Origin: Vulcanimicrobiota bacterium
GTDB taxonomy: Bacteria > Vulcanimicrobiota > Vulcanimicrobiia > Vulcanimicrobiales > Vulcanimicrobiaceae
Reading direction: 5' to 3'
NCBI GenBank assembly: GCA_027459645.1
Contig: DAIDHQ010000032.1
Location: 1 to 64,000 of the forward strand
DNA: 64,000 bases
How positions within the stretch are numbered: position 1 is the first letter of the stretch; each line of letters begins with the position of its first letter. Shown piece after piece: positions 1 to 64,000 of the stretch. Position numbers and translations under genes: made by a program. The notes under the pieces were generated by a model. It did not search any database. It saw nothing but the letters and a program-made list of their open reading frames with translations, and was not told the DNA's origin.

Positions 1-2
1 AA

Positions 3-89
3 TTGCAACGCCGATATATGCAACTCGAAGGACTCAACGCGATCAGCGACAATCAGGCCACGAGGCTGTCAGCGGTGATCACCGACTGA
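3..89 (+). CDS. C-terminal end of an unidentified protein (partial)
   Basis: An open frame enters from the left edge and stops at TGA 87-89. It gives about 28 residues ending in RLSAVITD, too few to identify a family. It is in the same frame as the anti-sigma-type ATPase that follows. It could therefore be the true N-terminal part of that protein, interrupted by an in-frame stop, or just the tail of an upstream gene. The sequence does not decide between these. Confidence 0.3.
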   Translation: MQRRYMQLEGLNAISDNQATRLSAVITD

Positions 90-170
90 TCGCCCACTTC
101 GCCGAGCCGCGGCTCATACACCACGCGCTGGGACACGATCCTCGCAGCCGGCGGCCCCGAGCACGTTGCG

Positions 171-437
171 GTGGAACTCGTGTACGGTGAATTGCTTGCA
201 AATGCGGCGATGCACACGCCGGGTTCCGCCGTCGTGACGCTCGAAGAGCGCGACGGTCAAGCGATTCTCACCTTCGAGGGCCCCGGCGAACCGTTCTCGC
301 TCAACGGCGCCGGACGGCCGGACGTGTATGCCGAAGGCGGCCGCGGCTTTTGGATGATCTCGCAAGTGGCAACATCGACGACGCTCGAACGCGTCGGCGA
401 CCGCAACCGCATCTCGGTGACGATTCCGTTACGCTAA
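171..437 (+). CDS. RsbW-like HATPase (anti-sigma factor / serine kinase fold), possibly truncated
   Basis: The 88-residue product has the N-box of the GHKL ATPase fold (ELVYGELLANAAMHTPG, residues 2-18) and a G-box-like GGRGFWMIS (about 56-64). These are typical of RsbW/SpoIIAB-type anti-sigma kinases and of isolated HATPase_c_2 regulators, which normally run 120-150 residues. The GTG at 171 is the first usable start after the TGA at 87-89. The codons before it (from 90) still read as plausible family sequence (about LAAGGPEHVAVE), so the gene looks 5'-truncated or frameshifted. No ribosome-binding site is visible before 171. The family binds ATP and regulates sigma or anti-anti-sigma factors; the partner here is unknown. 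Confidence 0.6.
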   Translation: MELVYGELLANAAMHTPGSAVVTLEERDGQAILTFEGPGEPFSLNGAGRPDVYAEGGRGFWMISQVATSTTLERVGDRNRISVTIPLR

Positions 438-491
438 GGACGCGGGCGCTTAGAACTCCGCGCTCCATAGGATTGGCTACCCTCCGGGCGC

Positions 492-833
492 TTACCAGCC
501 GGATTGAGGGCTACACGTCTGCAAGGGCTCGGCGTGGCGCGACGCGTGCCGGAAGAGCAGCGTGGCGAGTGCACCCGCGGCGCGCGTCGGCGTCAAGGTA
601 TAGCGCCCCACGCGCAAGCGCACGGTGACCGTGCGGCACTGCATCGGCATCAGGCTTCTCACGAGCGAGAGCCGGATGGTCTGAAGCTGCTGGGGCTGCG
701 TCGCACAGGGCAGATTCACGATCGCGTGCACCGTGCAGGCGGTGAAGCCGGCATCGGGCACGACCATCCCCGTGGCTTGCGCCGGAAGTACCGCGCCCGC
801 CAAGACCATCGCCGCTATTGCCGCTCGTACCAT
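492..833 (-). CDS. small secreted protein of unknown function
   Basis: 113 residues. The first 20 (MVRAAIAAMVLAGAVLPAQA) form a clean Sec signal peptide with an AQA signal-peptidase site, which is why I take the ATG at 831-833 and not the longer upstream frame. The mature part has four cysteines (for example FTACTVHAIVNLPC), so disulfides in the periplasm or outside are plausible. I do not recognise a family. It converges with the anti-sigma-type gene to its left. A strong hairpin lies about 45 bp upstream in its probable leader. Confidence 0.5.
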   Translation of the reverse strand: MVRAAIAAMVLAGAVLPAQATGMVVPDAGFTACTVHAIVNLPCATQPQQLQTIRLSLVRSLMPMQCRTVTVRLRVGRYTLTPTRAAGALATLLFRHASRHAEPLQTCSPQSGW

Positions 834-876
834 GTCCGTAGATGGAGTTTTCCCATCTACGCGGTTCTCAAAAGAA

Positions 877-907
877 CAAAGCCCGCGCGGCGAGGCAACG
901 GGCTTTG
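877..907 (-). terminator. terminator-like hairpin
   Basis: CAAAGCCCG (877-885) pairs perfectly with CGGGCTTTG (899-907) around a 13-nt loop. On the minus strand it is followed by a T-rich run (TTCTTTT), so it looks like an intrinsic terminator or attenuator reading toward the small secreted gene. The plus strand has no T tract. Confidence 0.5.
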
Positions 908-1095
908 TCTTGATACGTTCCGGATTCGGTCGCCTGTCTGGATCCTTTTCAGAACCCCTACTGACGTTCGTTTCTCGGTTTGGCGGGTGACCGCCGCGGT
1001 TCGTACCTTCCGCGCTTCGGCTTTCGGCGAAGTGTATGCATCGTAACAAGGCACACGGACGCTTGCAAGCGCGAAAACCGCTTCTGCACAACATC

Positions 1096-1125
1096 TCCAC
1101 AAGAAATTCCAGTTATGCACATAAT
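1096..1125 (+). promoter_or_regulatory. candidate promoter of the CHAD gene
   Basis: A -35-like TCCACA (1096-1101) and a -10-like CATAAT (1120-1125) are 18 bp apart. The expected start of transcription is only about 2 nt before the ATG at 1135, and no ribosome-binding site is present, so a leaderless mRNA is implied. Confidence 0.35.
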
Positions 1126-1134
1126 CTACACGCA

Positions 1135-1977
1135 ATGGCCAAAAACATCGGCGATGTGGTGCGTGCGGCGCTCGAAAACACCGTCGGAGGGTACGTGCGG
1201 ACGGAGCCGATGCTCAAGGCGTCGGACGACGTGGAGACGGTCCATAAAGCGCGCGTGGCGATCCGCAAGCTGCGGTCGCATCTCAAGACGTTCGAGCCGG
1301 TGCTCGAGCCGGTCTGGGCGCGCACGCTGCGCGAACGGTTGCGCAGACTGCAAGACGTGCTCGCGCCCGTGCGTGACGGCGACGTCTTTGCAGCACGCAT
1401 CGCGGAACTCGCGAAAACGCTGCCCTCCGCCGATGCGGCGTGCGCGCACGAAGTCGTTCTCGCTCTGCGCGAGCGCGTCCGCAACCAGCACGCTGCGCTG
1501 CACGACGCGCTTCGGGAAGATTGGTATGCGCCGCTCGTCGACGATGCGATCGAAGCGGCGCATGCTCCGCACCTGCGCTCCGACGAGGCCGCCCGCGATG
1601 CAATGCACGCCATCTTAAAGCGCGTCTATAAGAAGCTTCGCAAAGCCGTGAAGCGCGCCGCCGATACGCCCTCGGACCGTGAGCTGCATCGCATTCGCAT
1701 CAAGACCAAGCATCTGCGCTATGCAGTGGAAGCCTTCGCATGCACCTGCGGCCGCGCGGCGCGGCGCTATGCGCGCCGTGTCGAAGCGCTACAAATGGCT
1801 CTCGGCGACCTGCACGACGGCGCCGTCGCAGCAAACCGCCTGCGCGAGCTCGCGGCGTCGCCGCAGGCCCGCTTTGCCTCCGGCGAGCTTGCCGTGCTGG
1901 TGCGAGGCGACGCCACGTGCCCGCAATGGAGGCGGCTCTGGCACGACGTGGAGCGCAAGAAGCACCGCTTCTGGTAG
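1135..1977 (+). CDS. CHAD domain protein
   Basis: 280 residues, the whole length being one CHAD domain (conserved histidine alpha-helical domain). It shows the two family signatures: VHKARVAIRKLRS near residues 36-48 and DRELHRIRIKTKHLRYAVEA at 181-200, each with His next to basic residues on one helix face. CHAD domains bind polyphosphate and target proteins to polyphosphate granules; many are fused to CYTH triphosphatases, but this one stands alone. I chose ATG 1135 over the ATG at 1036 because homology begins at once and a -10-like element sits just upstream. Proline dehydrogenase begins 14 nt after the stop, so the two may be co-transcribed. Confidence 0.88.
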   Translation: MAKNIGDVVRAALENTVGGYVRTEPMLKASDDVETVHKARVAIRKLRSHLKTFEPVLEPVWARTLRERLRRLQDVLAPVRDGDVFAARIAELAKTLPSADAACAHEVVLALRERVRNQHAALHDALREDWYAPLVDDAIEAAHAPHLRSDEAARDAMHAILKRVYKKLRKAVKRAADTPSDRELHRIRIKTKHLRYAVEAFACTCGRAARRYARRVEALQMALGDLHDGAVAANRLRELAASPQARFASGELAVLVRGDATCPQWRRLWHDVERKKHRFW

Positions 1978-1991
1978 CGAATCGCACCGAA

Positions 1992-2927
1992 ATGGCATCG
2001 CTTCTCGAGCGCCCGCTTCGCGCCGCGATACTCGCCGCTGCAGAAAACGGCGCGGTTCAGCGCGCCGTCGCCCGCCACGGTATGCGCCTGGGCGCACGCC
2101 GCTTCGTTGCGGGTGAGAGCGACGCCGAGTTCATCGACGTAGCGAAGCAGGTCAACGCCGGCGGCTTCGCCGTCGCCTGCGGCATTCTCGGTGAGGGCGT
2201 CCGTAACGCCGGTGAGGCCAACGACGCCGCGCGGCGTTACTGCGCGATGCTCGATCGTTTTGCGGCGGAACATATCGACGCAAACGTCGCCTTTAAACTC
2301 ACGCACGTCGGTTTGGACGTCGATCCCGAACTCGCATATGAAAATGCGGCACGTATCGCCGAAACGGCGCGTTCGCACGGCAACACGATGCGGCTGGACA
2401 TGGAGCAATCGCGTTACGTCGACGCCACGCTTGCCGTCTACCGGCGCCTGCGCGAGCGCTTCGACAACGTCGGCTTCGTGCTGCAATCGTACCTGTTCCG
2501 CAGCGCCGACGATCTGCGCGCGCACCTGAATCTGGCGCCGAACGTGCGTTTCGTAAAAGGCGCGTATCTCGAGTCGCCGGCGATTGCTTATGCGGCCAAG
2601 AGCGATGTGGATGCAAACTACCTGCGGCTGGTCGAAACCTCGCTGACGAACGAGGGCTATACCGCGATTGCGACGCACGATCCGAAGATCATCGCAGCCG
2701 TCGAACGCATCGTCGAGCGCGAGCATCTCCCGCTGCGCGGGCGCTTTGAATTCCAAATGCTTTATGGCATCTCGGCGCCGCTCGCGAAGCGCCTCGTCGA
2801 ACGCGGGTACCGCGTGAGACTGGCCGTGCCGTTCGGCGACTATTGGTTTCCGTATCTGATGCGCCGGCTCGCGGAGCGTCCCGCGAATCTGGCCTTCTTC
2901 CTCAAAGGAGCGTTGTCGCGCCCGTGA
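1992..2927 (+). CDS. proline dehydrogenase (monofunctional)
   Basis: 311 residues, the usual size for monofunctional PRODH of the FAD-dependent TIM-barrel family. It oxidises L-proline to 1-pyrroline-5-carboxylate and passes electrons to the quinone pool. Family motifs appear in order: FKLTHVGLD (101-109), LDMEQSRY (135-142), LQSYL (164-168), VKGAYLE (188-194), ATHDP (227-231), FEFQMLYGI (252-260) and the C-terminal substrate motif YLMRRLAERP (288-297). The start ATG 1992 follows the CHAD stop closely. Its TGA (2925-2927) shares bases with the GTG of the next gene, so the aldolase-family gene is translationally coupled. No P5C dehydrogenase is nearby. Confidence 0.93.
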   Translation: MASLLERPLRAAILAAAENGAVQRAVARHGMRLGARRFVAGESDAEFIDVAKQVNAGGFAVACGILGEGVRNAGEANDAARRYCAMLDRFAAEHIDANVAFKLTHVGLDVDPELAYENAARIAETARSHGNTMRLDMEQSRYVDATLAVYRRLRERFDNVGFVLQSYLFRSADDLRAHLNLAPNVRFVKGAYLESPAIAYAAKSDVDANYLRLVETSLTNEGYTAIATHDPKIIAAVERIVEREHLPLRGRFEFQMLYGISAPLAKRLVERGYRVRLAVPFGDYWFPYLMRRLAERPANLAFFLKGALSRP

Positions 2928-3745
2928 TTGCTGCATCGGTTCTCGAAGGCATCTGGTCGGCTACGGTAACGCCGCTCGACGAAACGTTCACGCCCGACGT
3001 CGGACGCGCCGCCGAGTTCTACCTAGAATTGCTGCACGGCGGTTGTCACGGGCTCAACGTACTGGGCACCACCGGCGAAGCGATGTCGCTCGGCGTCTCG
3101 CAGCGGATCGCCTTCATGGAAGGGCTTTTCGCACACGGCATTCCGCGCGCGCGCACGATGTTCGGTACGGGTGCGTGCGCACTGGCAGATGCAATTGCGC
3201 TCACGAAAGCCGCGCGCGAACTCGGAGCGGCGGCCGCACTCATCATGCCGCCGTTCTTTTACCGCGATGCAGACGACGACGGCATGCTACGCTGGTTCGA
3301 CGAATTGATCTCGCGCGCGCAGCCGCCGCCGATCCTGCTCTACAACTTCCCGCGCATGAGCGGCATCACGTTTCACGCAGCGCTCGTCGACAAGTTGATC
3401 GCCGCGTTTCCCGGCGCAATCGCGGGAATGAAAGATAGCTCGAACGACGTACCGTTGCAGCGTGAACTCCTCGCTCGGCATCCGTCGCTTCGCATCTTCA
3501 CCGGATCGGAAGAGTACTTGAGCGACGTGCTCGAACTTGGCGGCGCGGGCTGCATTTCGGGAAGCGTCTGCCTATGGCCTCAAGATGCGGCGCACGTGTT
3601 TCGCACGCGCGATGCGCACGCGCAAGAGCGCATCACGCAACGGCGGCGCGCCTTGGCAGGCGCGCCGCTCATCGCTACCGTTCGCGAACACCTCGCAGCC
3701 GCGCGCAACGACGACGCATGGCTGCGCGCGATGCCGCCGCTATAA
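2924..3745 (+). CDS. DapA/NAL-family aldolase (not a typical DapA)
   Basis: 273 residues, a class I aldolase of the dihydrodipicolinate synthase / N-acetylneuraminate lyase superfamily. Visible are GTTGE (48-52), the catalytic Tyr in LLYNFP (Y140) and the Schiff-base Lys in GMKDSS (K170). True DapA has an Arg two residues after the YNxP motif (YNVPxRT) that binds the carboxylate. Here the sequence is YNFPRMSG with the Arg one place early, so the substrate is probably another 2-oxo acid. Coupling to proline dehydrogenase (GTGA overlap at 2924, AAAGGAG at 2904-2910) hints at hydroxyproline or keto-acid catabolism; that is inference. It ends 6 nt inside the convergent OPT gene. Confidence 0.85.
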   Translation: MIAASVLEGIWSATVTPLDETFTPDVGRAAEFYLELLHGGCHGLNVLGTTGEAMSLGVSQRIAFMEGLFAHGIPRARTMFGTGACALADAIALTKAARELGAAAALIMPPFFYRDADDDGMLRWFDELISRAQPPPILLYNFPRMSGITFHAALVDKLIAAFPGAIAGMKDSSNDVPLQRELLARHPSLRIFTGSEEYLSDVLELGGAGCISGSVCLWPQDAAHVFRTRDAHAQERITQRRRALAGAPLIATVREHLAAARNDDAWLRAMPPL

Positions 3746-5713
3746 GGCGCGGGCCTTCCCGCCGATCCACCGGTACAGCAGGTACGGTACGCCCACGAAC
3801 GCGACGATCGCCAGAATGTTCGGAACCATGCCGCTTCCGTCACCGAAGAACGCGAACGGCGCGCCGGGATCGACCGCGGGAATCATCTTGTTTTGTGCGA
3901 GCACGATAATGCCGGCGTAGAGAACACCCCAGAGGCTTTCGCCGACGATCATGCCCGATGCAATGAGAACGCCCAAGCGCCGCGCGGATTCGGCGTTGGG
4001 TTTCGATGCGACCCAGCGGTTATAGAGCGCGCCGAAGATTGCGCCGACGACGGCCGGTGCCGTTGCGCTGGTGGGAAGGTAGATGCCTAGGCCTACGGCG
4101 AGCGGCGGAAATTGGAAGCGCTTCGTCGCGCGTCCGATTTCGTCGATGATGATGACGACGACGCCGATCAACGCGCCCAGACCAATCAGATTCCAATCGA
4201 TGCTGCCGCCGATCACGCCCTTTGCGAGCGTCGAGATCAGCGTCGCTTGCGGCGCCGGCAATCCCGTCCCGCCGAACCCGTACGCTTTGTTCAGCACGTC
4301 GAGCACCGGCGGAATGACGATCGAACCAAACAGCACGCCGATCACGAGCGCGACCTGCTGGCGCCATGGCGTCGCGCCGACCAACTGGCCGGTCTTGAGA
4401 TCTTGCAAGTTATCGTTCGAGATCGTCGCTACGTTCAAGAGCAGCGCGGTGACAAAGAGCGCATAGGCGATCAGCGCGTTCGACGCGGCCGGCACGGCGG
4501 TCTTGGCCACGATCAGCAGCAAGATGGAAGCACCGATTACCGTCAAGATCGCCATGCCGGATACGGGCGAATTCGAGGCGCCGATCAGTCCCGCCATATA
4601 GCCCGTTGCCGCAGCGATAAAGAACCCGACGATGACGATGTACACCATCGCTGCGATCAAGAGCGGAACGATCATTCCCGAAAGTACCGTGCCCGAAAGA
4701 AACGACCAGAGCACGATCGCAAGCGGCACCAAACAGATCAGCGAGATGATCAGCACGACGTTGAACGGCAGATCTTGCTCGGTGATATCGACCTCGGCGC
4801 CTTGCGCGCGTAGGCGCGACGAACGAAGCGACGATGCGATCCCGTTCCAGACCGGCATCGCTAAGCGCAACAGCGTCCAAATGCCCGCGATGCCGATCGT
4901 GCCGGCGCCGATGAAGCGCACGTAATGCGCCCACGCGTAGGTCGCTTGTCCTTCAAAGGTGCCGGGCGTCGGATGTATCGCGGTGAGAATCGGCACCAGA
5001 ACGGCCCAGGCAATCAGCAGGCCGCCGAAGATCGCAAAGCCGACGGTCAAGCCGATCAGGTGACCGACGCCGACGAGCGCGAGCGAGGTCGAGAAGCCCA
5101 TTCCGGTCGCGGAGGCGCCGAATTTCAAGTAGCCTTTGAATTCCGATGCAAACGCGCCGATCGCGGTGCCGACTTGCACGAGCGCCGATGCGATGGAACT
5201 CACGAGTAGCGCAAGCAATCCGAGTTTGTTTTCCTCGACCGCTTCGCCCGCGCGTTCTCCCGCGCCGACCTGCAAAACTTCCGCCGCCGCAACGCCTTCG
5301 GGATACGGCAAATCGGAATTCGTGACGAGCGCGCGGCGTAGCGGCACGCTGTACATCACGCCGAGCGTTCCGCCGACCGCGCAGATTGCGAAACTCTGCC
5401 AGAAGGGAAAATGCGTCCACCAACTGATCATCACGAGGCCCGGCAACACGAAGATTACCGCGGAGAGCGTACCGGCAGCCGATGCAACGGTCTGCACGAT
5501 GTTGTTCTCCCAAATCGTCGCGTTGCGGAACGCACGAAGAACCGCCATTGAAATAACGGCGGCTGGAATCGACGTTGCGAACGTGAGGCCGACCTTCAGG
5601 CCCAGGTAGACATTAGCGGCGGTAAAGACGAGGGTGATGAGTCCGCCGAGGACGATGCCGCGAACGGTGAGTTCGAGGGCACCGGGTTGTCGTTTGGCTA
5701 GGTTGGTTTGCAC
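3740..5713 (-). CDS. OPT family oligopeptide/metal transporter
   Basis: 657 residues with about 14-16 hydrophobic helices. The OPT hallmark SDLPYPEG (about 133-140) and a helix-rich N-terminus (AANVYLGLKVGLTF) place it in the bacterial OPT family, which moves small peptides or metal chelates across the inner membrane by proton coupling. I chose GTG 5713 because residues upstream of it are Arg-rich and unlike the family; the ATG at 5839 would lie inside the upstream gene. The start overlaps the 3' end of the small PAS-like gene by 16 nt, so the two form one operon. It converges with the aldolase gene with a 6-nt overlap. Confidence 0.9.
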   Translation of the reverse strand: MQTNLAKRQPGALELTVRGIVLGGLITLVFTAANVYLGLKVGLTFATSIPAAVISMAVLRAFRNATIWENNIVQTVASAAGTLSAVIFVLPGLVMISWWTHFPFWQSFAICAVGGTLGVMYSVPLRRALVTNSDLPYPEGVAAAEVLQVGAGERAGEAVEENKLGLLALLVSSIASALVQVGTAIGAFASEFKGYLKFGASATGMGFSTSLALVGVGHLIGLTVGFAIFGGLLIAWAVLVPILTAIHPTPGTFEGQATYAWAHYVRFIGAGTIGIAGIWTLLRLAMPVWNGIASSLRSSRLRAQGAEVDITEQDLPFNVVLIISLICLVPLAIVLWSFLSGTVLSGMIVPLLIAAMVYIVIVGFFIAAATGYMAGLIGASNSPVSGMAILTVIGASILLLIVAKTAVPAASNALIAYALFVTALLLNVATISNDNLQDLKTGQLVGATPWRQQVALVIGVLFGSIVIPPVLDVLNKAYGFGGTGLPAPQATLISTLAKGVIGGSIDWNLIGLGALIGVVVIIIDEIGRATKRFQFPPLAVGLGIYLPTSATAPAVVGAIFGALYNRWVASKPNAESARRLGVLIASGMIVGESLWGVLYAGIIVLAQNKMIPAVDPGAPFAFFGDGSGMVPNILAIVAFVGVPYLLYRWIGGKARAL

Positions 5714-6054
5714 CCGCCGTCGATTCGTTGCACGAACACCGCTATCCGCCGGCCTTCGTAGCCGTGGAGCGGGGCAACGGTGACGTGGAGATTCGAGATC
5801 GCGGCGGTGGCTGGCGCAGCGGTTCGAGGTGTCCGCCAAGCGGCGGTCAGGGCGCGAACGACCCGATCGATGGGGCTGGGCAGGACGTCGATTTCGCCGT
5901 CCGCCACATAGAGCCCGGCAAGGGGGTCTTCGGTACTGGACGGGCCGGCCATGATCACGTGATAGGCGTCGTCCAGAATGAAGCAGTAGGGGACGGCCCC
6001 CGTAAAGCGCTCGGGACGGTCGGCAACTTCCTGGTCGATCGCTAGGGCGTACAT
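5698..6054 (-). CDS. small PAS-like protein of unknown function
   Basis: 118 residues, soluble. PYCFILDDAYHVIMAGP near the N-terminus and LHVTVAPLHGYEGRRIAVFVQRI at the C-terminus (seen in parts) read like the outer strands of a PAS fold with a short insert between; I cannot assign a ligand. I chose ATG 6054 and not ATG 6069 because GGAGGATC (Shine-Dalgarno) ends 7 nt upstream of 6054. It is transcribed divergently from the LuxR-type regulator and overlaps the OPT gene start, so it may sense something for that transporter or regulator. That role is inference. Confidence 0.6.
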   Translation of the reverse strand: MYALAIDQEVADRPERFTGAVPYCFILDDAYHVIMAGPSSTEDPLAGLYVADGEIDVLPSPIDRVVRALTAAWRTPRTAAPATAAISNLHVTVAPLHGYEGRRIAVFVQRIDGGCKPT

Positions 6055-6142
6055 GGCATGATCCTCCATGCCCCTATCCTACGCATCCACGCCCCTCGCC
6101 AAATCCGGGGAAACCCCTGATTTTCGCGGAACGAGGGAGCGC

Positions 6143-8728
6143 GTGGGTACCTTATTTGGGCGAACGGGCGAGCTCGAATTCTTGGCAAAGGTCCTGCGGT
6201 CGTCCCAGCACGGCAGGCTCGTGCGGGGGGTCCGGATCGTGGGCAGCAGCGGGGTCGGAAAGACCGCGCTCGTCAGTGAGAGCGCGGCTCGGGCGTCCGT
6301 GGACGGCTGGCTCGTTGGGAACGTCGGCGCCTTCCGCATTCACGCCTCGTTGCAACTCTTCACGGCGCGACGGCTCGTGCGCGCGATCGTCGACGGGTTG
6401 GGCGAGAAGGCCGAACGCTACGTTTCCGGACTCGACCTCGAGACGGAAGTGCCCGAAAGATTTGAAGAGTCGTTCTTTCGGTTCGTCGAAGGCGTCACGC
6501 TCGACCGGATGCTGCTGCTCGTCATCGACGACGCGCAGTGGTCCGATGCCGCGAGCCGCGCGCTCATCGTCCGCGTCGTGTCGGAGTTTGCGGACCGGCC
6601 CATCGTCGTACTTTCGACGGAGCGGACGGACGAAACGCTCGCGATGCCGCTTCTGAGCGACGAAGCGATCGCGCTTTCCGAGCTCTCGGATGAATCGGTC
6701 GCGGAGATCTCGCGCGACCGGTATCCCGATGCCAATCCGGATGTCATCGCCGCGATCGTCGATGCGTCCCGCGGCCGCGCCGTGGACGCGGTCGCGCTCG
6801 CGGACTCCGCCCACGTGTCGCGCGCGACGAATGCCGCCGACGTTGCCGCCGGCACCAGACGCGTCATCGCGCGCGACCTCGCATTGCTCGATCCCGCCAC
6901 GCGGACGTTTCTCCAAACCTGCGCGTTGATCGACGAGCCGATCGACGTCGCCCTGCTGCGAGAAATGTGGCCGGCACCGGAACTCTTCGAATTGATCGAT
7001 CGCGTCTCGGGGCGCTACTTGGTCGAAGACGAAGCCGGAATCCGCTTCGTGCACGCTGCGGTCATGCAAAGCGTGCAAGAGACGATCGCCATCGAAATCC
7101 CGTTGCGACAGCGCGTCATCGCGGCGCTGCAGCGCCTGCCGTCACCGCGACTCGAAGATTTGGAGCGTATCGCCGAACAAGCCAAGGCGTGCTCGGACCG
7201 TAAACTCGAGCGAGAAACGCGGCTGCGGCTGGCCGATGCCGCAGCGAAAACATCGCTCTACACTCTCGCCTCGGAGGCGACCGAACGCGCTTTGACGTTG
7301 GCGCCCGTATCTCCGGAAGAGATCGTTCCGCTCTATACGCGTCTCTCGCAAATGTACAACGCTATTGGCCGCGTGTCCGACACGATTCGCGTCTGTCGCG
7401 CCGGCCTGCGCGCGGCCCGTGAAGCCGGCATGAACGAAGGCCTCGGCGGACTCGCCGCCTCCCTCGTCATCGCCCATTGGCACGCAGGCGACGCCGATAT
7501 CGCATGGGCCGAGCACCGAAGATATAGCGGCGTTCTGACGTCGCCCGCCGATCAAGCGCTGCTCTTTACGACGGGCGAGTACCTGGCGATGGACCGCGCG
7601 GACGAGACCGAAGCGCAACGATACGCGCAGCGATTCGAGGCCGTCCGCGATCACGCGCATCCAAGCGTCGTATTGCGCCACCACACCGCGCAGGCGTTCC
7701 TATGGCAACGTCTGGGCAACGAAGCGAAGGCGCTCGATCACACGGAAGCCTCCGAGCGCGTGGCGGAAGCACTACCGCCGGTATTTTCGACGATGCCTCG
7801 TGCCTTACGGCTGCTGCATGCGCTGAGGTTCAGAGGCGTCGTTGCAACGGAACGACTCTTGGACGATACCAACAACGAATTGAGCGACGGCTTGATCGGC
7901 ACCCTTCGGCCGCAGCTTTTTCTGGTTAGCGGCCGGTTCGAGGATGCGCTCGAGTTCAGCATAGAGACGCTCGCGCGATACAACGATACGATGTCGCGAA
8001 GGATCCTGCTCTCGTGCGCGGCGACGGCAGCCGCGTTCTTCGACGGGGAATCACCGTCGGTCGTCACGGATTTGATCGCCAAGGAGGTCGAGCGTTTCGA
8101 ATCCGGAGATCGATCGCCGGCGCTGCTGCCGCTCTTGAGCGCCGTCGCCCTGCAACGAAGCAGCAAGCCGACGCCGCCGACGCACGCCATGCTCGAGGAG
8201 CTGGTTACGATGCATGGGACGGCGTGGGACAACAGCATCTACGTCTACCCCGTCGTCCTCGCCCTTGCGGCCCGGACGCTTCGAGCGGCCGACGTATTGA
8301 AGCGCCTCGCGCGCGAAGGCACCCTATGGACCGATGCGCAGCCGTGGAATCAGGGGCACGCGCTGCTCGCGCGCGCGGTCGCGGCAAAGGCGGTCGGCGC
8401 TTCCGATGCGCACAAGCTCTTCTCGGACGCTCGCGAACGGCTCTACGCACTCGGGCATCAATACTTCGTTCGGTTCATCGACTCGGAGTTGAGCGCGCAA
8501 CAAAAGACGGCGCCTGCCGAAGGGACGCTCGGAAAGACGACGCGGCGCGAACGCGAGATCGCCGCGCTCGTGGCCGACGGCTTGTCAAACCGCCAGATCG
8601 CCGAAAAGCTCGTGTTGAGCGAGCGCACCGTCGAGGGCCACATCGCGAACCTTTTTGCTAAGGTCAACGTCAGTTCGCGAACGCAGCTCGCGTCGTGGTA
8701 TTTGAAATCTACAAATTCTGTTGCATGA
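6143..8728 (+). CDS. large ATP-binding LuxR-type transcriptional regulator
   Basis: 861 residues, an LAL-type (MalT-like) regulator. It has an N-terminal AAA/NACHT-like ATPase with Walker A GSSGVGKTA (about 34-42) and Walker B LLLVIDDAQW (about 126-135), a long helical repeat middle region (TPR-like), and a C-terminal LuxR helix-turn-helix: TTRREREIAALVADGLSNRQ, then SERTVEGHIANLFAKV (about 795-850). I prefer GTG 6143, with GAGGGAG at 6133-6139, because the ATG at 6068 would leave 13 bp to the divergent gene and has no ribosome-binding site. The target is unknown; the divergent PAS-like/OPT operon or the convergent RiPP locus are candidates. Its end overlaps the candidate precursor gene by 20 nt. 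Confidence 0.88.
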   Translation: MGTLFGRTGELEFLAKVLRSSQHGRLVRGVRIVGSSGVGKTALVSESAARASVDGWLVGNVGAFRIHASLQLFTARRLVRAIVDGLGEKAERYVSGLDLETEVPERFEESFFRFVEGVTLDRMLLLVIDDAQWSDAASRALIVRVVSEFADRPIVVLSTERTDETLAMPLLSDEAIALSELSDESVAEISRDRYPDANPDVIAAIVDASRGRAVDAVALADSAHVSRATNAADVAAGTRRVIARDLALLDPATRTFLQTCALIDEPIDVALLREMWPAPELFELIDRVSGRYLVEDEAGIRFVHAAVMQSVQETIAIEIPLRQRVIAALQRLPSPRLEDLERIAEQAKACSDRKLERETRLRLADAAAKTSLYTLASEATERALTLAPVSPEEIVPLYTRLSQMYNAIGRVSDTIRVCRAGLRAAREAGMNEGLGGLAASLVIAHWHAGDADIAWAEHRRYSGVLTSPADQALLFTTGEYLAMDRADETEAQRYAQRFEAVRDHAHPSVVLRHHTAQAFLWQRLGNEAKALDHTEASERVAEALPPVFSTMPRALRLLHALRFRGVVATERLLDDTNNELSDGLIGTLRPQLFLVSGRFEDALEFSIETLARYNDTMSRRILLSCAATAAAFFDGESPSVVTDLIAKEVERFESGDRSPALLPLLSAVALQRSSKPTPPTHAMLEELVTMHGTAWDNSIYVYPVVLALAARTLRAADVLKRLAREGTLWTDAQPWNQGHALLARAVAAKAVGASDAHKLFSDARERLYALGHQYFVRFIDSELSAQQKTAPAEGTLGKTTRREREIAALVADGLSNRQIAEKLVLSERTVEGHIANLFAKVNVSSRTQLASWYLKSTNSVA

Positions 8729-8999
8729 GGAAGACGAGCCCGACGTGCCGCGGAGCGTTTGGGTTGCTCTGCTGGAAACTCGCGACTTGGGATTGTAAGT
8801 GCGAATCGATGTAGGACGCCATTGCATGCAAGTCGTCGTGATCCGGCGCTTGGGCTAAGCCCAGCGTTCGCTGCACGAGCGCCCCAATCGCCTTGTCGTC
8901 GTCCTTTTTGATCGCCATCCACTCGTTGTACAGTTCCGGCGAATTCTGCAGAGCGTGGAGAAATGCGACGGCGGTCGAGCGATGTTGAAGATCGTTCAT
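8709..8999 (-). CDS. candidate RiPP precursor peptide (Nif11-like leader)
   Basis: 96 residues. Residues about 9-68 read like a Nif11/NHLP-type helical leader: AVAFLHALQNSPELYNEW, then DDDKAIGALVQRTLGL and HAMASYIDSHL. A short tail follows (QSNPNAPRHVGLVFLMQQNL, last 20 residues) that could be the core. It is the third gene of a minus-strand operon after a TfuA-YcaO fusion and a methyltransferase, the usual neighbours of a modified peptide. The core has no Cys and few Ser/Thr, so backbone thioamidation would fit better than azole formation. The leader similarity is my reading, not a search result; a non-precursor helper protein is the main alternative. GGAG at 9013-9016 lies inside a hairpin 13 nt upstream. 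Confidence 0.5.
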   Translation of the reverse strand: MNDLQHRSTAVAFLHALQNSPELYNEWMAIKKDDDKAIGALVQRTLGLAQAPDHDDLHAMASYIDSHLQSQVASFQQSNPNAPRHVGLVFLMQQNL

Positions 9000-9008
9000 A
9001 CTAACAAT

Positions 9009-9042
9009 TAGGCTCCTAAGCGGCTTCCGGCTGCGGAGCCTA
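9009..9042 (-). promoter_or_regulatory. hairpin covering the ribosome-binding site of the candidate precursor
   Basis: TAGGCTCC (9009-9016) pairs with GGAGCCTA (9035-9042). Read on the minus strand, the second arm contains GGAG, the best Shine-Dalgarno for the gene starting at 8999. The hairpin begins immediately after the methyltransferase stop (9043-9045). It could act as a partial terminator or translational switch between enzymes and precursor. Confidence 0.5.
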
Positions 9043-9885
9043 TTAGCTCCTGGGCGCTTGCTTCCTAGCGACGATCTGTTTTAATGGGAGCAAAGTCCCA
9101 TCATCGCGACGATTCGCAAGAGCTAGTACTCCGGGTAACTCCTCGAGCAATCCGAACGGATAAGATCGTCGAATCACTTCGCTCAGCATGCCCCGCTGGT
9201 CCGTTCGAACATCGAAGTCCCGCACGGTTTCGAGATGCAAGCCTTCAGAAGCGTACATTTCGCGCAAGCCTTCGTCCGACGCGGCGCGCGGATCGGTCGT
9301 AACCATCAAGCCGAATGCCGGATGCCGCACGCGCAGCGAAGCGAGCGCTTCCGCCATCGTCTCGGTGAACGATGATGACTTGCGCATGTGAGGCATGACC
9401 GCCACGAACGCTCCCCCGGGCACGAGCAATTGCGAGACCATCTCGAGCATCCGCTGCGGATCGAACACGCCGGGAAACACCAGATGCGATGCGATCGCAT
9501 CAAATCGCATCTGACCAAAACTTTCCGGCGTAAAGGAGGCGCATCGAATATACGCGCTCGGTACCCGATCGCGAGCGCGCGCGACATCGCAAGCGACGAC
9601 GTCGATGCCGTATAGCGAAAGATCGGGACGCCGATGCGCGACCTCTCGGAGCAAGAGCGCGTCACCACAGCCGACTTCCAGCACGCGAGCGCCCTGCGGT
9701 AGAAGTGCCGCGAGCGTTGCCGCCGCGACGTCGTACGAATTTTCTCCCTCCGCCGTTCTCAACCGCGCGACGACGGAACTGGTCGCTCCCGGATACCGTT
9801 CGTGAAAGCTCTCGAGAAACTCAAACCACTCCGCTTCGTCGGGACGGCGGCCCGTGAATAAAAAGTGATCGGAAGGTAGCGTCAC
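9043..9885 (-). CDS. SAM-dependent methyltransferase (RiPP operon)
   Basis: 280 residues, class I Rossmann methyltransferase. The SAM-binding glycine motif VLEVGCGDALLL is at residues 68-79, followed by an acidic loop at strand 2 (LYGIDVV) and FDAIASHLVFPGV as motif II. The start ATG overlaps the stop of the TfuA-YcaO gene by 4 nt (9882-9885), so the two are translationally coupled. A methyltransferase beside YcaO/TfuA commonly methylates the modified peptide. Substrate and position cannot be told from the sequence. Confidence 0.85.
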   Translation of the reverse strand: MTLPSDHFLFTGRRPDEAEWFEFLESFHERYPGATSSVVARLRTAEGENSYDVAAATLAALLPQGARVLEVGCGDALLLREVAHRRPDLSLYGIDVVACDVARARDRVPSAYIRCASFTPESFGQMRFDAIASHLVFPGVFDPQRMLEMVSQLLVPGGAFVAVMPHMRKSSSFTETMAEALASLRVRHPAFGLMVTTDPRAASDEGLREMYASEGLHLETVRDFDVRTDQRGMLSEVIRRSYPFGLLEELPGVLALANRRDDGTLLPLKQIVARKQAPRS

Positions 9886-11828
9886 GAGGCCGCCCGTGCA
9901 AACGGATTGAGCAGCGCGCGCGCTTTCGCACCAAAGTGTCCGCTGAAAACGAGCGTTTCGAGTTGCGGAACGATCGCGCGAACGACCGCAACGGGCAGAT
10001 CGGAAGGCGAGATATCGACGGCGATCGCCGAATCGACGCCGTCGCGTCGCAGCGCGTCCAGCGTTCGCGTGACGTCGACCGCCAAATCGTTCGTGGAGCG
10101 ATCCTCGAAGGAGTCAAACGTGACGCGCGTAGCGGGAAGGTCGTAATACCATTGCTCGCTCGGAATAGCGCGCAAACGCCGCGCGTGATCGCCCATGACG
10201 CCCGCGGTTTCGTCAACGCGCAAAATATCCTCGCGCGCGGCTTGGATATCCACCGCGCGGCTCTGCACTGCTTCGGTCAATGCGCGGACGATCGCATGAG
10301 CCGGCGAAAGCGAACAGCCCAAACCCATGTGAGCCATCGGCAATGACGCATCGGTTTCGGTGATCGCCGCAGTCGCGGTAAACGGAAGATGGCCTTCGGG
10401 AAGCGCGAGAACGCGAACGTGCAAGCCCGCTGCGCGTATCCGCTCGACCAGATCGTCAACGACGGAATCGCCCGATGGTAAGACGATCTCGGGCGCAAGC
10501 ACGACGTCGCGCGCTTGCGGACCGCCGAAGAATCGTGGCGCTACCGAACAGCGTACGTGATAGAGCGACCACACGTGCCGTTCAACGAGTTCGCAGAGCG
10601 CGTGATAGATCGCCTCGGTAAGATTATTGCCAGACGCAAGCCCGTTGGTCGTCGTCTGATCGAACAGTTTTTCACCGAACCACGGGCATTGCACCATGGC
10701 GAGCGGCACCGGGATAGCGTCGCCTCGAAGCAGGTCGGTTCCGAGCACGCAATCGACGACGAGGTCGCGTGCTTGCGCGCGCAGATTCAACGCTTCGAGA
10801 TCGATGCGTTCGCCCACCACGCGCAACGATTCTTGAAAGGTGCGCAGGCCGATCGCCGCGCCCACCTGCCGCTCCGTGGCCTCCATCACCGCACTTGCCG
10901 TCGCCGCTTCCGGCGTCAAGCCTTTGCCGTTATAGACGCCGAGCAGATCGGGCGATTGAGGCACGAACGCCGAAAACGTAGGAATGCCGATGCGATCCAG
11001 GCGCGTCGTATCCGCGACGCGCGTGATGCCGTAGCGATCGCGCAATGCCGGCAGTACTTCGAGCGTCTGCGCAAAGCGCACCGCGCGATCGTACGTGTTC
11101 GGCACCTTCGGAACGGCCTGCGGAAGCACGATCGGGGATGTGTCGCGCGGGCTCGGTGACACAGGGTTTCGCGGCGCGCTCTGTCGCGGTAGCGGTCGCG
11201 CGTTACCACGCGACATCGATCTGATCGCGGTTCGCAGAGCGAAGCGCGCATCGAGCCGTTTGAGATCGCCTTCCTCGCCGGCAATTGACGCGACCGCGAG
11301 TCGCGCATCCTCGGGTAGGCGTGCTAACACGTCGTCCCACGTGCGATCCATATAGAAGATCGCTCGCGCGGATTCGACGAGGGCGATAGCTTGTGCGGCG
11401 GTGAGAATGCCGCGCCGGCGTGCGAGCCGGGCGACGTGGCGCACGTTGACGAGCGGAACGCTCAGCGCTTCGTGCGTCAGCGGGTTTGTCGACACCGCAA
11501 CTTCGTCGTCGCCGTCGATCGCACCGCAAGCATACCAGCGCGCGATCGCACCGAGGGGCGTAAAGCCGTACGGCGCACATTCCGCCGAGCGCAGTGCGCC
11601 CATGCTCGCAGCGCCGAACATACGAGCGTGTTCGAGCGCGGCGTAACATTCTTTCGGCGACGGCGCGAGATCGTGATGGAAGACGCCGTCGATCAGCACC
11701 ACGGCATCGTAGGTTTGCGCCGCGGCAAGCACGTCATGACGCGCGGCGGGCGGAAGATAGACGATATCTTCGCCGTCAATACGGTCGGCGAATGGGAGAG
11801 ACGGCCCCGCAAAAACGGCGATCGGCAT
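9882..11828 (-). CDS. TfuA-YcaO fusion protein (RiPP thioamide/azoline synthetase)
   Basis: 648 residues. Residues 1-205 are a TfuA domain (LIDGVFHH at 45-52, SMGALRSAEC at 75-84). A Pro-rich linker (205-245) leads to a complete YcaO domain: DTTRLDRIGIP (273-283), ATP-site glutamates in VMEATER (314-320) and LTEAIYHALCELVERH (403-418), and the arginine/glutamine helix GLGCSLSPAHAIVRALTEAV (502-521). YcaO enzymes activate peptide amides with ATP; with TfuA they are known to make thioamides. The C-terminus lacks the PxPxP end of azoline-forming YcaOs, which agrees with thioamidation. TfuA and YcaO are usually separate genes. A 12-bp hairpin ends 2 nt before the ATG. Confidence 0.92.
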   Translation of the reverse strand: MPIAVFAGPSLPFADRIDGEDIVYLPPAARHDVLAAAQTYDAVVLIDGVFHHDLAPSPKECYAALEHARMFGAASMGALRSAECAPYGFTPLGAIARWYACGAIDGDDEVAVSTNPLTHEALSVPLVNVRHVARLARRRGILTAAQAIALVESARAIFYMDRTWDDVLARLPEDARLAVASIAGEEGDLKRLDARFALRTAIRSMSRGNARPLPRQSAPRNPVSPSPRDTSPIVLPQAVPKVPNTYDRAVRFAQTLEVLPALRDRYGITRVADTTRLDRIGIPTFSAFVPQSPDLLGVYNGKGLTPEAATASAVMEATERQVGAAIGLRTFQESLRVVGERIDLEALNLRAQARDLVVDCVLGTDLLRGDAIPVPLAMVQCPWFGEKLFDQTTTNGLASGNNLTEAIYHALCELVERHVWSLYHVRCSVAPRFFGGPQARDVVLAPEIVLPSGDSVVDDLVERIRAAGLHVRVLALPEGHLPFTATAAITETDASLPMAHMGLGCSLSPAHAIVRALTEAVQSRAVDIQAAREDILRVDETAGVMGDHARRLRAIPSEQWYYDLPATRVTFDSFEDRSTNDLAVDVTRTLDALRRDGVDSAIAVDISPSDLPVAVVRAIVPQLETLVFSGHFGAKARALLNPFARAAS

Positions 11829-11830
11829 GA

Positions 11831-11860
11831 CGAACCGAGGGCTTCTTCGCCCTCGGTTCG
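11831..11860 (-). promoter_or_regulatory. perfect 12-bp hairpin abutting the TfuA-YcaO start codon
   Basis: CGAACCGAGGGC (11831-11842) and GCCCTCGGTTCG (11849-11860) are perfectly complementary around a 6-nt loop. On the minus strand the structure ends 2 nt before the ATG at 11828 and covers the place where a Shine-Dalgarno would be. There is no T tract after it in either direction, so it looks more like a translational block or processing site than a classic terminator of the upstream gene. Confidence 0.6.
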
Positions 11861-11881
11861 CGCGCGCCTATGCAGTAGCGG

Positions 11882-12253
11882 TTACGGCGTCATCGACGGA
11901 TGCGGCGATGCGCTTGGCATGGGACTTTCGCACCCCGTGCTGCCGACGTTTGCCGAGGCTCCCGGTTCGCCCGGTCGCATCGTACTCGTCGCCGTCGTGC
12001 CGCCGACGGCAGCCGTCGTATCGCCAGCCGGCGTTGGGTTGCCGCACGGCGAAGGCGTTATCAGCGGATGCGCCGTCGATAACGGCGCGAGCGTTGCAGG
12101 CGGTTGGATCGTCATCATTGGAGCTATCGTCGGCGCGGTCATCGTTCCCGGTGCGCTGCTTCCGGGAGCCGTCGTCTTCGTTTGTGCGTTCGCGGCAAGC
12201 GACGCAATCAAGACGAGCAATGCCGCAATGCCGGTTACAAGTCGCGGTCTCAT
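11882..12253 (-). CDS. secreted Pro/Thr/Ser-rich protein of unknown function
   Basis: 123 residues. An N-terminal signal peptide (MRPRLVTGIAALLVLIASLA, cleavage after ANA) is followed by a low-complexity stretch rich in Pro, Thr, Ser and Ala with two cysteines. It is probably unstructured outside the cytoplasm. No family is recognised. It lies 53 bp upstream of the TfuA-YcaO gene on the same strand, so it could be in that transcript, with the 11831-11860 hairpin between them. It could also be an unrelated exported protein. Confidence 0.5.
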   Translation of the reverse strand: MRPRLVTGIAALLVLIASLAANAQTKTTAPGSSAPGTMTAPTIAPMMTIQPPATLAPLSTAHPLITPSPCGNPTPAGDTTAAVGGTTATSTMRPGEPGASANVGSTGCESPMPSASPHPSMTP

Positions 12254-12291
12254 GTGCGCGGAGTACCCGGCGTCTCCGCGCCTAAAACGCG

Positions 12292-12765
12292 CTAATCGAG
12301 TGCTTCTTCGTCGGGCGATTCGTTCAGCACGCGCTCGATTGCCGCTTCGATTCGATCGAAGCTCTTGGCACCCGCTTGAAAATGCCGCAATTGATGGTTC
12401 CGGTTGAACACGTAAAACGCCGGCACGAATTGATTCTGAAACCGATCGACGATCGTGTGGGCGTTATCGATCGCAACCGGCTGCGTCAGATGCATTTCTT
12501 CTTTTGCATCTTTCGCGACGGCGTCGATATCCAGTTCGTCTTCCGAACGCGGCTGATGCACCGAAACAAACGCCACGCCGCGCTTGGCGAAAGTATCCCG
12601 CCACTGCGCGAACTGCTGCGCCGTGTCGTGGCACTGATAGCAGCTCTTGGACCAAAATGAAACGACCACGGGTAGACCGCGGAGTTCATCGGGGTTGACT
12701 GCCCCGTTGACCCACGCGGCAGCCCCCTCCAGCGAGGGGAGGGGGCTACGCATGCGCAGTGCCAT
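12292..12765 (-). CDS. thioredoxin-like redox protein (TlpA/redoxin type)
   Basis: 157 residues with a thioredoxin fold and the active-site motif CYQC (42-45) after LPVVVSFWSKS, and the cis-Pro segment QFVPAFYVFN. No signal peptide or membrane helix is seen, so it is probably cytoplasmic. It starts at the base right after the stop of the peroxiredoxin gene (12766), and the two form an operon. A role as electron donor to the peroxiredoxin, or as a second thiol reductase, is a reasonable inference. Confidence 0.82.
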   Translation of the reverse strand: MALRMRSPLPSLEGAAAWVNGAVNPDELRGLPVVVSFWSKSCYQCHDTAQQFAQWRDTFAKRGVAFVSVHQPRSEDELDIDAVAKDAKEEMHLTQPVAIDNAHTIVDRFQNQFVPAFYVFNRNHQLRHFQAGAKSFDRIEAAIERVLNESPDEEALD

Positions 12766-13320
12766 TTATGCCTTCTGCAGCAGCTGCTTGCCGGGCTTCC
12801 ACTCGGCAGGGCAAAGACCGCCGGTTTGCAACGCCTGCAGAACGCGCAACGTCTCTTCGACGCTACGGCCGACGTTGTCGTCGGTGACGACGGCGTACTT
12901 CAAGACGCCTTCGGGATCGATGATGAACAGGCCGCGTTGCGCGACGCCCGATATTTCATCGAGCACGCCGTAGGCGCGCGCCGTTTCTTTCGTCATGTCG
13001 GAGACGAGCGGGAACTTCGTGCCGGAAATACCGTTCTTTTCGCGCGGCGTGTTCAACCACGCCCAGTGCGAGAAGACCGAGTCGACCGACGCGCCGAGAA
13101 TTTCGGTGTCGAATTCCTTGAACTCGTCGTAACGGTCCGAGAGGGCCGTGATCTCCGTCGGGCAGACGAACGTGAAATCGAGCGGATAAAAAAAGAAGAC
13201 AAGCCACTTTCCGCGGTAGTCCGAGAGCTTGATCTCCTTGCCGAGATCCTTCGCTCCGGTTGCGTCCTTGGTGCTCGCAAGTTTGAAATCGGGCGCGGGT
13301 TTACCGACTTGGGCCAACAT
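12766..13320 (-). CDS. 2-Cys peroxiredoxin (AhpC/Prx1 type)
   Basis: 184 residues, full length for typical 2-Cys peroxiredoxins. The peroxidatic Cys is in LDFTFVCPTE (C53) and the resolving Cys in GGLCPAEWKPG (C170). It reduces hydrogen peroxide and organic peroxides using a thiol donor. GAGGTG lies 11 nt upstream of the ATG. The gene leads an operon with a thioredoxin-like protein and is divergent from the secretin gene across an 86-bp gap. Confidence 0.93.
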   Translation of the reverse strand: MLAQVGKPAPDFKLASTKDATGAKDLGKEIKLSDYRGKWLVFFFYPLDFTFVCPTEITALSDRYDEFKEFDTEILGASVDSVFSHWAWLNTPREKNGISGTKFPLVSDMTKETARAYGVLDEISGVAQRGLFIIDPEGVLKYAVVTDDNVGRSVEETLRVLQALQTGGLCPAEWKPGKQLLQKA

Positions 13321-13406
13321 GAAAGAACATTCACCTCAATTGAGTCGATTGGAACAAATGGAAACCGGACGGCTTCCCTCCGTCAGACTACCCGCGGCCG
13401 GCCGGA

Positions 13407-14972
13407 ATGAAAATGACTTTCACCGCAGCACAAGCCACAGGGCGAGCCATTGCTTGCCGCCGAACTCTGGGCATCGTGTTATTTCGCCGCGTGCTGCTTG
13501 CTTTGGCGCTCGCCGGATTGTGTATTCCGGCTCCTCTTCGTGCTGCCGAACCGGAACTGATCGCCTACCGGGAAACCCCGGCCGCCGACGGGAGCGTGCT
13601 GCTCGAACTCGACTTCGACACCTTCGCGCCGCAATGGCAGATCATCCATGCGCAGCGCCGCGACGTGAAAATCGTCCTGGGCGGCGTGGAGCGCGGCAGA
13701 AATCTTCCCGGCATCCTGACGCCTGCCGGAACGATCTCCGGCGGCAAGATCGGACCGTTCGCCGGCGTTGGTCTTGTCGTCGACGTCGCGCTCAACGCCG
13801 ACGTTCGGCCGCGGGGTGAAACGGTCGGCAGCCGTCTCATCTTCCATTTTCCATCGAAAAAGGGCGACGAAGAGGCGCATCTGCAAATCGCCGCGGTCCA
13901 AGAAGCGCCCGGCGTCAAGATGATTCGGCTTTCCTATGCAGACGTGAGCGAGATCGCCGGCCTCATCAAAAACGGCGTAGCGGTGCCGTCGGTCGATCAA
14001 TTCACCGCGCAATCACCCTTCGCGCAAGCAACGCCGGCGTCGGGTTCGTACAGCAGTAGCAGTAGCGCTAGCAGTAGCGTCGGACAGACGCCGAACTACG
14101 TGACGCTGCCGACCAGCGCGTTGATTCCGAAGGATTCCGCACAAGGCGTCTACGTCAACGATAACGTGTCGGTCGACCGCCGCTTGAACGCCGTCATCCT
14201 GCGCGGCACGCCCGACCAAATCGCGCCCTACGAAGCGATGATCAAACTCGTCGATACGCCGCGTCGTAGCGTGCTGCTCGATACGCAAATCGTCGAACTG
14301 ACGCAAACTGCATCGAGGGATCTCGGCTTCAACTATTCGCCAAACGGCTCTATGGCGACGGCGACCTTTAATGCCGGAAATAACGTACCCGCTGGGACCG
14401 ACACGCGGCCCCGAACCGGCGTATCGATTTCCGCAACGCTCGACGCGCTGGAATCGAGCGGGCAAGCCAAGATTCTCGCCCAGCCGCGCATCCTCGCGAC
14501 GGACAATCGCATTGCGGCGATTCTTTCCGGCGAAGCGGTCCCGATCTTTACGACGGTAACGATCCCTTCCGGCGGAACGACGATCGTAACGCAGCAATTG
14601 CAGTACATCAACGTCGGCGTCAGCCTCGAAATTCTGCCCCGCATTGCTTCGAGCGGTACCGTCACGGCCGATCTCTTCTCGGAAGTTTCGAGCATCATCG
14701 ACTACGTGCAGACCGCGCCGCGCATCGCCGTGCGTCAGGAGCTCACGCAAGTCACCGTAGGCGACGGACAGTCGGTGCTCATCGGCGGTTTGCTGCAAGA
14801 CCAAGAGATCAAGAATTTCTCGAAGGTCCCCGGCTTGGGCGACATCCCGCTGCTCGGCGCGCTGTTCCGGGAAACGACGGTCTCGCACCAAAAGACGAAC
14901 CTGTATCTCGTCATCACGCCGCACGTGTTGACGAAGACGAGCGGCCCCCCGAAGCCGCCCTCAGGGGGATAG
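13407..14972 (+). CDS. secretin (PilQ/GspD superfamily), stand-alone
   Basis: 521 residues with a signal peptide (LLALALAGLCIPAPLRAA), an N-terminal AMIN-like beta domain (about 45-160), an N1-type domain containing VSVDRRLNAVILRGTPDQI in parts (about 250-285) and a C-terminal secretin pore domain with the signature VTVGDGQSVLIGGLLQDQ (about 448-465) and VPGLGDIPLLGALF. The Ser-rich linker SSSSSASSS (near 215-225) is encoded by an AGCAGT-type repeat. It should form an outer-membrane ring. No type IV pilus or type II secretion partners lie nearby, and the Tad locus has its own secretin. The first two ATGs (13407, 13413) are both possible starts. Confidence 0.88.
   Translation: MKMTFTAAQATGRAIACRRTLGIVLFRRVLLALALAGLCIPAPLRAAEPELIAYRETPAADGSVLLELDFDTFAPQWQIIHAQRRDVKIVLGGVERGRNLPGILTPAGTISGGKIGPFAGVGLVVDVALNADVRPRGETVGSRLIFHFPSKKGDEEAHLQIAAVQEAPGVKMIRLSYADVSEIAGLIKNGVAVPSVDQFTAQSPFAQATPASGSYSSSSSASSSVGQTPNYVTLPTSALIPKDSAQGVYVNDNVSVDRRLNAVILRGTPDQIAPYEAMIKLVDTPRRSVLLDTQIVELTQTASRDLGFNYSPNGSMATATFNAGNNVPAGTDTRPRTGVSISATLDALESSGQAKILAQPRILATDNRIAAILSGEAVPIFTTVTIPSGGTTIVTQQLQYINVGVSLEILPRIASSGTVTADLFSEVSSIIDYVQTAPRIAVRQELTQVTVGDGQSVLIGGLLQDQEIKNFSKVPGLGDIPLLGALFRETTVSHQKTNLYLVITPHVLTKTSGPPKPPSGG
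14051..14081 (+). repeat. short AGCAGT-type microsatellite in the secretin gene
   Basis: Tandem AGCAGT/AGCGCT units encode the Ser-rich linker of the secretin. The repeat is in frame (multiples of 3), so slippage by one unit would change linker length without a frameshift. Confidence 0.4.
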
Positions 14973-14997
14973 CGACTCCGACTCCGACCCCGAGTGG

Positions 14998-15046
14998 TTT
15001 GTATTAAGCGTTGACACAATGCCGACTTTGTGTTACTCGTTAATAC
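14998..15046 (+). promoter_or_regulatory. promoter/operator of the membrane protein-GntR operon
   Basis: GTATTAA (15001-15007) and TTAATAC (15040-15046) form the outer arms of an inverted repeat; TTGACACAA (15011-15019) and TTGTGT (15028-15033) form inner arms. TTGACA (15011-15016) is a consensus -35 and TGTTACTCG supplies an extended -10 at 17 bp. Transcription should begin at or next to the ATG at 15048. The blocks TTTGTATTA and TTGACACAAT recur in front of the ABC exporter at 28149-28190. Confidence 0.6.
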
Positions 15047-15047
15047 A

Positions 15048-15764
15048 ATGCACTACCAACCGACAATCGCCATCATCGTTATTGACGCCTTCGCCCTCCT
15101 GGCGGCAGTAAGCTACGGACGCTCCGGCTGGAGGGAGCTGCGCTGCGATCCCCCGTTTGCGCCCGGCCGTTTTGCGGTTTCTTTCGTCGCAGTCGCCATC
15201 GCTGTGCTCGTCGGATTTCGGGTGCTCTTGCCGGTGGTCGGCTATGCGATCTTGTGCTTGGCGCTCGTGAGCGTGTATGTCTACGATGCGGTCCTCGAAG
15301 AACGGACCCGTCGCCGCCGCGTCGCGTCCCTGACGCCGCGTTCTGGCATCGATTGGCAGTTAATCGTGTGGATTGCGGTGTCGACGCTTTCGATCGCGTT
15401 ACTCTCGCCTTACATCGTTCTCGACGAATACCGCGTTCCGGCACTAATCGTTGCTTTGTGCTCGCTCGTGATGTCAGGAATAGCGTGGCGAATTGCAACA
15501 GCGCCCGTGCAATTGGAAGGCGATGATATTGCCGCCGAGCGGCGGCGCGATCGCTTCCGTCGCATTCGTAAAACGGGGCTCGCGTCCGGTCTCGCGATCG
15601 GGATCATCTTCGTCTTCACGAGCTTCGTAAATGCCGATCTGAGATCACCGATGCAAATACAATTCACCGTTCAATCGATCGCATTCTTCGCATCGTTCGG
15701 AATTTATGGATGGATGCTGCTCGCCGGACGCATCGTGATCTGGCGTTTTCCGTCCGCATCGTGA
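15048..15764 (+). CDS. polytopic membrane protein, partner of a GntR regulator
   Basis: 238 residues with about 6 hydrophobic helices (for example AIIVIDAFALLAAV, FAVSFVAVAIAVLVGF, LIVWIAVSTLSIALL, FFASFGIYGWMLL). No family is recognised. I chose ATG 15048 over GTG 15030 because the promoter -35 and -10 elements end just before it; the mRNA is probably leaderless. The last codon overlaps the GTG of the GntR gene (GTGA). Membrane protein/YtrA-type regulator pairs often belong to ABC-exporter stress responses. Confidence 0.7.
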   Translation: MHYQPTIAIIVIDAFALLAAVSYGRSGWRELRCDPPFAPGRFAVSFVAVAIAVLVGFRVLLPVVGYAILCLALVSVYVYDAVLEERTRRRRVASLTPRSGIDWQLIVWIAVSTLSIALLSPYIVLDEYRVPALIVALCSLVMSGIAWRIATAPVQLEGDDIAAERRRDRFRRIRKTGLASGLAIGIIFVFTSFVNADLRSPMQIQFTVQSIAFFASFGIYGWMLLAGRIVIWRFPSAS

Positions 15765-16150
15765 AGGAACTCTTTCTCGCCGTCGATCCGGACCAAGCGC
15801 CGTTCCAGCAAATCATGGATCAGTTTCGCGGGTTGATCGAACGCGGCGACCTGCGCGCCGGCGATCGATTGCCGACCGTGCGTCAACTCGCAGGCGATCT
15901 GAGCGTCGCACCCAACACCGTCGCACGCGCGTATGCGGAACTCGAAGCGGAAGGGTGGATCACGTGCGACGGGCGCCGCGGAACGCACGTATCGTCGCGC
16001 GCCGCTGCAAGCGATCGGCGCGACGCCATGGACACGCTGCAAAGCGAGGTCGAGGCATTCGTCGCCTCGCTACAACGCCGCGGCTATTCCCCCGAGCAGA
16101 TCGCGAAGGCGCTGGCCCAGGGCCTAAAACGCGCGTCTCTATCATCCTGA
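15761..16150 (+). CDS. GntR family transcriptional regulator, YtrA subfamily
   Basis: 129 residues: an N-terminal GntR winged helix (PFQQIMDQFRGLIERGDLRA, then RLPTVRQLAGDLSVAPNTVA, ending with GTHV) and only a short C-terminal helical part, typical of YtrA-type GntR proteins. These dimerise, bind palindromes and usually repress ABC transporters. The GTG start overlaps the upstream stop. The inverted repeats at 14998-15046 and 28149-28190 are the obvious candidate sites, implying autoregulation and control of the exporter. The stop codon falls inside a dispersed repeat (CATCCTGAGCGG). Confidence 0.88.
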   Translation: MKELFLAVDPDQAPFQQIMDQFRGLIERGDLRAGDRLPTVRQLAGDLSVAPNTVARAYAELEAEGWITCDGRRGTHVSSRAAASDRRDAMDTLQSEVEAFVASLQRRGYSPEQIAKALAQGLKRASLSS

Positions 16151-16195
16151 GCGGAAACGACACTGCGCACTGTGTCCTGAGCGGAGCGGGCGAAG
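16144..16195. repeat. dispersed intergenic repeat, two CCTGAGCGG units
   Basis: ATCCTGAGCGG (16144-16154) and GTCCTGAGCGGAGCGGGCGA (16174-16193) are relatives of the TCCTGAGCG...GTCGAAGG repeat seen at 61395-61431. The first unit provides the TGA stop of the GntR gene. Confidence 0.5.
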
Positions 16196-16300
16196 TATTC
16201 CCACTCTACGATGAACCGGGTTACGGCTGCGGATCGAAATTCACACCAGCGGCAGCCAGCAGCCCTTAGTCGGCACACGCCCCACGCCCCGGACCAAATC

Positions 16301-16338
16301 AAAAGCCGCCTCGGTTTCAACGCCGGGGCGGCTTTTTT
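16301..16338 (+). terminator. rho-independent terminator
   Basis: AAAAGCCGCC (16301-16310) pairs with GGCGGCTTTT (16327-16336), followed by more T. It has an A tract on the other side, so it can also serve the convergent hicAB transcript. Confidence 0.85.
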
Positions 16339-16396
16339 GCATTTAATGCGTCTATCTCTATCGGTGCGGTGTTATTTCAATGCGGCGATGCTAAAG

Positions 16397-16780
16397 CTAT
16401 GCGGCTGATTTTTCCCCGATCGCTCGAGCGAGAGCGACGGAGACAAACTGGTTGAGGCTTACGCCATCGATTTCCGCGCGACGAGCGAGCTCACGGTGCA
16501 GCCCTTTCGGTACGCGTACAACAAATTTTCCTGAGTAGGCGTCGGTTGATGCTGGTTCCGGGATGGAATCGCCATCTTCAAGTTTGACTTCAATCCAAGA
16601 CGCCATGGCGTCCTCCAGATTCGACAATGCTTCCTCGGCAGTGTCGCCTTCAGTCATGCATCCTGGAAATTCGACGACGCGAGCGAACCACGTGCCGTCG
16701 GCGTTTCTGATGATCTCTCTCGTGTACGAAAGCGCTTGTAGGCGCGTGACCTCCTCGTGAATTCTTACTGCGGTGCTCAT
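16397..16780 (-). CDS. hicB: HicB family antitoxin
   Basis: 127 residues. The N-terminal partial RNase-H-like fold (TREIIRNADGTWFARVVEFP, GCMTEGDTAEEALSNLEDA) and the C-terminal ribbon-helix-helix-type segment (FVVRVPKGLHRELARRAEID, GVSLNQFVSVALARAIG) are typical of HicB. It neutralises HicA and represses the operon. It lies 46 nt downstream of hicA on the same strand. Its transcript meets a strong terminator at 16301-16338. Confidence 0.9.
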   Translation of the reverse strand: MSTAVRIHEEVTRLQALSYTREIIRNADGTWFARVVEFPGCMTEGDTAEEALSNLEDAMASWIEVKLEDGDSIPEPASTDAYSGKFVVRVPKGLHRELARRAEIDGVSLNQFVSVALARAIGEKSAA

Positions 16781-16826
16781 AAATCGGAATCCATTCTCCT
16801 CCTAGGGTCCAAGACAGTCGGTTCCT

Positions 16827-17078
16827 TTACCCCGTGTTCAGTAGCTCAATCGTTAGGCGGATGACTTCCTCAACGTAGTGTTCCTTGACGGGGCGGTGGT
16901 TTGGGACGCTGATCGTTTTGTCGCCACGTTTGAAGATGACGTGCGAGCCGCCGCTTTTGCGGACAACGAAGCCGAGCGCTAGTAACAGGCGTTCAATGTC
17001 CTCGAACCGGCAATTCTTCCGGGTCTTGACGACTTGCTCGTACAGTCTCTCGGTGCGCTTGGACTCGATCAGCCCCAC
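16827..17078 (-). CDS. hicA: HicA family toxin (mRNA interferase)
   Basis: 83 residues with the small dsRBD-like HicA fold. The catalytic His is in KSGGSHVIFKR (H46), followed by the conserved ISVPNHRPVKEHYVEEVI region in parts. HicA cleaves mRNA when free of HicB. The protein begins with GTG at 17078 and an extra N-terminal helix (MGLIESKRTERLYEQVVKTR) that longer HicAs also have. A -10-like TACTAT lies about 7 nt upstream, so the mRNA may be leaderless. Confidence 0.9.
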   Translation of the reverse strand: MGLIESKRTERLYEQVVKTRKNCRFEDIERLLLALGFVVRKSGGSHVIFKRGDKTISVPNHRPVKEHYVEEVIRLTIELLNTG

Positions 17079-17085
17079 GCCTAGA

Positions 17086-17131
17086 TAGTATCATATACGG
17101 TACTAGACGCACAATACTATATACGATACTA
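17086..17131 (-). promoter_or_regulatory. hicAB promoter/operator with repeated sites
   Basis: TAGTATCATATACGGTACTA (17086-17105) is a 16-of-20 palindrome, and the 12-mer TATACGRTACTA recurs at 17094-17105 and 17120-17131, 26 bp apart. They overlap the TACTAT -10-like element of hicA on the minus strand. HicB autoregulation through these sites is inference. Confidence 0.5.
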
Positions 17132-17189
17132 TGCCCGAAGAAGTTCCGGCCGGTCCTGGCTGAGCATAGCGCCTTAGCCGGTTATGGTG

Positions 17190-17244
17190 TGTCAAGTATA
17201 TAATGTCGCCTGTACTTGACATTATGTCGCTCATAGCGTACATT
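17190..17244 (+). promoter_or_regulatory. promoter/operator of the membrane protein-XRE operon
   Basis: TTGACA (17216-17221), a 17-bp spacer and TACATT (17239-17244) form a good vegetative promoter. Transcription should begin at about 17251, at the GTG start. TGTCAAGTA (17190-17198) and TACTTGACA (17213-17221) form an inverted repeat over the -35, and AATGTCGC/TTATGTCGC repeat directly at 17202 and 17222, which fits binding by the small XRE regulator. Confidence 0.6.
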
Positions 17245-17251
17245 TTGTCCT

Positions 17252-17650
17252 GTGAAAGCGACACAGAACCCCACCACCGTCGCCATGCGGCGCTACATCA
17301 TTGAGTTCACCCTGGCCATGGGGGCCTATTTCGTGGTCCTGTTCGGAACGCGATACGCCTTCGCGACCTATCACGGACCCTGGTATATCGCAATCGCCCT
17401 CGCGCCGGCCGTGCCGATCTACTTCGTCTTTGTCGCGGGTTATCGGCTCTTCCGCGGAACCGACGAGTTCGCTCAACGGCTGATCGTCGAATCGCTCGCA
17501 ATCGCCGGCGTCGTCGTCGCGCTGGTTGCCGCAACCTACGGTTTTCTGGAATCCGACATCTTGCCGCGTCCGTCGGCGTGGTGGGTTTGGATGCTTTTCA
17601 TGACCACGTGGGGCGGCACATCGATTTTTTTACGGATCCGCTATCGGTGA
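17252..17650 (+). CDS. four-helix membrane protein paired with an XRE regulator
   Basis: 132 residues with four hydrophobic helices and the segment GTDEFAQRLIVESLAIAGVV, then TYGFLE. I recognise this as a widespread small membrane protein that travels with a 65-70 residue XRE regulator; its function is not known. The GTG start coincides with the expected transcription start, so the mRNA is probably leaderless. The stop overlaps the next GTG (GTGA). Confidence 0.75.
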   Translation: MKATQNPTTVAMRRYIIEFTLAMGAYFVVLFGTRYAFATYHGPWYIAIALAPAVPIYFVFVAGYRLFRGTDEFAQRLIVESLAIAGVVVALVAATYGFLESDILPRPSAWWVWMLFMTTWGGTSIFLRIRYR

Positions 17651-17847
17651 AGAACCGCATCAAGCTCTTGCGGGTCGAACGCGATCTCTCGCAAGCGCAA
17701 CTTGCCGACGAACTCGGCATCGCCCGGCAAACGGTAGTCGCACTGGAAGCCGGCAAATATGCACCCAGTCTTCCGCTCGCATTCAAAATCTCGCGTTTGT
17801 TTAACACGACCGTCGAAGACGTCTTCGACGCCGATTCAATCGAGTAA
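17647..17847 (+). CDS. small XRE family transcriptional regulator
   Basis: 66 residues, a single Cro/C1-type helix-turn-helix: IKLLRVERDLSQAQLADELG, IARQTVVALEAGKYAPSLPL, FNTTVEDVFD. It has no sensory domain. It is translationally coupled to the four-helix membrane protein and likely represses the operon through the TTGACA-overlapping repeats upstream. The alpha/beta hydrolase gene starts 9 nt downstream and may share the transcript. Confidence 0.88.
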   Translation: MKNRIKLLRVERDLSQAQLADELGIARQTVVALEAGKYAPSLPLAFKISRLFNTTVEDVFDADSIE

Positions 17848-17856
17848 GGAGCACTC

Positions 17857-18783
17857 ATGATTCGTCCGGTTCAGCTGCTGCTTGCCGCAGCGCTCTGTTT
17901 GGCGCTGCTCGCCTTCCCCCTCGAAGCGCTCTCCGACACGCAATTGCCGGCGTTGCCGGCCCCGTCTCAATCCTTCGATGCCGGTACGATTCACGTGGAT
18001 CGGTACGGTAACGGCGCCAAAGCACTCGTGTTTATTCCGGGACTGAGCTGCGGTCCGTGGAGCTGGGCCGAGCAAATCACGCGGTTTTCTAAAGACTACA
18101 GCGTGTACGCGCTCACCTTGAACGGATTCGACGGCCGTCCGTACGTGCCGCAACAGGATCCGTTCGGATCGTTCCAGCGCGATTTTTGGAAACTCCTGAA
18201 CGAACGAAACATCGTGAAGCCAGTCGTGATCGGACACAGTCTTGGAGCAACGCTCGCACTTGCGCTCGCGGCAACGCATCCCGAGCGGCTCGGCGGCGTC
18301 GTCGCCCTCGATGGGCTTCCGGTCTTTCCGTCGGTTGCCATGTCATCTCCAGCGAAACGCATGGCCGCTGCCAACGCTCTGCGCGCGCAAGTTTCGGCGC
18401 AGACGCCCGCCCAATTTACCGCTTACGAACGCGCCTTCATGGCGAACATCGGCACGATTCATAAAAGCCTCGTCGTGCCGACGGCCGCTCTGGAGGCAAA
18501 GAGCGCTGTTGCGGCCGTCGCCGACTGGGTCTACGCGGACGTGGCCACCGATTTGCGCCCCCAACTCCCACACGCGAACGTGCGCATCCTCGAACTCATG
18601 CCGTACTCAACATCCAATCCGTACAGCGAAGGGCAAACGCTCGCGTTCTATCGCATGCTGCTGATCGACGCGCCCGAAGCTACCGTCGAACCCATCGAAG
18701 ACGCGCGCCATTTCGCAATGCTCGATGAGCCTGCGGCCGTCGACGCGGCCATCACACGGTTTCTGGCAACGGCATCCCGCTAA
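17857..18783 (+). CDS. exported alpha/beta hydrolase
   Basis: 308 residues. A signal peptide (VQLLLAAALCLALLAFPLEA) precedes an alpha/beta hydrolase fold: oxyanion region VFIPGLSCGPW (58-68), nucleophile GHSLGA (S128), late acid and His in DARHFAMLDEP (near 289). It should be a periplasmic or secreted esterase-like enzyme; substrate unknown. ATG 17857 follows AAGGAGC. It is probably the third gene of the membrane protein/XRE operon. Its end overlaps the convergent PDZ-GAF gene by 32 nt. Confidence 0.85.
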   Translation: MIRPVQLLLAAALCLALLAFPLEALSDTQLPALPAPSQSFDAGTIHVDRYGNGAKALVFIPGLSCGPWSWAEQITRFSKDYSVYALTLNGFDGRPYVPQQDPFGSFQRDFWKLLNERNIVKPVVIGHSLGATLALALAATHPERLGGVVALDGLPVFPSVAMSSPAKRMAAANALRAQVSAQTPAQFTAYERAFMANIGTIHKSLVVPTAALEAKSAVAAVADWVYADVATDLRPQLPHANVRILELMPYSTSNPYSEGQTLAFYRMLLIDAPEATVEPIEDARHFAMLDEPAAVDAAITRFLATASR

Positions 18784-20482
18784 AGCGCGCATAACGCTCG
18801 CGCGTGCGCACCGCTTCGATGTGGTCGTACGCGCGAGCCGCTTCCCGCGCGAGCTCCTCGAGCAACTCCACCTCGTCCGGATCGATCTGCGCGCCGTTAC
18901 TGTGCGCGCCGTAGAGCGTAAAGGACACCAGTTGGTGACGCACGGTCACGGGCACGGCCAACACGTAGATATCGGCATTCTCCGCGCCGATGTGCGAGCG
19001 CACGTCGTTGAGCCACACGGACCGTTCTTCCGCCTGCAGGACGCGCACCAGGATGTCGTTCGCATCGAAGCCCGACGGCGCGACCTCCGTCGATACCGAC
19101 GTCGCAACGCCATTGAAACGGCCGCTCGTCCCCGGACGGTAGAGCGCGGCCGCGGCCAAGTGAAGCGCTTCTGCGGGCGCTTCGACCAAGCCGTCGGCGA
19201 TCGCGGATTCTTCCGTTGCATAGGGAAGAGCGCGCGCCGTACGCTTTAAAAAACGCTCCGCTTCGCGGCGCTTGCGGAAGAAGACGCGCTCGACGATGGA
19301 TTCGATGAATTTGTTGATCCGGTCGAGCAGGAAGCCGATCGTAATGGTTGCGACGATCTCGGCAATTCCGGCCAAGTGCTGCGCGGAGAGCTCTTGCGAG
19401 AAGAACCAATCGAGCAGCGAAACGACCGCGATCACGAAGCCGGAGAGAATCCCGTAGCCGATCGCGCGGTTGAGGACGAAGTTGATGTCCAGCACGCGAT
19501 GACGCAATACCGCATACGCAACCGTAATCGGCAGAATCACGACGGCATAGCCGATGACCTGCTTCACGCTCGATGGGATTCCCGGAACGAAGTACACGGC
19601 GTAGGCGACGAACGAGACGAGCATTCCGAGCGCGAGAAAGCCGATGCGCTGGCGAATTGCGGCGGGAGCGTGCTTGACCTTACCGATCAAGATGTACGTC
19701 GCCGCGGCAAAGGTGAGCAGCGGGAGCCATTCGTCGATGGCGCCGCCGAAAAGCGGCGGCAAGCCTTCAACGGCCGCGCCGTACCACTCGTAAGCCGAAA
19801 GCAGGAACGCCGCCACGATCACAACCCACAACATGCGATCGAACGCGCGCGAAAAGCCCGTGAGCCGATCGTTGGGAAATCGCAGCAGAAACGGCAGCAG
19901 TAACAAAACCGAAAAGTTGCCGAACAATGTCACCAGCACGAAGCTCAAGGCGGCAAAAGCGGGCGCCGGTATGGCGGCATGCCAATATTGAAACGCCGGG
20001 GCGGTTGAAAAATAGCCGACCGCGGTCCCGAAAAAGCTCCACGTCATCACGTTCGGGCGCACGAAACCAATCGCGAAAAAGACGGTTGCCGGAATAATCG
20101 CGAGTACGCCGGTAATACGATCCCACGTTCCGAATCCTTTGACCGGAACGGCCGCGAGCACGACGCGAAAGATGCGGCCGTCGGCGTGCCGTAGCGTAAA
20201 GACGCGCGGTTTGGTCGAATGGGGCGTCTGCAGATCGGTTGAATCGATCGCGAACGGCGTAACGACGACAGCGTCACCGGCAACGATGCCCGCGCGCGCC
20301 GCGGGCGACCCCGGCTGCACTGCGGCGATCGTGTCGCCGGTTCCCGCGTCGAGACGCACGCCGTACGTCGCATCGCCCCAGCGGCCGCGGTAGTCGTCGT
20401 GCCCGAGCGGCGCATAAAACACGATCAGCACGAATGCCGCAATGGCGATCAGAACGATGCGGCCGGTAAGACGTGCGTTCAT
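18752..20482 (-). CDS. PDZ - multi-TM - GAF-like membrane sensor without kinase domain
   Basis: 576 residues. One N-terminal TM helix, then a PDZ domain (about 38-105, GDTIAAVQPGSPAARAGIVA), about 8 TM helices (about 115-370), a linker helix (ERVFFRKRREAERFLKR) and a GAF-like domain (about 400-560). The layout resembles the input part of membrane histidine kinases, but the H-box and ATPase domains are absent. I chose ATG 20482 because it overlaps the stop of the MscS gene by 4 nt (ATGA) and begins right before the first helix. Coupling to MscS suggests a role in membrane or envelope stress; this is inference. Confidence 0.75.
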   Translation of the reverse strand: MNARLTGRIVLIAIAAFVLIVFYAPLGHDDYRGRWGDATYGVRLDAGTGDTIAAVQPGSPAARAGIVAGDAVVVTPFAIDSTDLQTPHSTKPRVFTLRHADGRIFRVVLAAVPVKGFGTWDRITGVLAIIPATVFFAIGFVRPNVMTWSFFGTAVGYFSTAPAFQYWHAAIPAPAFAALSFVLVTLFGNFSVLLLLPFLLRFPNDRLTGFSRAFDRMLWVVIVAAFLLSAYEWYGAAVEGLPPLFGGAIDEWLPLLTFAAATYILIGKVKHAPAAIRQRIGFLALGMLVSFVAYAVYFVPGIPSSVKQVIGYAVVILPITVAYAVLRHRVLDINFVLNRAIGYGILSGFVIAVVSLLDWFFSQELSAQHLAGIAEIVATITIGFLLDRINKFIESIVERVFFRKRREAERFLKRTARALPYATEESAIADGLVEAPAEALHLAAAALYRPGTSGRFNGVATSVSTEVAPSGFDANDILVRVLQAEERSVWLNDVRSHIGAENADIYVLAVPVTVRHQLVSFTLYGAHSNGAQIDPDEVELLEELAREAARAYDHIEAVRTRERYARFSGMPLPETV

Positions 20483-22197
20483 AGCGGGTTCGGGCTCGCA
20501 TTCGCCGAGGGAACCGGCACTCCCATAGGATCGACTCCGAGCGCGATCTTTTCGGCGGCGAAAGCCTCCAGCACGCGTTGGTTGAGCACGCGATGGAGTT
20601 CGAATTGTTGCATCGGGCCCGTACGAGTCGAAGAACGGAGCACGATGCCGTTGTTTCGAACGTCTTCGACGCCGATCCATTCGATTGCATCCACGATCGC
20701 GTCGCGCCATGCCTCGTCCTCGGCCAGCGCTTCGAGCGTGCCGCGAAGCACCTTGAGCGCCTGCTTCAAATCGGCGCTTGGATCGATCGCAATCCGGTAC
20801 GTCAAGCGCGCCCAGTTGCGCGATGCGTTCACGACCTGTACCACGGCACTATGCGGAATCGTCACCACGTACCCGCGAAGATCGCGCAACTGTACCATAC
20901 GCAGCGTCAGATTCTCGACGATGCCGTTGTAGTCGCCGATCATCACGTAGTCGCCAACCACGTACTGATCTTCGAAGAGCACGAGCAGGCCGTTGAGCAT
21001 GTCGCGCACGAGCGACTGCGCCGCAAAGCCGACGGCCAAGGCGACGATGCCGCCGATGGTCACGACCGACGCGATCGGAATTTGCAGCGCGGTCAACGTG
21101 ATCAAGAGCGCGATAAAGAAGATGACGAACGACTTGAAGCCCCCGACGGCGCGCGTAATCGTGGGGCCGCGCAGCACGCGCCTCGCCCGTTCCTCGCTGG
21201 TCGTTCCAGCGCGCGCGTAGGCTTCGGCCATATAGACGAGCAGCAACTCGAGCAAACGATCGACGACGGCCGCAACGATCCAGACAAGCACGATGCGTCC
21301 GGCGGCCTGCAAGATGAACTCGCCGGCGGCCGTCGTTTTGGGAAACAACAGCAGCGCATAGGTTATTCCGGCCGCCCATAAAAGCACGTCGATCCACACG
21401 AGCGAGGCGCGCAGCACGGTCCAGCGGCGAAGACGCTGTTCCGGCCCAGCGGCACGCATCAGCAGCGCCAGCGTGCGCCGCTGTTGGAGCCCCGGTTCGA
21501 CTTCCTCGCCGGCAGCCGCTTCGCGGTTTCGATCGATCGATTCGTGGCGCTGTTCGACGATGTGATGCAGTTTGCGGATACGCCGGCCGAGCCACCACCA
21601 CGGTAACGCCAGCAGCAGCGTAACGGCGACCAGCAGCGCTGCGCCTTGCAGCACGCGCATACCGTTGTTGCGAATGTTTTGCGGTTCGCGCTTGTTCAAG
21701 GCCGTGACGAGTGCCGATTGAAGCACCTGCTGCCACTGCGTCGCGAGCGCGCTATCGCCGGTGCCATAGACGTGGGTATCGTTCGAGGTAACCGTGACGA
21801 TCGTGACCGGCGCCGCATGATGCGCGTCGACGGCTTGCAGAGCGTATTGCGATCCCTCGCGTACGACTTCGACCTTCACCGATTTCGGATCGTAGACCGG
21901 CGTCCCGGAGTCAGGATTGAGCGCGAGCAGCTGTGCGAGGGCGTTTTCGACCAGCAGCACGCGCGTATCAATCGGGAGCGCACTGCCGGTCGTCTGCGCG
22001 AGGGCAGCGATGCGGAAGAGCGGGGCGCCGTCGAGCGTGACCGGGGCGGTGACGTAGAGCCCTTGCTGGCGCAATCCCATAACCGGCGCGGCGCTGGGTA
22101 TCGCGATGCTGGGAATGAGCTGGGCCCGTGCGGAAAGGGGCGCGGCGACAATTCCGGCAAGAACGGCGTATATAAAGAAGTAACGAATGAGCCTCAT
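20479..22197 (-). CDS. mechanosensitive ion channel, MscS family
   Basis: 572 residues. Signal peptide ([20 protein letters not shown]), a periplasmic domain (about 25-190), several TM helices, and the MscS core: pore helix region [40 protein letters not shown] and the beta domain [20 protein letters not shown] (about 405-460), then the C-terminal alpha/beta vestibule. It releases solutes on hypo-osmotic shock. ATG 22197 is preferred to the ORF start at 22266 because the signal peptide begins there. A -10-like TTATAT lies a few nt upstream, so the mRNA may be leaderless. Head-to-head with nadA. Confidence 0.92.
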
Positions 22198-23206
22198 CGA
22201 TATAAGCCTAACCCCCAGCGTGGACTCCGAAACCGAAGCGATCTTCAAGCGTGTCGAGCACCTCATTCCCCGCGTGGAATGGCCGCTTCACGCACCGTAC
22301 GTCGCCGCGATCAATCGTCTCAAGCGCGAACGCAACGCGGTCATCCTGGCGCACAACTACCAGGTACCCGAAATCTACCACACCGTTGCCGACATCGTGG
22401 GCGACTCCCTTGCGCTCGCGATTAAAGCGGCCGAGACCGATGCCGACGTGATCGTGCTCTGCGGCGTCCATTTTATGGCGGAAACCGCAAAACTGGTGAA
22501 CCCGGCAAAAACGGTGTTGGTTCCCGATCTAAAGGCGGGATGTTCGCTCGCCGAATCCATCACCGCCGCCGACGTGCGCATGCTGCGCGAAGCCTACCCC
22601 GGCGTACCCGTCGTCACCTACGTGAATACCTCGGCCGCGGTCAAAGCCGAATCCGACGTCTGCGTTACGAGCGGAAATGCCGTGCAGATCGTCGAGGCGC
22701 TCGACGTGCCGCGCGTCATCTTTCTTCCCGATGAATATCTAGCGAAATACGTCGCGTCAAAGACGACGACCGAGATCGTCGCGTGGAAGGGACATTGCGA
22801 GGTCCACGAGCGGTTCACCGGCGCGGAGATTCGCCGGTTCCGGCAAGGCGAAGAACGGCTCGTCGTGATCGCGCATCCGGAATGCCCGCCCGACGTGCTC
22901 GCCGAGGCGGATTACGTCGGATCGACGCAAGGCATGATCGAGTACGTCGCGGACGTTCGCTCGCAGCGCGTGCTGCTCGTGACGGAATGCTCGATGGCCG
23001 ACAACGTTTCGGGCAGCTATCCCGACGTGGAGTTCGTGCGCCCGTGCAATCTGTGCCCGCATATGAAACGCAACACGCTGCCGAAGATTCTGCACAGTCT
23101 ACAGCGCATGGAATTCGAAGTCACGGTGGATCCCGCCGTCGCCGAACGCGCGCGCGCGTCCGTCGAACGCATGCTCGAGTTCAGCCGCAGAGCGCACCGA
23201 GGATGA
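22187..23206 (+). CDS. nadA: quinolinate synthase NadA
   Basis: Up to 339 residues. It condenses iminoaspartate with dihydroxyacetone phosphate to quinolinate in NAD synthesis, using a [4Fe-4S] cluster held by three cysteines: [24 protein letters not shown] and [21 protein letters not shown] is the N-terminal substrate motif. The ATG 22187 would overlap the divergent mscS start (22197) by 11 nt; GTG 22220 is an in-frame alternative giving 328 residues. TATAAA (about 22170) upstream would make ATG 22187 nearly leaderless. Coupled to nadC by ATGA overlap. No nadB is visible here. Confidence 0.95.
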
Positions 23207-24057
23207 GCGCGGGCAGCCCCGCGCGGCTCGTCGTCGAGCCGCTGATTCTAACCGCGTTGCGCGAAGATCTCGCGCACGGCGCCGACGTAACGACCGACGC
23301 GATCGTGCCGCCCGGCCGGATCGCGCGAGCCGAGGTCATAGCGCGCGCGCCGGGAGTGGTTGCGGGCATTGACGCGGCACTGCTTGCGTTCGAACTGCTC
23401 GCTCCCGCGACGATGCGTTACGACGTTCGCTTGGACGACGGGACCGGGGTGAAACGCGGCGATACGATCGTCGCGATCGAAGGGCCGGCCCGCGCGTTGC
23501 TGACCGGGGAACGCACGATGCTCAACCTGCTCTGCCGCTTGAGCGGTATTGCAACGGCGACGCGACGGATGGTGGAAGCTGTGGCGGGCACGCGCGCGCA
23601 AATCGTCGACACGCGCAAGACGACGCCGGGCCTGCGCGCGCTCGAAAAATTTGCCGTGCGCTGCGGCGGCGGAGCGAATCATCGCTTCGGCCTGGATGAC
23701 GCCGTGCTGATCAAAGATAATCATCTCGCGCTTGCGGGTTCGATCGCCGGTGCCGTAACGCTCGCGCGCAAACGCGTGGGACACATGATGAAGATCGAGG
23801 TCGAAGTCGATACGCTCGAGCAACTGCGCGAAGCGCTCGCGTCACCGATCGACGCGGTACTGCTCGATAATATGACGCCGGAAACGCTTGCCGAGGCGGT
23901 CCGCATCGTTGACGGCCGCGTGCTTACCGAAGCGAGCGGCGGCATACGGCCCGAAACGATTCGCGCGGTTGCCGAGAGCGGCGTCGACCTCATCTCGGTC
24001 GGCTGGCTGACCCACGGCGCGCCGTCGCTCGATCTGGGTCTGGATATCGCGCTCTAG
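23203..24057 (+). CDS. nadC: nicotinate-nucleotide diphosphorylase (quinolinate phosphoribosyltransferase)
   Basis: 284 residues, full length. It converts quinolinate and PRPP to nicotinate mononucleotide. Motifs: [16 protein letters not shown] near the N-terminus, [12 protein letters not shown], the catalytic-site strand [26 protein letters not shown], and VLLDNMTPE and LTEASGGI at the C-terminal barrel. ATG 23203 overlaps the nadA stop, so the two NAD genes are coupled. The stop is 2 nt from the end of the convergent DUF202 gene. Confidence 0.96.
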
Positions 24058-24059
24058 CG

Positions 24060-24461
24060 CTACCGCGCGGTCGTGAGATAGATCGCCACGAGCAATCCGA
24101 CGGCCGCTACCACAAGCGAGATCATGTACCCGGCGACCGGCGTGAGCCGGCGGACGGTTCCTTCGCGCAGCCCCCGGTCGGTCGCGTCGTAGCGCCACCC
24201 GCCGAAGGCGCCGACGGCAACGCCGATGGCCGCCATCGCGATGCCGAAGGCCGCGGAATAGTGCGTCGTCACCTTCTGATGCGTGAACTCGGCGAAGCGC
24301 TCGAGAAAGAGGCCGAAGCGCGCGATCACGAAGCCGAACCCGATGCATGCGAGCGAGGTCCGGACGTAGGCCAAAAAGGTGCGTTCGTTAGCGAGAACGT
24401 CGGATGCTTTCGGTTCCACGCTCCGGGGTTTCGACGCGCGGTCCGCGAACACTCGAACCAT
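24060..24461 (-). CDS. DUF202 (YidH-like) membrane protein
   Basis: 133 residues with three TM helices and the DUF202 signature LANERTFLAYVRTSLACIGF near residues 24-43. The function of the family is unknown. ATG 24461 shares its CATG with the ATG of the divergent aminopeptidase gene (24460), so the two start codons overlap head to head. GTG 24452 is a shorter option that would avoid this. Confidence 0.85.
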   Translation of the reverse strand: MVRVFADRASKPRSVEPKASDVLANERTFLAYVRTSLACIGFGFVIARFGLFLERFAEFTHQKVTTHYSAAFGIAMAAIGVAVGAFGGWRYDATDRGLREGTVRRLTPVAGYMISLVVAAVGLLVAIYLTTAR

Positions 24462-25854
24462 GTCCGCCGAAGATCTCCGCTCGCCCGCCGCCGCGAGCAA
24501 AGCCTCCCACGATTCCGATACGCCGCCCGCGCTCGTCGAGTTTATGTCGCGCGAGTGGGTCGATATGCCGCTGCGCGCCGGCGCGCACGCGCAACTCGGA
24601 CGCTTACAGTCGCGACGCGATGCGCTCTCGCGCGCGTTCCCGGGTGACTATCTCGTGATTCCCGCGGGCGACGAAGCGGTGCGCGCCAACGACACGTACT
24701 TTCGTTTTCGTCCCTCGAGCGATTTTGCATATCTGATGGGCGGCGCCGAACCCGGCTCGCTTCTCGTGCTCGAACCCGACGGCGCTTCACACCGCACGCT
24801 GCTCTTCGCGCCGGAGCACAATCGCGGAAAGGCGGAGTTCTTCACCGACCGCAAATGGGGCGAGCTGTGGGTGGGCCGCCATCGCGGGCTCGACGAGAGC
24901 CAGATCTTTTACGGCGTCGATCGCTGCCGTCCGCTGCAGCAGATCGAAGCCTATCTCGGCGAACTTCAATCGGCCGGACACAAAGTCCGCACGCTTGGCG
25001 ACGACGCGGACCTCACGACGCATCTTTCGGAAATGCGTTTGATCAAAGACGACTACGAAATCGCCGAAGTGCGCAAAGCGTGCGAGATCACCAAGCGCGG
25101 TTTCGAAGACGTCATCCGCACGTTCAAGCGCGCCCGCAGCGAGCGGGAATTCGAAGCAGCCTTTTGGAGCCGCGCGCGCATCGAAGCCAACGACGTCGGC
25201 TATTTGACGATCGCGGCTGCGGGACATCACGCGTGCACGCTGCATTGGAATAAGAACGACGGTTCGGTCGAACGCGGCAAGCTGCTCTTGCTCGATGCGG
25301 GCGTCGAATGCGACTCGCTCTACACGGCCGACATCACGCGCACGCTGCCGATCGACGGCCGCTTCACGAAAGAACAACGGGCGATCTACGAACTCGTGTG
25401 GGAAGCGCAACGCGTCGGCATCGACGCGGTCGCACCGGGCGTCGATTTTCTCGAGCCGAACCACCGCGCGATGCGCGTGCTCGCCGAAGGCCTGATCGAG
25501 CTCGGCATCCTGCGCGTATCGCTTGAAGAAGCGCTCGATCCCGAAAAGCAGTTCCATAAACGCTACACGCTGCACAACGTCAGCCACATGCTCGGCATCG
25601 ACGTGCACGATTGTGCGCAGGCCCGCGCCGAAACGTACCGGTACGGCAAATTACGCGAAGGCATGGTCTTGACCGTCGAGCCGGGATTGTACTTCCAACC
25701 CGACGATGCGACCGTTCCGGAGAATTTCCGCGGAATCGGCGTCCGCATCGAAGACGACATCGTCGTAACGGCCGGCGGCCGCGAAAATCTTTCGGGCATT
25801 CTTCCCTCGCAGATCGATGAGGTCGAGCGCTGGGTCGGAACGCTTGCCGTATAA
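24460..25854 (+). CDS. Xaa-Pro aminopeptidase (M24B)
   Basis: 464 residues with the N-terminal AMP_N domain (VDMPLRAGAHAQLGRLQSRR, DYLVIPAG) and a C-terminal pita-bread metallopeptidase. Metal ligands are visible: LLLDAGVECDSLYTADITRT (two Asp), the NVSHMLGIDVHD histidine, LTVEPGLYF (Glu) and GVRIEDDIVV (Glu). It removes N-terminal residues before proline with two metal ions. ATG 24460 is the start closest to the family N-terminus. The proline released might feed the proline dehydrogenase at 1992, though the genes are far apart. Confidence 0.93.
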   Translation: MSAEDLRSPAAASKASHDSDTPPALVEFMSREWVDMPLRAGAHAQLGRLQSRRDALSRAFPGDYLVIPAGDEAVRANDTYFRFRPSSDFAYLMGGAEPGSLLVLEPDGASHRTLLFAPEHNRGKAEFFTDRKWGELWVGRHRGLDESQIFYGVDRCRPLQQIEAYLGELQSAGHKVRTLGDDADLTTHLSEMRLIKDDYEIAEVRKACEITKRGFEDVIRTFKRARSEREFEAAFWSRARIEANDVGYLTIAAAGHHACTLHWNKNDGSVERGKLLLLDAGVECDSLYTADITRTLPIDGRFTKEQRAIYELVWEAQRVGIDAVAPGVDFLEPNHRAMRVLAEGLIELGILRVSLEEALDPEKQFHKRYTLHNVSHMLGIDVHDCAQARAETYRYGKLREGMVLTVEPGLYFQPDDATVPENFRGIGVRIEDDIVVTAGGRENLSGILPSQIDEVERWVGTLAV

Positions 25855-27241
25855 GGATCAAGTCCTCGAGGTCGAACCGACCGGCATCGAAGCCGTAGGC
25901 GACGAGCAGCGCCACGGCTCGCCGCGCGATCTCTTCGGTCTGTGGTTCTCGGCGAATGCAGAGATCGCGACGTGGATGGTCGGCGTCTTTATTACCTCGC
26001 TCTACGGCACCGATCTGCGCGGCGCGGTGGCAGGCATCGTGCTCGGCAACGTGCTCGGCTTTGCGCTGCTCGGCGCGCTTGCCATTCTCGGCCCGCGTCT
26101 TGGCGTGCCGCAGATGGTCGCGTCGCGTTTGGCCTTCGGAACCAACGGCAACGTCGCTCCGGCGGCGCTGAGTTTTCTCGCCGGCGTCGGCTGGTTCGCC
26201 ATCAACACGGTCTTCGGAGCCTACGCGCTGCAGAGCATCGTCGGCGCTAATTACTTCGTAGCGCTCGCGATCATGCTGGTGTTGCAGATCGCCATCGCCG
26301 TCTACGGCTACAACATGATTCACGCGTTCGAACGCTGGAGCGCGGTGCTGCTGGCAGCGGGTTTCGTGCTGCTTGGAATCGCGACCCTTCCGCACGCGGC
26401 CTGGAGCGGCGGTTTTAACGTGCACGCGCCGATCGCGCTCGGCGGTGCAACGGCCGGGTTTATTTTCGCCACGGCACTCGCCTTCTCGTATGCCACCGGA
26501 TGGATTCCGTGCGCCGCCGACTACGCGCGCTATCTTCCCGGCGCGAGCGATGCGCGCAAGGTCTGGTGGTATTCCTTTGCGGGATGCGCGCTGCCGTGCA
26601 TCGCGCTGCAAATCATGGGCGCGGCGACGGTTACCGCGACGCACGTCGATCTCAATACGTCGAATCCGACGGCGGCGATCGCGCAGCTTCTCGGCAGCGG
26701 CGTGGTCGCCAAGCTGGTGCTCGCCACGATCGTGCTCGGAACGTTGACGGCGAACTGCATGAATCTCTACTCCGGCGCCCTCGCCGCGCTGGTTGCGTTT
26801 CGCGTTCGTCTTCCGCGCGCAAGCGTCGCGCTCGTCGTCGGACTCATCGGGGCGCTCATCGCCGTCGGGGGCGGTCATCCCGATACGACCGCCGAGGCCT
26901 ACACGAACTTCTTGCTGCTGCTTTCATATTGGGCGTCGCCTTGGGCCGCCGTCGTGCTCGTCGACATGCTGCGCAACGGCGTTTCGCGCGATCCGGAACG
27001 CTCGCCGTCGTGGAGTTCCGGCGTTCTCGCGTGGCTGCTCGGCCTCATCGCTTCGCTGCCGTTTTGGAATCAGGCGCTCTACCAAGGCTTCGTCGCGCGC
27101 GCCTACCCGCAGCTCGGCGACGTATCGTATTACGTCGGGTTTATCGTCGCCGCCGCAGCAGCGTACGTCTTCAGTTTACGGCGCGGCCACCTCGACGCCG
27201 ACGCTCGCGGCGGCGAGCTGCGCTCCGCGGCGAACGACTAA
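25817..27241 (+). CDS. NCS1-type cytosine/purine permease
   Basis: 474 residues with about 12 TM helices. DLFGLWFSANAEIATWMVGV near the N-terminus and the ASRLAFGTNGN segment fit the NCS1 (nucleobase:cation symporter-1, CodB/PuuP-like) family; PCAADYARYLP is the TM6-region signature. The substrate could be cytosine, another nucleobase, hydantoin or thiamine. ATG 25817 overlaps the aminopeptidase by 38 nt; TTG 25844 is an in-frame alternative start. Its end overlaps the convergent gene by 66 nt, the longest tail-to-tail overlap in the window. Confidence 0.88.
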   Translation: MRSSAGSERLPYKDQVLEVEPTGIEAVGDEQRHGSPRDLFGLWFSANAEIATWMVGVFITSLYGTDLRGAVAGIVLGNVLGFALLGALAILGPRLGVPQMVASRLAFGTNGNVAPAALSFLAGVGWFAINTVFGAYALQSIVGANYFVALAIMLVLQIAIAVYGYNMIHAFERWSAVLLAAGFVLLGIATLPHAAWSGGFNVHAPIALGGATAGFIFATALAFSYATGWIPCAADYARYLPGASDARKVWWYSFAGCALPCIALQIMGAATVTATHVDLNTSNPTAAIAQLLGSGVVAKLVLATIVLGTLTANCMNLYSGALAALVAFRVRLPRASVALVVGLIGALIAVGGGHPDTTAEAYTNFLLLLSYWASPWAAVVLVDMLRNGVSRDPERSPSWSSGVLAWLLGLIASLPFWNQALYQGFVARAYPQLGDVSYYVGFIVAAAAAYVFSLRRGHLDADARGGELRSAAND

Positions 27242-28126
27242 CCGCAACTGCAAGTCTTTTATGCGACCAAAGCGCGGAAGCGTCAAACGAACCGCGCCGT
27301 CGGCGCCGTGAATGGCGGCCTGCGCGATAATATTGCCCTGCGCGTCGATTGCCAGCACGTCACCACTCTGCGCGCTAACGCGGTAGCGCGCGGTCAAGGT
27401 GCCGCCGTCCGGGATCGCGGCACGATCGACCGAGAACGAAATGATGCGCGGGGGCCGAACCGGCGGTTGCGGCGTGACGACGATCAACGGGCGTGACATT
27501 TCGGCCGAGCCGAACGCGCCGCTGGTCGCGACGCGCAACGTATACGCCGTTTGCGTGACGGGACGGGGTGCCGGAATGGTCGCCGACCCGCTTGCAGCTG
27601 CGAGCGAACCGTCTTCGATGCGACCGCCGTGCACGTCGTCGATCTCCCACGTCCGCGTTCCGGCACCGTTCGTCGCATAGGTCATGCCGACGTTCGCCCC
27701 GGCGAGCACGGAGGCGGGCACGTCCAGTCGCGTCACCGACGGATGCAAGAACGAGAGGATTGCGACGAGCGCTGCGACGGCGAGCGCGCCGCCGAGAAAC
27801 CACAAAACGGCGAACGGCCGCGGCATCGGCGCTTCGAGCCGCTGATGCATCGTTGCGCCTTGCAGCCGCACGGCCAAAGCGTTCGTCGAAAACGCCGCAA
27901 GCCACGGCACCGGCAACTCCAGGTGACCGTCGGTGCGCGCGTCGATCCAAAACGAGTACGGCGCGACCGGCACCTCCGCGCCGTCTCTTGCGACGGCATA
28001 GACGGTCGCGAGCAACGGCAAATCTCCCGCGTTTGCCACGTCGAGTGAGAACACGATGCGTCGCGGCGTCGTTCGCGTGAAACGAAGCGCGGCGCGAGCG
28101 GTACGGTAAAAGGCCGGGTACTGCAC
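27176..28126 (-). CDS. single-TM protein with Ig-like extracytoplasmic part (paralogue A)
   Basis: 316 residues. A beta-rich N-terminal domain (about 15-95), one central TM helix (LWFLGGALAVAALVAILSFL, about 108-127) and a beta-rich C-terminal half (Ig/fibronectin-like: IISFSVDRAAIPDGGTLTAR). No family is recognised. It has the same plan and patches of similar sequence as the protein at 30259 (VFSLDVANAGDLPLLATVY here, LYALRIANNTEHPLEAKTVY there). I chose GTG 28126; TTG 28144 is the alternative. It is divergent from the ABC exporter, with the candidate GntR operator between them. Confidence 0.6.
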   Translation of the reverse strand: MQYPAFYRTARAALRFTRTTPRRIVFSLDVANAGDLPLLATVYAVARDGAEVPVAPYSFWIDARTDGHLELPVPWLAAFSTNALAVRLQGATMHQRLEAPMPRPFAVLWFLGGALAVAALVAILSFLHPSVTRLDVPASVLAGANVGMTYATNGAGTRTWEIDDVHGGRIEDGSLAAASGSATIPAPRPVTQTAYTLRVATSGAFGSAEMSRPLIVVTPQPPVRPPRIISFSVDRAAIPDGGTLTARYRVSAQSGDVLAIDAQGNIIAQAAIHGADGAVRLTLPRFGRIKDLQLRLVVRRGAQLAAASVGVEVAAP

Positions 28127-28148
28127 GTACCTATTTTGTTGCAACCTA

Positions 28149-28190
28149 TTGACACAATCTTCCTCTTTGTATTAGGCTGCCAATACAAAG
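28149..28190 (+). promoter_or_regulatory. promoter/operator of the ABC exporter operon
   Basis: TTGACACAAT (28149-28158) starts with a consensus -35; TAGGCT at 18 bp is a weak -10. CTTTGTATT (28165-28173) and AATACAAAG (28182-28190) form a perfect inverted repeat over the -10. The 10-mer TTGACACAAT and the 9-mer TTTGTATTA also occur in the GntR operon promoter (14998-15020), so both are likely bound by the GntR regulator. Confidence 0.65.
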
Positions 28191-28206
28191 AACGAAGGGG
28201 GCAAGC

Positions 28207-29049
28207 ATGTTAGAGGTCGACCACGTCCATAAGGAGTTCGGCTCGGTCCGGGCGGTACGCGACGTGCATTTCACCATACCGGACGGTACCACGTTCGGTC
28301 TCCTAGGACCAAACGGCGCCGGCAAGACGACGACGATGCGGATGATTCTCGGCATCCTGACTCCCGACGGCGGCGCGGTCCGCTGGAACGGCCAGCCGGT
28401 GCACGCGAACACGCGCAAGCACTTCGGCTATCTGCCCGAAGAGCGCGGCATCTACGGCAAGATGAAGGTTCGCGATCAGATCGCGTATTTCGGAAAGCTG
28501 CATGGGATGCGCGAGCCCTCACTCGGGCAAGAGGTCGATCGCTGGATCGAACGCCTGGGCATTACGCAATACGCCGACCGCCCGTGTGCCGAGCTTTCCA
28601 AAGGCAATCAACAAAAAGTTCAAGTCGCCTGCGCCGCGGTGCATCGCCCGCAGTTGCTCGTCCTCGACGAGCCGTTTTCGGGCCTCGACCCGGTCAACGC
28701 GGATATCTTGCTTGCCATTCTTCGCGAGTTGCAAAGCAACGGCACCGCGCTCGTGCTCTCGAGCCATCAAATGTGGCAGTTGGAAGACCTCTGCGACCGT
28801 TTTTGCATCATCGCCGACGGAGAAAACCGCGCCTCGGGAACGCTCGAGGAATTGCGTAGCGTCTTTCCGACGCGCGTCGTGCGCATCGGCGATACGCACG
28901 GAACCTCGGAGATCAACGTTCCCGCGACGACCGATTTCGCGGCGATGCTGCGGGAGCTGGTTTCCACCAAACCGATCACGCGCTTCGAAGCGGTCGAACC
29001 GTCGCTGCATGAAATCTACCTTCACGCCATCGGAGGCTCAGCCGCATGA
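28207..29049 (+). CDS. ABC-2 exporter ATP-binding protein (NatA-like)
   Basis: 280 residues. Walker A GPNGAGKTT (34-42), Q-loop region YLPEERGIYG, signature ELSKGNQQKVQ (about 132-142), Walker B LLVLDEPFSGLDP (about 152-164), H-loop LSSHQMW, and a C-terminal DUF4162-type tail. The PEERGIYGKM stretch is typical of NatA/YhaQ-type ATPases that pair with ABC-2 permeases exporting Na+ or lipophilic toxins. GAAGGGGGC precedes the ATG by 5 nt. The next gene overlaps by ATGA. Confidence 0.93.
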   Translation: MLEVDHVHKEFGSVRAVRDVHFTIPDGTTFGLLGPNGAGKTTTMRMILGILTPDGGAVRWNGQPVHANTRKHFGYLPEERGIYGKMKVRDQIAYFGKLHGMREPSLGQEVDRWIERLGITQYADRPCAELSKGNQQKVQVACAAVHRPQLLVLDEPFSGLDPVNADILLAILRELQSNGTALVLSSHQMWQLEDLCDRFCIIADGENRASGTLEELRSVFPTRVVRIGDTHGTSEINVPATTDFAAMLRELVSTKPITRFEAVEPSLHEIYLHAIGGSAA

Positions 29050-30272
29050 ACATGACCGATCTGCAAACCGTCTTCGCTGCCGAATTCTTGCGGCGCATTC
29101 GCTCGCGCGCCTTCGTCATCGGCATGGCCATCGGCGTCGTCGGCATCCTCACTTTCACGAAGCTTCCAGCGCTCATCGGCAATGCTTTTGCGGGTTCGTC
29201 GACGATCGTTTTGATCGGCGATGAGACGCTTACGTCGCCCGCGGAAGCGCTGCTGAAAAGCGACTATGACATCGCGGCCAAACTCCCGGCCGGAACCATC
29301 GTGACGCAGGCCGTCCTGCGGACGAATAAGGCGGCCGCGGCACTAACGTTGAGCAAGACGAGGCAGGGCATAACGGTCGCCGTCGATGCCCGCGATCCCA
29401 GCGCCATGCGGCGGGCAGACATCAAACGCGACCTTCTTCCACTGCAGCTTTCGCTCGCGACCGGTAAGACGACCGCGCAAGTCAACGCGCTCACCTCGAT
29501 CCCCATCACCATCAAGACGATCGGTTCGAAGTTCAGCAACAGCAATCAGGCCCAGCAGGTGAAGGGCATCGCGTACATGCTGATCTTCTTCCTGTACATC
29601 TTGATCCTGTTGAATTCGCAACTCGTCACGAGTTCCGTCGCCGAAGAAAAGACCAGCCGCATCGCGGAGTTGCTGGTCGCGTCGGTCGACCCGGCGACGC
29701 TCCTGGCCGGAAAGATCCTGGCCGGCACGGCGATTGCCGTCGTACAGATGCTGATCTGGATCGCCGCGGGCGTGCTCACGGGCGGCTCGCCCGGCACGTC
29801 GCAGACCGCCGATGCCAACGCCATGTTCTCGCTCTCGCAGATCTTCGACGTGCTCACGCCGCTCGTGATCGTCGCGTTCCTCGCGTTCTTCGTGCTTGGC
29901 ATGTTGCAGCTCTGCACGATCTTCGCGGCGCTCGCCTCGCTGATCAATAGGACGGAAGATCTCGGCAGCATCACCGGGCCTCTTACGATTCCGGTCGTCG
30001 GCGCGCTCTTTATCGCGATCGCAGCGCTCGGCTCGCCCGGCGCGCCGTGGATCGTAACGTGCAGCTTCGTTCCGATACTGTCGCCGTTCGTGATGTTTGC
30101 GCGCATTGCCGTGAGCAACGTGCCCGCCTGGCAAGTCGTACTCGCACTCGCGATCAATCTCGGCGCGCTCTACGGCATCGCACTCTTCGCGGGAAAGGTG
30201 TATCGGGTCGGCATGCTGCTCTACGGACGCACGCCGAAGCTATCCCAAGTCTGGAACGTCATTCGTTCGTAG
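29046..30272 (+). CDS. ABC-2 type permease (NatB-like)
   Basis: 408 residues. One N-terminal TM helix, a large extracytoplasmic domain (about 45-165), then about 5-6 TM helices with the ABC-2 motif VAEEKTSRIAELLVASVDP (about 198-216). This is the NatB/YhaP plan. It is coupled to the ATPase (ATGA at 29046) with GGAGG upstream. With the ATPase it forms a homodimer-type exporter; the substrate is not known. It ends 14 nt inside the convergent gene. Confidence 0.92.
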   Translation: MNMTDLQTVFAAEFLRRIRSRAFVIGMAIGVVGILTFTKLPALIGNAFAGSSTIVLIGDETLTSPAEALLKSDYDIAAKLPAGTIVTQAVLRTNKAAAALTLSKTRQGITVAVDARDPSAMRRADIKRDLLPLQLSLATGKTTAQVNALTSIPITIKTIGSKFSNSNQAQQVKGIAYMLIFFLYILILLNSQLVTSSVAEEKTSRIAELLVASVDPATLLAGKILAGTAIAVVQMLIWIAAGVLTGGSPGTSQTADANAMFSLSQIFDVLTPLVIVAFLAFFVLGMLQLCTIFAALASLINRTEDLGSITGPLTIPVVGALFIAIAALGSPGAPWIVTCSFVPILSPFVMFARIAVSNVPAWQVVLALAINLGALYGIALFAGKVYRVGMLLYGRTPKLSQVWNVIRS

Positions 30273-31362
30273 GAACGACGCGCAGCCGCTGTACCGTTTC
30301 TTCCTGACCTTGTCCGCGCGCGATTGAGACGACGACGTCGTAGATCTTCGGCTCCCGTACGGCGGGAGCGTCGAGCTCGACGTCGTCGACGGTCGCGGGA
30401 ACGTCCGACTGCTCGACGATTGCGCCCGACGCATCGCTCAGGGAGACGAGCGCTTCCCCATGTGCGGCGCCGAGATGTACGACGAAGTGTTGACCGCTCG
30501 CGACCTGCGAAGGCAACGCCGGCGGCGCGCTCGTCGCTATCGGACGCACGGTGGGTTCGACGGCGGCAACGAACGACGCGTCCGGCACGACCGCAACCGT
30601 CGTTGCCATCTGCGCGCGACGATTTCCGCGCCGAACCGTCGCGACGACCCGCATCGAACGGCCCGCGGCGGCGGACGGTACGCGCATATGCGAGATACCG
30701 GCCGCCGTCAACGGAGCACGCGCCCATACCCGGCCTTGCCCGTCGATCAAATAGAGTTGCCCGTCCGCTCGGGCGCCGTAGCGCACGATCAACGAACTTC
30801 CCGCAACGACGGAGCCGTTGACGTCGAGTTCGTTCAGCAGCGGCGCTTCCGTCACGCGCCGCACGACGGTGTGCGTGCGCGTCACGACGCGCGGCGTCGG
30901 CGATGGAAGCGGGCGCGCACCGTGGAACGCCGGCAAAACGGCAGCGGCAACGACGGAGGCAAGGAGTGTCGCCGCTCCCGTAAGCGTAACGCCCAACGCC
31001 GGCCAGGGAACGCGCAGATGCCGGGGCGTCGCGGCCGGAATGTCGAGACTGAATGCCAACGCGTGACCGCTCACGCGAACCTGCGCGCCGCCTCCCGACG
31101 CGCACGCCGGCAACAACGATTCGACGATAGAAAACGGCGCGATGGCGAGCGTTCGCGCGCCGCCACGGTCGTAAACCGTTTTCGCTTCCAGCGGATGTTC
31201 GGTGTTGTTTGCTATCCGCAGAGCGTATAACGTTAGGCCGTTTGAGCGGTCCACACCCGCCACGACCGCACGCGCATCGACGTTGCCGCACCCGTAGGGA
31301 ACCTCGGCATGCGTTCCGCAGGAAACCACATCGCGCCGGCGCGCAACGGCGAGCGCACTCAA
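30259..31362 (-). CDS. single-TM protein with Ig-like extracytoplasmic part (paralogue B), last gene of the Tad minus arm
   Basis: 367 residues. N-terminal beta-rich domain, a central TM helix (GVTLTGAATLLASVVAAAVL, about 124-143), then a beta-rich C-terminal region in two parts (VNGSVVAGSSLIVRYGARA; FVVHLGAAHGEALVSLSDA). It shares architecture and sequence patches with the protein at 27176. Its ATG overlaps the stop of the TadE-like gene by 4 nt, so it is the last member of the pilus operon, which hints at a surface or envelope role. No known family. Confidence 0.6.
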   Translation of the reverse strand: MSALAVARRRDVVSCGTHAEVPYGCGNVDARAVVAGVDRSNGLTLYALRIANNTEHPLEAKTVYDRGGARTLAIAPFSIVESLLPACASGGGAQVRVSGHALAFSLDIPAATPRHLRVPWPALGVTLTGAATLLASVVAAAVLPAFHGARPLPSPTPRVVTRTHTVVRRVTEAPLLNELDVNGSVVAGSSLIVRYGARADGQLYLIDGQGRVWARAPLTAAGISHMRVPSAAAGRSMRVVATVRRGNRRAQMATTVAVVPDASFVAAVEPTVRPIATSAPPALPSQVASGQHFVVHLGAAHGEALVSLSDASGAIVEQSDVPATVDDVELDAPAVREPKIYDVVVSIARGQGQEETVQRLRVVPTNE

Positions 31363-32009
31363 TGACAGGTTCCGTTATTGGGATTGGGCGTAGGCGTCGC
31401 AGCCCCCGAGGGAATCGGCGTTGCTAAGACGTTGCTGCCGCCGCCGGTTATTGCATCGTCCACGCGCGCATCGACTTCCGTACTGCAATACAGAATGATG
31501 CCCGGGAACGCACCGTGAACGAACGATTCCGAGGTTTGTACCGTCTGCGACGTGCCGATGAGAGACTGGAGGTATGCGGGCACGTCGATCGATGCGCCAA
31601 CCCTCAGCGTCGTGGCCGACGCATAGTGCGAGGCCAAAAATTGCGCGCCGCCGAAGCCGAAGACGGCGGGCGTGCACGGTTGCGAGGTGCTTATCGCATC
31701 CGGTTGCCAGAACGGCGCAAACGTGGGGCCGGGTAGCGGCGCGGCGTTGTCGTACATCGCCATCCCCGGCGTCGGGCACGGCTCCGGAAGCCCTTGCGGA
31801 TTCAAGTTTGCGTAGATGTCCGCGGCGCTGTAGATCGACGACATCGAATTGAAACTCGCGATCCCGCCATATCGCAGCGCCAACTGCGTACGCTCGTCTA
31901 CGACGCCGAAGCGCGCGACATAGACGATGCCGAAAAGCGCTAGCAGAATGACGGGCAACGCGATCGCCGTCTCGACCAGCGCCTGACCGCGAGAACGCAT
32001 CAGAGACAT
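31359..32009 (-). CDS. TadE-like pilus assembly protein
   Basis: 216 residues. N-terminal TadE motif RGQALVETAIALPVILLALF (about 6-25) with one TM helix and a long extracytoplasmic tail with four cysteines. TadE-type pseudopilins help assemble Flp pili. ATG 32009 has GGGAAG 7 nt upstream and overlaps the upstream stop by 10 nt; ATG 32000 is a shorter option. Third of three TadE/TadG-like genes in a row. Confidence 0.82.
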   Translation of the reverse strand: MSLMRSRGQALVETAIALPVILLALFGIVYVARFGVVDERTQLALRYGGIASFNSMSSIYSAADIYANLNPQGLPEPCPTPGMAMYDNAAPLPGPTFAPFWQPDAISTSQPCTPAVFGFGGAQFLASHYASATTLRVGASIDVPAYLQSLIGTSQTVQTSESFVHGAFPGIILYCSTEVDARVDDAITGGGSNVLATPIPSGAATPTPNPNNGTCH

Positions 32010-32893
32010 GTGTAGCTTCCCGGTGCGGCCGTTCCGGAATACGGGACGATTGCGCCCGCCGTGTACCAATTCAAGCTAACGTTCAATCCCGAAAAATCGA
32101 CCGTATACGCCGGCGCCGGATAGGCCTGCGCCCATTGCGTCTCTTGCGGCTGGTACACCTTTCCGGTTGCCGGATTCACCAGCGTCCCAGGATCGAACGT
32201 CTCGGAGTTTGCGGGAACGACGGCGGCGGCCGCGCGCGCGACAACCGGGTAGCTTGCGTTCGCCGCAAACGCAAAGAGCTGCGGCAGAAAATACGGCACG
32301 TTCGCGCACGCGATCATGTCGGTCTCCTGTGGCGCGAATTTGTTTGCGTTCCCATTGCCGTTGCTCGAGTTCGTCGATACGGTGCTCGTATCGAGGGCGG
32401 TAAACGCAAAATTGCAATTGACGCCGCCGCCTGTGCCGCACGACGTGCCGTAGGCGGAGAGGACTTTTCGTTCGTCGGCCTGCTGACCGCCTTCCGAGAG
32501 CTGATCGCCTTGCCCGATCAATTGCACGTCGGCGGTATAGTTGCTGAGCGCGGTATTGAATTCCGCAACGAGCGTCTGATAATCGCTGTCGCACGTGCCG
32601 CCCGGACTCGGGTCGCAACCACCGACGCCGTTGATGGTATTGATGATCGCTTGGTTCAAATAACGCAACCGATTTTCGTCGACGGCGCCGGCATAGAGTG
32701 CGACCGATTCTTCGTTCCAAATGTTCGCTTGCACCGAGAGCATCGCGGATGCCGCGGAGTCCGCCGCGTTTTGCGCCTGAATCTGCCACGATACCGCGTT
32801 CGCATAATTCGCGAGGAAAAAGAGCAGGCTCAAAACGAGCACCGTTCCGAACGCCCATACCGGAAGCGTCTGTCCCCGTTGATAGTGCATCAT
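32000..32893 (-). CDS. TadG-like pilus protein
   Basis: 297 residues. It starts MMHYQRGQTLPVWAFG and continues into one TM helix (VLVLSLLFFLANYANAV), matching the RGQ... N-terminus of TadG/Flp-associated proteins, then a long extracytoplasmic region with several cysteines (for example VGGCDPSPGGTC). The start overlaps the upstream stop by ATGA (32890-32893). No von Willebrand domain is evident, unlike classical TadG. Confidence 0.75.
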   Translation of the reverse strand: MMHYQRGQTLPVWAFGTVLVLSLLFFLANYANAVSWQIQAQNAADSAASAMLSVQANIWNEESVALYAGAVDENRLRYLNQAIINTINGVGGCDPSPGGTCDSDYQTLVAEFNTALSNYTADVQLIGQGDQLSEGGQQADERKVLSAYGTSCGTGGGVNCNFAFTALDTSTVSTNSSNGNGNANKFAPQETDMIACANVPYFLPQLFAFAANASYPVVARAAAAVVPANSETFDPGTLVNPATGKVYQPQETQWAQAYPAPAYTVDFSGLNVSLNWYTAGAIVPYSGTAAPGSYTCL

Positions 32894-33546
32894 CTGCACG
32901 CTGCCCCGGTGTCCCACGAATAGATCGAATTCTCGACCGTGCCGCGCGATTGCGGGTCGTAACCGGAAGCGGCGAGACCTCCCGCCGGACGCGTCGCCGG
33001 GAAATTTAACGACGCAAAATACTGCTGATGGCAACGCCACTCGTTAAACGGCCCGTTCCAGCCTTGCCCGCTCCCGGTTTCGTCGATCGCCTGAGCGAGA
33101 TAGATGCTGCGCGGCGAGCACGTTTCCGTGTCGTCGCAATAGTTGTTCAGTTGCGCGTTGACCGAGAACGCGAACGGCGCAGCTTTGCCGGCGTTCGGAT
33201 TCTGATACTCTTGATCTGCGGTCGAGAGCGCGTAGGAGCCGGCGAGTCCAGGCAACATCGTAAAGCCATCGACGGCCTTCGTGACGACGGCCTGCCTTAT
33301 GTTCGGCAACGGCGTCGAAAGCGCGAGCGAATCGGGATTGAACGCCGGCAGCGCGCTCTGCACCGCGGCGGAGCCGTTTGCCGCCGGGTCGACGGCCGTC
33401 GTGTGCGCGGCCACGAATGCGGCACCGTCGGCGGAGATCTGCGAAAATCCGATTGTCGTCATCTGCACGGCGCCAAGTAAGATCACGAGCGCCGTGCCCA
33501 GAACCATCGCCGTCTCCGGCATCGCCGAACCTCGTTTCGCGATCAC
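32890..33546 (-). CDS. TadE/TadG-like pilus protein
   Basis: 218 residues. N-terminal RGSAMPETAMVLGTALVILL (about 5-24) is the TadE-type helix with the conserved Glu. The tail includes four cysteines and no recognised domain. GTG 33546 overlaps the Flp pilin stop (GTGA). It is probably a minor pilin or pseudopilin processed by one of the prepilin peptidases in the other arm. Confidence 0.75.
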   Translation of the reverse strand: MIAKRGSAMPETAMVLGTALVILLGAVQMTTIGFSQISADGAAFVAAHTTAVDPAANGSAAVQSALPAFNPDSLALSTPLPNIRQAVVTKAVDGFTMLPGLAGSYALSTADQEYQNPNAGKAAPFAFSVNAQLNNYCDDTETCSPRSIYLAQAIDETGSGQGWNGPFNEWRCHQQYFASLNFPATRPAGGLAASGYDPQSRGTVENSIYSWDTGAACR

Positions 33547-33728
33547 GGCGGGTTGGCCCCGATGTTCTGCATGCCGGCCGTCGTATTCGAAAGCGCGTTG
33601 GAAATCGTCGTGACGACGGCCGTAACGCCAGCAATGAACGGGACTGCAAGCGCGGCTGCGATAATGCCGTACTCCACCATCGTCGCGCCGGATTCGTCGG
33701 GCAGCATTCGCAGGAACGCGCGCACCAT
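33543..33728 (-). CDS. Flp pilin (minus arm)
   Basis: 61 residues with the Flp processing motif ESG/ATMVEYGIIAAALAV: cleavage after Gly, Glu at +5 and Tyr at +6 of the mature pilin, followed by one hydrophobic helix. Longer than the two pilins of the other arm and with a different tail (TTAGMQNIGANPP). Its ATG overlaps the secretin stop by 1 nt (TAATG). Confidence 0.9.
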   Translation of the reverse strand: MVRAFLRMLPDESGATMVEYGIIAAALAVPFIAGVTAVVTTISNALSNTTAGMQNIGANPP

Positions 33729-35140
33729 TATCGCGTGATGACCTCTGGCGCGAGCACGAAGACGACGTCGCTGTCGTGACGTTGATATTGCGTCGAACGG
33801 AAGAGTTTTCCCAGGATCGGAAGATCGCCAAGCAGCGGGATCTTTTGAACGTCTTTCTCCGCGATGTGCTGCACCAGGCCGCCCATCACGATCGCTTCGC
33901 CCGGCTGCGTAATGATGTCGGTCGACAATTTGCTTTCGCTCAGTGCCGGAATCACGAACCCGTTTGCTTCGATGGCGTTACTGAAATCGAGATTCGACAC
34001 TTCGGGCGTGATCTTCGATTCGATGCTGCCGTTGCCCAGGAGCGTCGGCGTGACGTTGAGCTTGACTCCGTACTCCTTGTACTGGATGACGATCTGTCCA
34101 TTGTTCCCGCCGTTGAACGGAATCGGAATTTCGCCGCCCACGAGAAACGAAGCCTGAGTGCCCGGAAGCGTGACGAGGTCGGGCGACGAGAGCACGCGCG
34201 TATGCCCCTGCGTCATGAGCAGATTGATCGTGGGAGCGAGCGTGATCGGCAGAAAAAACGGCCCAACGTTGAGCGCGCGCCCGTTGGGCTGCGGGCGTTC
34301 GGTAATCGGATAAGACGGCGGACCGTACGTGATGGTGCCGTCGGGATTATACGTAGCGTTTTGTAACGCGACGCCTAACTTCGAAAGCTCGTTCTTTCCG
34401 ACTTCGAGCACGTAGACTTTAACGTCGATCTGGCTGGTGAGATCGGTGGTGATTCGATCGACCAGCTTGCCGTTCTCGGCAAGATACGGTCCGGCAAGCC
34501 CGCGAACGCGCTCCAAGATGGCCTGTGCCGTCTGCGCGTCGCGCACGTGGCCGCTCACGATCACGTTACCTTTTCCGTCGGGATCCACGCGAATCGACGC
34601 AGCACCGGGAAGATTGGCAATTGCACCCTGTAAGTCGCCGATGGGGTGTCGCACGGTGACGGCGTTGACGATGACTTCCTTCTGCTGACGCGCGTATGCA
34701 TTAAAGCGCGAAACGATGTCGCTGATCGTCTGCAGATGGCCGCCGTCGGCAACGGTGCCGGTGATCAGAATCGAATGATTGAAGCTGATGACGGAAACGC
34801 TCGGCTCGTTGATCGCCGCGCGCACGACCTGCGCCAGATCGTCCAATTGCGCTTCGGTAACGGTGATCTCGTATTCACGTTGCCCGTGGGTCGTCCACAG
34901 GACGAGCGTCGTGTGCCCCGGCGCCTTCCCCGATACGACCACTTCGCTCGTTCCGATCGGAACGACGTTTGCAATGCGCCCGTCGCCGATGGCGACGCGT
35001 TGCAGACCCGGCGAGGCAATGACGGTTGTGTGCCCCGACTCCACCGAAAGCAGCGATGGGGCCGCGGCCAGCGTTGCGGCCGGCCCGATCGCCGCAAGGA
35101 CGACTGCCGCAACGCCGGCAGAGCAAAAGCGCATGAGCAC
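33728..35140 (-). CDS. cpaC: Tad pilus secretin CpaC/RcpA
   Basis: 470 residues. Signal peptide (AGVAAVVLAAIGPAATLAAA), pilus secretin N-domain (GLQRVAIGDGRIANVVPIGT, about 43-62), BON-like domain (about 115-200), then the secretin pore domain with VGGEIPIPFNGGN and the signature PGEAIVMGGLVQHIAEKDV (about 410-428) and IPLLGDLPILGKLFRS. It forms the outer-membrane channel for the Flp pilus. GTG 35140 has GGAGG at the right distance (about 7 nt); the ATG two codons later is too far. First gene of the minus arm. Confidence 0.92.
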   Translation of the reverse strand: MLMRFCSAGVAAVVLAAIGPAATLAAAPSLLSVESGHTTVIASPGLQRVAIGDGRIANVVPIGTSEVVVSGKAPGHTTLVLWTTHGQREYEITVTEAQLDDLAQVVRAAINEPSVSVISFNHSILITGTVADGGHLQTISDIVSRFNAYARQQKEVIVNAVTVRHPIGDLQGAIANLPGAASIRVDPDGKGNVIVSGHVRDAQTAQAILERVRGLAGPYLAENGKLVDRITTDLTSQIDVKVYVLEVGKNELSKLGVALQNATYNPDGTITYGPPSYPITERPQPNGRALNVGPFFLPITLAPTINLLMTQGHTRVLSSPDLVTLPGTQASFLVGGEIPIPFNGGNNGQIVIQYKEYGVKLNVTPTLLGNGSIESKITPEVSNLDFSNAIEANGFVIPALSESKLSTDIITQPGEAIVMGGLVQHIAEKDVQKIPLLGDLPILGKLFRSTQYQRHDSDVVFVLAPEVITR

Positions 35141-35361
35141 CGGGAGACCTCCTGTTCAAGGCGCCTCTCGCCCCGGGCCGGAGGCGGGAGACGTCCTCCA
35201 GTTATAGCATCCAAGCGCCGGAATCTAGAACCGTTAACGCGTTAACGTGCAATAGACTAGCCGTTATGATTTTGTAAAGTAGGCGTCACAGATATTGATC
35301 TGACGCTTGGTCGGTGCGATTATCCTCGCACCGACGAACCTCGGAGGTACCCGTCAAGATC
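35141..35361. promoter_or_regulatory. shared control region of the divergent Tad arms
   Basis: Plus strand: -35 TTAACG (35242-35247), 17-bp spacer, -10 TATGAT (35265-35270). A 16-bp perfect palindrome CGTTAACGCGTTAACG (35232-35247) covers the -35. The plus leader holds an inverted repeat GCGTCA/TGACGC (35283-35306) and a 10-bp hairpin GTCGGTGCGA/TCGCACCGAC (35310-35335) just before GGAGG (35343-35347). On the minus strand TATAAC (35201-35206) is a -10 candidate for cpaC. Confidence 0.55.
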
Positions 35362-36015
35362 ATGCGCCGCACGCTCGCAGCTCTCGTTTCCCTCATAGCG
35401 ATGGCCTCGCTACCGGTCCTCGCGCAGGGGAGCGTTTCGCTCGAACGGCTAGCTCATCGTGACGGCTACGCGATGCAATGGCTCGGGCCGGAGCGCTCCG
35501 TCTGTCTCAGTCGGGACGGAACCGTGATCGTGATACGCCCCGGTTCGCAGCTTTACGACGTCAATGCCCACGTCGAAATTGCCGACTCCGCGCCCGTTGC
35601 GACGGACGCGGGCGACATGCTCGTCTCCCCTGCGTTCGCGCGTCGATTGACCGCGCTCGCAAGGATCAACCGCGTCGAACGCAGGCCGGGCCGGGCCGCG
35701 ACGGCGCGTCCCGCTCCCGGGGAGGGAACGATCGTCGTTATCGCGCGCGAGCTGGAAGGACGCCACGCGTTGCTCGTCGAGGGCAGCGCTCCGCAAAATG
35801 CGCGAATCACGCTCACACTTCTAGCGCAAATCGCTCCCGAACTACCTACGGTGCTTCTCGATCGCAGTGAGACGCAAAGCGACATCAACGGCCGGTTTTC
35901 CGCCGTCGTGCCGCTCTCACCCGACTATATGCCCGGCAGCCTCGTCACGTTATACGCGACGGGCGACGGGCTCAGCAGCGCATCGACGCATCTGCAGCTA
36001 GATGGGGCGCTCTAA
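35362..36015 (+). CDS. secreted protein with possible copper amine oxidase N-like domain, Tad locus
   Basis: 217 residues. Signal peptide (MRRTLAALVSLIAMASLPVLA), then a domain with YAMQWLGPERSVCLSRDGTV, FRLY-like SQLYDVNAHVEIADSAPV and MLVSPAFARRLTAL (about 30-110) that resembles the copper amine oxidase N-terminal fold used as a cell-wall or surface domain; the C-terminal half reads like a beta-sandwich (EGSAPQNARITLTLLAQIAP). Role in the pilus is inferred only from position as the first gene of the plus arm. ATG 35362 sits 14 nt after GGAGG. Confidence 0.6.
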   Translation: MRRTLAALVSLIAMASLPVLAQGSVSLERLAHRDGYAMQWLGPERSVCLSRDGTVIVIRPGSQLYDVNAHVEIADSAPVATDAGDMLVSPAFARRLTALARINRVERRPGRAATARPAPGEGTIVVIARELEGRHALLVEGSAPQNARITLTLLAQIAPELPTVLLDRSETQSDINGRFSAVVPLSPDYMPGSLVTLYATGDGLSSASTHLQLDGAL

Positions 36016-36050
36016 CGTCAACCGCATTCCCGTTGAAAGGAACCTTAACC

Positions 36051-36212
36051 ATGCGTAATCTCTTCTCGAAAATGATCCGCGACGACGAAGGCGCGACGAT
36101 GGTCGAATACGGCGTCATCGTTGCATTGATCGCCGCCGTCTGCATCGCGGTCGTCGCGTTGATCGGCACGAACATCAACAACGCGTTCAACTCCGTCAAC
36201 AGCAAGCTGTAG
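36051..36212 (+). CDS. Flp pilin (plus arm, first)
   Basis: 53 residues: an N-terminal charged leader ending DDEG, then ATMVEYGVIVALIAAV with Glu +5 and a hydrophobic helix, then a short polar tail. A classic Flp major-pilin candidate. AAAGGA lies about 9 nt upstream of the ATG. The prepilin peptidase gene follows 3 nt after the stop. Very similar in its helix to the pilin at 37577. Confidence 0.93.
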   Translation: MRNLFSKMIRDDEGATMVEYGVIVALIAAVCIAVVALIGTNINNAFNSVNSKL

Positions 36213-36215
36213 GCG

Positions 36216-36719
36216 TTGTCAGCGGCCGTTCTCGCAGTTCTCGCTACGTGCGTCGCGGCGGCGTGGTTCGATGTGCGCGTGCAGCGCATACCGAATCCGC
36301 TCCCCGCGGCGCTGGCCGTCTTCGGCGCGCTCGTCGCGTTGCGCGAAGGTTTGGTTGCGTTTGGCGCTTTCGCCGCGATCTTGATCGTACTGTTGGCCGC
36401 CGGCACGTTCTTACACGGGGCGGGTGCACTCGGCGGGGGCGACGTGAAACTCATCGCAGCCGTATGCGCGACGTTGGGCGTGCACGACGGAGCGATCTTT
36501 TTAGTCTCGACCGTTCTCGCGGGTGGAGTCCTCGGGCTCGCGGTCGCGACGCTGCAGGGCCGCTTGCGCGAGTCTCTTGCGAATATTTCTGCGGTAGCGT
36601 TACCGCTCGCCGCGGGCGTGCGTCCCGCGCCGATTCAATCGAGCACGAAGATGCCGTATGCGCTCGCCATCGCGTGCGGCGCACTGACCATCACGATTCT
36701 CGTAGTGCATCAGCAGTAA
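36216..36719 (+). CDS. prepilin peptidase, CpaA/TadV type (first)
   Basis: 167 residues, 4-5 TM helices. The aspartate protease pair is visible: Asp in AAWFDVRVQRIPN (about D19) and the GGGDVK motif (about 74-79). It cleaves Flp prepilins at the cytoplasmic face. The start is TTG 36216, 3 nt after the pilin stop; no better start exists. A second peptidase of the same family is encoded at 41538. Confidence 0.88.
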   Translation: MSAAVLAVLATCVAAAWFDVRVQRIPNPLPAALAVFGALVALREGLVAFGAFAAILIVLLAAGTFLHGAGALGGGDVKLIAAVCATLGVHDGAIFLVSTVLAGGVLGLAVATLQGRLRESLANISAVALPLAAGVRPAPIQSSTKMPYALAIACGALTITILVVHQQ

Positions 36720-36729
36720 GGACAACGCC

Positions 36730-37575
36730 ATGATGAAGGGCCGGCGAACCACGATTCTCGTTGCGATACTCCTCGCGATCGGGACCGGCTGGTTGACGCT
36801 GAACTATCTCGGACAGCTGCAACGGCAGAGCCAAACCGCGGGCGCGCCGCGGCCCGTCGTCGTGGCCGCCACCGAGATTCCGGCGCGCGCGCCGATTACC
36901 AAAGCCATGCTCGCGGTCGTTGAACGCCCTGCAAGCGCGGTGGATCCCGACGCGGTAACCGACCCGCGCGCGATCGTCGGCAAGCTCGCGCTTATCACGA
37001 TTCCCACCGGCGGAACGATCACGTCATCGAAAATCGGGCAGCCAGGAAATGCCGCGCTTCCCGTGCGCTTGCGACCGGGCATGCGCGCGCTCTCGATCGA
37101 GATCGATAAAGTCAAAGGCGTGAGCGGTCTCCTGCAGCCGGGAGATCGCGTCGACGTCATCGCAATCCCGCCGAAGGTCGGTGATCAGCCGCCGCCGGCG
37201 GCGACGATTTTGCGCGGCATCCGCGTGCTCGCGCTCGGCAACACGCTCGAATATTCGTCGGCGACGCCCTCACCAAACGAACAGAGCGCCGCGACCGTGA
37301 CGCTGGAAGTAACGCCGTCACAGGCGGATCTTCTCGCGATGGCGGACGTCAATACCACGCTGCGGCTGGCGCTGCGGTCGCCGCGCGAAGCGGTTACGTC
37401 GCTTCGCCCGGAAACGTTGCGTTTTCCGCACGCGCTGGTTGCCGGTCCGCTCGCCGCGCCCCCCGCCGCTGCAGCGGCAGCGCCCGCCGCGCCGGATCCG
37501 GCACCGCAGCCGGCCCGCGCCGCCCCGTCGCTCTCGAGCGTTCCCGTGCTCGACGGCAGTTCCGGTGGTCGATGA
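36730..37575 (+). CDS. cpaB: Tad pilus assembly protein CpaB/RcpC
   Basis: 281 residues. One N-terminal TM helix, a SAF domain (VVAATEIPARAPITKAMLAV, about 44-65, and GTITSSKIG) and the RcpC segment MRALSIEIDKVKGVSGLLQP with GDRVDVI (about 117-142). The C-terminus is an Ala/Pro-rich tail. CpaB acts in the periplasm with the secretin. The stop is 1 nt before the GTG of the next pilin gene. Confidence 0.9.
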   Translation: MMKGRRTTILVAILLAIGTGWLTLNYLGQLQRQSQTAGAPRPVVVAATEIPARAPITKAMLAVVERPASAVDPDAVTDPRAIVGKLALITIPTGGTITSSKIGQPGNAALPVRLRPGMRALSIEIDKVKGVSGLLQPGDRVDVIAIPPKVGDQPPPAATILRGIRVLALGNTLEYSSATPSPNEQSAATVTLEVTPSQADLLAMADVNTTLRLALRSPREAVTSLRPETLRFPHALVAGPLAAPPAAAAAAPAAPDPAPQPARAAPSLSSVPVLDGSSGGR

Positions 37576-37576
37576 C

Positions 37577-37732
37577 GTGCGCACCGCACTGCGCTTGCTC
37601 GGCGACGACGGAGCTTCGATGGTCGAATACGCGATTCTCGCATCGCTCATCGCCGCCGTCTGCATCGCGATCGTCGCGTTGATCGGGATCAACGTCGAAA
37701 ACCTTTTTGACGCAGCAAATAAACAATTGTAA
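37577..37732 (+). CDS. Flp pilin (plus arm, second)
   Basis: 51 residues: VRTALRLLGDDG/ASMVEYAILASLIAAV with the Flp cleavage motif, Glu +5 and hydrophobic helix. GTG 37577 gives the same leader length as the other pilins and sits 1 nt after the cpaB stop; GTG 37565 is a longer option. Its helix is nearly identical to that of the 36051 pilin (LIAAVCIAIVALIG versus LIAAVCIAVVALIG), so the two look like recent duplicates. Confidence 0.9.
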   Translation: MRTALRLLGDDGASMVEYAILASLIAAVCIAIVALIGINVENLFDAANKQL

Positions 37733-37736
37733 CGAC

Positions 37737-39821
37737 ATGAACGGGCCGACATTCGCATTCGTCAACGCCAAAGGTGGAAGCGGCGCAACCACCATTTGTA
37801 GCGCGCTCGCGCGCCTCGCTCGAGCGCCGGTCGCGCTGATCGACGGCGACCTTTCCGGGCGCCGAAACGCCGCAGTGCTCTTCGATGCGATACGCGCGCT
37901 GGATGGAACGCGCCGCAATTCGCCGATATCGAGCGCGCTCATGGGAAACGTTACCTTGGTGGAGCTGGCGCCGTCGTTCGAAACGGCGTTCACGCTTTCC
38001 GTCGACGACGTGGAAAGCGTCGCTTCGACGCTGGCCGCCGAGAATCAACTCGTGCTCGCCGATCTTCCGATGCCCATTGCGGCGCCCGTTCGGCCGTTCG
38101 CCGTTCGCGCGACGCGATTCATCATCGTTCTCGAGCCGACGCTCCTGGGCGTGGTGAGCGCGCGTGCAATGCTCGAAGAACTCAAGCGCTTCGGCGTACC
38201 GTCAATGCGCACGATCGCCGTCATCAACGCTCGCACGAACGGGAACGAGGCGCTAGCGCGGCGAGAAATCGAACGTTCGCTCGAGCTTCCAATTCTCGCC
38301 GAACTCCCGCCGCTTTCGGACCGCGCCTATCCGAAAGCCCTTGCCGCGCTCGACGCGGCGCTTCGTGCGATTCCCGCGGACGAGCCGCTCTTGCTGCTCC
38401 CCTCCGCAAAGAATTTCATCCAGGACCGCCGATCCGCGCCGCGCGACGGTGCGGAAGCAGAACCGCTCGCGACGCCGGTCGAACGGCCTCGCGAGAGCGC
38501 GAAAGAGAACGACGCTGAAAACTTCTCGACGCGCGAGCGCGTCAAGCTGAAGATTCACGAAGCGCTCGCGCTCCAAGTCGACCTGCTCGACGCGAGCCGC
38601 GCGACATCGGACGCGGGGAAAATGGCGGAATTGCGTGCGAAGATCGACGAGGTCGCGCAAAGCATCCTCTCGCAAGAGGCGCCCATCGATACCGCCGAAG
38701 ATATCGCCTCGCTCAAAGCCGAGATCGTCAACGAAGCGCTGGGATACGGACCCCTCGAGGATCTCATGAGCGACCCTGCGGTTACCGAAATCATGGTAAA
38801 CGGCCCGCGGACCGTCTACGTGGAGCGCAACGGCAAGATCGAGCGAACCGGGAAGCGCTTTACCAGCCCTCACCAATTACGACTGATCATCGAGCGCATC
38901 ATCGCGCCGCTCGGACGGCGCTTGGACGAGTCCGTGCCGATGGTCGACGCGCGCCTTCCCGACGGATCACGCGTGAACGCGATCGTCGAACCGCTCTCAA
39001 TCGACGGAGCCACGCTGACGATTCGCCGTTTCGGCACCCACCGTTTGACCGCTGAAGATCTCGTGACGAAGGGATCGGCAATACCCGAAATCATCGACTT
39101 CTTGCGCGCTTGCATCGAAGCGCGGCTCAATATCGTCATCAGCGGCGGTACGGGTTCAGGCAAGACGACGTTTTTGAACATCCTCTCGAGCTTTATTCCC
39201 GCGCGCGAGCGCATCGTGACGATCGAAGATGCGGCGGAGCTTTCGCTCAATCAACCGCACGTCGTTCGGCTGGAGTCCCGCCCCGCCAACATCGAAGGCC
39301 GGGGCGAGATCCGTATTCGCGATTTGGTTCGCAACTCGCTACGCATGCGCCCCGACCGAATCGTGGTCGGCGAATGCCGCGGCGGAGAAGCGCTCGACAT
39401 GCTGCAGGCAATGAATACCGGACACGACGGCTCCCTGACGACCGCACACGCAAACTCGCCGCGCGACGCTCTGTCGCGTTTGGAAACGATGGTGATGATG
39501 GCGGGCTTCGATCTTCCCGTTCGCGCGATTCGCGAGCAGATCGCGAGCGCCGTCGACCTGGTCATTCAAACGGCCCGCATGCGCGACGGTTCGCGCAAGA
39601 TCACGAGCGTCACGGAGGTCGTAGGCATGGAGGGCGACGTCGTGACCATGCAGGAAGTCGTTCGTTTCGCCCAACGCGGCGTCGACGCTTCGGGCCGAGT
39701 ACAGGGTGATTTCCAATATACGGGCGTTCAGCCCAACGCGCTCGGCCGTTTCGACGAATACGGGGTTTCGTTCGATGCGCGCCAGTTCTCCAAACTTCTT
39801 GCGGCGGGATCGTTATGGTAA
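37737..39821 (+). CDS. fused CpaE/TadZ - CpaF/TadA protein
   Basis: 694 residues. Residues 1-235 are a MinD/ParA-like domain with the deviant Walker A NAKGGSGATT (10-19), as in CpaE/TadZ, which localises the pilus machine. After a charged linker (about 240-265) comes a full CpaF ATPase: IVNEALGYGPLEDLMSDPAV, VNGPRTVYVERNGK, Walker A SGGTGSGKTT (469-478), Walker B region RIVVGECRGGE (541-551) and the His box MNTGHDGSLTTAHANS. CpaF powers pilus extension. The two are normally separate genes. The ATG is 4 nt after the pilin stop. TadB overlaps by 7 nt. Confidence 0.92.
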   Translation: MNGPTFAFVNAKGGSGATTICSALARLARAPVALIDGDLSGRRNAAVLFDAIRALDGTRRNSPISSALMGNVTLVELAPSFETAFTLSVDDVESVASTLAAENQLVLADLPMPIAAPVRPFAVRATRFIIVLEPTLLGVVSARAMLEELKRFGVPSMRTIAVINARTNGNEALARREIERSLELPILAELPPLSDRAYPKALAALDAALRAIPADEPLLLLPSAKNFIQDRRSAPRDGAEAEPLATPVERPRESAKENDAENFSTRERVKLKIHEALALQVDLLDASRATSDAGKMAELRAKIDEVAQSILSQEAPIDTAEDIASLKAEIVNEALGYGPLEDLMSDPAVTEIMVNGPRTVYVERNGKIERTGKRFTSPHQLRLIIERIIAPLGRRLDESVPMVDARLPDGSRVNAIVEPLSIDGATLTIRRFGTHRLTAEDLVTKGSAIPEIIDFLRACIEARLNIVISGGTGSGKTTFLNILSSFIPARERIVTIEDAAELSLNQPHVVRLESRPANIEGRGEIRIRDLVRNSLRMRPDRIVVGECRGGEALDMLQAMNTGHDGSLTTAHANSPRDALSRLETMVMMAGFDLPVRAIREQIASAVDLVIQTARMRDGSRKITSVTEVVGMEGDVVTMQEVVRFAQRGVDASGRVQGDFQYTGVQPNALGRFDEYGVSFDARQFSKLLAAGSLW

Positions 39822-40678
39822 CGAACGCACTACCCGCAGGAATCGTACTCGGCGCGGTCGCGTTGGTTTCGCTGCTCTTTTATTCGGTGTGGGACCGCCT
39901 CTTTAGCAAGAGCGCGGAGCGAATGGCCGGCATGGCGGGCGCACTCGACCGTGCCGGCATTTATAAGAAGCCCGAGGAACTGGTCGTGTACGTCCTCGGC
40001 TCTTCTGCCGTGCTCTGGGTCGGAATCGCGCTGTTGTTGCGTCCGAACCTGATCGTCGGAGCGCTGCTGTTGCCGGCGTGCGCGGGCGCGTGCGCGGGCT
40101 GCTTCCTCGGATACGTGCGCTTCGCGCAGAGGCGGCGCCTCGACGCTTTCGTGACCCAGCTCGAACTGGCGCTCCGCCTTATCGCCGGAGGCATTCGCGT
40201 CGGCCTCGGTCTGCGGGCGGCGCTCGCGATGGTGATCGAAGAGATGCCCGATCCGGCGCGGCACGAATACATGCGCGTCATCGGTCAGACCAACATCGGG
40301 ATAAGCGTGTACGATGCGCTCGAAACGCTTGCGGAGCGAATGCCGAGCAACGAAACGTTGATGATGTCGCGCGCCATCCGCATCCAATCGCAAACGGGCG
40401 GCGATCTCGGAAAAATTCTGGAACATCTCGCCGATACGATCAAAGACCGGCGGCGCATCACCCGCAAGATCAACGCTCTGACCGCCGAAGGGCGCGCAAG
40501 CGCGCTCATCCTCGCGCTGCTGCCGCCCGTGCTCGGACTCTTCATCTATATGACGCAGCCGATGATGGGCCACGCGCTCGTCTTCACCGGCGTCGGACAC
40601 GTCGCCCTCATCGCCGTGGCGGTCCTCGAAGCACTCGGAGTCTTTACGCTGATGAAAATCTTGCAGGTCGACGTATGA
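39815..40678 (+). CDS. tadB: Tad pilus inner-membrane protein TadB
   Basis: 287 residues with one or two N-terminal TM helices, a T2SSF domain (QLELALRLIAGGIRVGLGLR, about 110-129) and two C-terminal TM helices. This is the GspF-like platform on which CpaF acts. It overlaps the fused ATPase gene by 7 nt and tadC by 4 nt (ATGA). Confidence 0.9.
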   Translation: MVTNALPAGIVLGAVALVSLLFYSVWDRLFSKSAERMAGMAGALDRAGIYKKPEELVVYVLGSSAVLWVGIALLLRPNLIVGALLLPACAGACAGCFLGYVRFAQRRRLDAFVTQLELALRLIAGGIRVGLGLRAALAMVIEEMPDPARHEYMRVIGQTNIGISVYDALETLAERMPSNETLMMSRAIRIQSQTGGDLGKILEHLADTIKDRRRITRKINALTAEGRASALILALLPPVLGLFIYMTQPMMGHALVFTGVGHVALIAVAVLEALGVFTLMKILQVDV

Positions 40679-41529
40679 TCCTTCCCTTGGCAATCACGCT
40701 GTTGTGTGCGGGCGCCGTCTTTCTCTTCGCGATCTCGCTGATTCCGACGAAGAGCCCGCTGGATCGCGCACTCGAAGAGCTCGACGCACGCGGCGCCCGA
40801 GTTCGCGATCCCGAAAACGTCCGGAAATTCGAGATGATGTTTTCGAAGGAGCGCCGCGGACGGCTCGAACGTAAGCTCTTGAAGGCCGGATGGTACACCG
40901 TTACGCCGGCGCGCATGGGTATGCGCATCGCTGCGGGTGCGGCATTCGGCCTCACCGCATCGCTGCTTCTCGTCTCGGTCGCACATCCGGCGACGGGACT
41001 CGCGGCACTGCTCACGCTGCTCGCGACGCTGGCTGGCGCATATATGCCCGTGACTTCGCTCGAACGCGCAATCGAACGCCGCAGCAAGCAGGTGCAGCGC
41101 GCTCTCCCGGACTTTTTGGACATGGTCGCGACGACGGTGCAAGCGGGGCTTGCGATGAATGCCGCGCTTTCATACGCCGTCGATGCGGCACCCGGCGCGC
41201 TCGGCGAAGAGGTCAAATCCGCGCTCTCGGAGATTCGCCTGGGGCGTGCGCGCGCGGACGCGCTCAAGGCCGCAGCCGACCGTCTGTCTCATCAGCAATT
41301 CAGCACGACGATCACCGCGATCGTTCAAGCCGAACGGCTTGGAACGAACATTTCGAAAGTTCTCGGTGAACTGGCGGAGGACGTTCGCAACCAACGGATC
41401 ATGCTCGTTGAAGAGCACGCCGCAAAGCTGCCCGTTAAGATGATCTTTCCGCTCGCCTCGTTTCTTTTGCCCGCGCTTTTCGTCGTGATCTTCGGGGCGC
41501 TCGCTGCTAATTATCTCTCGACGCATTAG
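40675..41529 (+). CDS. tadC: Tad pilus inner-membrane protein TadC
   Basis: 284 residues, the second T2SSF platform protein: QVQRALPDFLDMVATTVQAG (about 140-159), ERLGTNISKVLGELAEDVRN and C-terminal AAKLPVKMIFPLASFLLPALF. ATG 40675 overlaps the tadB stop. The second prepilin peptidase gene follows 8 nt after the stop. Confidence 0.92.
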   Translation: MILPLAITLLCAGAVFLFAISLIPTKSPLDRALEELDARGARVRDPENVRKFEMMFSKERRGRLERKLLKAGWYTVTPARMGMRIAAGAAFGLTASLLLVSVAHPATGLAALLTLLATLAGAYMPVTSLERAIERRSKQVQRALPDFLDMVATTVQAGLAMNAALSYAVDAAPGALGEEVKSALSEIRLGRARADALKAAADRLSHQQFSTTITAIVQAERLGTNISKVLGELAEDVRNQRIMLVEEHAAKLPVKMIFPLASFLLPALFVVIFGALAANYLSTH

Positions 41530-41537
41530 AGGATCCG

Positions 41538-42140
41538 ATGATCGCCGTACTTGGAGCCATCTTCTTCGCCATCGCCGGATTCGTCGGCACGCAATTGGGA
41601 AACGCGGCAGCCGAGGGCATTACGCGCTTCGAGGACGGACCGCCGCCGCAACGCCCGCCCGCGGCTTGGCTGATCGCAGGCTGCGCGGCCATCGGCGCCC
41701 TCACCGTCACGCATGCCGTCGCCCCCGCACAAGTGCTGCTCGTCGCGATCGTCTGTACGTCGCTCGTCGCTGCATGGTGTTGCGACGCGCGTACCGGAAT
41801 CGTGCCCGATCTCTTCACGCTGCTGCCGCTGGCGATTATCGTCGCCGTCGCGCTATGGATGCACGAGTGGTGGATCTTCATCTCGACGATCGTGCCGCTC
41901 GTTCCGTTTGCGGCTGCGGCGGCGTTATCGCGCGGTCGCGGGATGGGTTGGGGCGATGCGAAGCTCGCAGCGCTCGGAGGCGGCGTCCTAGGCGCGCAAC
42001 TCTCGCTGCTCGCCTTTGCGCTCGCGTGCATCGCAGCCGTGGTCGTGTCGCGATTTCGAAAAACCGCCATGCCGATCGCCTTTGCGCCGTATCTAGCGGC
42101 CGCGATCGGGATCGCTCTTCCCCTCGGCATGTGGCGATGA
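41538..42140 (+). CDS. prepilin peptidase, A24 family (second)
   Basis: 200 residues with about 6 TM helices. The catalytic Asp pair appears in AAWCCDARTGIVPDLF (about D78) and GWGDAKLAALGG (about 137-148; GWGD in place of GxGD, which is within the family). It has no N-terminal zinc-binding methylase domain. Two processing peptidases in one Tad locus suggests a split of substrates between pilins and TadE/TadG-like proteins. ATGA overlap with the DUF192 gene. Confidence 0.85.
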   Translation: MIAVLGAIFFAIAGFVGTQLGNAAAEGITRFEDGPPPQRPPAAWLIAGCAAIGALTVTHAVAPAQVLLVAIVCTSLVAAWCCDARTGIVPDLFTLLPLAIIVAVALWMHEWWIFISTIVPLVPFAAAAALSRGRGMGWGDAKLAALGGGVLGAQLSLLAFALACIAAVVVSRFRKTAMPIAFAPYLAAAIGIALPLGMWR

Positions 42141-42502
42141 AATCGCTCTTGCTTCTGGACGACGAAGACGGCGCCGTCATCGCGACCCTGCGCGCGGCGG
42201 AAGGCCCGCTCGAGCGAACGATCGGATTGCTGGGGCGCCGCCAGTTGGATGCGGGCGAAGGTTTGATCTTGCGGCGCTGCGGCGCGATTCACACCATCGG
42301 CATGCGTTTTGCCATCGACGTAGTCTTTCTCGATGCGCAATGGCGCGTCGTCAACGCCGTTTCGGCGGTCCCGCCTAACCGTCCGCTCGTTCTCTGTCCC
42401 GGCGCCCGCACGACGATCGAGCTGGGCGCGGGCACGCTGGCACGCGTGGCGATATCGCGCGGCGATCGTCTACGCCTGGAGGCGGTCGCCTCGCGAGCGT
42501 AG
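42137..42502 (+). CDS. DUF192 family protein
   Basis: 121 residues. GPLERTIGLLGRRQLDAGEG, IHTIGMRFAIDVVFLD and ARTTIELGAG are the DUF192 signature. The family is small, soluble or exported, and often found at the end of Tad pilus operons; function is unknown. This one has no signal peptide. It overlaps the peptidase gene by 4 nt and the convergent membrane gene by 33 nt. Confidence 0.9.
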   Translation: MKSLLLLDDEDGAVIATLRAAEGPLERTIGLLGRRQLDAGEGLILRRCGAIHTIGMRFAIDVVFLDAQWRVVNAVSAVPPNRPLVLCPGARTTIELGAGTLARVAISRGDRLRLEAVASRA

Positions 42503-43888
42503 CGAGAGGAACGACGCAACGGCGATCGCCGCGAGCCCCGCCCACGTCGGCAGTTTGGCACACCATACACCGAGCGAACGCGACGCGTCGTGTTCGGCGA
42601 TCCATCGCCCCCACGCGTATTGCGCGTAGAACGGATCGAGCGGCGGCGGAGCGAGAGCGGTATGCACGTCATGCGCGGCTACCAGCGCCAACGTGCATGC
42701 AAGCGCCGTGCAGGCAATGCCGACGATCGACGCGCGCACCGCATCGGCCCCGAGCGTCAGCGCAATCAGTACCGATGCCGGAAGTACGAGCGCTACGAAC
42801 CACGGCGTCTGCACGAACGCGTACCACGGAAGCGCCAGAGCGACGAGACCGGCAAACGCGACGGCGCGTGCGGAACCCCGCGCTCTTGCGATCAGGACGA
42901 GGCCGAATGGAAGCGCGAGCGGCACCTGCGCGAGGTGGACGAACGTTCCTCCGGCCAGCGCAAACGCCGGTGGCACGAGCGCGAGCATCGCGGGCATGCG
43001 CATGTGCCGCGCGAGAAGAAACGCAACGGCGACCCCTGCGAGCGCGGCGACGGCGTACGACGCGGCGCCCAACGCGAGCGCGACTCCCTCCGGCGCACCG
43101 AGCGACGCGGCGATCCACGATAGACTATACTGCGACGAGCGCAAAAGTTCGGCGCGCGCGTGCTGCGGAAGCACCTCTGTAAAATAGGCTAGCGCGCTAG
43201 CGCGCAGCGCGATCGCGTGCAGCAGAGCCAGGCTCGCCGCGGCAAGCAGCGCGCGCCACCGCGTAGGACGATAGGCGATAAGGGCGAGCATCAAGGGCGC
43301 ACCGGCATGCGGCTCGAGCGATGCAAGCGCGGCCCATGCAACCGACGCCGACGGCCGCCTGCGCGCGAGCGCGAGCGCGCATCCGCACGTCGCCGCAAGC
43401 ACCACGGGAACGACTTCGCCAAATGGAATGCTCGTCAGAGCGATGCCGCATGCGAGGACCGCGAGGGATCGCGCGCGCGCGACGCCCAGAGATCCAAGCG
43501 CTGATACCGCGAAGGCGGTCGCGAGCAACAGCAGACCCGACCATAACGCGATCGCAAGCGAGAGCGGCAACACCGCAAATGGAACGAACGCTACGATTGC
43601 ATATCCCGGAAGGGGATCGGGAACGGCGACTCCGCCGGAGGCTCGGTACACGAGCGGCGCGCCGCGCGAGGATTCGCACGCGTACATCGGTTGCGCGGCG
43701 TACGGGTTCCCGCCCTCGAGAAGAACGGCCGCACCGCAGCGAAAGGCACGAAAATCACCCGCAAAACCGCGGGTTCGCACGGCATCCGCCGTCCCCGCGG
43801 CGAGCGCGAGAACGAATAGAACGGCCGCGAGGATCTTACGCAGGATGTTTGCGGTCGTGCAGCTTTGCGAGGAGCTGCACGGGGCCAT
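42470..43888 (-). CDS. polytopic glycosyltransferase-like membrane protein (GT87/DUF2029 type)
   Basis: 472 residues with about 11-12 TM helices and an early extracytoplasmic loop FAGDFRAFRCGAAVLLEGGN, then PYAAQPMY, which is the DUF2029/GT87-like motif with an acidic residue and NPY. Such enzymes use polyprenyl-phosphate sugars to build envelope glycans. The ATG at 43888 overlaps the BTAD regulator gene by 53 nt; no better start is visible, so the start is uncertain. Its tail overlaps DUF192. Confidence 0.75.
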   Translation of the reverse strand: MAPCSSSQSCTTANILRKILAAVLFVLALAAGTADAVRTRGFAGDFRAFRCGAAVLLEGGNPYAAQPMYACESSRGAPLVYRASGGVAVPDPLPGYAIVAFVPFAVLPLSLAIALWSGLLLLATAFAVSALGSLGVARARSLAVLACGIALTSIPFGEVVPVVLAATCGCALALARRRPSASVAWAALASLEPHAGAPLMLALIAYRPTRWRALLAAASLALLHAIALRASALAYFTEVLPQHARAELLRSSQYSLSWIAASLGAPEGVALALGAASYAVAALAGVAVAFLLARHMRMPAMLALVPPAFALAGGTFVHLAQVPLALPFGLVLIARARGSARAVAFAGLVALALPWYAFVQTPWFVALVLPASVLIALTLGADAVRASIVGIACTALACTLALVAAHDVHTALAPPPLDPFYAQYAWGRWIAEHDASRSLGVWCAKLPTWAGLAAIAVASFLSLRSRGDRLQA

Positions 43889-45383
43889 CGATGTCGGGGC
43901 GGATCAATTTCGCGCGGTATGCATATTCCGCTGCGTGTTTCAAATCGGCGTTCGCATACGCGTACTCGGCGAGCCGTTGAAGCAGGGTAGCCAACCGGTT
44001 TTCCATCGCATGCGATTCGCTCGCAAACCAAGGTTCGATCGCATCGTCTTCGTAGAGCCGTCCGCCGTACATCTTCTCGGCCGAGCGGTAGTGCGCGGCG
44101 GCCTCGTCGAAGTTCCCGTTTTCGTACGCAAGATCTCCGCCCGCAAGGTGCGCGGTAAATCTTCCGACGTCGGTGACGACGTTCGAAAGATCCAGCGTAA
44201 TCGACGTACCGACGCGAAAATAAAATTCGACGCGCGCGTATCCTACGACGGCGGCGATGGCTTTGCGAATGTTACTGCACGCCGTCCGCAGGCTTTGCGC
44301 GGCCAGCTGTTTGTCCGAATTCGGCCAAAACGTCTTCGTCAATTCCGTGCGCGTCGCGGTCGCCCCCGGACGCAACAGAAGGTACTTGACGATCTGCTGA
44401 TCGCGCCGCCGGATCCATTCGATCTCCGTGCCACGAATCGCGACGTGGAACGGGCCGAGCATGCGAACCGTCATCGGAATGGAGGTATCGACTTGGATCG
44501 TCGACGGTCTCGCGAGATGCAACGGTTTGAACGGGCGGCTTCGGCCGGCATCGTTAAAAACGAAGAGTCCCTGCGACTCCAAGCGCCGGATCGAGTCTGC
44601 GTCGAGTTCGTGGCCGTGCGCGAGCGCTTGCACGAGCGCGTAGTCTTCCGGGTCGGCTTCCGCGGCTTCGCCCAAGACGAACTCCAGAAACATCTCACCG
44701 AAACGCGCGCGCCAGCGTTCGTACGCGCCTCCCAACGAACGCTCGTCTTCCGCGCACGCCCGAATGGCGGCACTGATGACGACCGGCCATCCGTCACTTT
44801 CGTCGAGCAAGCGGGCGACGTCGGCTTGGGAATACGAGACGCGCCAAGCATCGCACAATGCGGAAACGTCGGCCGCATCGAAGGCCAAGCGGCTCGCATC
44901 GGTCAGCATCGCGAAACCACGCGCGACCCACGTTTTGGTATCGAGCGCGCCGCGGTCGTGCATGCAGCACACCAGACTGACATTGTCGGGACGATCCTCC
45001 ACGAATTGTGTCAGCATCGCGCGCGCGTGTCCGCTCGCGTTATCGACGTCGTCGAGGGCCAAGAGCAGCGGCTCTTTCGCGAGCACGCGCATGGCGAGCA
45101 GCATCGCTTCGTACGTGGCCGCCGGCATGAGTCCGAGCGATTCGCAAATGGCCGCAAGCGCTTCGCGCGCCGATGCACGCGGCGGTATCGCGCAGTAGGC
45201 CCCGCGCGCCGACGCAGCGGCTGCTTGGATCGCGAGCGTCGTCTTCCCGCACCCCGGCGGTGCAACCAGAAGCCGCACGGGCACGGGCGCGTCCGCTCCG
45301 ACCCGCCGGTTCAGGCGCCCGCGCACGATCGTGTTCGAAGGAAGGCGCGGCAGGTCGCGCCCGAGGATTCCCATGCTTTTCAC
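43836..45383 (-). CDS. ATPase - winged helix - BTAD transcriptional regulator
   Basis: 515 residues. MalT-like ATPase part (Walker A APPGCGKTT, about 41-49; Walker B LLLALDDVDN, about 105-114), then an OmpR-type winged helix (VRMLGPFHVAIRGTEIEWIR, YLLLRPGATATRTELTKTFW) and a C-terminal BTAD/TPR region (about 400-510). The order ATPase-first is the reverse of SARP proteins such as AfsR. GTG 45383 and ATG 45374 are both possible starts. Targets are unknown; the downstream glycosyltransferase gene overlaps it and is likely co-transcribed. Confidence 0.85.
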   Translation of the reverse strand: MKSMGILGRDLPRLPSNTIVRGRLNRRVGADAPVPVRLLVAPPGCGKTTLAIQAAAASARGAYCAIPPRASAREALAAICESLGLMPAATYEAMLLAMRVLAKEPLLLALDDVDNASGHARAMLTQFVEDRPDNVSLVCCMHDRGALDTKTWVARGFAMLTDASRLAFDAADVSALCDAWRVSYSQADVARLLDESDGWPVVISAAIRACAEDERSLGGAYERWRARFGEMFLEFVLGEAAEADPEDYALVQALAHGHELDADSIRRLESQGLFVFNDAGRSRPFKPLHLARPSTIQVDTSIPMTVRMLGPFHVAIRGTEIEWIRRRDQQIVKYLLLRPGATATRTELTKTFWPNSDKQLAAQSLRTACSNIRKAIAAVVGYARVEFYFRVGTSITLDLSNVVTDVGRFTAHLAGGDLAYENGNFDEAAAHYRSAEKMYGGRLYEDDAIEPWFASESHAMENRLATLLQRLAEYAYANADLKHAAEYAYRAKLIRPDIDGPVQLLAKLHDRKHPA

Positions 45384-45413
45384 ATCGGCCCGACCGGGCC
45401 GTCAGTGCACCGT

Positions 45414-45683
45414 TCAGCCGCGTGGGGGCCGCCCCCAGCCGCTCTGGACGTACCGCCCGTCGACGACGATCGCCGGCACCGTCGGGTCGCCGCTTGTGTA
45501 GGCCAGCATCTCTTGCCGGCGCTCCCGGTCGTTTTGGGCGTCGTAGGAAGCAAAGACTATTCCGGCCGCATCGTAATAGTCCATCGCTTGCGCGCAAAAC
45601 GGACAGTCGTCTTTGATGTACAGTTCTATTTTCGCACCCGAAGGCGGATGCTGCACGTCGATCTCTTTCACGCTAAGTTCCAT
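45414..45683 (-). CDS. glutaredoxin-like protein
   Basis: 89 residues from ATG 45683, with a thioredoxin fold: IELYIKDDCPFCAQAMDYYD carries the active-site CPFC (27-30), and DPTVPAIVVDG is the cis-Pro motif. It reduces disulfides or mixed thiols. The frame extends to ATG 45728, but a -10-like TACTAT overlaps that codon, so I prefer 45683. It ends with a Gly/Pro/Arg tail (SGWGRPPRG) and is divergent from rsmI. Confidence 0.82.
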   Translation of the reverse strand: MELSVKEIDVQHPPSGAKIELYIKDDCPFCAQAMDYYDAAGIVFASYDAQNDRERRQEMLAYTSGDPTVPAIVVDGRYVQSGWGRPPRG

Positions 45684-45760
45684 GCGGCCAGCAGTGCGTG
45701 CCCACCTCTCGAAATCCGCGCCGCGCATAGTACTGGCGCACCGGCGGCGAAGAAGGCTTC

Positions 45761-46621
45761 ATGCCGTTGTTGCTCGTGCCCACGCCGCTCGGAAATCTCG
45801 GCGATATCACGCTTCGCGCGCTCGAGACGCTGCGCGGCGCGGAGCTCGTCGTGGCCGAAGACACGCGCGTCGCGCGCAAGCTCCTGAGCGCGCTCGGCAT
45901 CGGTCCGAAAGACCTATGGAGCTACCGCGAGCAGAATGCGCTTTCCGTGACGGCCGGCATTTTGGAGCGTGCGGCAACGCAACGGGTCGTGCTGGTCTGC
46001 GACGCCGGAATGCCCGGCATTTCGGACCCCGGAAGCGAGCTGGTCGCCGCCGCCCACGAAGCGGGGATCGCGGTCGAGGTGTTACCCGGCCCGAGTGCGG
46101 CGATCGGCGTTGCGGTATTATCCGGATTTCCGTTGCGCCGTTTCGCTTTCGAAGGATTTCCGCCGCGAACCAGCGCGCAACGCCGCGCGTCGTTCCGCGG
46201 AGCGCTCGACGCCGATCGCACGACGATTTGGTACGAATCGCCGCAGCGCATTACGGCCGCCCTCGCCGATCTCGACGCCGTCGCGCCGGATGCGAAAGTT
46301 TTCCTGTTGCGCGAATACACCAAGCGTTTCGAACAACAGCTGCACGGAAACGCGCGAGAAGTCGCAGCGGCACTCGAGTTACCGGTGCGCGGGGAAATCG
46401 CATTTGCGGTCGCGCCGTATGCGTACGCCCAAGCAGCGGCCGTGGCGATCGACGTCGACCAACGCATCGACGCCCTGCTGCGCGAGGGCCGTCCGGTCGC
46501 CCACATCGCCAAGTTGCTCGCGGATGAAGGCGCCGGCGAGCGGCACGAACTTTACGCCCGGGCGAGCGCGCGAAAGCGGGCGACCGGCATGGGCACCGGG
46601 CCGCGCGCCGAAGAGGCGTAA
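45761..46621 (+). CDS. rsmI: 16S rRNA 2'-O-ribose methyltransferase RsmI
   Basis: 286 residues. Tetrapyrrole-methylase fold with the RsmI motifs VPTPLGNLGDITLRALETLR (6-25), VVAEDTRVARKLL, VLVCDAGMPGISDPGSELV (near 77-95) and VLPGPSAAIGVAVLSGFP. It methylates C1402 of 16S rRNA. metG follows 6 nt downstream, so the pair likely forms a translation-related operon running on to tatD. Confidence 0.95.
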   Translation: MPLLLVPTPLGNLGDITLRALETLRGAELVVAEDTRVARKLLSALGIGPKDLWSYREQNALSVTAGILERAATQRVVLVCDAGMPGISDPGSELVAAAHEAGIAVEVLPGPSAAIGVAVLSGFPLRRFAFEGFPPRTSAQRRASFRGALDADRTTIWYESPQRITAALADLDAVAPDAKVFLLREYTKRFEQQLHGNAREVAAALELPVRGEIAFAVAPYAYAQAAAVAIDVDQRIDALLREGRPVAHIAKLLADEGAGERHELYARASARKRATGMGTGPRAEEA

Positions 46622-46627
46622 GCTGCC

Positions 46628-48145
46628 ATGAAAGCCTTCTACGTCACCACCCCGATCTATTACATCTCGGGGAATCCGCACATCGGTCACGCCTATACCA
46701 CCGTGGTCGCGGACGTGCTCGCGCGCACGGCGCGGACCGCCGGGCCCGCGTTCTTTCTCACGGGCACCGACGAGCATGGGCAGAAGGTCGCCAACGCGGC
46801 CGCCGAACACGGAATGACGCCGCAAGCCTGGTGCGATCAGCTCGTGCCCCGCTGGCGATCGCTCTTTGCCGCATACCACGTCGAGTACGACGATTTCATT
46901 CGCACCACGCAGCCGCGCCACGAGACGAAGGTGCAGAAGATCTTCGAACGCTTGCGCGAGCGCGGGGATATTTATCTGGGCAAATACGAAGGCTGGTATT
47001 GCGTCGCCGACGAGACGTTCTGGCTGGAATCGAAGCTGGTCGAAGGGCGCTGCCCCACCTGCGGGCGCGAGGTCCAGTGGATTAGCGAGGACGACTGGTT
47101 CTTTCGGCTCAGCGCGTATCGCGACCGCCTGATCGAATATTTTCGCGCGAATCCCGACTTTCTTCGGCCCAGAAGCGTCTATAATGAGATGATGGCGATC
47201 CTCGAAGAGGGGCTCGAAGATCTTTCGATCTCGCGCTCTAATTTCGATTGGGGCATCCCCGTGCCCGGCGACACGCGCGTGATCTACGTGTGGTTCGACG
47301 CGTTGCTGAATTACATCACCGCGATCGGATGGGGTGACGACGACGCGCGCTTCCAGTCGCTCTGGCCGGCGGACGTGCAATTGATCGGCAAAGAGATCGC
47401 GCGCTTCCATACGATCATTTGGCCGGCGATTCTGTGGGCGTTGGGCGAAGAGGTACCGCACCAAGTCTTCGCCCACGGTTGGATCACGGTCGACGGGCAA
47501 AAGATGGGCAAAAGCCTGGGCAACGCCACCGATGCATTCGCACTGGCCGAACGCTTCGGCGCGGATTCACTGCGGTATTTCTTGCTCCGCGAGGCGCCGT
47601 TCGGCAGCGACTTTTCGTATTCGGAAGAGAAGATCGCGCAACGGCACAACAGCGACCTCGGTAACGATCTAGGGAACTTGCTGCATCGCACGCTTTCGAT
47701 GCTGCAGAAGTATCGCGGCGGCGTCGTTCCGGAGGCGCCGGCAAAACTCGACATCCTGGAACGGTTCGCCGATCTTCCGCAACGCGTGCGCGAGCGTACG
47801 ATGGCGTTGGATTTTCGGGCCGCTCTGGAAGCCGCGTGGGAGCTCGTCACGGCGCTCAATCGCGCGATCGACGAACGCCGGCCCTGGACGCTCGCCAAAG
47901 AAGGCCGTGAAGACGAACTGAGCGCGTTCATGTACGAATTGTGCGAAGGCTTACGCCGTCTGGCGATCGTGCTCCAGCCGGTGATGCCGGAACGCATGCG
48001 CGAAATGTGGCGCCGATTGGGTCAAAGCGCCGCCATCGACGCGCATTGGAACGATTCGCTCGCAACGCCGATTGCCGCGGGAACGCAAACGCACGGCGGC
48101 GAGCCGCTGTTCCCGCGCGTCGAACTTGCAGGAGCCGCCGGCTGA
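46628..48145 (+). CDS. metG: methionyl-tRNA synthetase
   Basis: 505 residues, class I synthetase. HIGH box HIGH (18-21) and a KMSKS-type loop with Gly in place of the first Ser (KMGKS, 292-296). A single CPTC zinc knuckle (about 139-142) and the anticodon-binding helical domain (about 365-490) are present; there is no C-terminal tRNA-binding EMAP domain, so it is the short form. GGDEF gene starts 2 nt after the stop. Confidence 0.96.
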   Translation: MKAFYVTTPIYYISGNPHIGHAYTTVVADVLARTARTAGPAFFLTGTDEHGQKVANAAAEHGMTPQAWCDQLVPRWRSLFAAYHVEYDDFIRTTQPRHETKVQKIFERLRERGDIYLGKYEGWYCVADETFWLESKLVEGRCPTCGREVQWISEDDWFFRLSAYRDRLIEYFRANPDFLRPRSVYNEMMAILEEGLEDLSISRSNFDWGIPVPGDTRVIYVWFDALLNYITAIGWGDDDARFQSLWPADVQLIGKEIARFHTIIWPAILWALGEEVPHQVFAHGWITVDGQKMGKSLGNATDAFALAERFGADSLRYFLLREAPFGSDFSYSEEKIAQRHNSDLGNDLGNLLHRTLSMLQKYRGGVVPEAPAKLDILERFADLPQRVRERTMALDFRAALEAAWELVTALNRAIDERRPWTLAKEGREDELSAFMYELCEGLRRLAIVLQPVMPERMREMWRRLGQSAAIDAHWNDSLATPIAAGTQTHGGEPLFPRVELAGAAG

Positions 48146-48147
48146 AG

Positions 48148-49827
48148 ATGGGCGACGGTAACGTGCCGAGCCGGGGCGTTACCATCGGCGGCGGGATTCT
48201 CGCAGTTGCGGGTCTCGGCGCCGCGCTGACGCTGCACGCGCGCGAGTTCATCTGGCAAGATTGGGTAATGACGGCGTTTGCCGCGATCGGCATCGCGTGC
48301 GCCGCCATGTGGGCGCTGCCCATACGCGGCCTGCGCATGCGCCGCAACGGTTTAAACGCGCAGGCGGTCTTTCTCGACGTTCCGATCGGCGCACCGCTCT
48401 TCGCGCTCGGAAGCGCCGGGCCGACCGCCGCGGCGCTCGCATTTGCAATCGGATTTGCGTTCGCGGCGCTGATTCGGCGCCAGTCGCCCGTCACCGATCT
48501 CCTGCGCCACGGAGCGCTGCGCGTACTCGTCGTGCTGGCCTTCGTGCCGTTCGGAACGCAACTCGCAGCGGTTCGTCAATTGCCCCTCTACGCGGGCGTC
48601 GTCACGTTTCTCGTGTCGCTGACCATCGGCTACTGGCTCTTCTTGGTCGGCGTCTCGTCGGTAACCGGCGCACTTACGTACCGCATCACGCTCACGCGCG
48701 TCTGGGGACGCACGCTGCGCGATCCACGAACCTGGATCGTCGGCACCGGCAATATCCTGTGGGCCGTCGCGGTTCGCGCGCCGATCATGCTCGAGCGCTA
48801 TTGGTTCGCCGTGGTGATGTGGCTGCCGGTCCTTGTATGCGCGCGGCTGTTGAAGACGATCGACGAACAACACGCCGAGTTGCACCGCCTGCGGCTCGTG
48901 CGCGACGCCGTTCAAGCGATGCTCGGCGATCGCGACCCGCTGCCGCAGATCAACGCCATTCTTGCAACGCTTCGCGTTCCGTCGTTCGACGAAACCGTCG
49001 CGGTGCTGGCGGCGACCGGCTCGCGCACCGACACGTGGCGCACCGTGACGACGCTCGGTCCCGAGCTCAGCTCCGCCGGCGACGAACTGCGCCGCCGCAT
49101 CCTGGCGCGTCTAAAATTCAGCGGACAGCCGTTCACTTCGCTTCGCGACGAGTACTACGTGGTCTATGCATTCGCAGCTCGTCTCTCGGACGGCGACATC
49201 CACGGCGCCATGATCGTCCACCGCCGAAACGATCGGCCGCTCTCGCCGGACCAGATCAATCAATTTACCAACGCGGCCTTCGAGCTCGCGCCGCTGCTGC
49301 GCGACATGCGCGCGATCACCGCAACGCAGAACGCCGCGACGATGGACGGGCTCACGGGACTCTTCAACCGCGCGACGACGCTGGAACGGCTGCAAGCGAT
49401 GCTGGACGAAGTTACGATCGCCGAACACGGCGCGGTGCTGCTGCTCGATATCGATCATTTCAAGACGGTCAACGATCAGCTCGGGCACGCCGCCGGCGAC
49501 GAGTGCTTGCGCAAGATCGGCGAGATCATCCGCAACGGCGTGCGCGGTGGCGACACCGCCGGGCGCATCGGCGGCGAAGAGTTTCTCATCGTCATGCCCG
49601 GCGCAACGCGCGACGTCGCGCTCGGCGTTGCCGAGCGGTTGCGCCTTGCCGTCGCACTCGGCGGCATGAAATACGCGAGCGGCGAGCCGATTACGACCAG
49701 CATCGGCGCGGCGGCCGCGCACGTGGGCGACACGACCGAAACGCTGCTGGGGCGCGCGGACCGCGGTCTATACGAAGCCAAACGCCAAGGGCGCAACCGG
49801 ATCGTCGAAGACCAGGAGACCGCGTGA
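48148..49827 (+). CDS. membrane diguanylate cyclase (GGDEF)
   Basis: 559 residues. About 7 N-terminal TM helices (to about residue 230), a GAF-like middle domain (about 255-385) and a C-terminal GGDEF domain with the active GGEEF (475-479) and an RGGD I-site (466-469) exactly five residues before it, so it should make c-di-GMP and be product-inhibited. ATG 48148 follows the metG stop; GTGA couples it to tatD. A possible output is the Tad pilus, but no c-di-GMP receptor is visible nearby. Confidence 0.9.
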   Translation: MGDGNVPSRGVTIGGGILAVAGLGAALTLHAREFIWQDWVMTAFAAIGIACAAMWALPIRGLRMRRNGLNAQAVFLDVPIGAPLFALGSAGPTAAALAFAIGFAFAALIRRQSPVTDLLRHGALRVLVVLAFVPFGTQLAAVRQLPLYAGVVTFLVSLTIGYWLFLVGVSSVTGALTYRITLTRVWGRTLRDPRTWIVGTGNILWAVAVRAPIMLERYWFAVVMWLPVLVCARLLKTIDEQHAELHRLRLVRDAVQAMLGDRDPLPQINAILATLRVPSFDETVAVLAATGSRTDTWRTVTTLGPELSSAGDELRRRILARLKFSGQPFTSLRDEYYVVYAFAARLSDGDIHGAMIVHRRNDRPLSPDQINQFTNAAFELAPLLRDMRAITATQNAATMDGLTGLFNRATTLERLQAMLDEVTIAEHGAVLLLDIDHFKTVNDQLGHAAGDECLRKIGEIIRNGVRGGDTAGRIGGEEFLIVMPGATRDVALGVAERLRLAVALGGMKYASGEPITTSIGAAAAHVGDTTETLLGRADRGLYEAKRQGRNRIVEDQETA

Positions 49828-50585
49828 TAGACACGCACGCACACATTCACGCGGAGCAGTTCGATGCGGACCGCCGCGAAATCGTCGCGCGCGCGAAGGA
49901 CGCCGGCGTCAGCGAGATCGTCACGGTCGGCTGCGATCTCGCGGACTCGCAACGCGCGCTCGAAGCGGCGCGCGAATTCCGCGTCTATTCCTCGATCGGC
50001 ATTCACCCCCACGAAGCAAAGGGCGCTCCGGCGGATATCTCGGCGATCTTCGAACCGTTCTTGCACGACAGCCGCGTCGTGGCCATCGGCGAGACGGGCC
50101 TCGACTATTATTACGATCACAGCCCGCGCGAAGATCAGCAACGCGTCATGCGGGCGCAGATACGCGTCGCGCATACGTTCGGATTTCCGGTGATCTTTCA
50201 TCACCGCGACGCCTTCGACGATTTCGTCGCGATCTTGCGTGAGGAATGGATGCCGGGCATGACCGGCGTGATCCACTGCTTCACGGGCAACACCGAACAG
50301 GCGCGCATCTACGTCAAGGAATTCGGCTTGCTGCTCGGCATCGGGGGCGTGATCACGTTTAAGACGGCCGAAGCGGTGCGAGATGCGGTGCTCGCCGTCG
50401 GCGTTGAACCGCTCGTGCTCGAGACGGACTGCCCGTACCTGACGCCGGTCCCGCATCGCGGCCAGCGTAACGAACCCGCCTACATTCCGCTCGTCGCCGA
50501 AACGGTCGCTGAGATCCTGAACATGAACGTCGACGAAATCGGCGAGATCACCGACGACAACGCACGCAACCTCTTTCACATTTAG
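49824..50585 (+). CDS. tatD: TatD family deoxyribonuclease
   Basis: 253 residues, metal-dependent TIM barrel. DTHAHIHAEQFD (metal His pair), SSIGIHPHEAKG, AIGETGLDYYYDHSPREDQQ, FHHRDAF, GVIHCFTGN and LETDCPYLTP are the TatD signatures in order. It acts as a 3'-5' exonuclease and in DNA repair. GTG 49824 overlaps the diguanylate cyclase stop. Confidence 0.95.
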   Translation: MIDTHAHIHAEQFDADRREIVARAKDAGVSEIVTVGCDLADSQRALEAAREFRVYSSIGIHPHEAKGAPADISAIFEPFLHDSRVVAIGETGLDYYYDHSPREDQQRVMRAQIRVAHTFGFPVIFHHRDAFDDFVAILREEWMPGMTGVIHCFTGNTEQARIYVKEFGLLLGIGGVITFKTAEAVRDAVLAVGVEPLVLETDCPYLTPVPHRGQRNEPAYIPLVAETVAEILNMNVDEIGEITDDNARNLFHI

Positions 50586-50624
50586 CAACTAAAGTCTCCG
50601 GTGCGCACGGCCGAAAGGTGCTAG

Positions 50625-51398
50625 ATGCAAGTAGCGCTTTATGCCGTCTTGATCGTTGGCGCGTGCGTCGTGTATGCGCTTGCGGCAGTCGTGATAGCTC
50701 GCCGTCTCATTCAGCCTCACGTTCGCGAAGGGCACAACGACGTGCTCGTGCCGCTCTTTCTCACCGCGGGAACGCTCTACGCAGTCTTGCTCGGCTTTCT
50801 GGTGATCGCCGTGTGGGAAAACTACGATGCGGCAAAAGCCAATGCGGCGGAAGAAGCGTCGACGCTCACGACGCTCTATCGTCAGACGAGCGGCATGCAG
50901 CCGAACGAGCAGGCCGAATTCCGCGCGCTGATCAGATCGTACACCGAAAACGTCATCCACGATGAATGGGCGATCCAGGCAAAGACCGGCGGGGCGAGCC
51001 CGAAAGCGCGTGCCGACGTCGTAAAGATCTATTCCATCTTTAAATCGCTGCCCCCCAACGTCGCCGACAGCGCGATCAGTGCCGATTTCTTGCGAACCTT
51101 CGATAGCGTCGCCGACGATCGCAACCGGCGAACGCTGCAAGCCAACGAGTCGCTCGCCCCGATCCTTTGGATCTGCATGCTCGCAGGCGGTGCCGTCGTT
51201 ATAGCCATGGCGTGCTTGCTCTTCATGGAGAGGCGCGGGCCGCAATTGGTGGCGGCCACACTCATGGCCGCGCTCATCGGGTCGCTGCTCTTCATGCTTG
51301 CGATCCTCGACCGGCCCTACGCCGGCCCGCTGGCACTTTCAGCCGACGATTTCGAGCATTCGATCTCAGTCTATGCCTCCGTCGACCAGGCACCGTAA
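50625..51398 (+). CDS. DUF4239 (bestrophin-like) membrane protein
   Basis: 257 residues with two N-terminal TM helices, a helical soluble middle (LTTLYRQTSGMQPNEQAEFR, about 85-104) and two C-terminal TM helices. This matches DUF4239 proteins, which are related to bestrophin-like channels; no function is proven. It ends 3 nt before the convergent PLD-like gene. Confidence 0.82.
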   Translation: MQVALYAVLIVGACVVYALAAVVIARRLIQPHVREGHNDVLVPLFLTAGTLYAVLLGFLVIAVWENYDAAKANAAEEASTLTTLYRQTSGMQPNEQAEFRALIRSYTENVIHDEWAIQAKTGGASPKARADVVKIYSIFKSLPPNVADSAISADFLRTFDSVADDRNRRTLQANESLAPILWICMLAGGAVVIAMACLLFMERRGPQLVAATLMAALIGSLLFMLAILDRPYAGPLALSADDFEHSISVYASVDQAP

Positions 51399-51401
51399 CG
51401 A

Positions 51402-52265
51402 TCAAAGAGTAGCGCTCGCGCGCCAGCGCCGCGCGAACGCCGCTTTTAAGCGTTCGAGCACCGCCGGCGCAGCGGTACGCAAACCCCAATCGAACTCGCC
51501 GGCATTCGCGTAGGTCGACGTGGCGTTGGCCGAACCGAGCCACGCGCGAGCCCCGTCGACGACCGCGAACTTTTCATCCCGTTCGCTCGCACCGACGCGC
51601 ACGCCGTCGCGCCGCAGCGCATCGAGCGCAAGTTCTTCCCGGCGATTGCTCTTTGCGATGCGGCGCGAAACGAGCAGCCGGACGCGCGCGCCGCGCCGCG
51701 CGGCCGCGTCCATCGCGGCATACACGGGATTTCCGCGCCCGAACGACTCGCTCTCGACGAGAACCGTCTCTCCGTTCCGCGCCGAATCGATCAAGCGCGC
51801 TTCCATGGCGAGCGCATCGCCCTTGCGCACGGCGAAGCTTCGCGACGGTGCATCGCCGATGCCGCGAACGGCGTCGGCTACCATCTTCCGATTGCGGCGT
51901 GAATCGTCGCGTACGATCGTGTCGTTGTCGTTGCGCCAATTGCGGTCGTCGAGAAACAGCGCACCGTCGACGAGGGCGCCCTTGAGGTGAAGCGTGCTGC
52001 CGCCCTCGTCACGCACGAGGGACGCATCGGCGCCCGCGCGCGTGAGCGCGGAAACGCAGGCGCGATTGGCCGCGCCGACGCCGCCGCCATCCTTATAAAT
52101 GGAGCCTTCCAAACGAACGGTCACGTGCGCTCCCCGTTGCGCGGCCTGCACGAGCGCCCTCAAGACCGAACCATCGGCCAGGGCGTAGGCGGTAAGCGTA
52201 ACGTCGGAAGCCCGTCCGATCGCGTCGGTGAGCTGCCGGATCGAGTTCAGCGCAATCATCGGCAA
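51402..52265 (-). CDS. phospholipase D-like protein with degenerate HKD motifs
   Basis: 287 residues with two PLD repeats. The first has HLKGALVDGALFLDDRN, where H, K and D are present but the GSxxN part is replaced. The second has DEKFAVVDGARAWLGSANAT, where K, D and GSxxN are present but the His is Asp. PLD enzymes need both His residues, so phosphodiesterase activity is doubtful. It may be a nucleic-acid or lipid-binding relative. Possible starts ATG 52265 and 52259. Confidence 0.7.
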   Translation of the reverse strand: MPMIALNSIRQLTDAIGRASDVTLTAYALADGSVLRALVQAAQRGAHVTVRLEGSIYKDGGGVGAANRACVSALTRAGADASLVRDEGGSTLHLKGALVDGALFLDDRNWRNDNDTIVRDDSRRNRKMVADAVRGIGDAPSRSFAVRKGDALAMEARLIDSARNGETVLVESESFGRGNPVYAAMDAAARRGARVRLLVSRRIAKSNRREELALDALRRDGVRVGASERDEKFAVVDGARAWLGSANATSTYANAGEFDWGLRTAAPAVLERLKAAFARRWRASATL

Positions 52266-52341
52266 CCGATCCCGCCAAAGGTCGCAGGCGGCAAGAGTTT
52301 AGGGGAGGTCGTGCCGGTGACTTGGAAGCACACCAGCCCGT

Positions 52342-53064
52342 ATGCACACCGCTCCGCCCCGCCCCACCGACGACAAAGGCACGTACGTGCGCGACATGTT
52401 CGCCCGTATCGCGCCGCGGTATGACGCGGCAAATCGCGTCTTGACCGCCGGCATGGACGAAGGCTGGAGGAAGCGGGCGATCGCGTTGCTCGACCCGCCG
52501 CATGGCGGCCAGATCCTCGATCTATGCTGCGGCACGGGCGACGTCGTCTTTCATCTGTTACGCACCGATCCGTCGCTGCACGTTACGGGCATCGATTTCT
52601 GCGCGCCGATGCTGGAGCGCGCGCGCGAACGGGCGCCGCACGAAGCGCGCGGCGAGGCGGCCTTTCTTGAAGGCGACGTGATGTCGCTGCCGTTCGAAAA
52701 CGACCGCTTCGACGGGGCGACGATGGGCTTTAGCTTGCGCAACGTCGTCAACATCGATCGCGTGCTGCAAGAAACGCTGCGCGTCTTACGGCCGGGCGCG
52801 CGCTTCGTCAACCTCGACGTCAGCAAAGCACCGAATCGACTCTTCAAACGCGCCTTCGATCTGTATTTCTACCGGTTGGTGCCGCTGATCGGCGGCATGG
52901 TGGGCGGCTCGCGGCAGGCCTACACGTATCTTCCAAATTCTTTGACGCACCATCCGAATGCCGACGCACTCCGCGAGCGCTTCGAGCGTGCCGGCTTCGC
53001 CGACGCCGGCTACGTGCGCCTGATGGGCGGCTCGATCGCGATCCACTACGGAACGAAGCGATGA
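52342..53064 (+). CDS. demethylmenaquinone methyltransferase MenG/UbiE
   Basis: 240 residues, class I SAM methyltransferase. YVRDMFARIAPRYDAANRVL, DLCCGTGD (60-67), GIDFCAPMLERAR, DRFDGATMGFSLRNV and SRQAYTYLPNSLT are UbiE/MenG family motifs. It makes menaquinone from demethylmenaquinone. It overlaps the polyprenyl synthase gene by 4 nt; together they supply the quinone for the cytochrome bc complex downstream. Confidence 0.93.
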   Translation: MHTAPPRPTDDKGTYVRDMFARIAPRYDAANRVLTAGMDEGWRKRAIALLDPPHGGQILDLCCGTGDVVFHLLRTDPSLHVTGIDFCAPMLERARERAPHEARGEAAFLEGDVMSLPFENDRFDGATMGFSLRNVVNIDRVLQETLRVLRPGARFVNLDVSKAPNRLFKRAFDLYFYRLVPLIGGMVGGSRQAYTYLPNSLTHHPNADALRERFERAGFADAGYVRLMGGSIAIHYGTKR

Positions 53065-54002
53065 TCGCCGGCGTCGACTATTACGCCCTCGTCGAGACGT
53101 TTTTCCGATCGACGTTTTCCACCGACAACGCGCTTATCACTGAAGCCGTGCGGCGTATGCTCGCAGCGGGCGGAAAGCGCCTGCGGCCGCGCACGACGCT
53201 CTTGGCCGCGGCCGCCTGCGGCGCGGATCCCGTCGAACATTTGCATTTGGCGGCGTACATGGAGCTCATTCACGTCGCTACGCTCATTCACGACGACGTG
53301 GTCGACAACGCCCAGACGCGGCGTGGCGTCAATGCGACGGCGGTCGATTTCGGAAACCGCGTGAGCGTGCTCGCCGGCGATTATCTCTTCGCCTGGATAT
53401 TCAAAAACGTCACCGCCGGGTACCCGCATCCGGTGCCTCACGTGCTTTCGGCGACGCTTGCCGACATCTGCGACGGGGAAGTTCTTCAACTGCGCGCGCT
53501 CGGAGATCTGGATGCAAGCGTCGATGCGTATATCGAAATCGCGCGCAAGAAAACGGCGTCGCTCTTTGCCGCATCGGCACTCTGCGGGGCGGCAATGGCC
53601 GGTGGAAGCCCCGAAGAGATCGAGGCCCTGCGCGCGTTCGGCGAAGCCTACGGTATCGCGTTTCAGATGAACGACGATCTGCTCGATCTGACCGCGGACG
53701 CCCAAATCCTCGGGAAGCCGGTCGGCAACGACCTTACCGAGCGAAAAATGACGATTCCATTAATTCTCGCGCTCTCGGGGGGCAACGAACGCTTCCGGCA
53801 GCAGGTTTCACGTTTGTATGCGGGAGACCAATCCGTTTTGATTCCCGAAGTCGTACAGGGAATCGAGCGTGAGGGAGGCCTGACCAAAACGCGCGTGGAG
53901 ATCGAGCGATTCGTCGCACGCGCACGAGCTGCATTGGAGCCTTTGCGCTCGAGTGCGGCGAAAGATGAATTATCGACGTTGGCCGGCGCACTCGCCGGCT
54001 AG
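53061..54002 (+). CDS. polyprenyl diphosphate synthase (menaquinone side chain)
   Basis: 313 residues, trans-isoprenyl synthase. GGKRLRPRTTLLAAAACG, first Asp-rich motif HDDVVD (77-82), the GDYLFAWIF region and second motif FQMNDDLLD (201-209). Chain length depends on residues before the first motif (a small Ala/Thr set here fits a long product, such as hepta- or octaprenyl), but this cannot be fixed by eye. ATGA overlap with the methyltransferase gene makes a menaquinone role likely. Confidence 0.93.
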   Translation: MIAGVDYYALVETFFRSTFSTDNALITEAVRRMLAAGGKRLRPRTTLLAAAACGADPVEHLHLAAYMELIHVATLIHDDVVDNAQTRRGVNATAVDFGNRVSVLAGDYLFAWIFKNVTAGYPHPVPHVLSATLADICDGEVLQLRALGDLDASVDAYIEIARKKTASLFAASALCGAAMAGGSPEEIEALRAFGEAYGIAFQMNDDLLDLTADAQILGKPVGNDLTERKMTIPLILALSGGNERFRQQVSRLYAGDQSVLIPEVVQGIEREGGLTKTRVEIERFVARARAALEPLRSSAAKDELSTLAGALAG

Positions 54003-54017
54003 CAAGGAGTCAACAGC

Positions 54018-54317
54018 ATGTTCCAGCCCGTACTCGCATTTATCGACGCACCGATCTTGATCGGCATCGTCGCCGTCGCCGCACTGCTCTTCGGCGCCGA
54101 CAAGCTTCCCAAGCTCGCACGCAGCGCCGGGCAAGCAAAGAAAGAGTTCATGATGGGGCAGATTGAGGCGGACGAGGCAACGGCGAAAGCGCGCGAAGAA
54201 GCCCGTCAGCGCGTCGCCACGCAAAACGCCGACGTGATGAGCAACGTGGAGACGGGGAGCGTTTCCGGCGAGCCCGTGCCGCCGCCGACGTCGGGCCACG
54301 GGACGCCCAGCGCATAA
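54018..54317 (+). CDS. Tat translocase subunit TatA/TatB
   Basis: 99 residues: a short N-terminal TM helix (APILIGIVAVAALLFGADKL) with the FG hinge and PKLARSAGQAKKEF amphipathic helix, then a charged tail. AAGGAG lies 8 nt before the ATG. It pairs with tatC 59 nt downstream. The Rieske protein of the same block carries a twin-arginine signal, so this is the likely export route. Confidence 0.9.
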   Translation: MFQPVLAFIDAPILIGIVAVAALLFGADKLPKLARSAGQAKKEFMMGQIEADEATAKAREEARQRVATQNADVMSNVETGSVSGEPVPPPTSGHGTPSA

Positions 54318-54376
54318 CCGGTAGACCAAAGCTAGTGGCGGGACTGCGGCTTGCTTCGCGGAGCGGAGCAAACCCC

Positions 54377-55123
54377 ATGGGTTCACCGCAAAGCGATGAA
54401 CCCGGCTGGGATCAAAAAGAGATGCCGTTCACGGAGCACCTGCGGGAGCTCCGCTCGCGTCTCTTGGTTGCAATTGCGGCCGTCGGCCTCTTGTCGGTCA
54501 TCCTCTTCTGGCCGTCGCAGTTCATCATCAAATGGATGGTTGCGACCTACTTCCATGGGGTCACGCTGCACGCGTTCGGTCCCGCCGACGTCATCTTTAC
54601 CGAATTCAAGCTTTCGTTGATCGGGGGCATCATTCTGGGCCTGCCCGTCCTGTTTTACGAGGCGTGGATGTTCGTGGTGCCCGCGGTTCATCCCAAGACG
54701 CGGCGCATGGTGTATGGTTTTATCGTACCATCGCTACTGCTGGCGCTAACCGGCCTCGCCTTCGCGCACTTCGTCGTCATCCCGCGCGTGGTCGCGGCGC
54801 TGCTGGGCATTACGAACGAAGTCGCAACGCCGACCTTCGGCGTCAATCAAACGCTTGGTTTCGTTCTCATTCTTCTCGGACTCTTCGCGATTATTTTCCA
54901 GCTACCGATCATACTGATCGGACTCGCGCGGCTGGGTATCATCAGTGGAGCGTGGCTCGGCAAGTATCGCCGGCATGCGTTCTTCGCGATGGTCGTGGCG
55001 GCGGGTATCGCAGCACCAGACGGCAATCCGTTGACGATGGCGCTGCTTGCGCTGCCAATGTACGTCCTCTATGAATCGAGCATTTGGATCATTTTGATAT
55101 TCGAGCGTTCGTGGCGACGATAA
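54377..55123 (+). CDS. tatC: Tat translocase subunit TatC
   Basis: 248 residues with six TM helices. FTEHLRELRSRLLVAI (about 18-33) is the conserved cytoplasmic N-terminal motif, with the FEAW-like LFYEAWMFVVPAVHPKTRR loop. I chose ATG 54377 because GGAG lies 9 nt upstream; the GTG at 54335 has none. The ResB gene overlaps its end by 13 nt. Confidence 0.94.
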   Translation: MGSPQSDEPGWDQKEMPFTEHLRELRSRLLVAIAAVGLLSVILFWPSQFIIKWMVATYFHGVTLHAFGPADVIFTEFKLSLIGGIILGLPVLFYEAWMFVVPAVHPKTRRMVYGFIVPSLLLALTGLAFAHFVVIPRVVAALLGITNEVATPTFGVNQTLGFVLILLGLFAIIFQLPIILIGLARLGIISGAWLGKYRRHAFFAMVVAAGIAAPDGNPLTMALLALPMYVLYESSIWIILIFERSWRR

Positions 55124-56499
55124 GAGCCTACTACGACGACACCATCCGCACGTTTGGCAACGTGCTCTTCGCGGTGTCCTTGCTCGGCGTTTGGGGCGTC
55201 CTCACGTTGATCGGCGTCATCGTCGATCAAGGAAAATCGCCGTCGGTGTACCTTGCTTCGTACCCAGCACCGATCGCACGCGCCATCGTGCGTCTGGGTT
55301 TCGATAACATCTATCACTCCCCGGCCTACATCGCCATTATCGGGTTGATCCTCATCAGCCTCACGGTCTGCACGTTCAAGCGCGTCATCCCCGCCCGTCT
55401 GCCGCCTTTGCGGCCGGTGAAGATCGACAAGATTCCGCTCAACGGCTCGATCGCCGTTCGCGGCAGCGAGAGCGACGTACGTGAGCGCGTCGAGACGTTC
55501 TTCCGCAAGCGCGGCTGGGCGATCCGCAAGCGCGAGTTCGGCGGCGTCGAATGGAGCTTTGCGGACAAACACAATTGGGCGCGCCGGGGCGTCCTCATCG
55601 CGCACCTGGGCTTCGTGATTATTGCGGCGGGAACCACGCTGTATTGGGCGCGCGGCTTTTCGGGCGAAGCGCCGGTGGTAACGGGGCAGACGATCGAGAT
55701 TCCGCAAACCGGAACGTTGATTCACCTCAACGATTTCAAGTACCGCATCACGCCGATACTTACGAAAGCCGGGATGGTGTATCAGCCGACCGATTACGTT
55801 TCGCACGTGACGGTCACGCCCAAAGACGGTACGCCGAGAAACATGACCGTGCGGGTCAACCATCCGATCGACGTGGGCGGGACGCTCTACTACCAGGCAA
55901 GTTACGGGTTTGCGATGACCTTTCGCGTCGCCCACAACGGCGTGACGATTCCGGCGCTCTCGCAAACGGTCTTACAAGAAGGCGAGAGCCTGGATCTGCC
56001 CGGCGGCTCCAGTTCGTTGATCTACGATCGCTTCGTGCCCACGGTCGACAAACGCACGGGCGAACCGGCGGCCGATCCTCGCGTGAACGATCCGGCCGTC
56101 ATTGTGACGGTCGCGCAGAGCGGCATCTCCGAAGGCTCGGCGATGGTTCCACTCGGCAAGACGGTGGACATCGGGCAAGGCTGGACCATCACGCCGCAAC
56201 GCTACACGTTGTATAGCGGCTTTCAATACCGGTACGATCCGGGCATTCCGCTCGTCGGCATTGGCTCCGTGGTGCTGCTCGTCGGATTGATCGTCTCGTT
56301 CTACTTCCTTCCCGCACGCTTGTACGTGCGCGTCGATCCGGCCCCGGCGGGTTGCACCGTCGGTATCGCAGCGACGACCGTGAAGGGTTATGATATATAC
56401 GCGGGCGCGTTTGCCGAACTGCTGCGCGACCTGCAAACGGCGATGGAGCCGCCGGGACCCCAACCCCATCCTCGAACCGCGGAGGCCTATCAAGCGTGA
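55111..56499 (+). CDS. resB: ResB-type cytochrome c biogenesis protein
   Basis: 462 residues with three TM helices near the N-terminus (about 15-100 and 160-185), a large extracytoplasmic domain with YKVTL-like beta strands, and a last TM helix (LVGIGSVVLLVGLIVSFYFL, about 390-410). HLGFVIIAAG is the helix with the functional His. ResB and CcsA form the system II haem-ligating complex. GTG 55111 is chosen over the upstream frame to limit overlap with tatC. Confidence 0.9.
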   Translation: MATIRAYYDDTIRTFGNVLFAVSLLGVWGVLTLIGVIVDQGKSPSVYLASYPAPIARAIVRLGFDNIYHSPAYIAIIGLILISLTVCTFKRVIPARLPPLRPVKIDKIPLNGSIAVRGSESDVRERVETFFRKRGWAIRKREFGGVEWSFADKHNWARRGVLIAHLGFVIIAAGTTLYWARGFSGEAPVVTGQTIEIPQTGTLIHLNDFKYRITPILTKAGMVYQPTDYVSHVTVTPKDGTPRNMTVRVNHPIDVGGTLYYQASYGFAMTFRVAHNGVTIPALSQTVLQEGESLDLPGGSSSLIYDRFVPTVDKRTGEPAADPRVNDPAVIVTVAQSGISEGSAMVPLGKTVDIGQGWTITPQRYTLYSGFQYRYDPGIPLVGIGSVVLLVGLIVSFYFLPARLYVRVDPAPAGCTVGIAATTVKGYDIYAGAFAELLRDLQTAMEPPGPQPHPRTAEAYQA

Positions 56500-57464
56500 A
56501 CGGAAAGATGTCTGCCGACGAACTGCTCATGATCGTCGCGATCGCGAGCTATATCTTCGGTGCGCTCGCACTGCTGGTGTATTTCTTCTCGCGAGAAGAA
56601 TGGCTGAAGAATCTGGGAGCGCCGCTCGCAATCGTCGGATGCGTCGCGCAATTCGCGCAGCTCTTCGTACGCTGGGACCTGACCGGCGTGTGGCCCCTGC
56701 TCAATTTATACGGATCGCTCTCGCTCTTCGCCGCAATGTCGGTCGCGATCTTCATCGGCTTCGCGTGGCGCTATAAACTGTGGTTCGCCGGCGGATTCGT
56801 GCTCGCGCTCGCCGCAATCTTTCTTGCCTACGGCGTCACCTGGAACGAAGGCACGATGCCGCCCGTCCCGTCGCTGCAGTCGTATTGGGCGAAGGTTCAC
56901 GTGCCGATCGTCGTATCGTCGTACGCCGCCTTTCTCGTCGCGTTCGTCTTCTCGTGCATCTATCTCGTGAAGTACTATGCCGAACGCAAGATTGCGCTTT
57001 CGCCGAGAACCGGCGTTGCGGTTTCGTCGAGCGTTGCCGCCATGGCGCCGCCGGCGGCGATGATGCAGCGCGTTGCCGCGATCGACGAGACGCCGGCGCT
57101 CGCGGCTGCGGCCGAAGCGGGAAATCCGCTGGCGATATGGCTGCAATCGCTGCCGTCGCTTGCGCAACTCGACGTCGTCGTCTATCGCGCGGTCGCAATC
57201 GGCTTGCCCCTGATATCGCTCGGCATTATCACCGGCGCGGCATGGGCGAAAGAGGCGTGGGGCGCGTATTGGCAGTGGGACCCGAAGGAAACCGCGGCGC
57301 TGTGTACGTGGATCGTCTATCTCGCCTATATGCATTTGCACACGCGCAACGCGTGGCGCGGTCTGCGCACGAATTGGCTGAGCTTCTTAGGCTTTTTCCT
57401 GGTCATCTTCACCTACCTCGGCGTCAACATCTGGATTTCGGGCCTGCACAGCTATAAGGTCTGA
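56496..57464 (+). CDS. ccsA: CcsA-type cytochrome c biogenesis protein
   Basis: 322 residues with about 8 TM helices. The WWD motif is WAKEAWGAYWQWDPKET (about 250-266), and a functional His lies in YMHLHTRNAW. It delivers haem to apocytochromes with ResB. GTG 56496 overlaps the ResB stop (GTGA). The periplasmic reductant genes (CcdA, ResA) are not in this window. Confidence 0.94.
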   Translation: MNGKMSADELLMIVAIASYIFGALALLVYFFSREEWLKNLGAPLAIVGCVAQFAQLFVRWDLTGVWPLLNLYGSLSLFAAMSVAIFIGFAWRYKLWFAGGFVLALAAIFLAYGVTWNEGTMPPVPSLQSYWAKVHVPIVVSSYAAFLVAFVFSCIYLVKYYAERKIALSPRTGVAVSSSVAAMAPPAAMMQRVAAIDETPALAAAAEAGNPLAIWLQSLPSLAQLDVVVYRAVAIGLPLISLGIITGAAWAKEAWGAYWQWDPKETAALCTWIVYLAYMHLHTRNAWRGLRTNWLSFLGFFLVIFTYLGVNIWISGLHSYKV

Positions 57465-57512
57465 CGTCACGTTTTAGGGACCGCCGTCGTCTGGGGAGCG
57501 GAGGTAAAACCG

Positions 57513-58055
57513 ATGCTCACATCCATTGCTAAACGATCGCTCGATGCGTTCGAACGCGAGTGGGACTACGACGTCACCTATATGCGTGAGGTGCTGGACG
57601 CCGGAGGGGTTGCGGCACTGGCGCCGATGCAGGCACTACAAAAGGTCAGCGCTTACCGCGGGGGCGCCCCGGTAGAACTGCGTTTTGCCGCGTCGATCGT
57701 CGCGGGGCGCGCTGCCGATTGCGGGCCGTGCCTGCAGCTCGGCGTCCGCATGGCCGAACGCAGCGGCATGCCCGTCGATCAAATCCGAGCGGTGCTCTCC
57801 GCGGATCGCGACGCGATGAACGACGTCACGCGCTTGGGGTACGATTTTGCGCGTTGCGTTCTCGCCCGCGACGGCTGGGATACACCGGCACGGGACGAGA
57901 TCGTGAGGCGCTTCGGAAAGAAGGCGCTGATCGAAGTTTCGTACGCCTTTGCCGTGGCCGCATTCTATCCGGCGTTCAAATATGCGTTCGGCGCGGGCCA
58001 CGCGTGCCAACGCATCAGCGTCGGTAACGCGGAACTCGTCCCGGCAACCCTGTGA
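57513..58055 (+). CDS. AhpD/carboxymuconolactone decarboxylase-like protein
   Basis: 180 residues, all-helical, with a CxxC in RAADCGPCLQLG (about 70-73 for the Cys pair) as in AhpD-type alkylhydroperoxidases. GGAGG lies 8 nt before the ATG. It is translationally coupled (GTGA) to an ECF41 sigma factor, which in many bacteria is linked to just such a gene. It is probably a target or partner of that regulator in thiol stress. Confidence 0.85.
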   Translation: MLTSIAKRSLDAFEREWDYDVTYMREVLDAGGVAALAPMQALQKVSAYRGGAPVELRFAASIVAGRAADCGPCLQLGVRMAERSGMPVDQIRAVLSADRDAMNDVTRLGYDFARCVLARDGWDTPARDEIVRRFGKKALIEVSYAFAVAAFYPAFKYAFGAGHACQRISVGNAELVPATL

Positions 58056-58987
58056 TCGACGCCGGCGAGCTCTTCGCGCGCGAGCGAGCGCAGCTGGTGC
58101 GCCACGCGTACCGCATGCTCGGATCGATGAGCGACGCGGAAGACGCGGTCCAAGACGCGTTCCTGCGGTGGCAAAGCGCTTCGCGCGACGACGTTCGCGA
58201 CCCGCACGCGTTTCTGCGCGCGACCGTTACGCGCATTGCGATCGACCGTTTGCGCGCGCAACGGCGTGCTCGCGAAACGTACCTCGGTCCCTGGTTGCCG
58301 GAGCCGGTAATTGTGGACGAATCCACCGCTCCCGAACGCATGGTCGCGCTCGCCGAAGACATCTCGTTCGGATTCTTGCTCGCGCTCGAACGGTTGTCTC
58401 CGCTCGAGCGCGCGGCGTTTCTGCTTCACGACGCACTCGACGTTCCGTTTGCGGAGATTGCGCAAACGCTGGAACGCAGCGAAGAAAGCGTGCGCCGCCT
58501 GGCGTCGCGCGCGCGACGCGCCATCCACGAAACCGCTCCACGCCGCATCGAACGGCCGCACAACGCGGACGAACTGCGCGACCGTTTCGGCGCAGCGCTG
58601 CTCAACGGAGACGTAGAGACGGTGATGTCGATGCTGACCGAAGACGCGCTCTTGCTCAGCGACGGCGGCGGTAAAAAGACGGCGGCGATCAATCCCGTCA
58701 AAGGACGCGATCACGTCGGCCGTGGGATGCTGGGCCTGGCTCGCAAAGCCGCCGGACGCTTTACGTCCGTGCAGCCGCTTCGGGTGAACGGACTGCCCGG
58801 ATGGGCGTTCTTCACCGGAGAGGGCCTCGATCAGACGATGGCCATCGAGCTTGACGCGGAGGGCCGCGTCGAGACCATCTACGTAACCCGGAATCCGGAA
58901 AAACTCGCACGGCTAAAGGCCTCACTTGGTCCGGGGACGTCGCCGCTTCCGATCAGCGCTGGTGACCCGGCCCCTTCATTGGACTAA
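58052..58987 (+). CDS. ECF41 family sigma factor (SigJ-like)
   Basis: 311 residues. Sigma-70 regions 2 and 4 (AYRMLGSMSDAEDAVQDAFL, about 20-40; LERAAFLLHDALDVPFAEIA, about 115-135), then a SnoaL-like C-terminal domain that replaces an anti-sigma factor. The ECF41 hallmarks are present: WLPEP in the linker (about 91-95), DGGGK (about 206-210) and NPEKL near the end. GTG 58052 overlaps the AhpD-like stop. ECF41 factors often control a neighbouring CMD/AhpD-type gene. Confidence 0.93.
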   Translation: MIDAGELFARERAQLVRHAYRMLGSMSDAEDAVQDAFLRWQSASRDDVRDPHAFLRATVTRIAIDRLRAQRRARETYLGPWLPEPVIVDESTAPERMVALAEDISFGFLLALERLSPLERAAFLLHDALDVPFAEIAQTLERSEESVRRLASRARRAIHETAPRRIERPHNADELRDRFGAALLNGDVETVMSMLTEDALLLSDGGGKKTAAINPVKGRDHVGRGMLGLARKAAGRFTSVQPLRVNGLPGWAFFTGEGLDQTMAIELDAEGRVETIYVTRNPEKLARLKASLGPGTSPLPISAGDPAPSLD

Positions 58988-59016
58988 TCCCATAGCCATT
59001 AAGAAGAGGGCGACCG

Positions 59017-59069
59017 TACAATCCATAGGAATCTCCCAAATTCGGGGCTTCCTCATCACTTTCGGAGAG
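59017..59069 (+). promoter_or_regulatory. promoter and ribosome-binding site of the Rieske-cytochrome b operon
   Basis: TAGCCA (58993-58998) and TACAAT (59017-59022) are 18 bp apart. GGAGAG (59064-59069) is 8 nt before the TTG start at 59078, so this operon has a normal leader of about 50 nt, unlike the leaderless genes elsewhere. Confidence 0.5.
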
Positions 59070-59077
59070 TACGAGCT

Positions 59078-59770
59078 TTGTCCAAACAGGCTGCTACCGG
59101 CGCTACAGGCGCCGGGCGTAAGGTTTATAGTGCCTACGACGACCCGGGGACCGGCGAGGAAATCAGCCGGCGGACGTTCATGGCGAACGCGACCATGGTG
59201 GTCGGCGGACTCATCGGCCTGGGGCTGGTTATCCCAATCGTCGGTTCGCTGGTGCCGGAAGGCGGCGGTGGTAAGGGGAGCTGGGCACCCTTGAAGCCGG
59301 ACGAAGTCAAACAGCTGCAAGACGCAACCGCGACGCCGGTCAAGCTGACGTTCAACCTGAAATCGAAAGACTCGTACCTGCCGCTGCAAACGTCGGAAGA
59401 GTACGTTTGGGGAATCAAGGTCAACGATCCGTCGAAGTTCGTGAAAGAGCGGACGCCCGATCTCTTTCCGACGGGTAATGCGGCGAAGCCCAACGTCGAC
59501 GGCTATGACGTGATCAACATGGGCTTCGTGATCTTCAGCCCGATCTGCCCGCATCTCGGATGCCGCCCGAATTGGGTTTCTGACTCGAACCGCTTTCAAT
59601 GCCCGTGCCACGGTTCGCAGTTCGGTTTGGACGGCGAGCATCTCGCCGGACCGGCGCCGCGCGGACTCGATCCGCTGCCGTTCAAAGAGCAGAGCGGACA
59701 AGCGGAGATCATGTGGATCCGCTATCAGTCGGGTACGCCCGATCGCATCGTCATCTCGTATCAGTCGTAG
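59078..59770 (+). CDS. Rieske [2Fe-2S] protein of a cytochrome bc complex
   Basis: 230 residues. Twin-arginine N-terminal signal/anchor (ISRRTFMANATMVVGGLIGL, about 28-47), then the Rieske fold with cluster boxes CPHLGC (C157, H159) and CPCHGS (C175, H178); C162 and C177 make the disulfide. It takes electrons from menaquinol for the bc complex. TTG 59078 follows GGAGAG. An insertion of about 40 residues before box I is longer than in mitochondrial forms. The cytochrome b gene starts 17 nt later. Confidence 0.94.
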   Translation: MSKQAATGATGAGRKVYSAYDDPGTGEEISRRTFMANATMVVGGLIGLGLVIPIVGSLVPEGGGGKGSWAPLKPDEVKQLQDATATPVKLTFNLKSKDSYLPLQTSEEYVWGIKVNDPSKFVKERTPDLFPTGNAAKPNVDGYDVINMGFVIFSPICPHLGCRPNWVSDSNRFQCPCHGSQFGLDGEHLAGPAPRGLDPLPFKEQSGQAEIMWIRYQSGTPDRIVISYQS

Positions 59771-59787
59771 AGAAGGATCGCTAATCG

Positions 59788-61290
59788 ATGCTCAACTGGC
59801 TTGAGTCGCGCACCGGCTTCGTCTCGATGGCGAAGGACTTCCTGACGGAAGATATTCCCGGCGGCGCGAGCTACTGGTACGTGTTCGGCAGCGCGACGAT
59901 GTTCGCGATGATCCTCCAGATCACGACCGGCATTTTCCTCACGTTCTTCTACGCGCCGTCCGCTGCAACCGCATGGGAATCGACGCGCGCGATCTACCTG
60001 AATCCGTATACGCACTTCTTGCTCTCGCTGCACTACTGGGGCGCGTCGGCAATGATCGCGCTCGTCTTCTTGCATCTGCTGCAAGTGCTGATCTGGGGCG
60101 CCTACAAATCGCCGCGCGAGCTGCAATGGATCGTCGGCGTGCTGCTGCTCGTCGTCACGCTCGTGCTGGGTCTCACCGGCTATCTGCTGCCGTGGGACAT
60201 GGATGCGTACTTCGCTTCGCAAGTCTCGCTCAACATCGCCGGTCTTCCGCCGGGCGGCGGCATTCTGCAGTCGATCGCGCAGGGCGGCGGAACGATGGGC
60301 ACCGATACCATCAATCGTTTCTTCGGCCTCCACGTTTGGCTGATGCCGGCCGCGCTCGTGCTGCTCGTCGGCGCGCATCTCGCGATCTTCCGCTGGAACG
60401 GACCCGCCGGGCCCGTCGTCGACGATCCGCGTAAGATGCGTCCGGGACGCTTCTGGCCCGATCAGATGTTCATGGACGCCGTCGCGTCGTTCGTGGTCTT
60501 CCTGATCATCATCGCGCTCTCGTTCATCGCGCCGCCGTTCCTCGACGCAAAAGCGGACCCGACGAACGCCTCGTTCGTACCGTATCCGGCGTGGTACTTC
60601 TTGTTCTTGTTCGGCTTGCTGAACTTCGTGCCGGTGCTCTTGCAGGGCAGCCACATTCAGTTCCTGGTGGAACAAGCCAACGCACCGTGGGTGGAACTCT
60701 TCGCGGCAATCGTCGTTCCGACGATCGGCGGATTGATCGTCCTGCTGCTGCCGTGGCTCGATCGCAGCACCACGCGTTCGTTTGCGTCGCGCGCCGGCAT
60801 CCTGTGGACGACGTTCGTCGTTATCGCGTGTATCGTCGGACTGTCGTTCTACGCGCAGGGTACGATTCAAGCGAAGATCGCCGCATCGGGCGTAACGCCG
60901 CAAACCGAAGCGCAGATCCTCGCCGCACCCGAAGCCGAGGCACCAGCCGCAGCTGCGGCATCGGGCGCAAGCAGCCCGCTTGCGGCACAAGGCGCGAAAG
61001 TGTTCGCGCAAAACTGCAGCGGCTGTCACGGCGCGCAAGGCATGGGGCAACCCGGCGTTGCTCCGCCGCTCGTGAAGAATCCGTTCGTTACGGGCGACGC
61101 CAAGAAGGTCGTCGACGTCATCGCCAATGGCTTGCACGGTCAAACGGTTCTCGGTCAAACCTACGGCGCACCGATGCCGGCCTGGAAATCCTCGCTTTCG
61201 AAGAACGATATCGCCGCCGTGGCGACGTTCATTCGCGGCGGACTCCCCGGCAATAGCGCGGGCCCCGTAAAGGAATCCGACGTTCCGTAG
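59788..61290 (+). CDS. cytochrome b fused to a C-terminal cytochrome c
   Basis: 500 residues. Full cytochrome b core with four haem His in HYWGASAMIALVFLH and GLHVWLMPAALVLLVGAH, and the Qo motif as PAWY (267-270), in place of the usual PEWY. After the last helices and an Ala-rich linker (about 370-395) comes a cytochrome c domain with CSGCH (410-414) and a late Met (PMPAW) as axial ligand. The fusion saves a separate cytochrome c1. The haem c is presumably attached by ResB/CcsA from this same cluster. A strong terminator follows. Confidence 0.94.
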   Translation: MLNWLESRTGFVSMAKDFLTEDIPGGASYWYVFGSATMFAMILQITTGIFLTFFYAPSAATAWESTRAIYLNPYTHFLLSLHYWGASAMIALVFLHLLQVLIWGAYKSPRELQWIVGVLLLVVTLVLGLTGYLLPWDMDAYFASQVSLNIAGLPPGGGILQSIAQGGGTMGTDTINRFFGLHVWLMPAALVLLVGAHLAIFRWNGPAGPVVDDPRKMRPGRFWPDQMFMDAVASFVVFLIIIALSFIAPPFLDAKADPTNASFVPYPAWYFLFLFGLLNFVPVLLQGSHIQFLVEQANAPWVELFAAIVVPTIGGLIVLLLPWLDRSTTRSFASRAGILWTTFVVIACIVGLSFYAQGTIQAKIAASGVTPQTEAQILAAPEAEAPAAAAASGASSPLAAQGAKVFAQNCSGCHGAQGMGQPGVAPPLVKNPFVTGDAKKVVDVIANGLHGQTVLGQTYGAPMPAWKSSLSKNDIAAVATFIRGGLPGNSAGPVKESDVP

Positions 61291-61312
61291 CCTGCGCGGT
61301 GGCAAACAACGC

Positions 61313-61347
61313 AAAGCCCGTCGAGACATCGGCGGGCTTTTTATTTT
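61313..61347 (+). terminator. rho-independent terminator of the bc complex operon
   Basis: AAAGCCCG (61313-61320) pairs with CGGGCTTT (61333-61340), followed by TTATTTT. Stem bases match those of the hairpin at 877-907, but the T tract here is much better. Confidence 0.88.
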
Positions 61348-61353
61348 CGCGGA

Positions 61354-61431
61354 GTCATGCTTCGACAAGCTCAGCATGACAAGCCGCGGAGTTTATCCTG
61401 AGCGAGCGTAGCGAGTCGAAGGGCTCAGGAT
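61354..61431. repeat. pair of intergenic inverted repeats (CTCAGGATGA type)
   Basis: GTCATGCT/AGCATGAC (61354-61361 and 61373-61380) flank TCGACAAGCTC. ATCCTGAGC/GCTCAGGAT (61395-61403 and 61423-61431) flank a GCGTAGCGAGTCGAAGG-like core. This is a dispersed repeat seen in several bacterial genomes; a relative lies at 16144-16195. It supplies the stop codon of the glycosyltransferase. Confidence 0.6.
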
Positions 61432-63083
61432 GACATAGCGTTACACTTCGGGCCGTCGATGAGGAACAACGCGGCGCTGCCGTCGCTCATGACGAGCGTC
61501 CGGGTTCGTCCGTACGTCGGATCGTACGAGGGCCGATCTTTCGGCGCGACCAGCCACACGCGCGCGAACCTGCAAATGACGCTCCGCGGCGGCACGCCTT
61601 CGGCCGTCGAGGTCGATCCGGGCGGCGCGAGCGAATACACGTGCGGCGCGGTGTAAAAGACGAGTGAATTCATGCCGCGATAACTTTGGATGGCGACCAC
61701 GTCGCCGGGCTTGCGGCGCACTTGGATCGCCTTAGCCAGATGCGGCACGGGTTTAAACGCTTCCGCGTGATGCAAGCCGAAAAGCGCGAGAATATCGACG
61801 GCGACGAGCATCGATGCGGCAAGCGCGTATGGAGCGGCGGAACGCGTCTGCGCGCGCAGCAACAACACCGTCGTGACGAGCGAGCCCAGGAAGATCGCGG
61901 CGCCCATCTCGATCAGATTGGGTTCCACTTGCAGCGCCGAAGCCGTTAATTTATTGTCGCGCACGAAGAGCGCGATCGCCACCGCGCATATGCCGATAAA
62001 GACGGGTACGCTCGCTGCCGAAACGACGATCGAGCGGCTCGCGCCTTTGCGAACGACCGCATCGAAATATAGCGCGACGACGAGCGCGAGCGCGGGCAAT
62101 TCGAGCGCGATGTAATTCGGGAGCTTCGTCTTCGCAAAACTGAAGAAGAGCAGCGGCACGACGATCCACACGAACGCCAGACGCCACAGCCGTGCGAGGT
62201 CCGGCGCCGTGCGGTTGGATACGAACGCTCGTACGCCGTAGACGATCGACATCGGCAAGAACGCGACCCACGGGAAAAAGCCGAGGATCACGACGGGGAG
62301 ATAGTACCAAACCGGCCCCGACTGGTTCTCGATGACGCCGGTATACCGGCCGATCGTGTAATGCCCGATCAACTGCACGAGCGCTTTCGGGCCCGCAGCA
62401 ACGGCAATGCCGATCAGCCAGGGGGCAATAATGGCGGCGAAGGCTGCTAGACCGGCGATCCACGCCCGAATCGGCGGGAACGTAGTCGGTTCTTCCCGCG
62501 CGTTCCAGAGCGCATAGGGAGCGATGACGATGAGCGCGATGACCGGCGCCACCGGCCCCTTGGCGAGAAATCCGAACGCCGCGGCAATCCAGCCGTAGAT
62601 AAAGTACCGGTTGCGCCCCGACTCGAGCGCCCGGAACCACCAAAACACGTTGAGGGCGACGGCGACGTCGAGCAGGGCGTCCATGATCGCCAGGCGCCCG
62701 ATGACTGCCTGCATCAGCGAACTGGACAGGATGACGCTCGCATAGACCCCGATGCGCGTCCCCGCCTGGCGAGCCACCGCATAGCCCGTCATGGCGCCCA
62801 TCCCGATCGTCGCGAGCGCCGCGGGCAGGCGCAGGGCGAGCGCGCTCAGCCCGAAGGCCTTGGCAAAGACCGCCGCGATCCAAAAATAGAGCGGTGGCTG
62901 GATGAACCACGGATCGCCGTTGAGGTGCATGACGATCCAGCTATGAAAGAGCAGAATCTCTCGGGCAACTTCGCCATAGGCCGTTTCGCTGTTGTCCCAC
63001 AACGTGCCGACGCCGAGTCCGGGGAGGGTAATGAGCGCGGCAATGATCGCCCCGACAAAAGCCGCACGCGCGGGTCTCTCCAT
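61425..63083 (-). CDS. GT39/PMT-type membrane glycosyltransferase (ArnT-like)
   Basis: 552 residues with about 12-13 TM helices. WDNSETAYGEVAREILLF in the first loop carries the acidic residue expected of ArnT/PMT enzymes, with SWIVMHLNGDPWFIQPPLYF and later AKTKLPNYIALELPALALVV, the usual PxYxLP-like region. Such enzymes transfer sugars from polyprenyl-phosphate donors to lipid A, proteins or glycans. I chose ATG 63083; ATG 63119 is the other option. It is divergent from hemC. Its last codons (MSS) lie in the dispersed repeat. Confidence 0.88.
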   Translation of the reverse strand: MERPARAAFVGAIIAALITLPGLGVGTLWDNSETAYGEVAREILLFHSWIVMHLNGDPWFIQPPLYFWIAAVFAKAFGLSALALRLPAALATIGMGAMTGYAVARQAGTRIGVYASVILSSSLMQAVIGRLAIMDALLDVAVALNVFWWFRALESGRNRYFIYGWIAAAFGFLAKGPVAPVIALIVIAPYALWNAREEPTTFPPIRAWIAGLAAFAAIIAPWLIGIAVAAGPKALVQLIGHYTIGRYTGVIENQSGPVWYYLPVVILGFFPWVAFLPMSIVYGVRAFVSNRTAPDLARLWRLAFVWIVVPLLFFSFAKTKLPNYIALELPALALVVALYFDAVVRKGASRSIVVSAASVPVFIGICAVAIALFVRDNKLTASALQVEPNLIEMGAAIFLGSLVTTVLLLRAQTRSAAPYALAASMLVAVDILALFGLHHAEAFKPVPHLAKAIQVRRKPGDVVAIQSYRGMNSLVFYTAPHVYSLAPPGSTSTAEGVPPRSVICRFARVWLVAPKDRPSYDPTYGRTRTLVMSDGSAALFLIDGPKCNAMSS

Positions 63084-63129
63084 CGCGGACGGTGTTTGGC
63101 GCACGCATGCGGAAGTCATCCGAAAGCCT

Positions 63130-64000
63130 ATGGACACGGTGGTTTTAGCCTCGCGCGCGAGTGCGCTCGCAATGGCACAGAGCCGATGGGTCGCTTCCCG
63201 CCTCGCCGAGTACGGAATCCCAAGCACGATCCTCAACCTCACCACGACGGGTGACCGCGTGCAAGATCGCCCCATCGCGGCGATCGGCAGCGTCAACGTC
63301 TGGGTGAAGGAACTCGAGATCGCGCTGCGCGACGGTCGCGCGGATTACGCCGTACACTCGAGTAAGGATCTGCCTTCGGAACTCGAGCCCGACATGACGA
63401 TCGCGGCATTTTCGTCGCGCGAAGATCCGCGCGACATGTTTTGCAGCGAGCGCTATCCGAGCTTCGACGCGCTTCCCGCCGGTTCGGTCGTCGGAACCTC
63501 CAGCTTGCGCCGCCGCGCGCTTTTAGAGGCGCTGCGCGGCGACCTGCGCTACGAAGACGTGCGCGGCAACGTCGATACGCGACTGCGAAAGCTTCGCGAG
63601 GGGCAGTACGATGCGATCGTCCTGGCTGCGGCTGGATTAAAACGCGTCGGTTTGCGGGCCACGTTTATGGAGCCGTTCGACGTCAACGCCGTGGTGCCGG
63701 CGGTCGGACAAGGGGCGCTTGCCGTCGAGACGCTATCGTCGCAAACCGAACTTGCGTCGTGCCTGCACCGCGCGATCAACGACGCGCCGACGGAACTGTG
63801 CGTCCGCGCCGAGCGCGCGGCGCTGCGCGCGCTGCGCGCCGGATGCAACGCGCCGATCGGCATCCACGCGCAGTTGGAAGAGAACGTCATGATGCTCGTG
63901 GGCGCGTACGCGCAACCCGAACGCGGCATCGTCGCGCACGAGCGCATGGAGCGCGTCGTCAACGACGTCGCCCAAGCCGAAGCGGCCGGCGAAGAACTCG
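63130..64000 (+). CDS. hemC: hydroxymethylbilane synthase (porphobilinogen deaminase), partial
   Basis: At least 290 residues, cut by the right edge. LASRASALAMAQSRWVASRL, TTTGDRVQDRPIAAIG, VHSSKDLPSEL, GTSSLRRRALL and VRGNVDTRLRKL are HemC motifs, and the cofactor-binding Cys is in RAGCNAPIG (C239). It polymerises four porphobilinogens in haem synthesis, fitting its position near cytochrome genes. The ATG at 63130 is 46 nt from the divergent glycosyltransferase start. Confidence 0.95.
   Translation, partial: MDTVVLASRASALAMAQSRWVASRLAEYGIPSTILNLTTTGDRVQDRPIAAIGSVNVWVKELEIALRDGRADYAVHSSKDLPSELEPDMTIAAFSSREDPRDMFCSERYPSFDALPAGSVVGTSSLRRRALLEALRGDLRYEDVRGNVDTRLRKLREGQYDAIVLAAAGLKRVGLRATFMEPFDVNAVVPAVGQGALAVETLSSQTELASCLHRAINDAPTELCVRAERAALRALRAGCNAPIGIHAQLEENVMMLVGAYAQPERGIVAHERMERVVNDVAQAEAAGEEL

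Follow-up and report, generated by a model that had tools for sequence, protein, structure and literature searches.

Organization of the locus

The window (the whole 64,000-nucleotide stretch of DNA that was analysed) carries three genes on the (-) strand, which encode a TfuA-YcaO fusion protein, a methyltransferase and a small protein of 96 residues, and a regulator gene on the (+) strand that converges on the last of them. The genes and other features are as follows:

6068..8728, (+): LAL-type regulator of 886 aa (AAA_16/STAND ATPase plus C-terminal LuxR HTH, by Pfam); convergent with the precursor gene, the 3' ends overlapping by 20 nt
8709..8999, (-): predicted RiPP precursor of 96 aa, with a helical leader (residues 1-78) and a disordered C-terminal core (~81-96, NAPRHVGLVFLMQQNL); assigned from co-occurrence, pN/pS, AlphaFold and multi-core homologues
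8709..8759, (-): predicted core-encoding segment, codons 81-96 plus the stop, with Gly87 as predicted thioamide site; corresponds to the motif repeated in L062:7073-7564
9003..9041, (-): RNA stem-loop between the methyltransferase and precursor genes (MFE -21.1 kcal/mol, z -2.8)
9043..9885, (-): class I SAM methyltransferase of 280 aa with a GTG start (matches to Methyltransf_11/12/25/31); candidate accessory tailoring enzyme
9882..11828, (-): TfuA-YcaO fusion of 648 aa, a predicted peptide backbone thioamidase (from Pfam/NCBIfam, PDB relatives, fused orthologues and split genes elsewhere)

The fusion and methyltransferase genes overlap by 4 nt, as the initial annotation of this DNA had it, and the small gene begins 43 nt past the methyltransferase stop. 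No consensus promoters or terminators above chance were found within the operon. The same annotation had reported no transporter or protease gene, which holds inside the operon but not beyond the regulator, where a gene for an OPT-family oligopeptide transporter lies at 3740-5839, (-). Of the 22 neighbourhoods that were clustered, 7 contain this gene; its product could carry the peptide or a metal complex, or its presence may be plain synteny.

Divergent from the regulator is a gene for a 123-aa PAS-like protein (5698-6069, (-)), a homologue of which matches PAS_4 at E 0.011. It lies near the cluster in many loci and has a second copy in the source genome (C33), and it was rejected as a required partner because genomes that lack the cluster (G002, G009, G027 and G017) have it too. 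Peroxiredoxin and thioredoxin genes upstream were likewise set aside as partners, being conserved neighbours, yet generic and missing from some loci.

The fused enzyme

The union of a TfuA and a YcaO domain in a single protein, proposed when the sequence was first read, is borne out by one continuous ORF in which TfuA occupies residues ~3-199, a Pro-rich linker ~205-245 and YcaO ~248-640. The Pfam TfuA model matches residues 47-163 (E 1e-29, 103 bits, cut-off 30) and the Pfam YcaO model residues 300-624 (E 4e-54, 185 bits, cut-off 25.7). Two NCBIfam models span the domains more fully: NF033432 (TfuA) covers residues 3-199 with a score of 146.3, under its equivalog cut-off of 235.2, and TIGR03266, the model for the McrA-glycine YcaO, covers residues 248-626 with 206.9, under its cut-off of 365, so that the fusion does not reach equivalog status for McrA-glycine thioamidation with either model. 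The nearest solved relatives are 6xp8, a TfuA-domain protein (E 4e-26), and 6pe3, the YcaO protein MJ1094 (E 3e-29). Alignment with MJ1094 reveals long YcaO blocks common to both proteins, for example TNGLASGNNL and the region around GxGCxLxPxxAIxRALTExxQSR. The C-terminus reads ...LLNPFARAAS and, in agreement with the first reading, has no PxPxP. An AlphaFold model of the whole fusion was discarded since the underlying alignment was too shallow (pLDDT 49.6).

The fusion is no accident of assembly, since eight fused orthologues align with it at 63-67% identity. The two domains are fused in the genus of the window, in G031/G069 and in the genus of G025, and are encoded by separate genes in the other genera inspected. 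The fusion contains the only YcaO found in the source genome. The encoding of TfuA and YcaO together at this locus is a hallmark of TfuA-YcaO thioamidated RiPP clusters.

Co-occurrence in the phylum

A profile of the small gene was searched over 149 genomes of Candidatus Eremiobacterota, 27 of which match it, as compared with 29 that match TfuA and 46 that match YcaO. The small gene is present in 24 of the 29 genomes with TfuA versus 3 of the 120 without it (Fisher p ~1e-19, with relatedness ignored), and a looser search detected a divergent small gene in two further TfuA genomes (G014 and G029). Two of the three small-gene genomes without a TfuA match are fragmentary, their contigs ending inside YcaO (L126 and L128), and the third, G071, has a weak match (E 0.006). 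In G123, G132 and G064, no family precursor was found beside TfuA; the TfuA ORFs there are longer and the loci different. The locus of G132 encodes a 172-aa protein (L132:10496-11014, (+)) that resembles leader peptides of the nitrile-hydratase type, ~4 kb from the long TfuA and the YcaO, and the gene next to it specifies what looks, by eye only, like a cobalamin-binding radical SAM enzyme.

The initial annotation had made its reading depend on the presence of the small gene beside orthologous fusions. Homologues in fact adjoin every related TfuA-YcaO locus inspected, fused or split, and lie within or next to the block of TfuA, YcaO and regulator genes. With homologues beside YcaO and TfuA across the phylum, the 96-aa gene is no chance ORF. 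The named records that contain homologues are metagenome-assembled genomes of Candidatus Eremiobacterota, besides records titled 'bacterium'. The identity between YcaO sequences tracks that between leaders (Mantel r 0.86) and between cores (r 0.76), in comparisons from which shared ancestry was not removed.

At three loci (G014, L068:8070-12830; G036, L065:2470-12336; G029, L071:5632-11399), a YcaO gene is accompanied by a regulator gene and a small gene of divergent sequence, with TfuA on another contig or ~5 kb away. The tails of their small proteins read, for example, NFIIVTTA or NLVVVSTT, and these genes may form a sister family whose core is different and lacks the conserved Gly described below.

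Predicted leader and core of the small protein

The 96-residue protein had been described as a helical, leader-like part followed by a short tail, and the AlphaFold model agrees, with a confidently predicted helical leader and a disordered tail (pLDDT 83.8 overall, below 50 for residues 88-96). A structural search of the PDB with this model gave no match at E<1. Equal conservation over the whole length, as in an ordinary protein, would speak against a precursor, and is not what was found. Among eight orthologues from one genus, leader codons 1-60 have a pN of 0.033 and a pN/pS of 0.087, codons 61-80 a pN of 0.20, and core codons 81-93 a pN of 0.240 and a pN/pS of 0.34, so that the pN of the tail is about seven times that of codons 1-60 within this genus. 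The overlap with the regulator gene does not explain the contrast, since in that genus it takes up just 14-17 nt at the very end of the precursor gene. Judged by its sequences, the family thus behaves like a RiPP precursor: a conserved leader and a variable core, encoded next to the modifying enzyme and kept across homologous loci.

The description of the leader as Nif11-like fared less well. The resemblance is weak (Pfam Nif11, E 0.0089, 16.7 bits versus a cut-off of 23.8), and we have rejected membership in PF07862 since the score falls below the curated threshold. The Nif11 profile matches only 2 of 31 family members at E<1, the precursor matches none of the NCBIfam leader models, and no Pfam or NCBIfam model reaches its cut-off on the family. 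A GG-type cleavage motif is absent before the core in the window, where residues 76-84 read QQSNPNAPR, and the family shares none at this place, with G031 as the only member to have one (PGGPHH).

A near-invariant Gly at position 87 is present in 19 sequences of an aligned 23-member set (YcaO identity >45%), in which Pro at position 83 and His or Thr at 85 are also frequent. This Gly is not universal, its position being taken by V, C or other residues in G080/G082, G037, G036, G014 and G029. No Cys, Ser or Thr is conserved in the core of the family.

The strongest evidence for the division into leader and core comes from a relative, G034, in which a single leader is followed by the tail motif DAPSHVGxxFVVQ in five tandem copies of 14 aa (L062:7073-7564). 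The five repeats, GSAGHVGMAFVVQS, DAPSHVGEGFVVQH, DAPSHVGSGFVVQG, DAPSHVGSGFVVQN and DAPSHVGMAFVVQK, use different synonymous codons, which argues for selection on the peptide and against a recent stutter of the DNA. Comparison with these repeats gives NAPRHVGLVFLMQQNL as the core in the window, and the multi-core relatives together would narrow the originally proposed candidate core, itself correctly placed, to about NAPRHVGLVFLMQQ. In another relative, G089, one leader bears two cores (L123, ~3140-3518) and there is also a second precursor gene; in G007, three precursor genes stand in tandem. Natural single-, double- and five-core candidate substrates exist within one precursor family.

The G034 locus (L062:6390-11355) contains one TfuA gene, two YcaO genes and two precursor genes, one of them that with five cores. 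Its second YcaO is orthologous to that of G104/G105, and apparently two thioamidation lines are served by one TfuA.

Accessory features

Methylation of the product had been guessed from the methyltransferase gene. The gene is present in the window and homologues occupy the same place in ~10 loci, but no match was found in four others (G007, G028, G010 and G104), from which we take the enzyme to be an optional accessory and methylation to lie outside the predicted core chemistry.

Hairpins at the position of the stem-loop also occur in G001 (z -3.3) and G089 (z -6.5), and none was seen at this spot in G031, G069 or G025. That of G089, which is very stable, lies between the methyltransferase gene and the second precursor gene (L123:4570-4705, (+)). 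Such a stem-loop might possibly set precursor expression or mRNA stability, a weak suggestion.

A predicted pathway to a thioamidated peptide

Taken together, these observations lead us to propose, with a probability of about 0.82, that the locus is a small gene cluster of Candidatus Eremiobacterota for RiPP biosynthesis, in which the 96-residue precursor is thioamidated by TfuA-YcaO and its core released. The helical leader of the precursor would extend over residues ~1-78, and the C-terminal core would lie near NAPRHVGLVFLMQQ. Recognition of the leader would fall to the fusion itself, since the genes scanned include no separate RRE or ThiF-like partner. The replacement of a backbone oxygen by sulfur through YcaO and TfuA is established chemistry (PMC5589413, PMC6511847), and we infer a thioamide in the product here: the YcaO domain would use ATP to activate an amide oxygen of the core backbone, to be replaced by a sulfide equivalent that the tethered TfuA helps to handle. 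Since the YcaO and TfuA parts are closest to the archaeal proteins for McrA-glycine thioamidation, the best prediction is a backbone thioamide of the thioglycine type. Conservation suggests the Gly of the VG motif, which is near-invariant, as the most likely site; this is the least certain step, because V, C or other residues stand at that position in the more distant subfamilies, and the thioamide site may thus differ among them or not depend on Gly. The methyltransferase, where present, would add a methyl group, and a protease encoded elsewhere would then release the core. Gene order suggests that the convergent STAND/LuxR regulator controls expression.

The role of the product is a separate matter. 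Homologues of the STAND/AAA ATPase-HTH regulator converge on the precursor gene in all 20 loci measured and overlap the core-encoding end by 4-23 nt in 17 of them, and in G080/G082 an HTH_31-AAA-TPR regulator takes the same place. The regulator is thus the most constant extra partner of the cluster, more constant than the methyltransferase, and its convergence and overlap suggest a functional coupling with the precursor. Sensing of the peptide by the regulator is possible. A rather unlikely extension is that the peptide is a signal sensed by this regulator, so that the locus would constitute a self-contained communication circuit and no antibiotic cluster; a shade less likely again is the specific version in which the ligand of the regulator in such a circuit is a thioglycine peptide made by the single TfuA-YcaO fusion. 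Cluster-situated LAL regulators also govern many ordinary metabolite clusters, which weakens the case. Being about the function of the product, the proposal does not conflict with a thioamidated RiPP.

The fate of the small protein might also be different. The operon has no protease or peptidase-exporter gene and its YcaO is closest to a protein-modifying enzyme, as would be expected if the small protein were an intact cellular constituent, thioamidated in place on its tail like McrA or ribosomal uL16 and having no leader to be cleaved. We consider this quite improbable, because a tail that is hypervariable within a genus and multiplied five-fold in one relative, together with tandem gene copies, is more in keeping with a released product than with a fixed function of a protein. 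It is very improbable that the fusion produces azol(in)es or some other YcaO-type compound, such as an amidine: the YcaO superfamily carries out all three chemistries and the SagD model TIGR03604 matches at 101 bits (under its cut-off of 219), but TfuA is fused to this YcaO, neither the ThiF/RRE partner of a TOMM cyclodehydratase nor a dehydrogenase was found among the genes scanned, and a core without conserved Cys, Ser or Thr, as opposed to one rich in them, makes azoline formation unlikely.

Relation to known systems

A close parallel to a released, thioamidated peptide is provided by the thiovarsolins of Streptomyces varsoviensis (varA/varY/varT), for which a precursor, YcaO and TfuA suffice and the precursor has five repeats (PMC6511847). 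The Eremiobacterota loci share with them this minimal set, the existence of multi-core precursors with five repeats next to single-core relatives, and an AP-x sequence at the start of the core (APR in the thiovarsolins, APRHVG in the window). The thiovarsolin genes differ in being separate and actinobacterial and in including an extra heme oxygenase, and the thioamide is at the Pro-Arg amide, as opposed to the conserved Gly that is the candidate target here. Only varAYTO is needed for the thiovarsolins, and the core is released without a clustered protease (PMC6511847), a precedent that makes release by a protease encoded elsewhere plausible in our case.

The YcaO-TfuA system for thioamidation of the McrA glycine (MJ1094, 6pe3; TIGR03266, NF033432; PMC5589413) supplies the closest curated families and the closest solved YcaO structure, and has in common with the window a Gly as the conserved candidate target. 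It differs in that it modifies a large enzyme subunit and is encoded by separate genes, and the window scores under its equivalog cut-offs.

Clusters of TfuA with Nif11-type leaders (from Desulforegula, Anabaena and others) and a fused tfuA-ycaO in Burkholderia thailandensis are already reported in the part of PMC8120280 drawn on here; that part does not report a fusion together with a Nif11-like precursor and does not mention Eremiobacterota, and its precursors have the GG cleavage motif that the window's family as a whole lacks. Phospeptin and pythonamide are RiPPs of Ca. Eudoremicrobiaceae, a marine lineage of the same phylum, and represent other chemistry, with no YcaO or TfuA in PMC9259500. 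In the literature searched, we found no paper naming both Eremiobacterota and YcaO, nor any thioamidated RiPP characterised from this phylum, which is largely uncultivated.

On the sequence evidence, the locus very probably belongs to an established class, the TfuA-YcaO thioamidated RiPPs. Nif11-type precursors in TfuA-YcaO systems, the tfuA-ycaO fusion and the multi-core precursor are each known separately (PMC8120280, PMC6511847); what is new is the family itself, in which a precursor family, a fusion, an optional methyltransferase and a constant convergent regulator are brought together in a phylum for which the literature searched yielded no cluster of this kind. A thioamidation enzyme in one polypeptide, with a defined precursor, would be a compact system in which to ask how TfuA and YcaO choose a residue, and the conserved Gly would link a bacterial natural-product enzyme to the archaeal thioglycine-maker for methyl-coenzyme M reductase.
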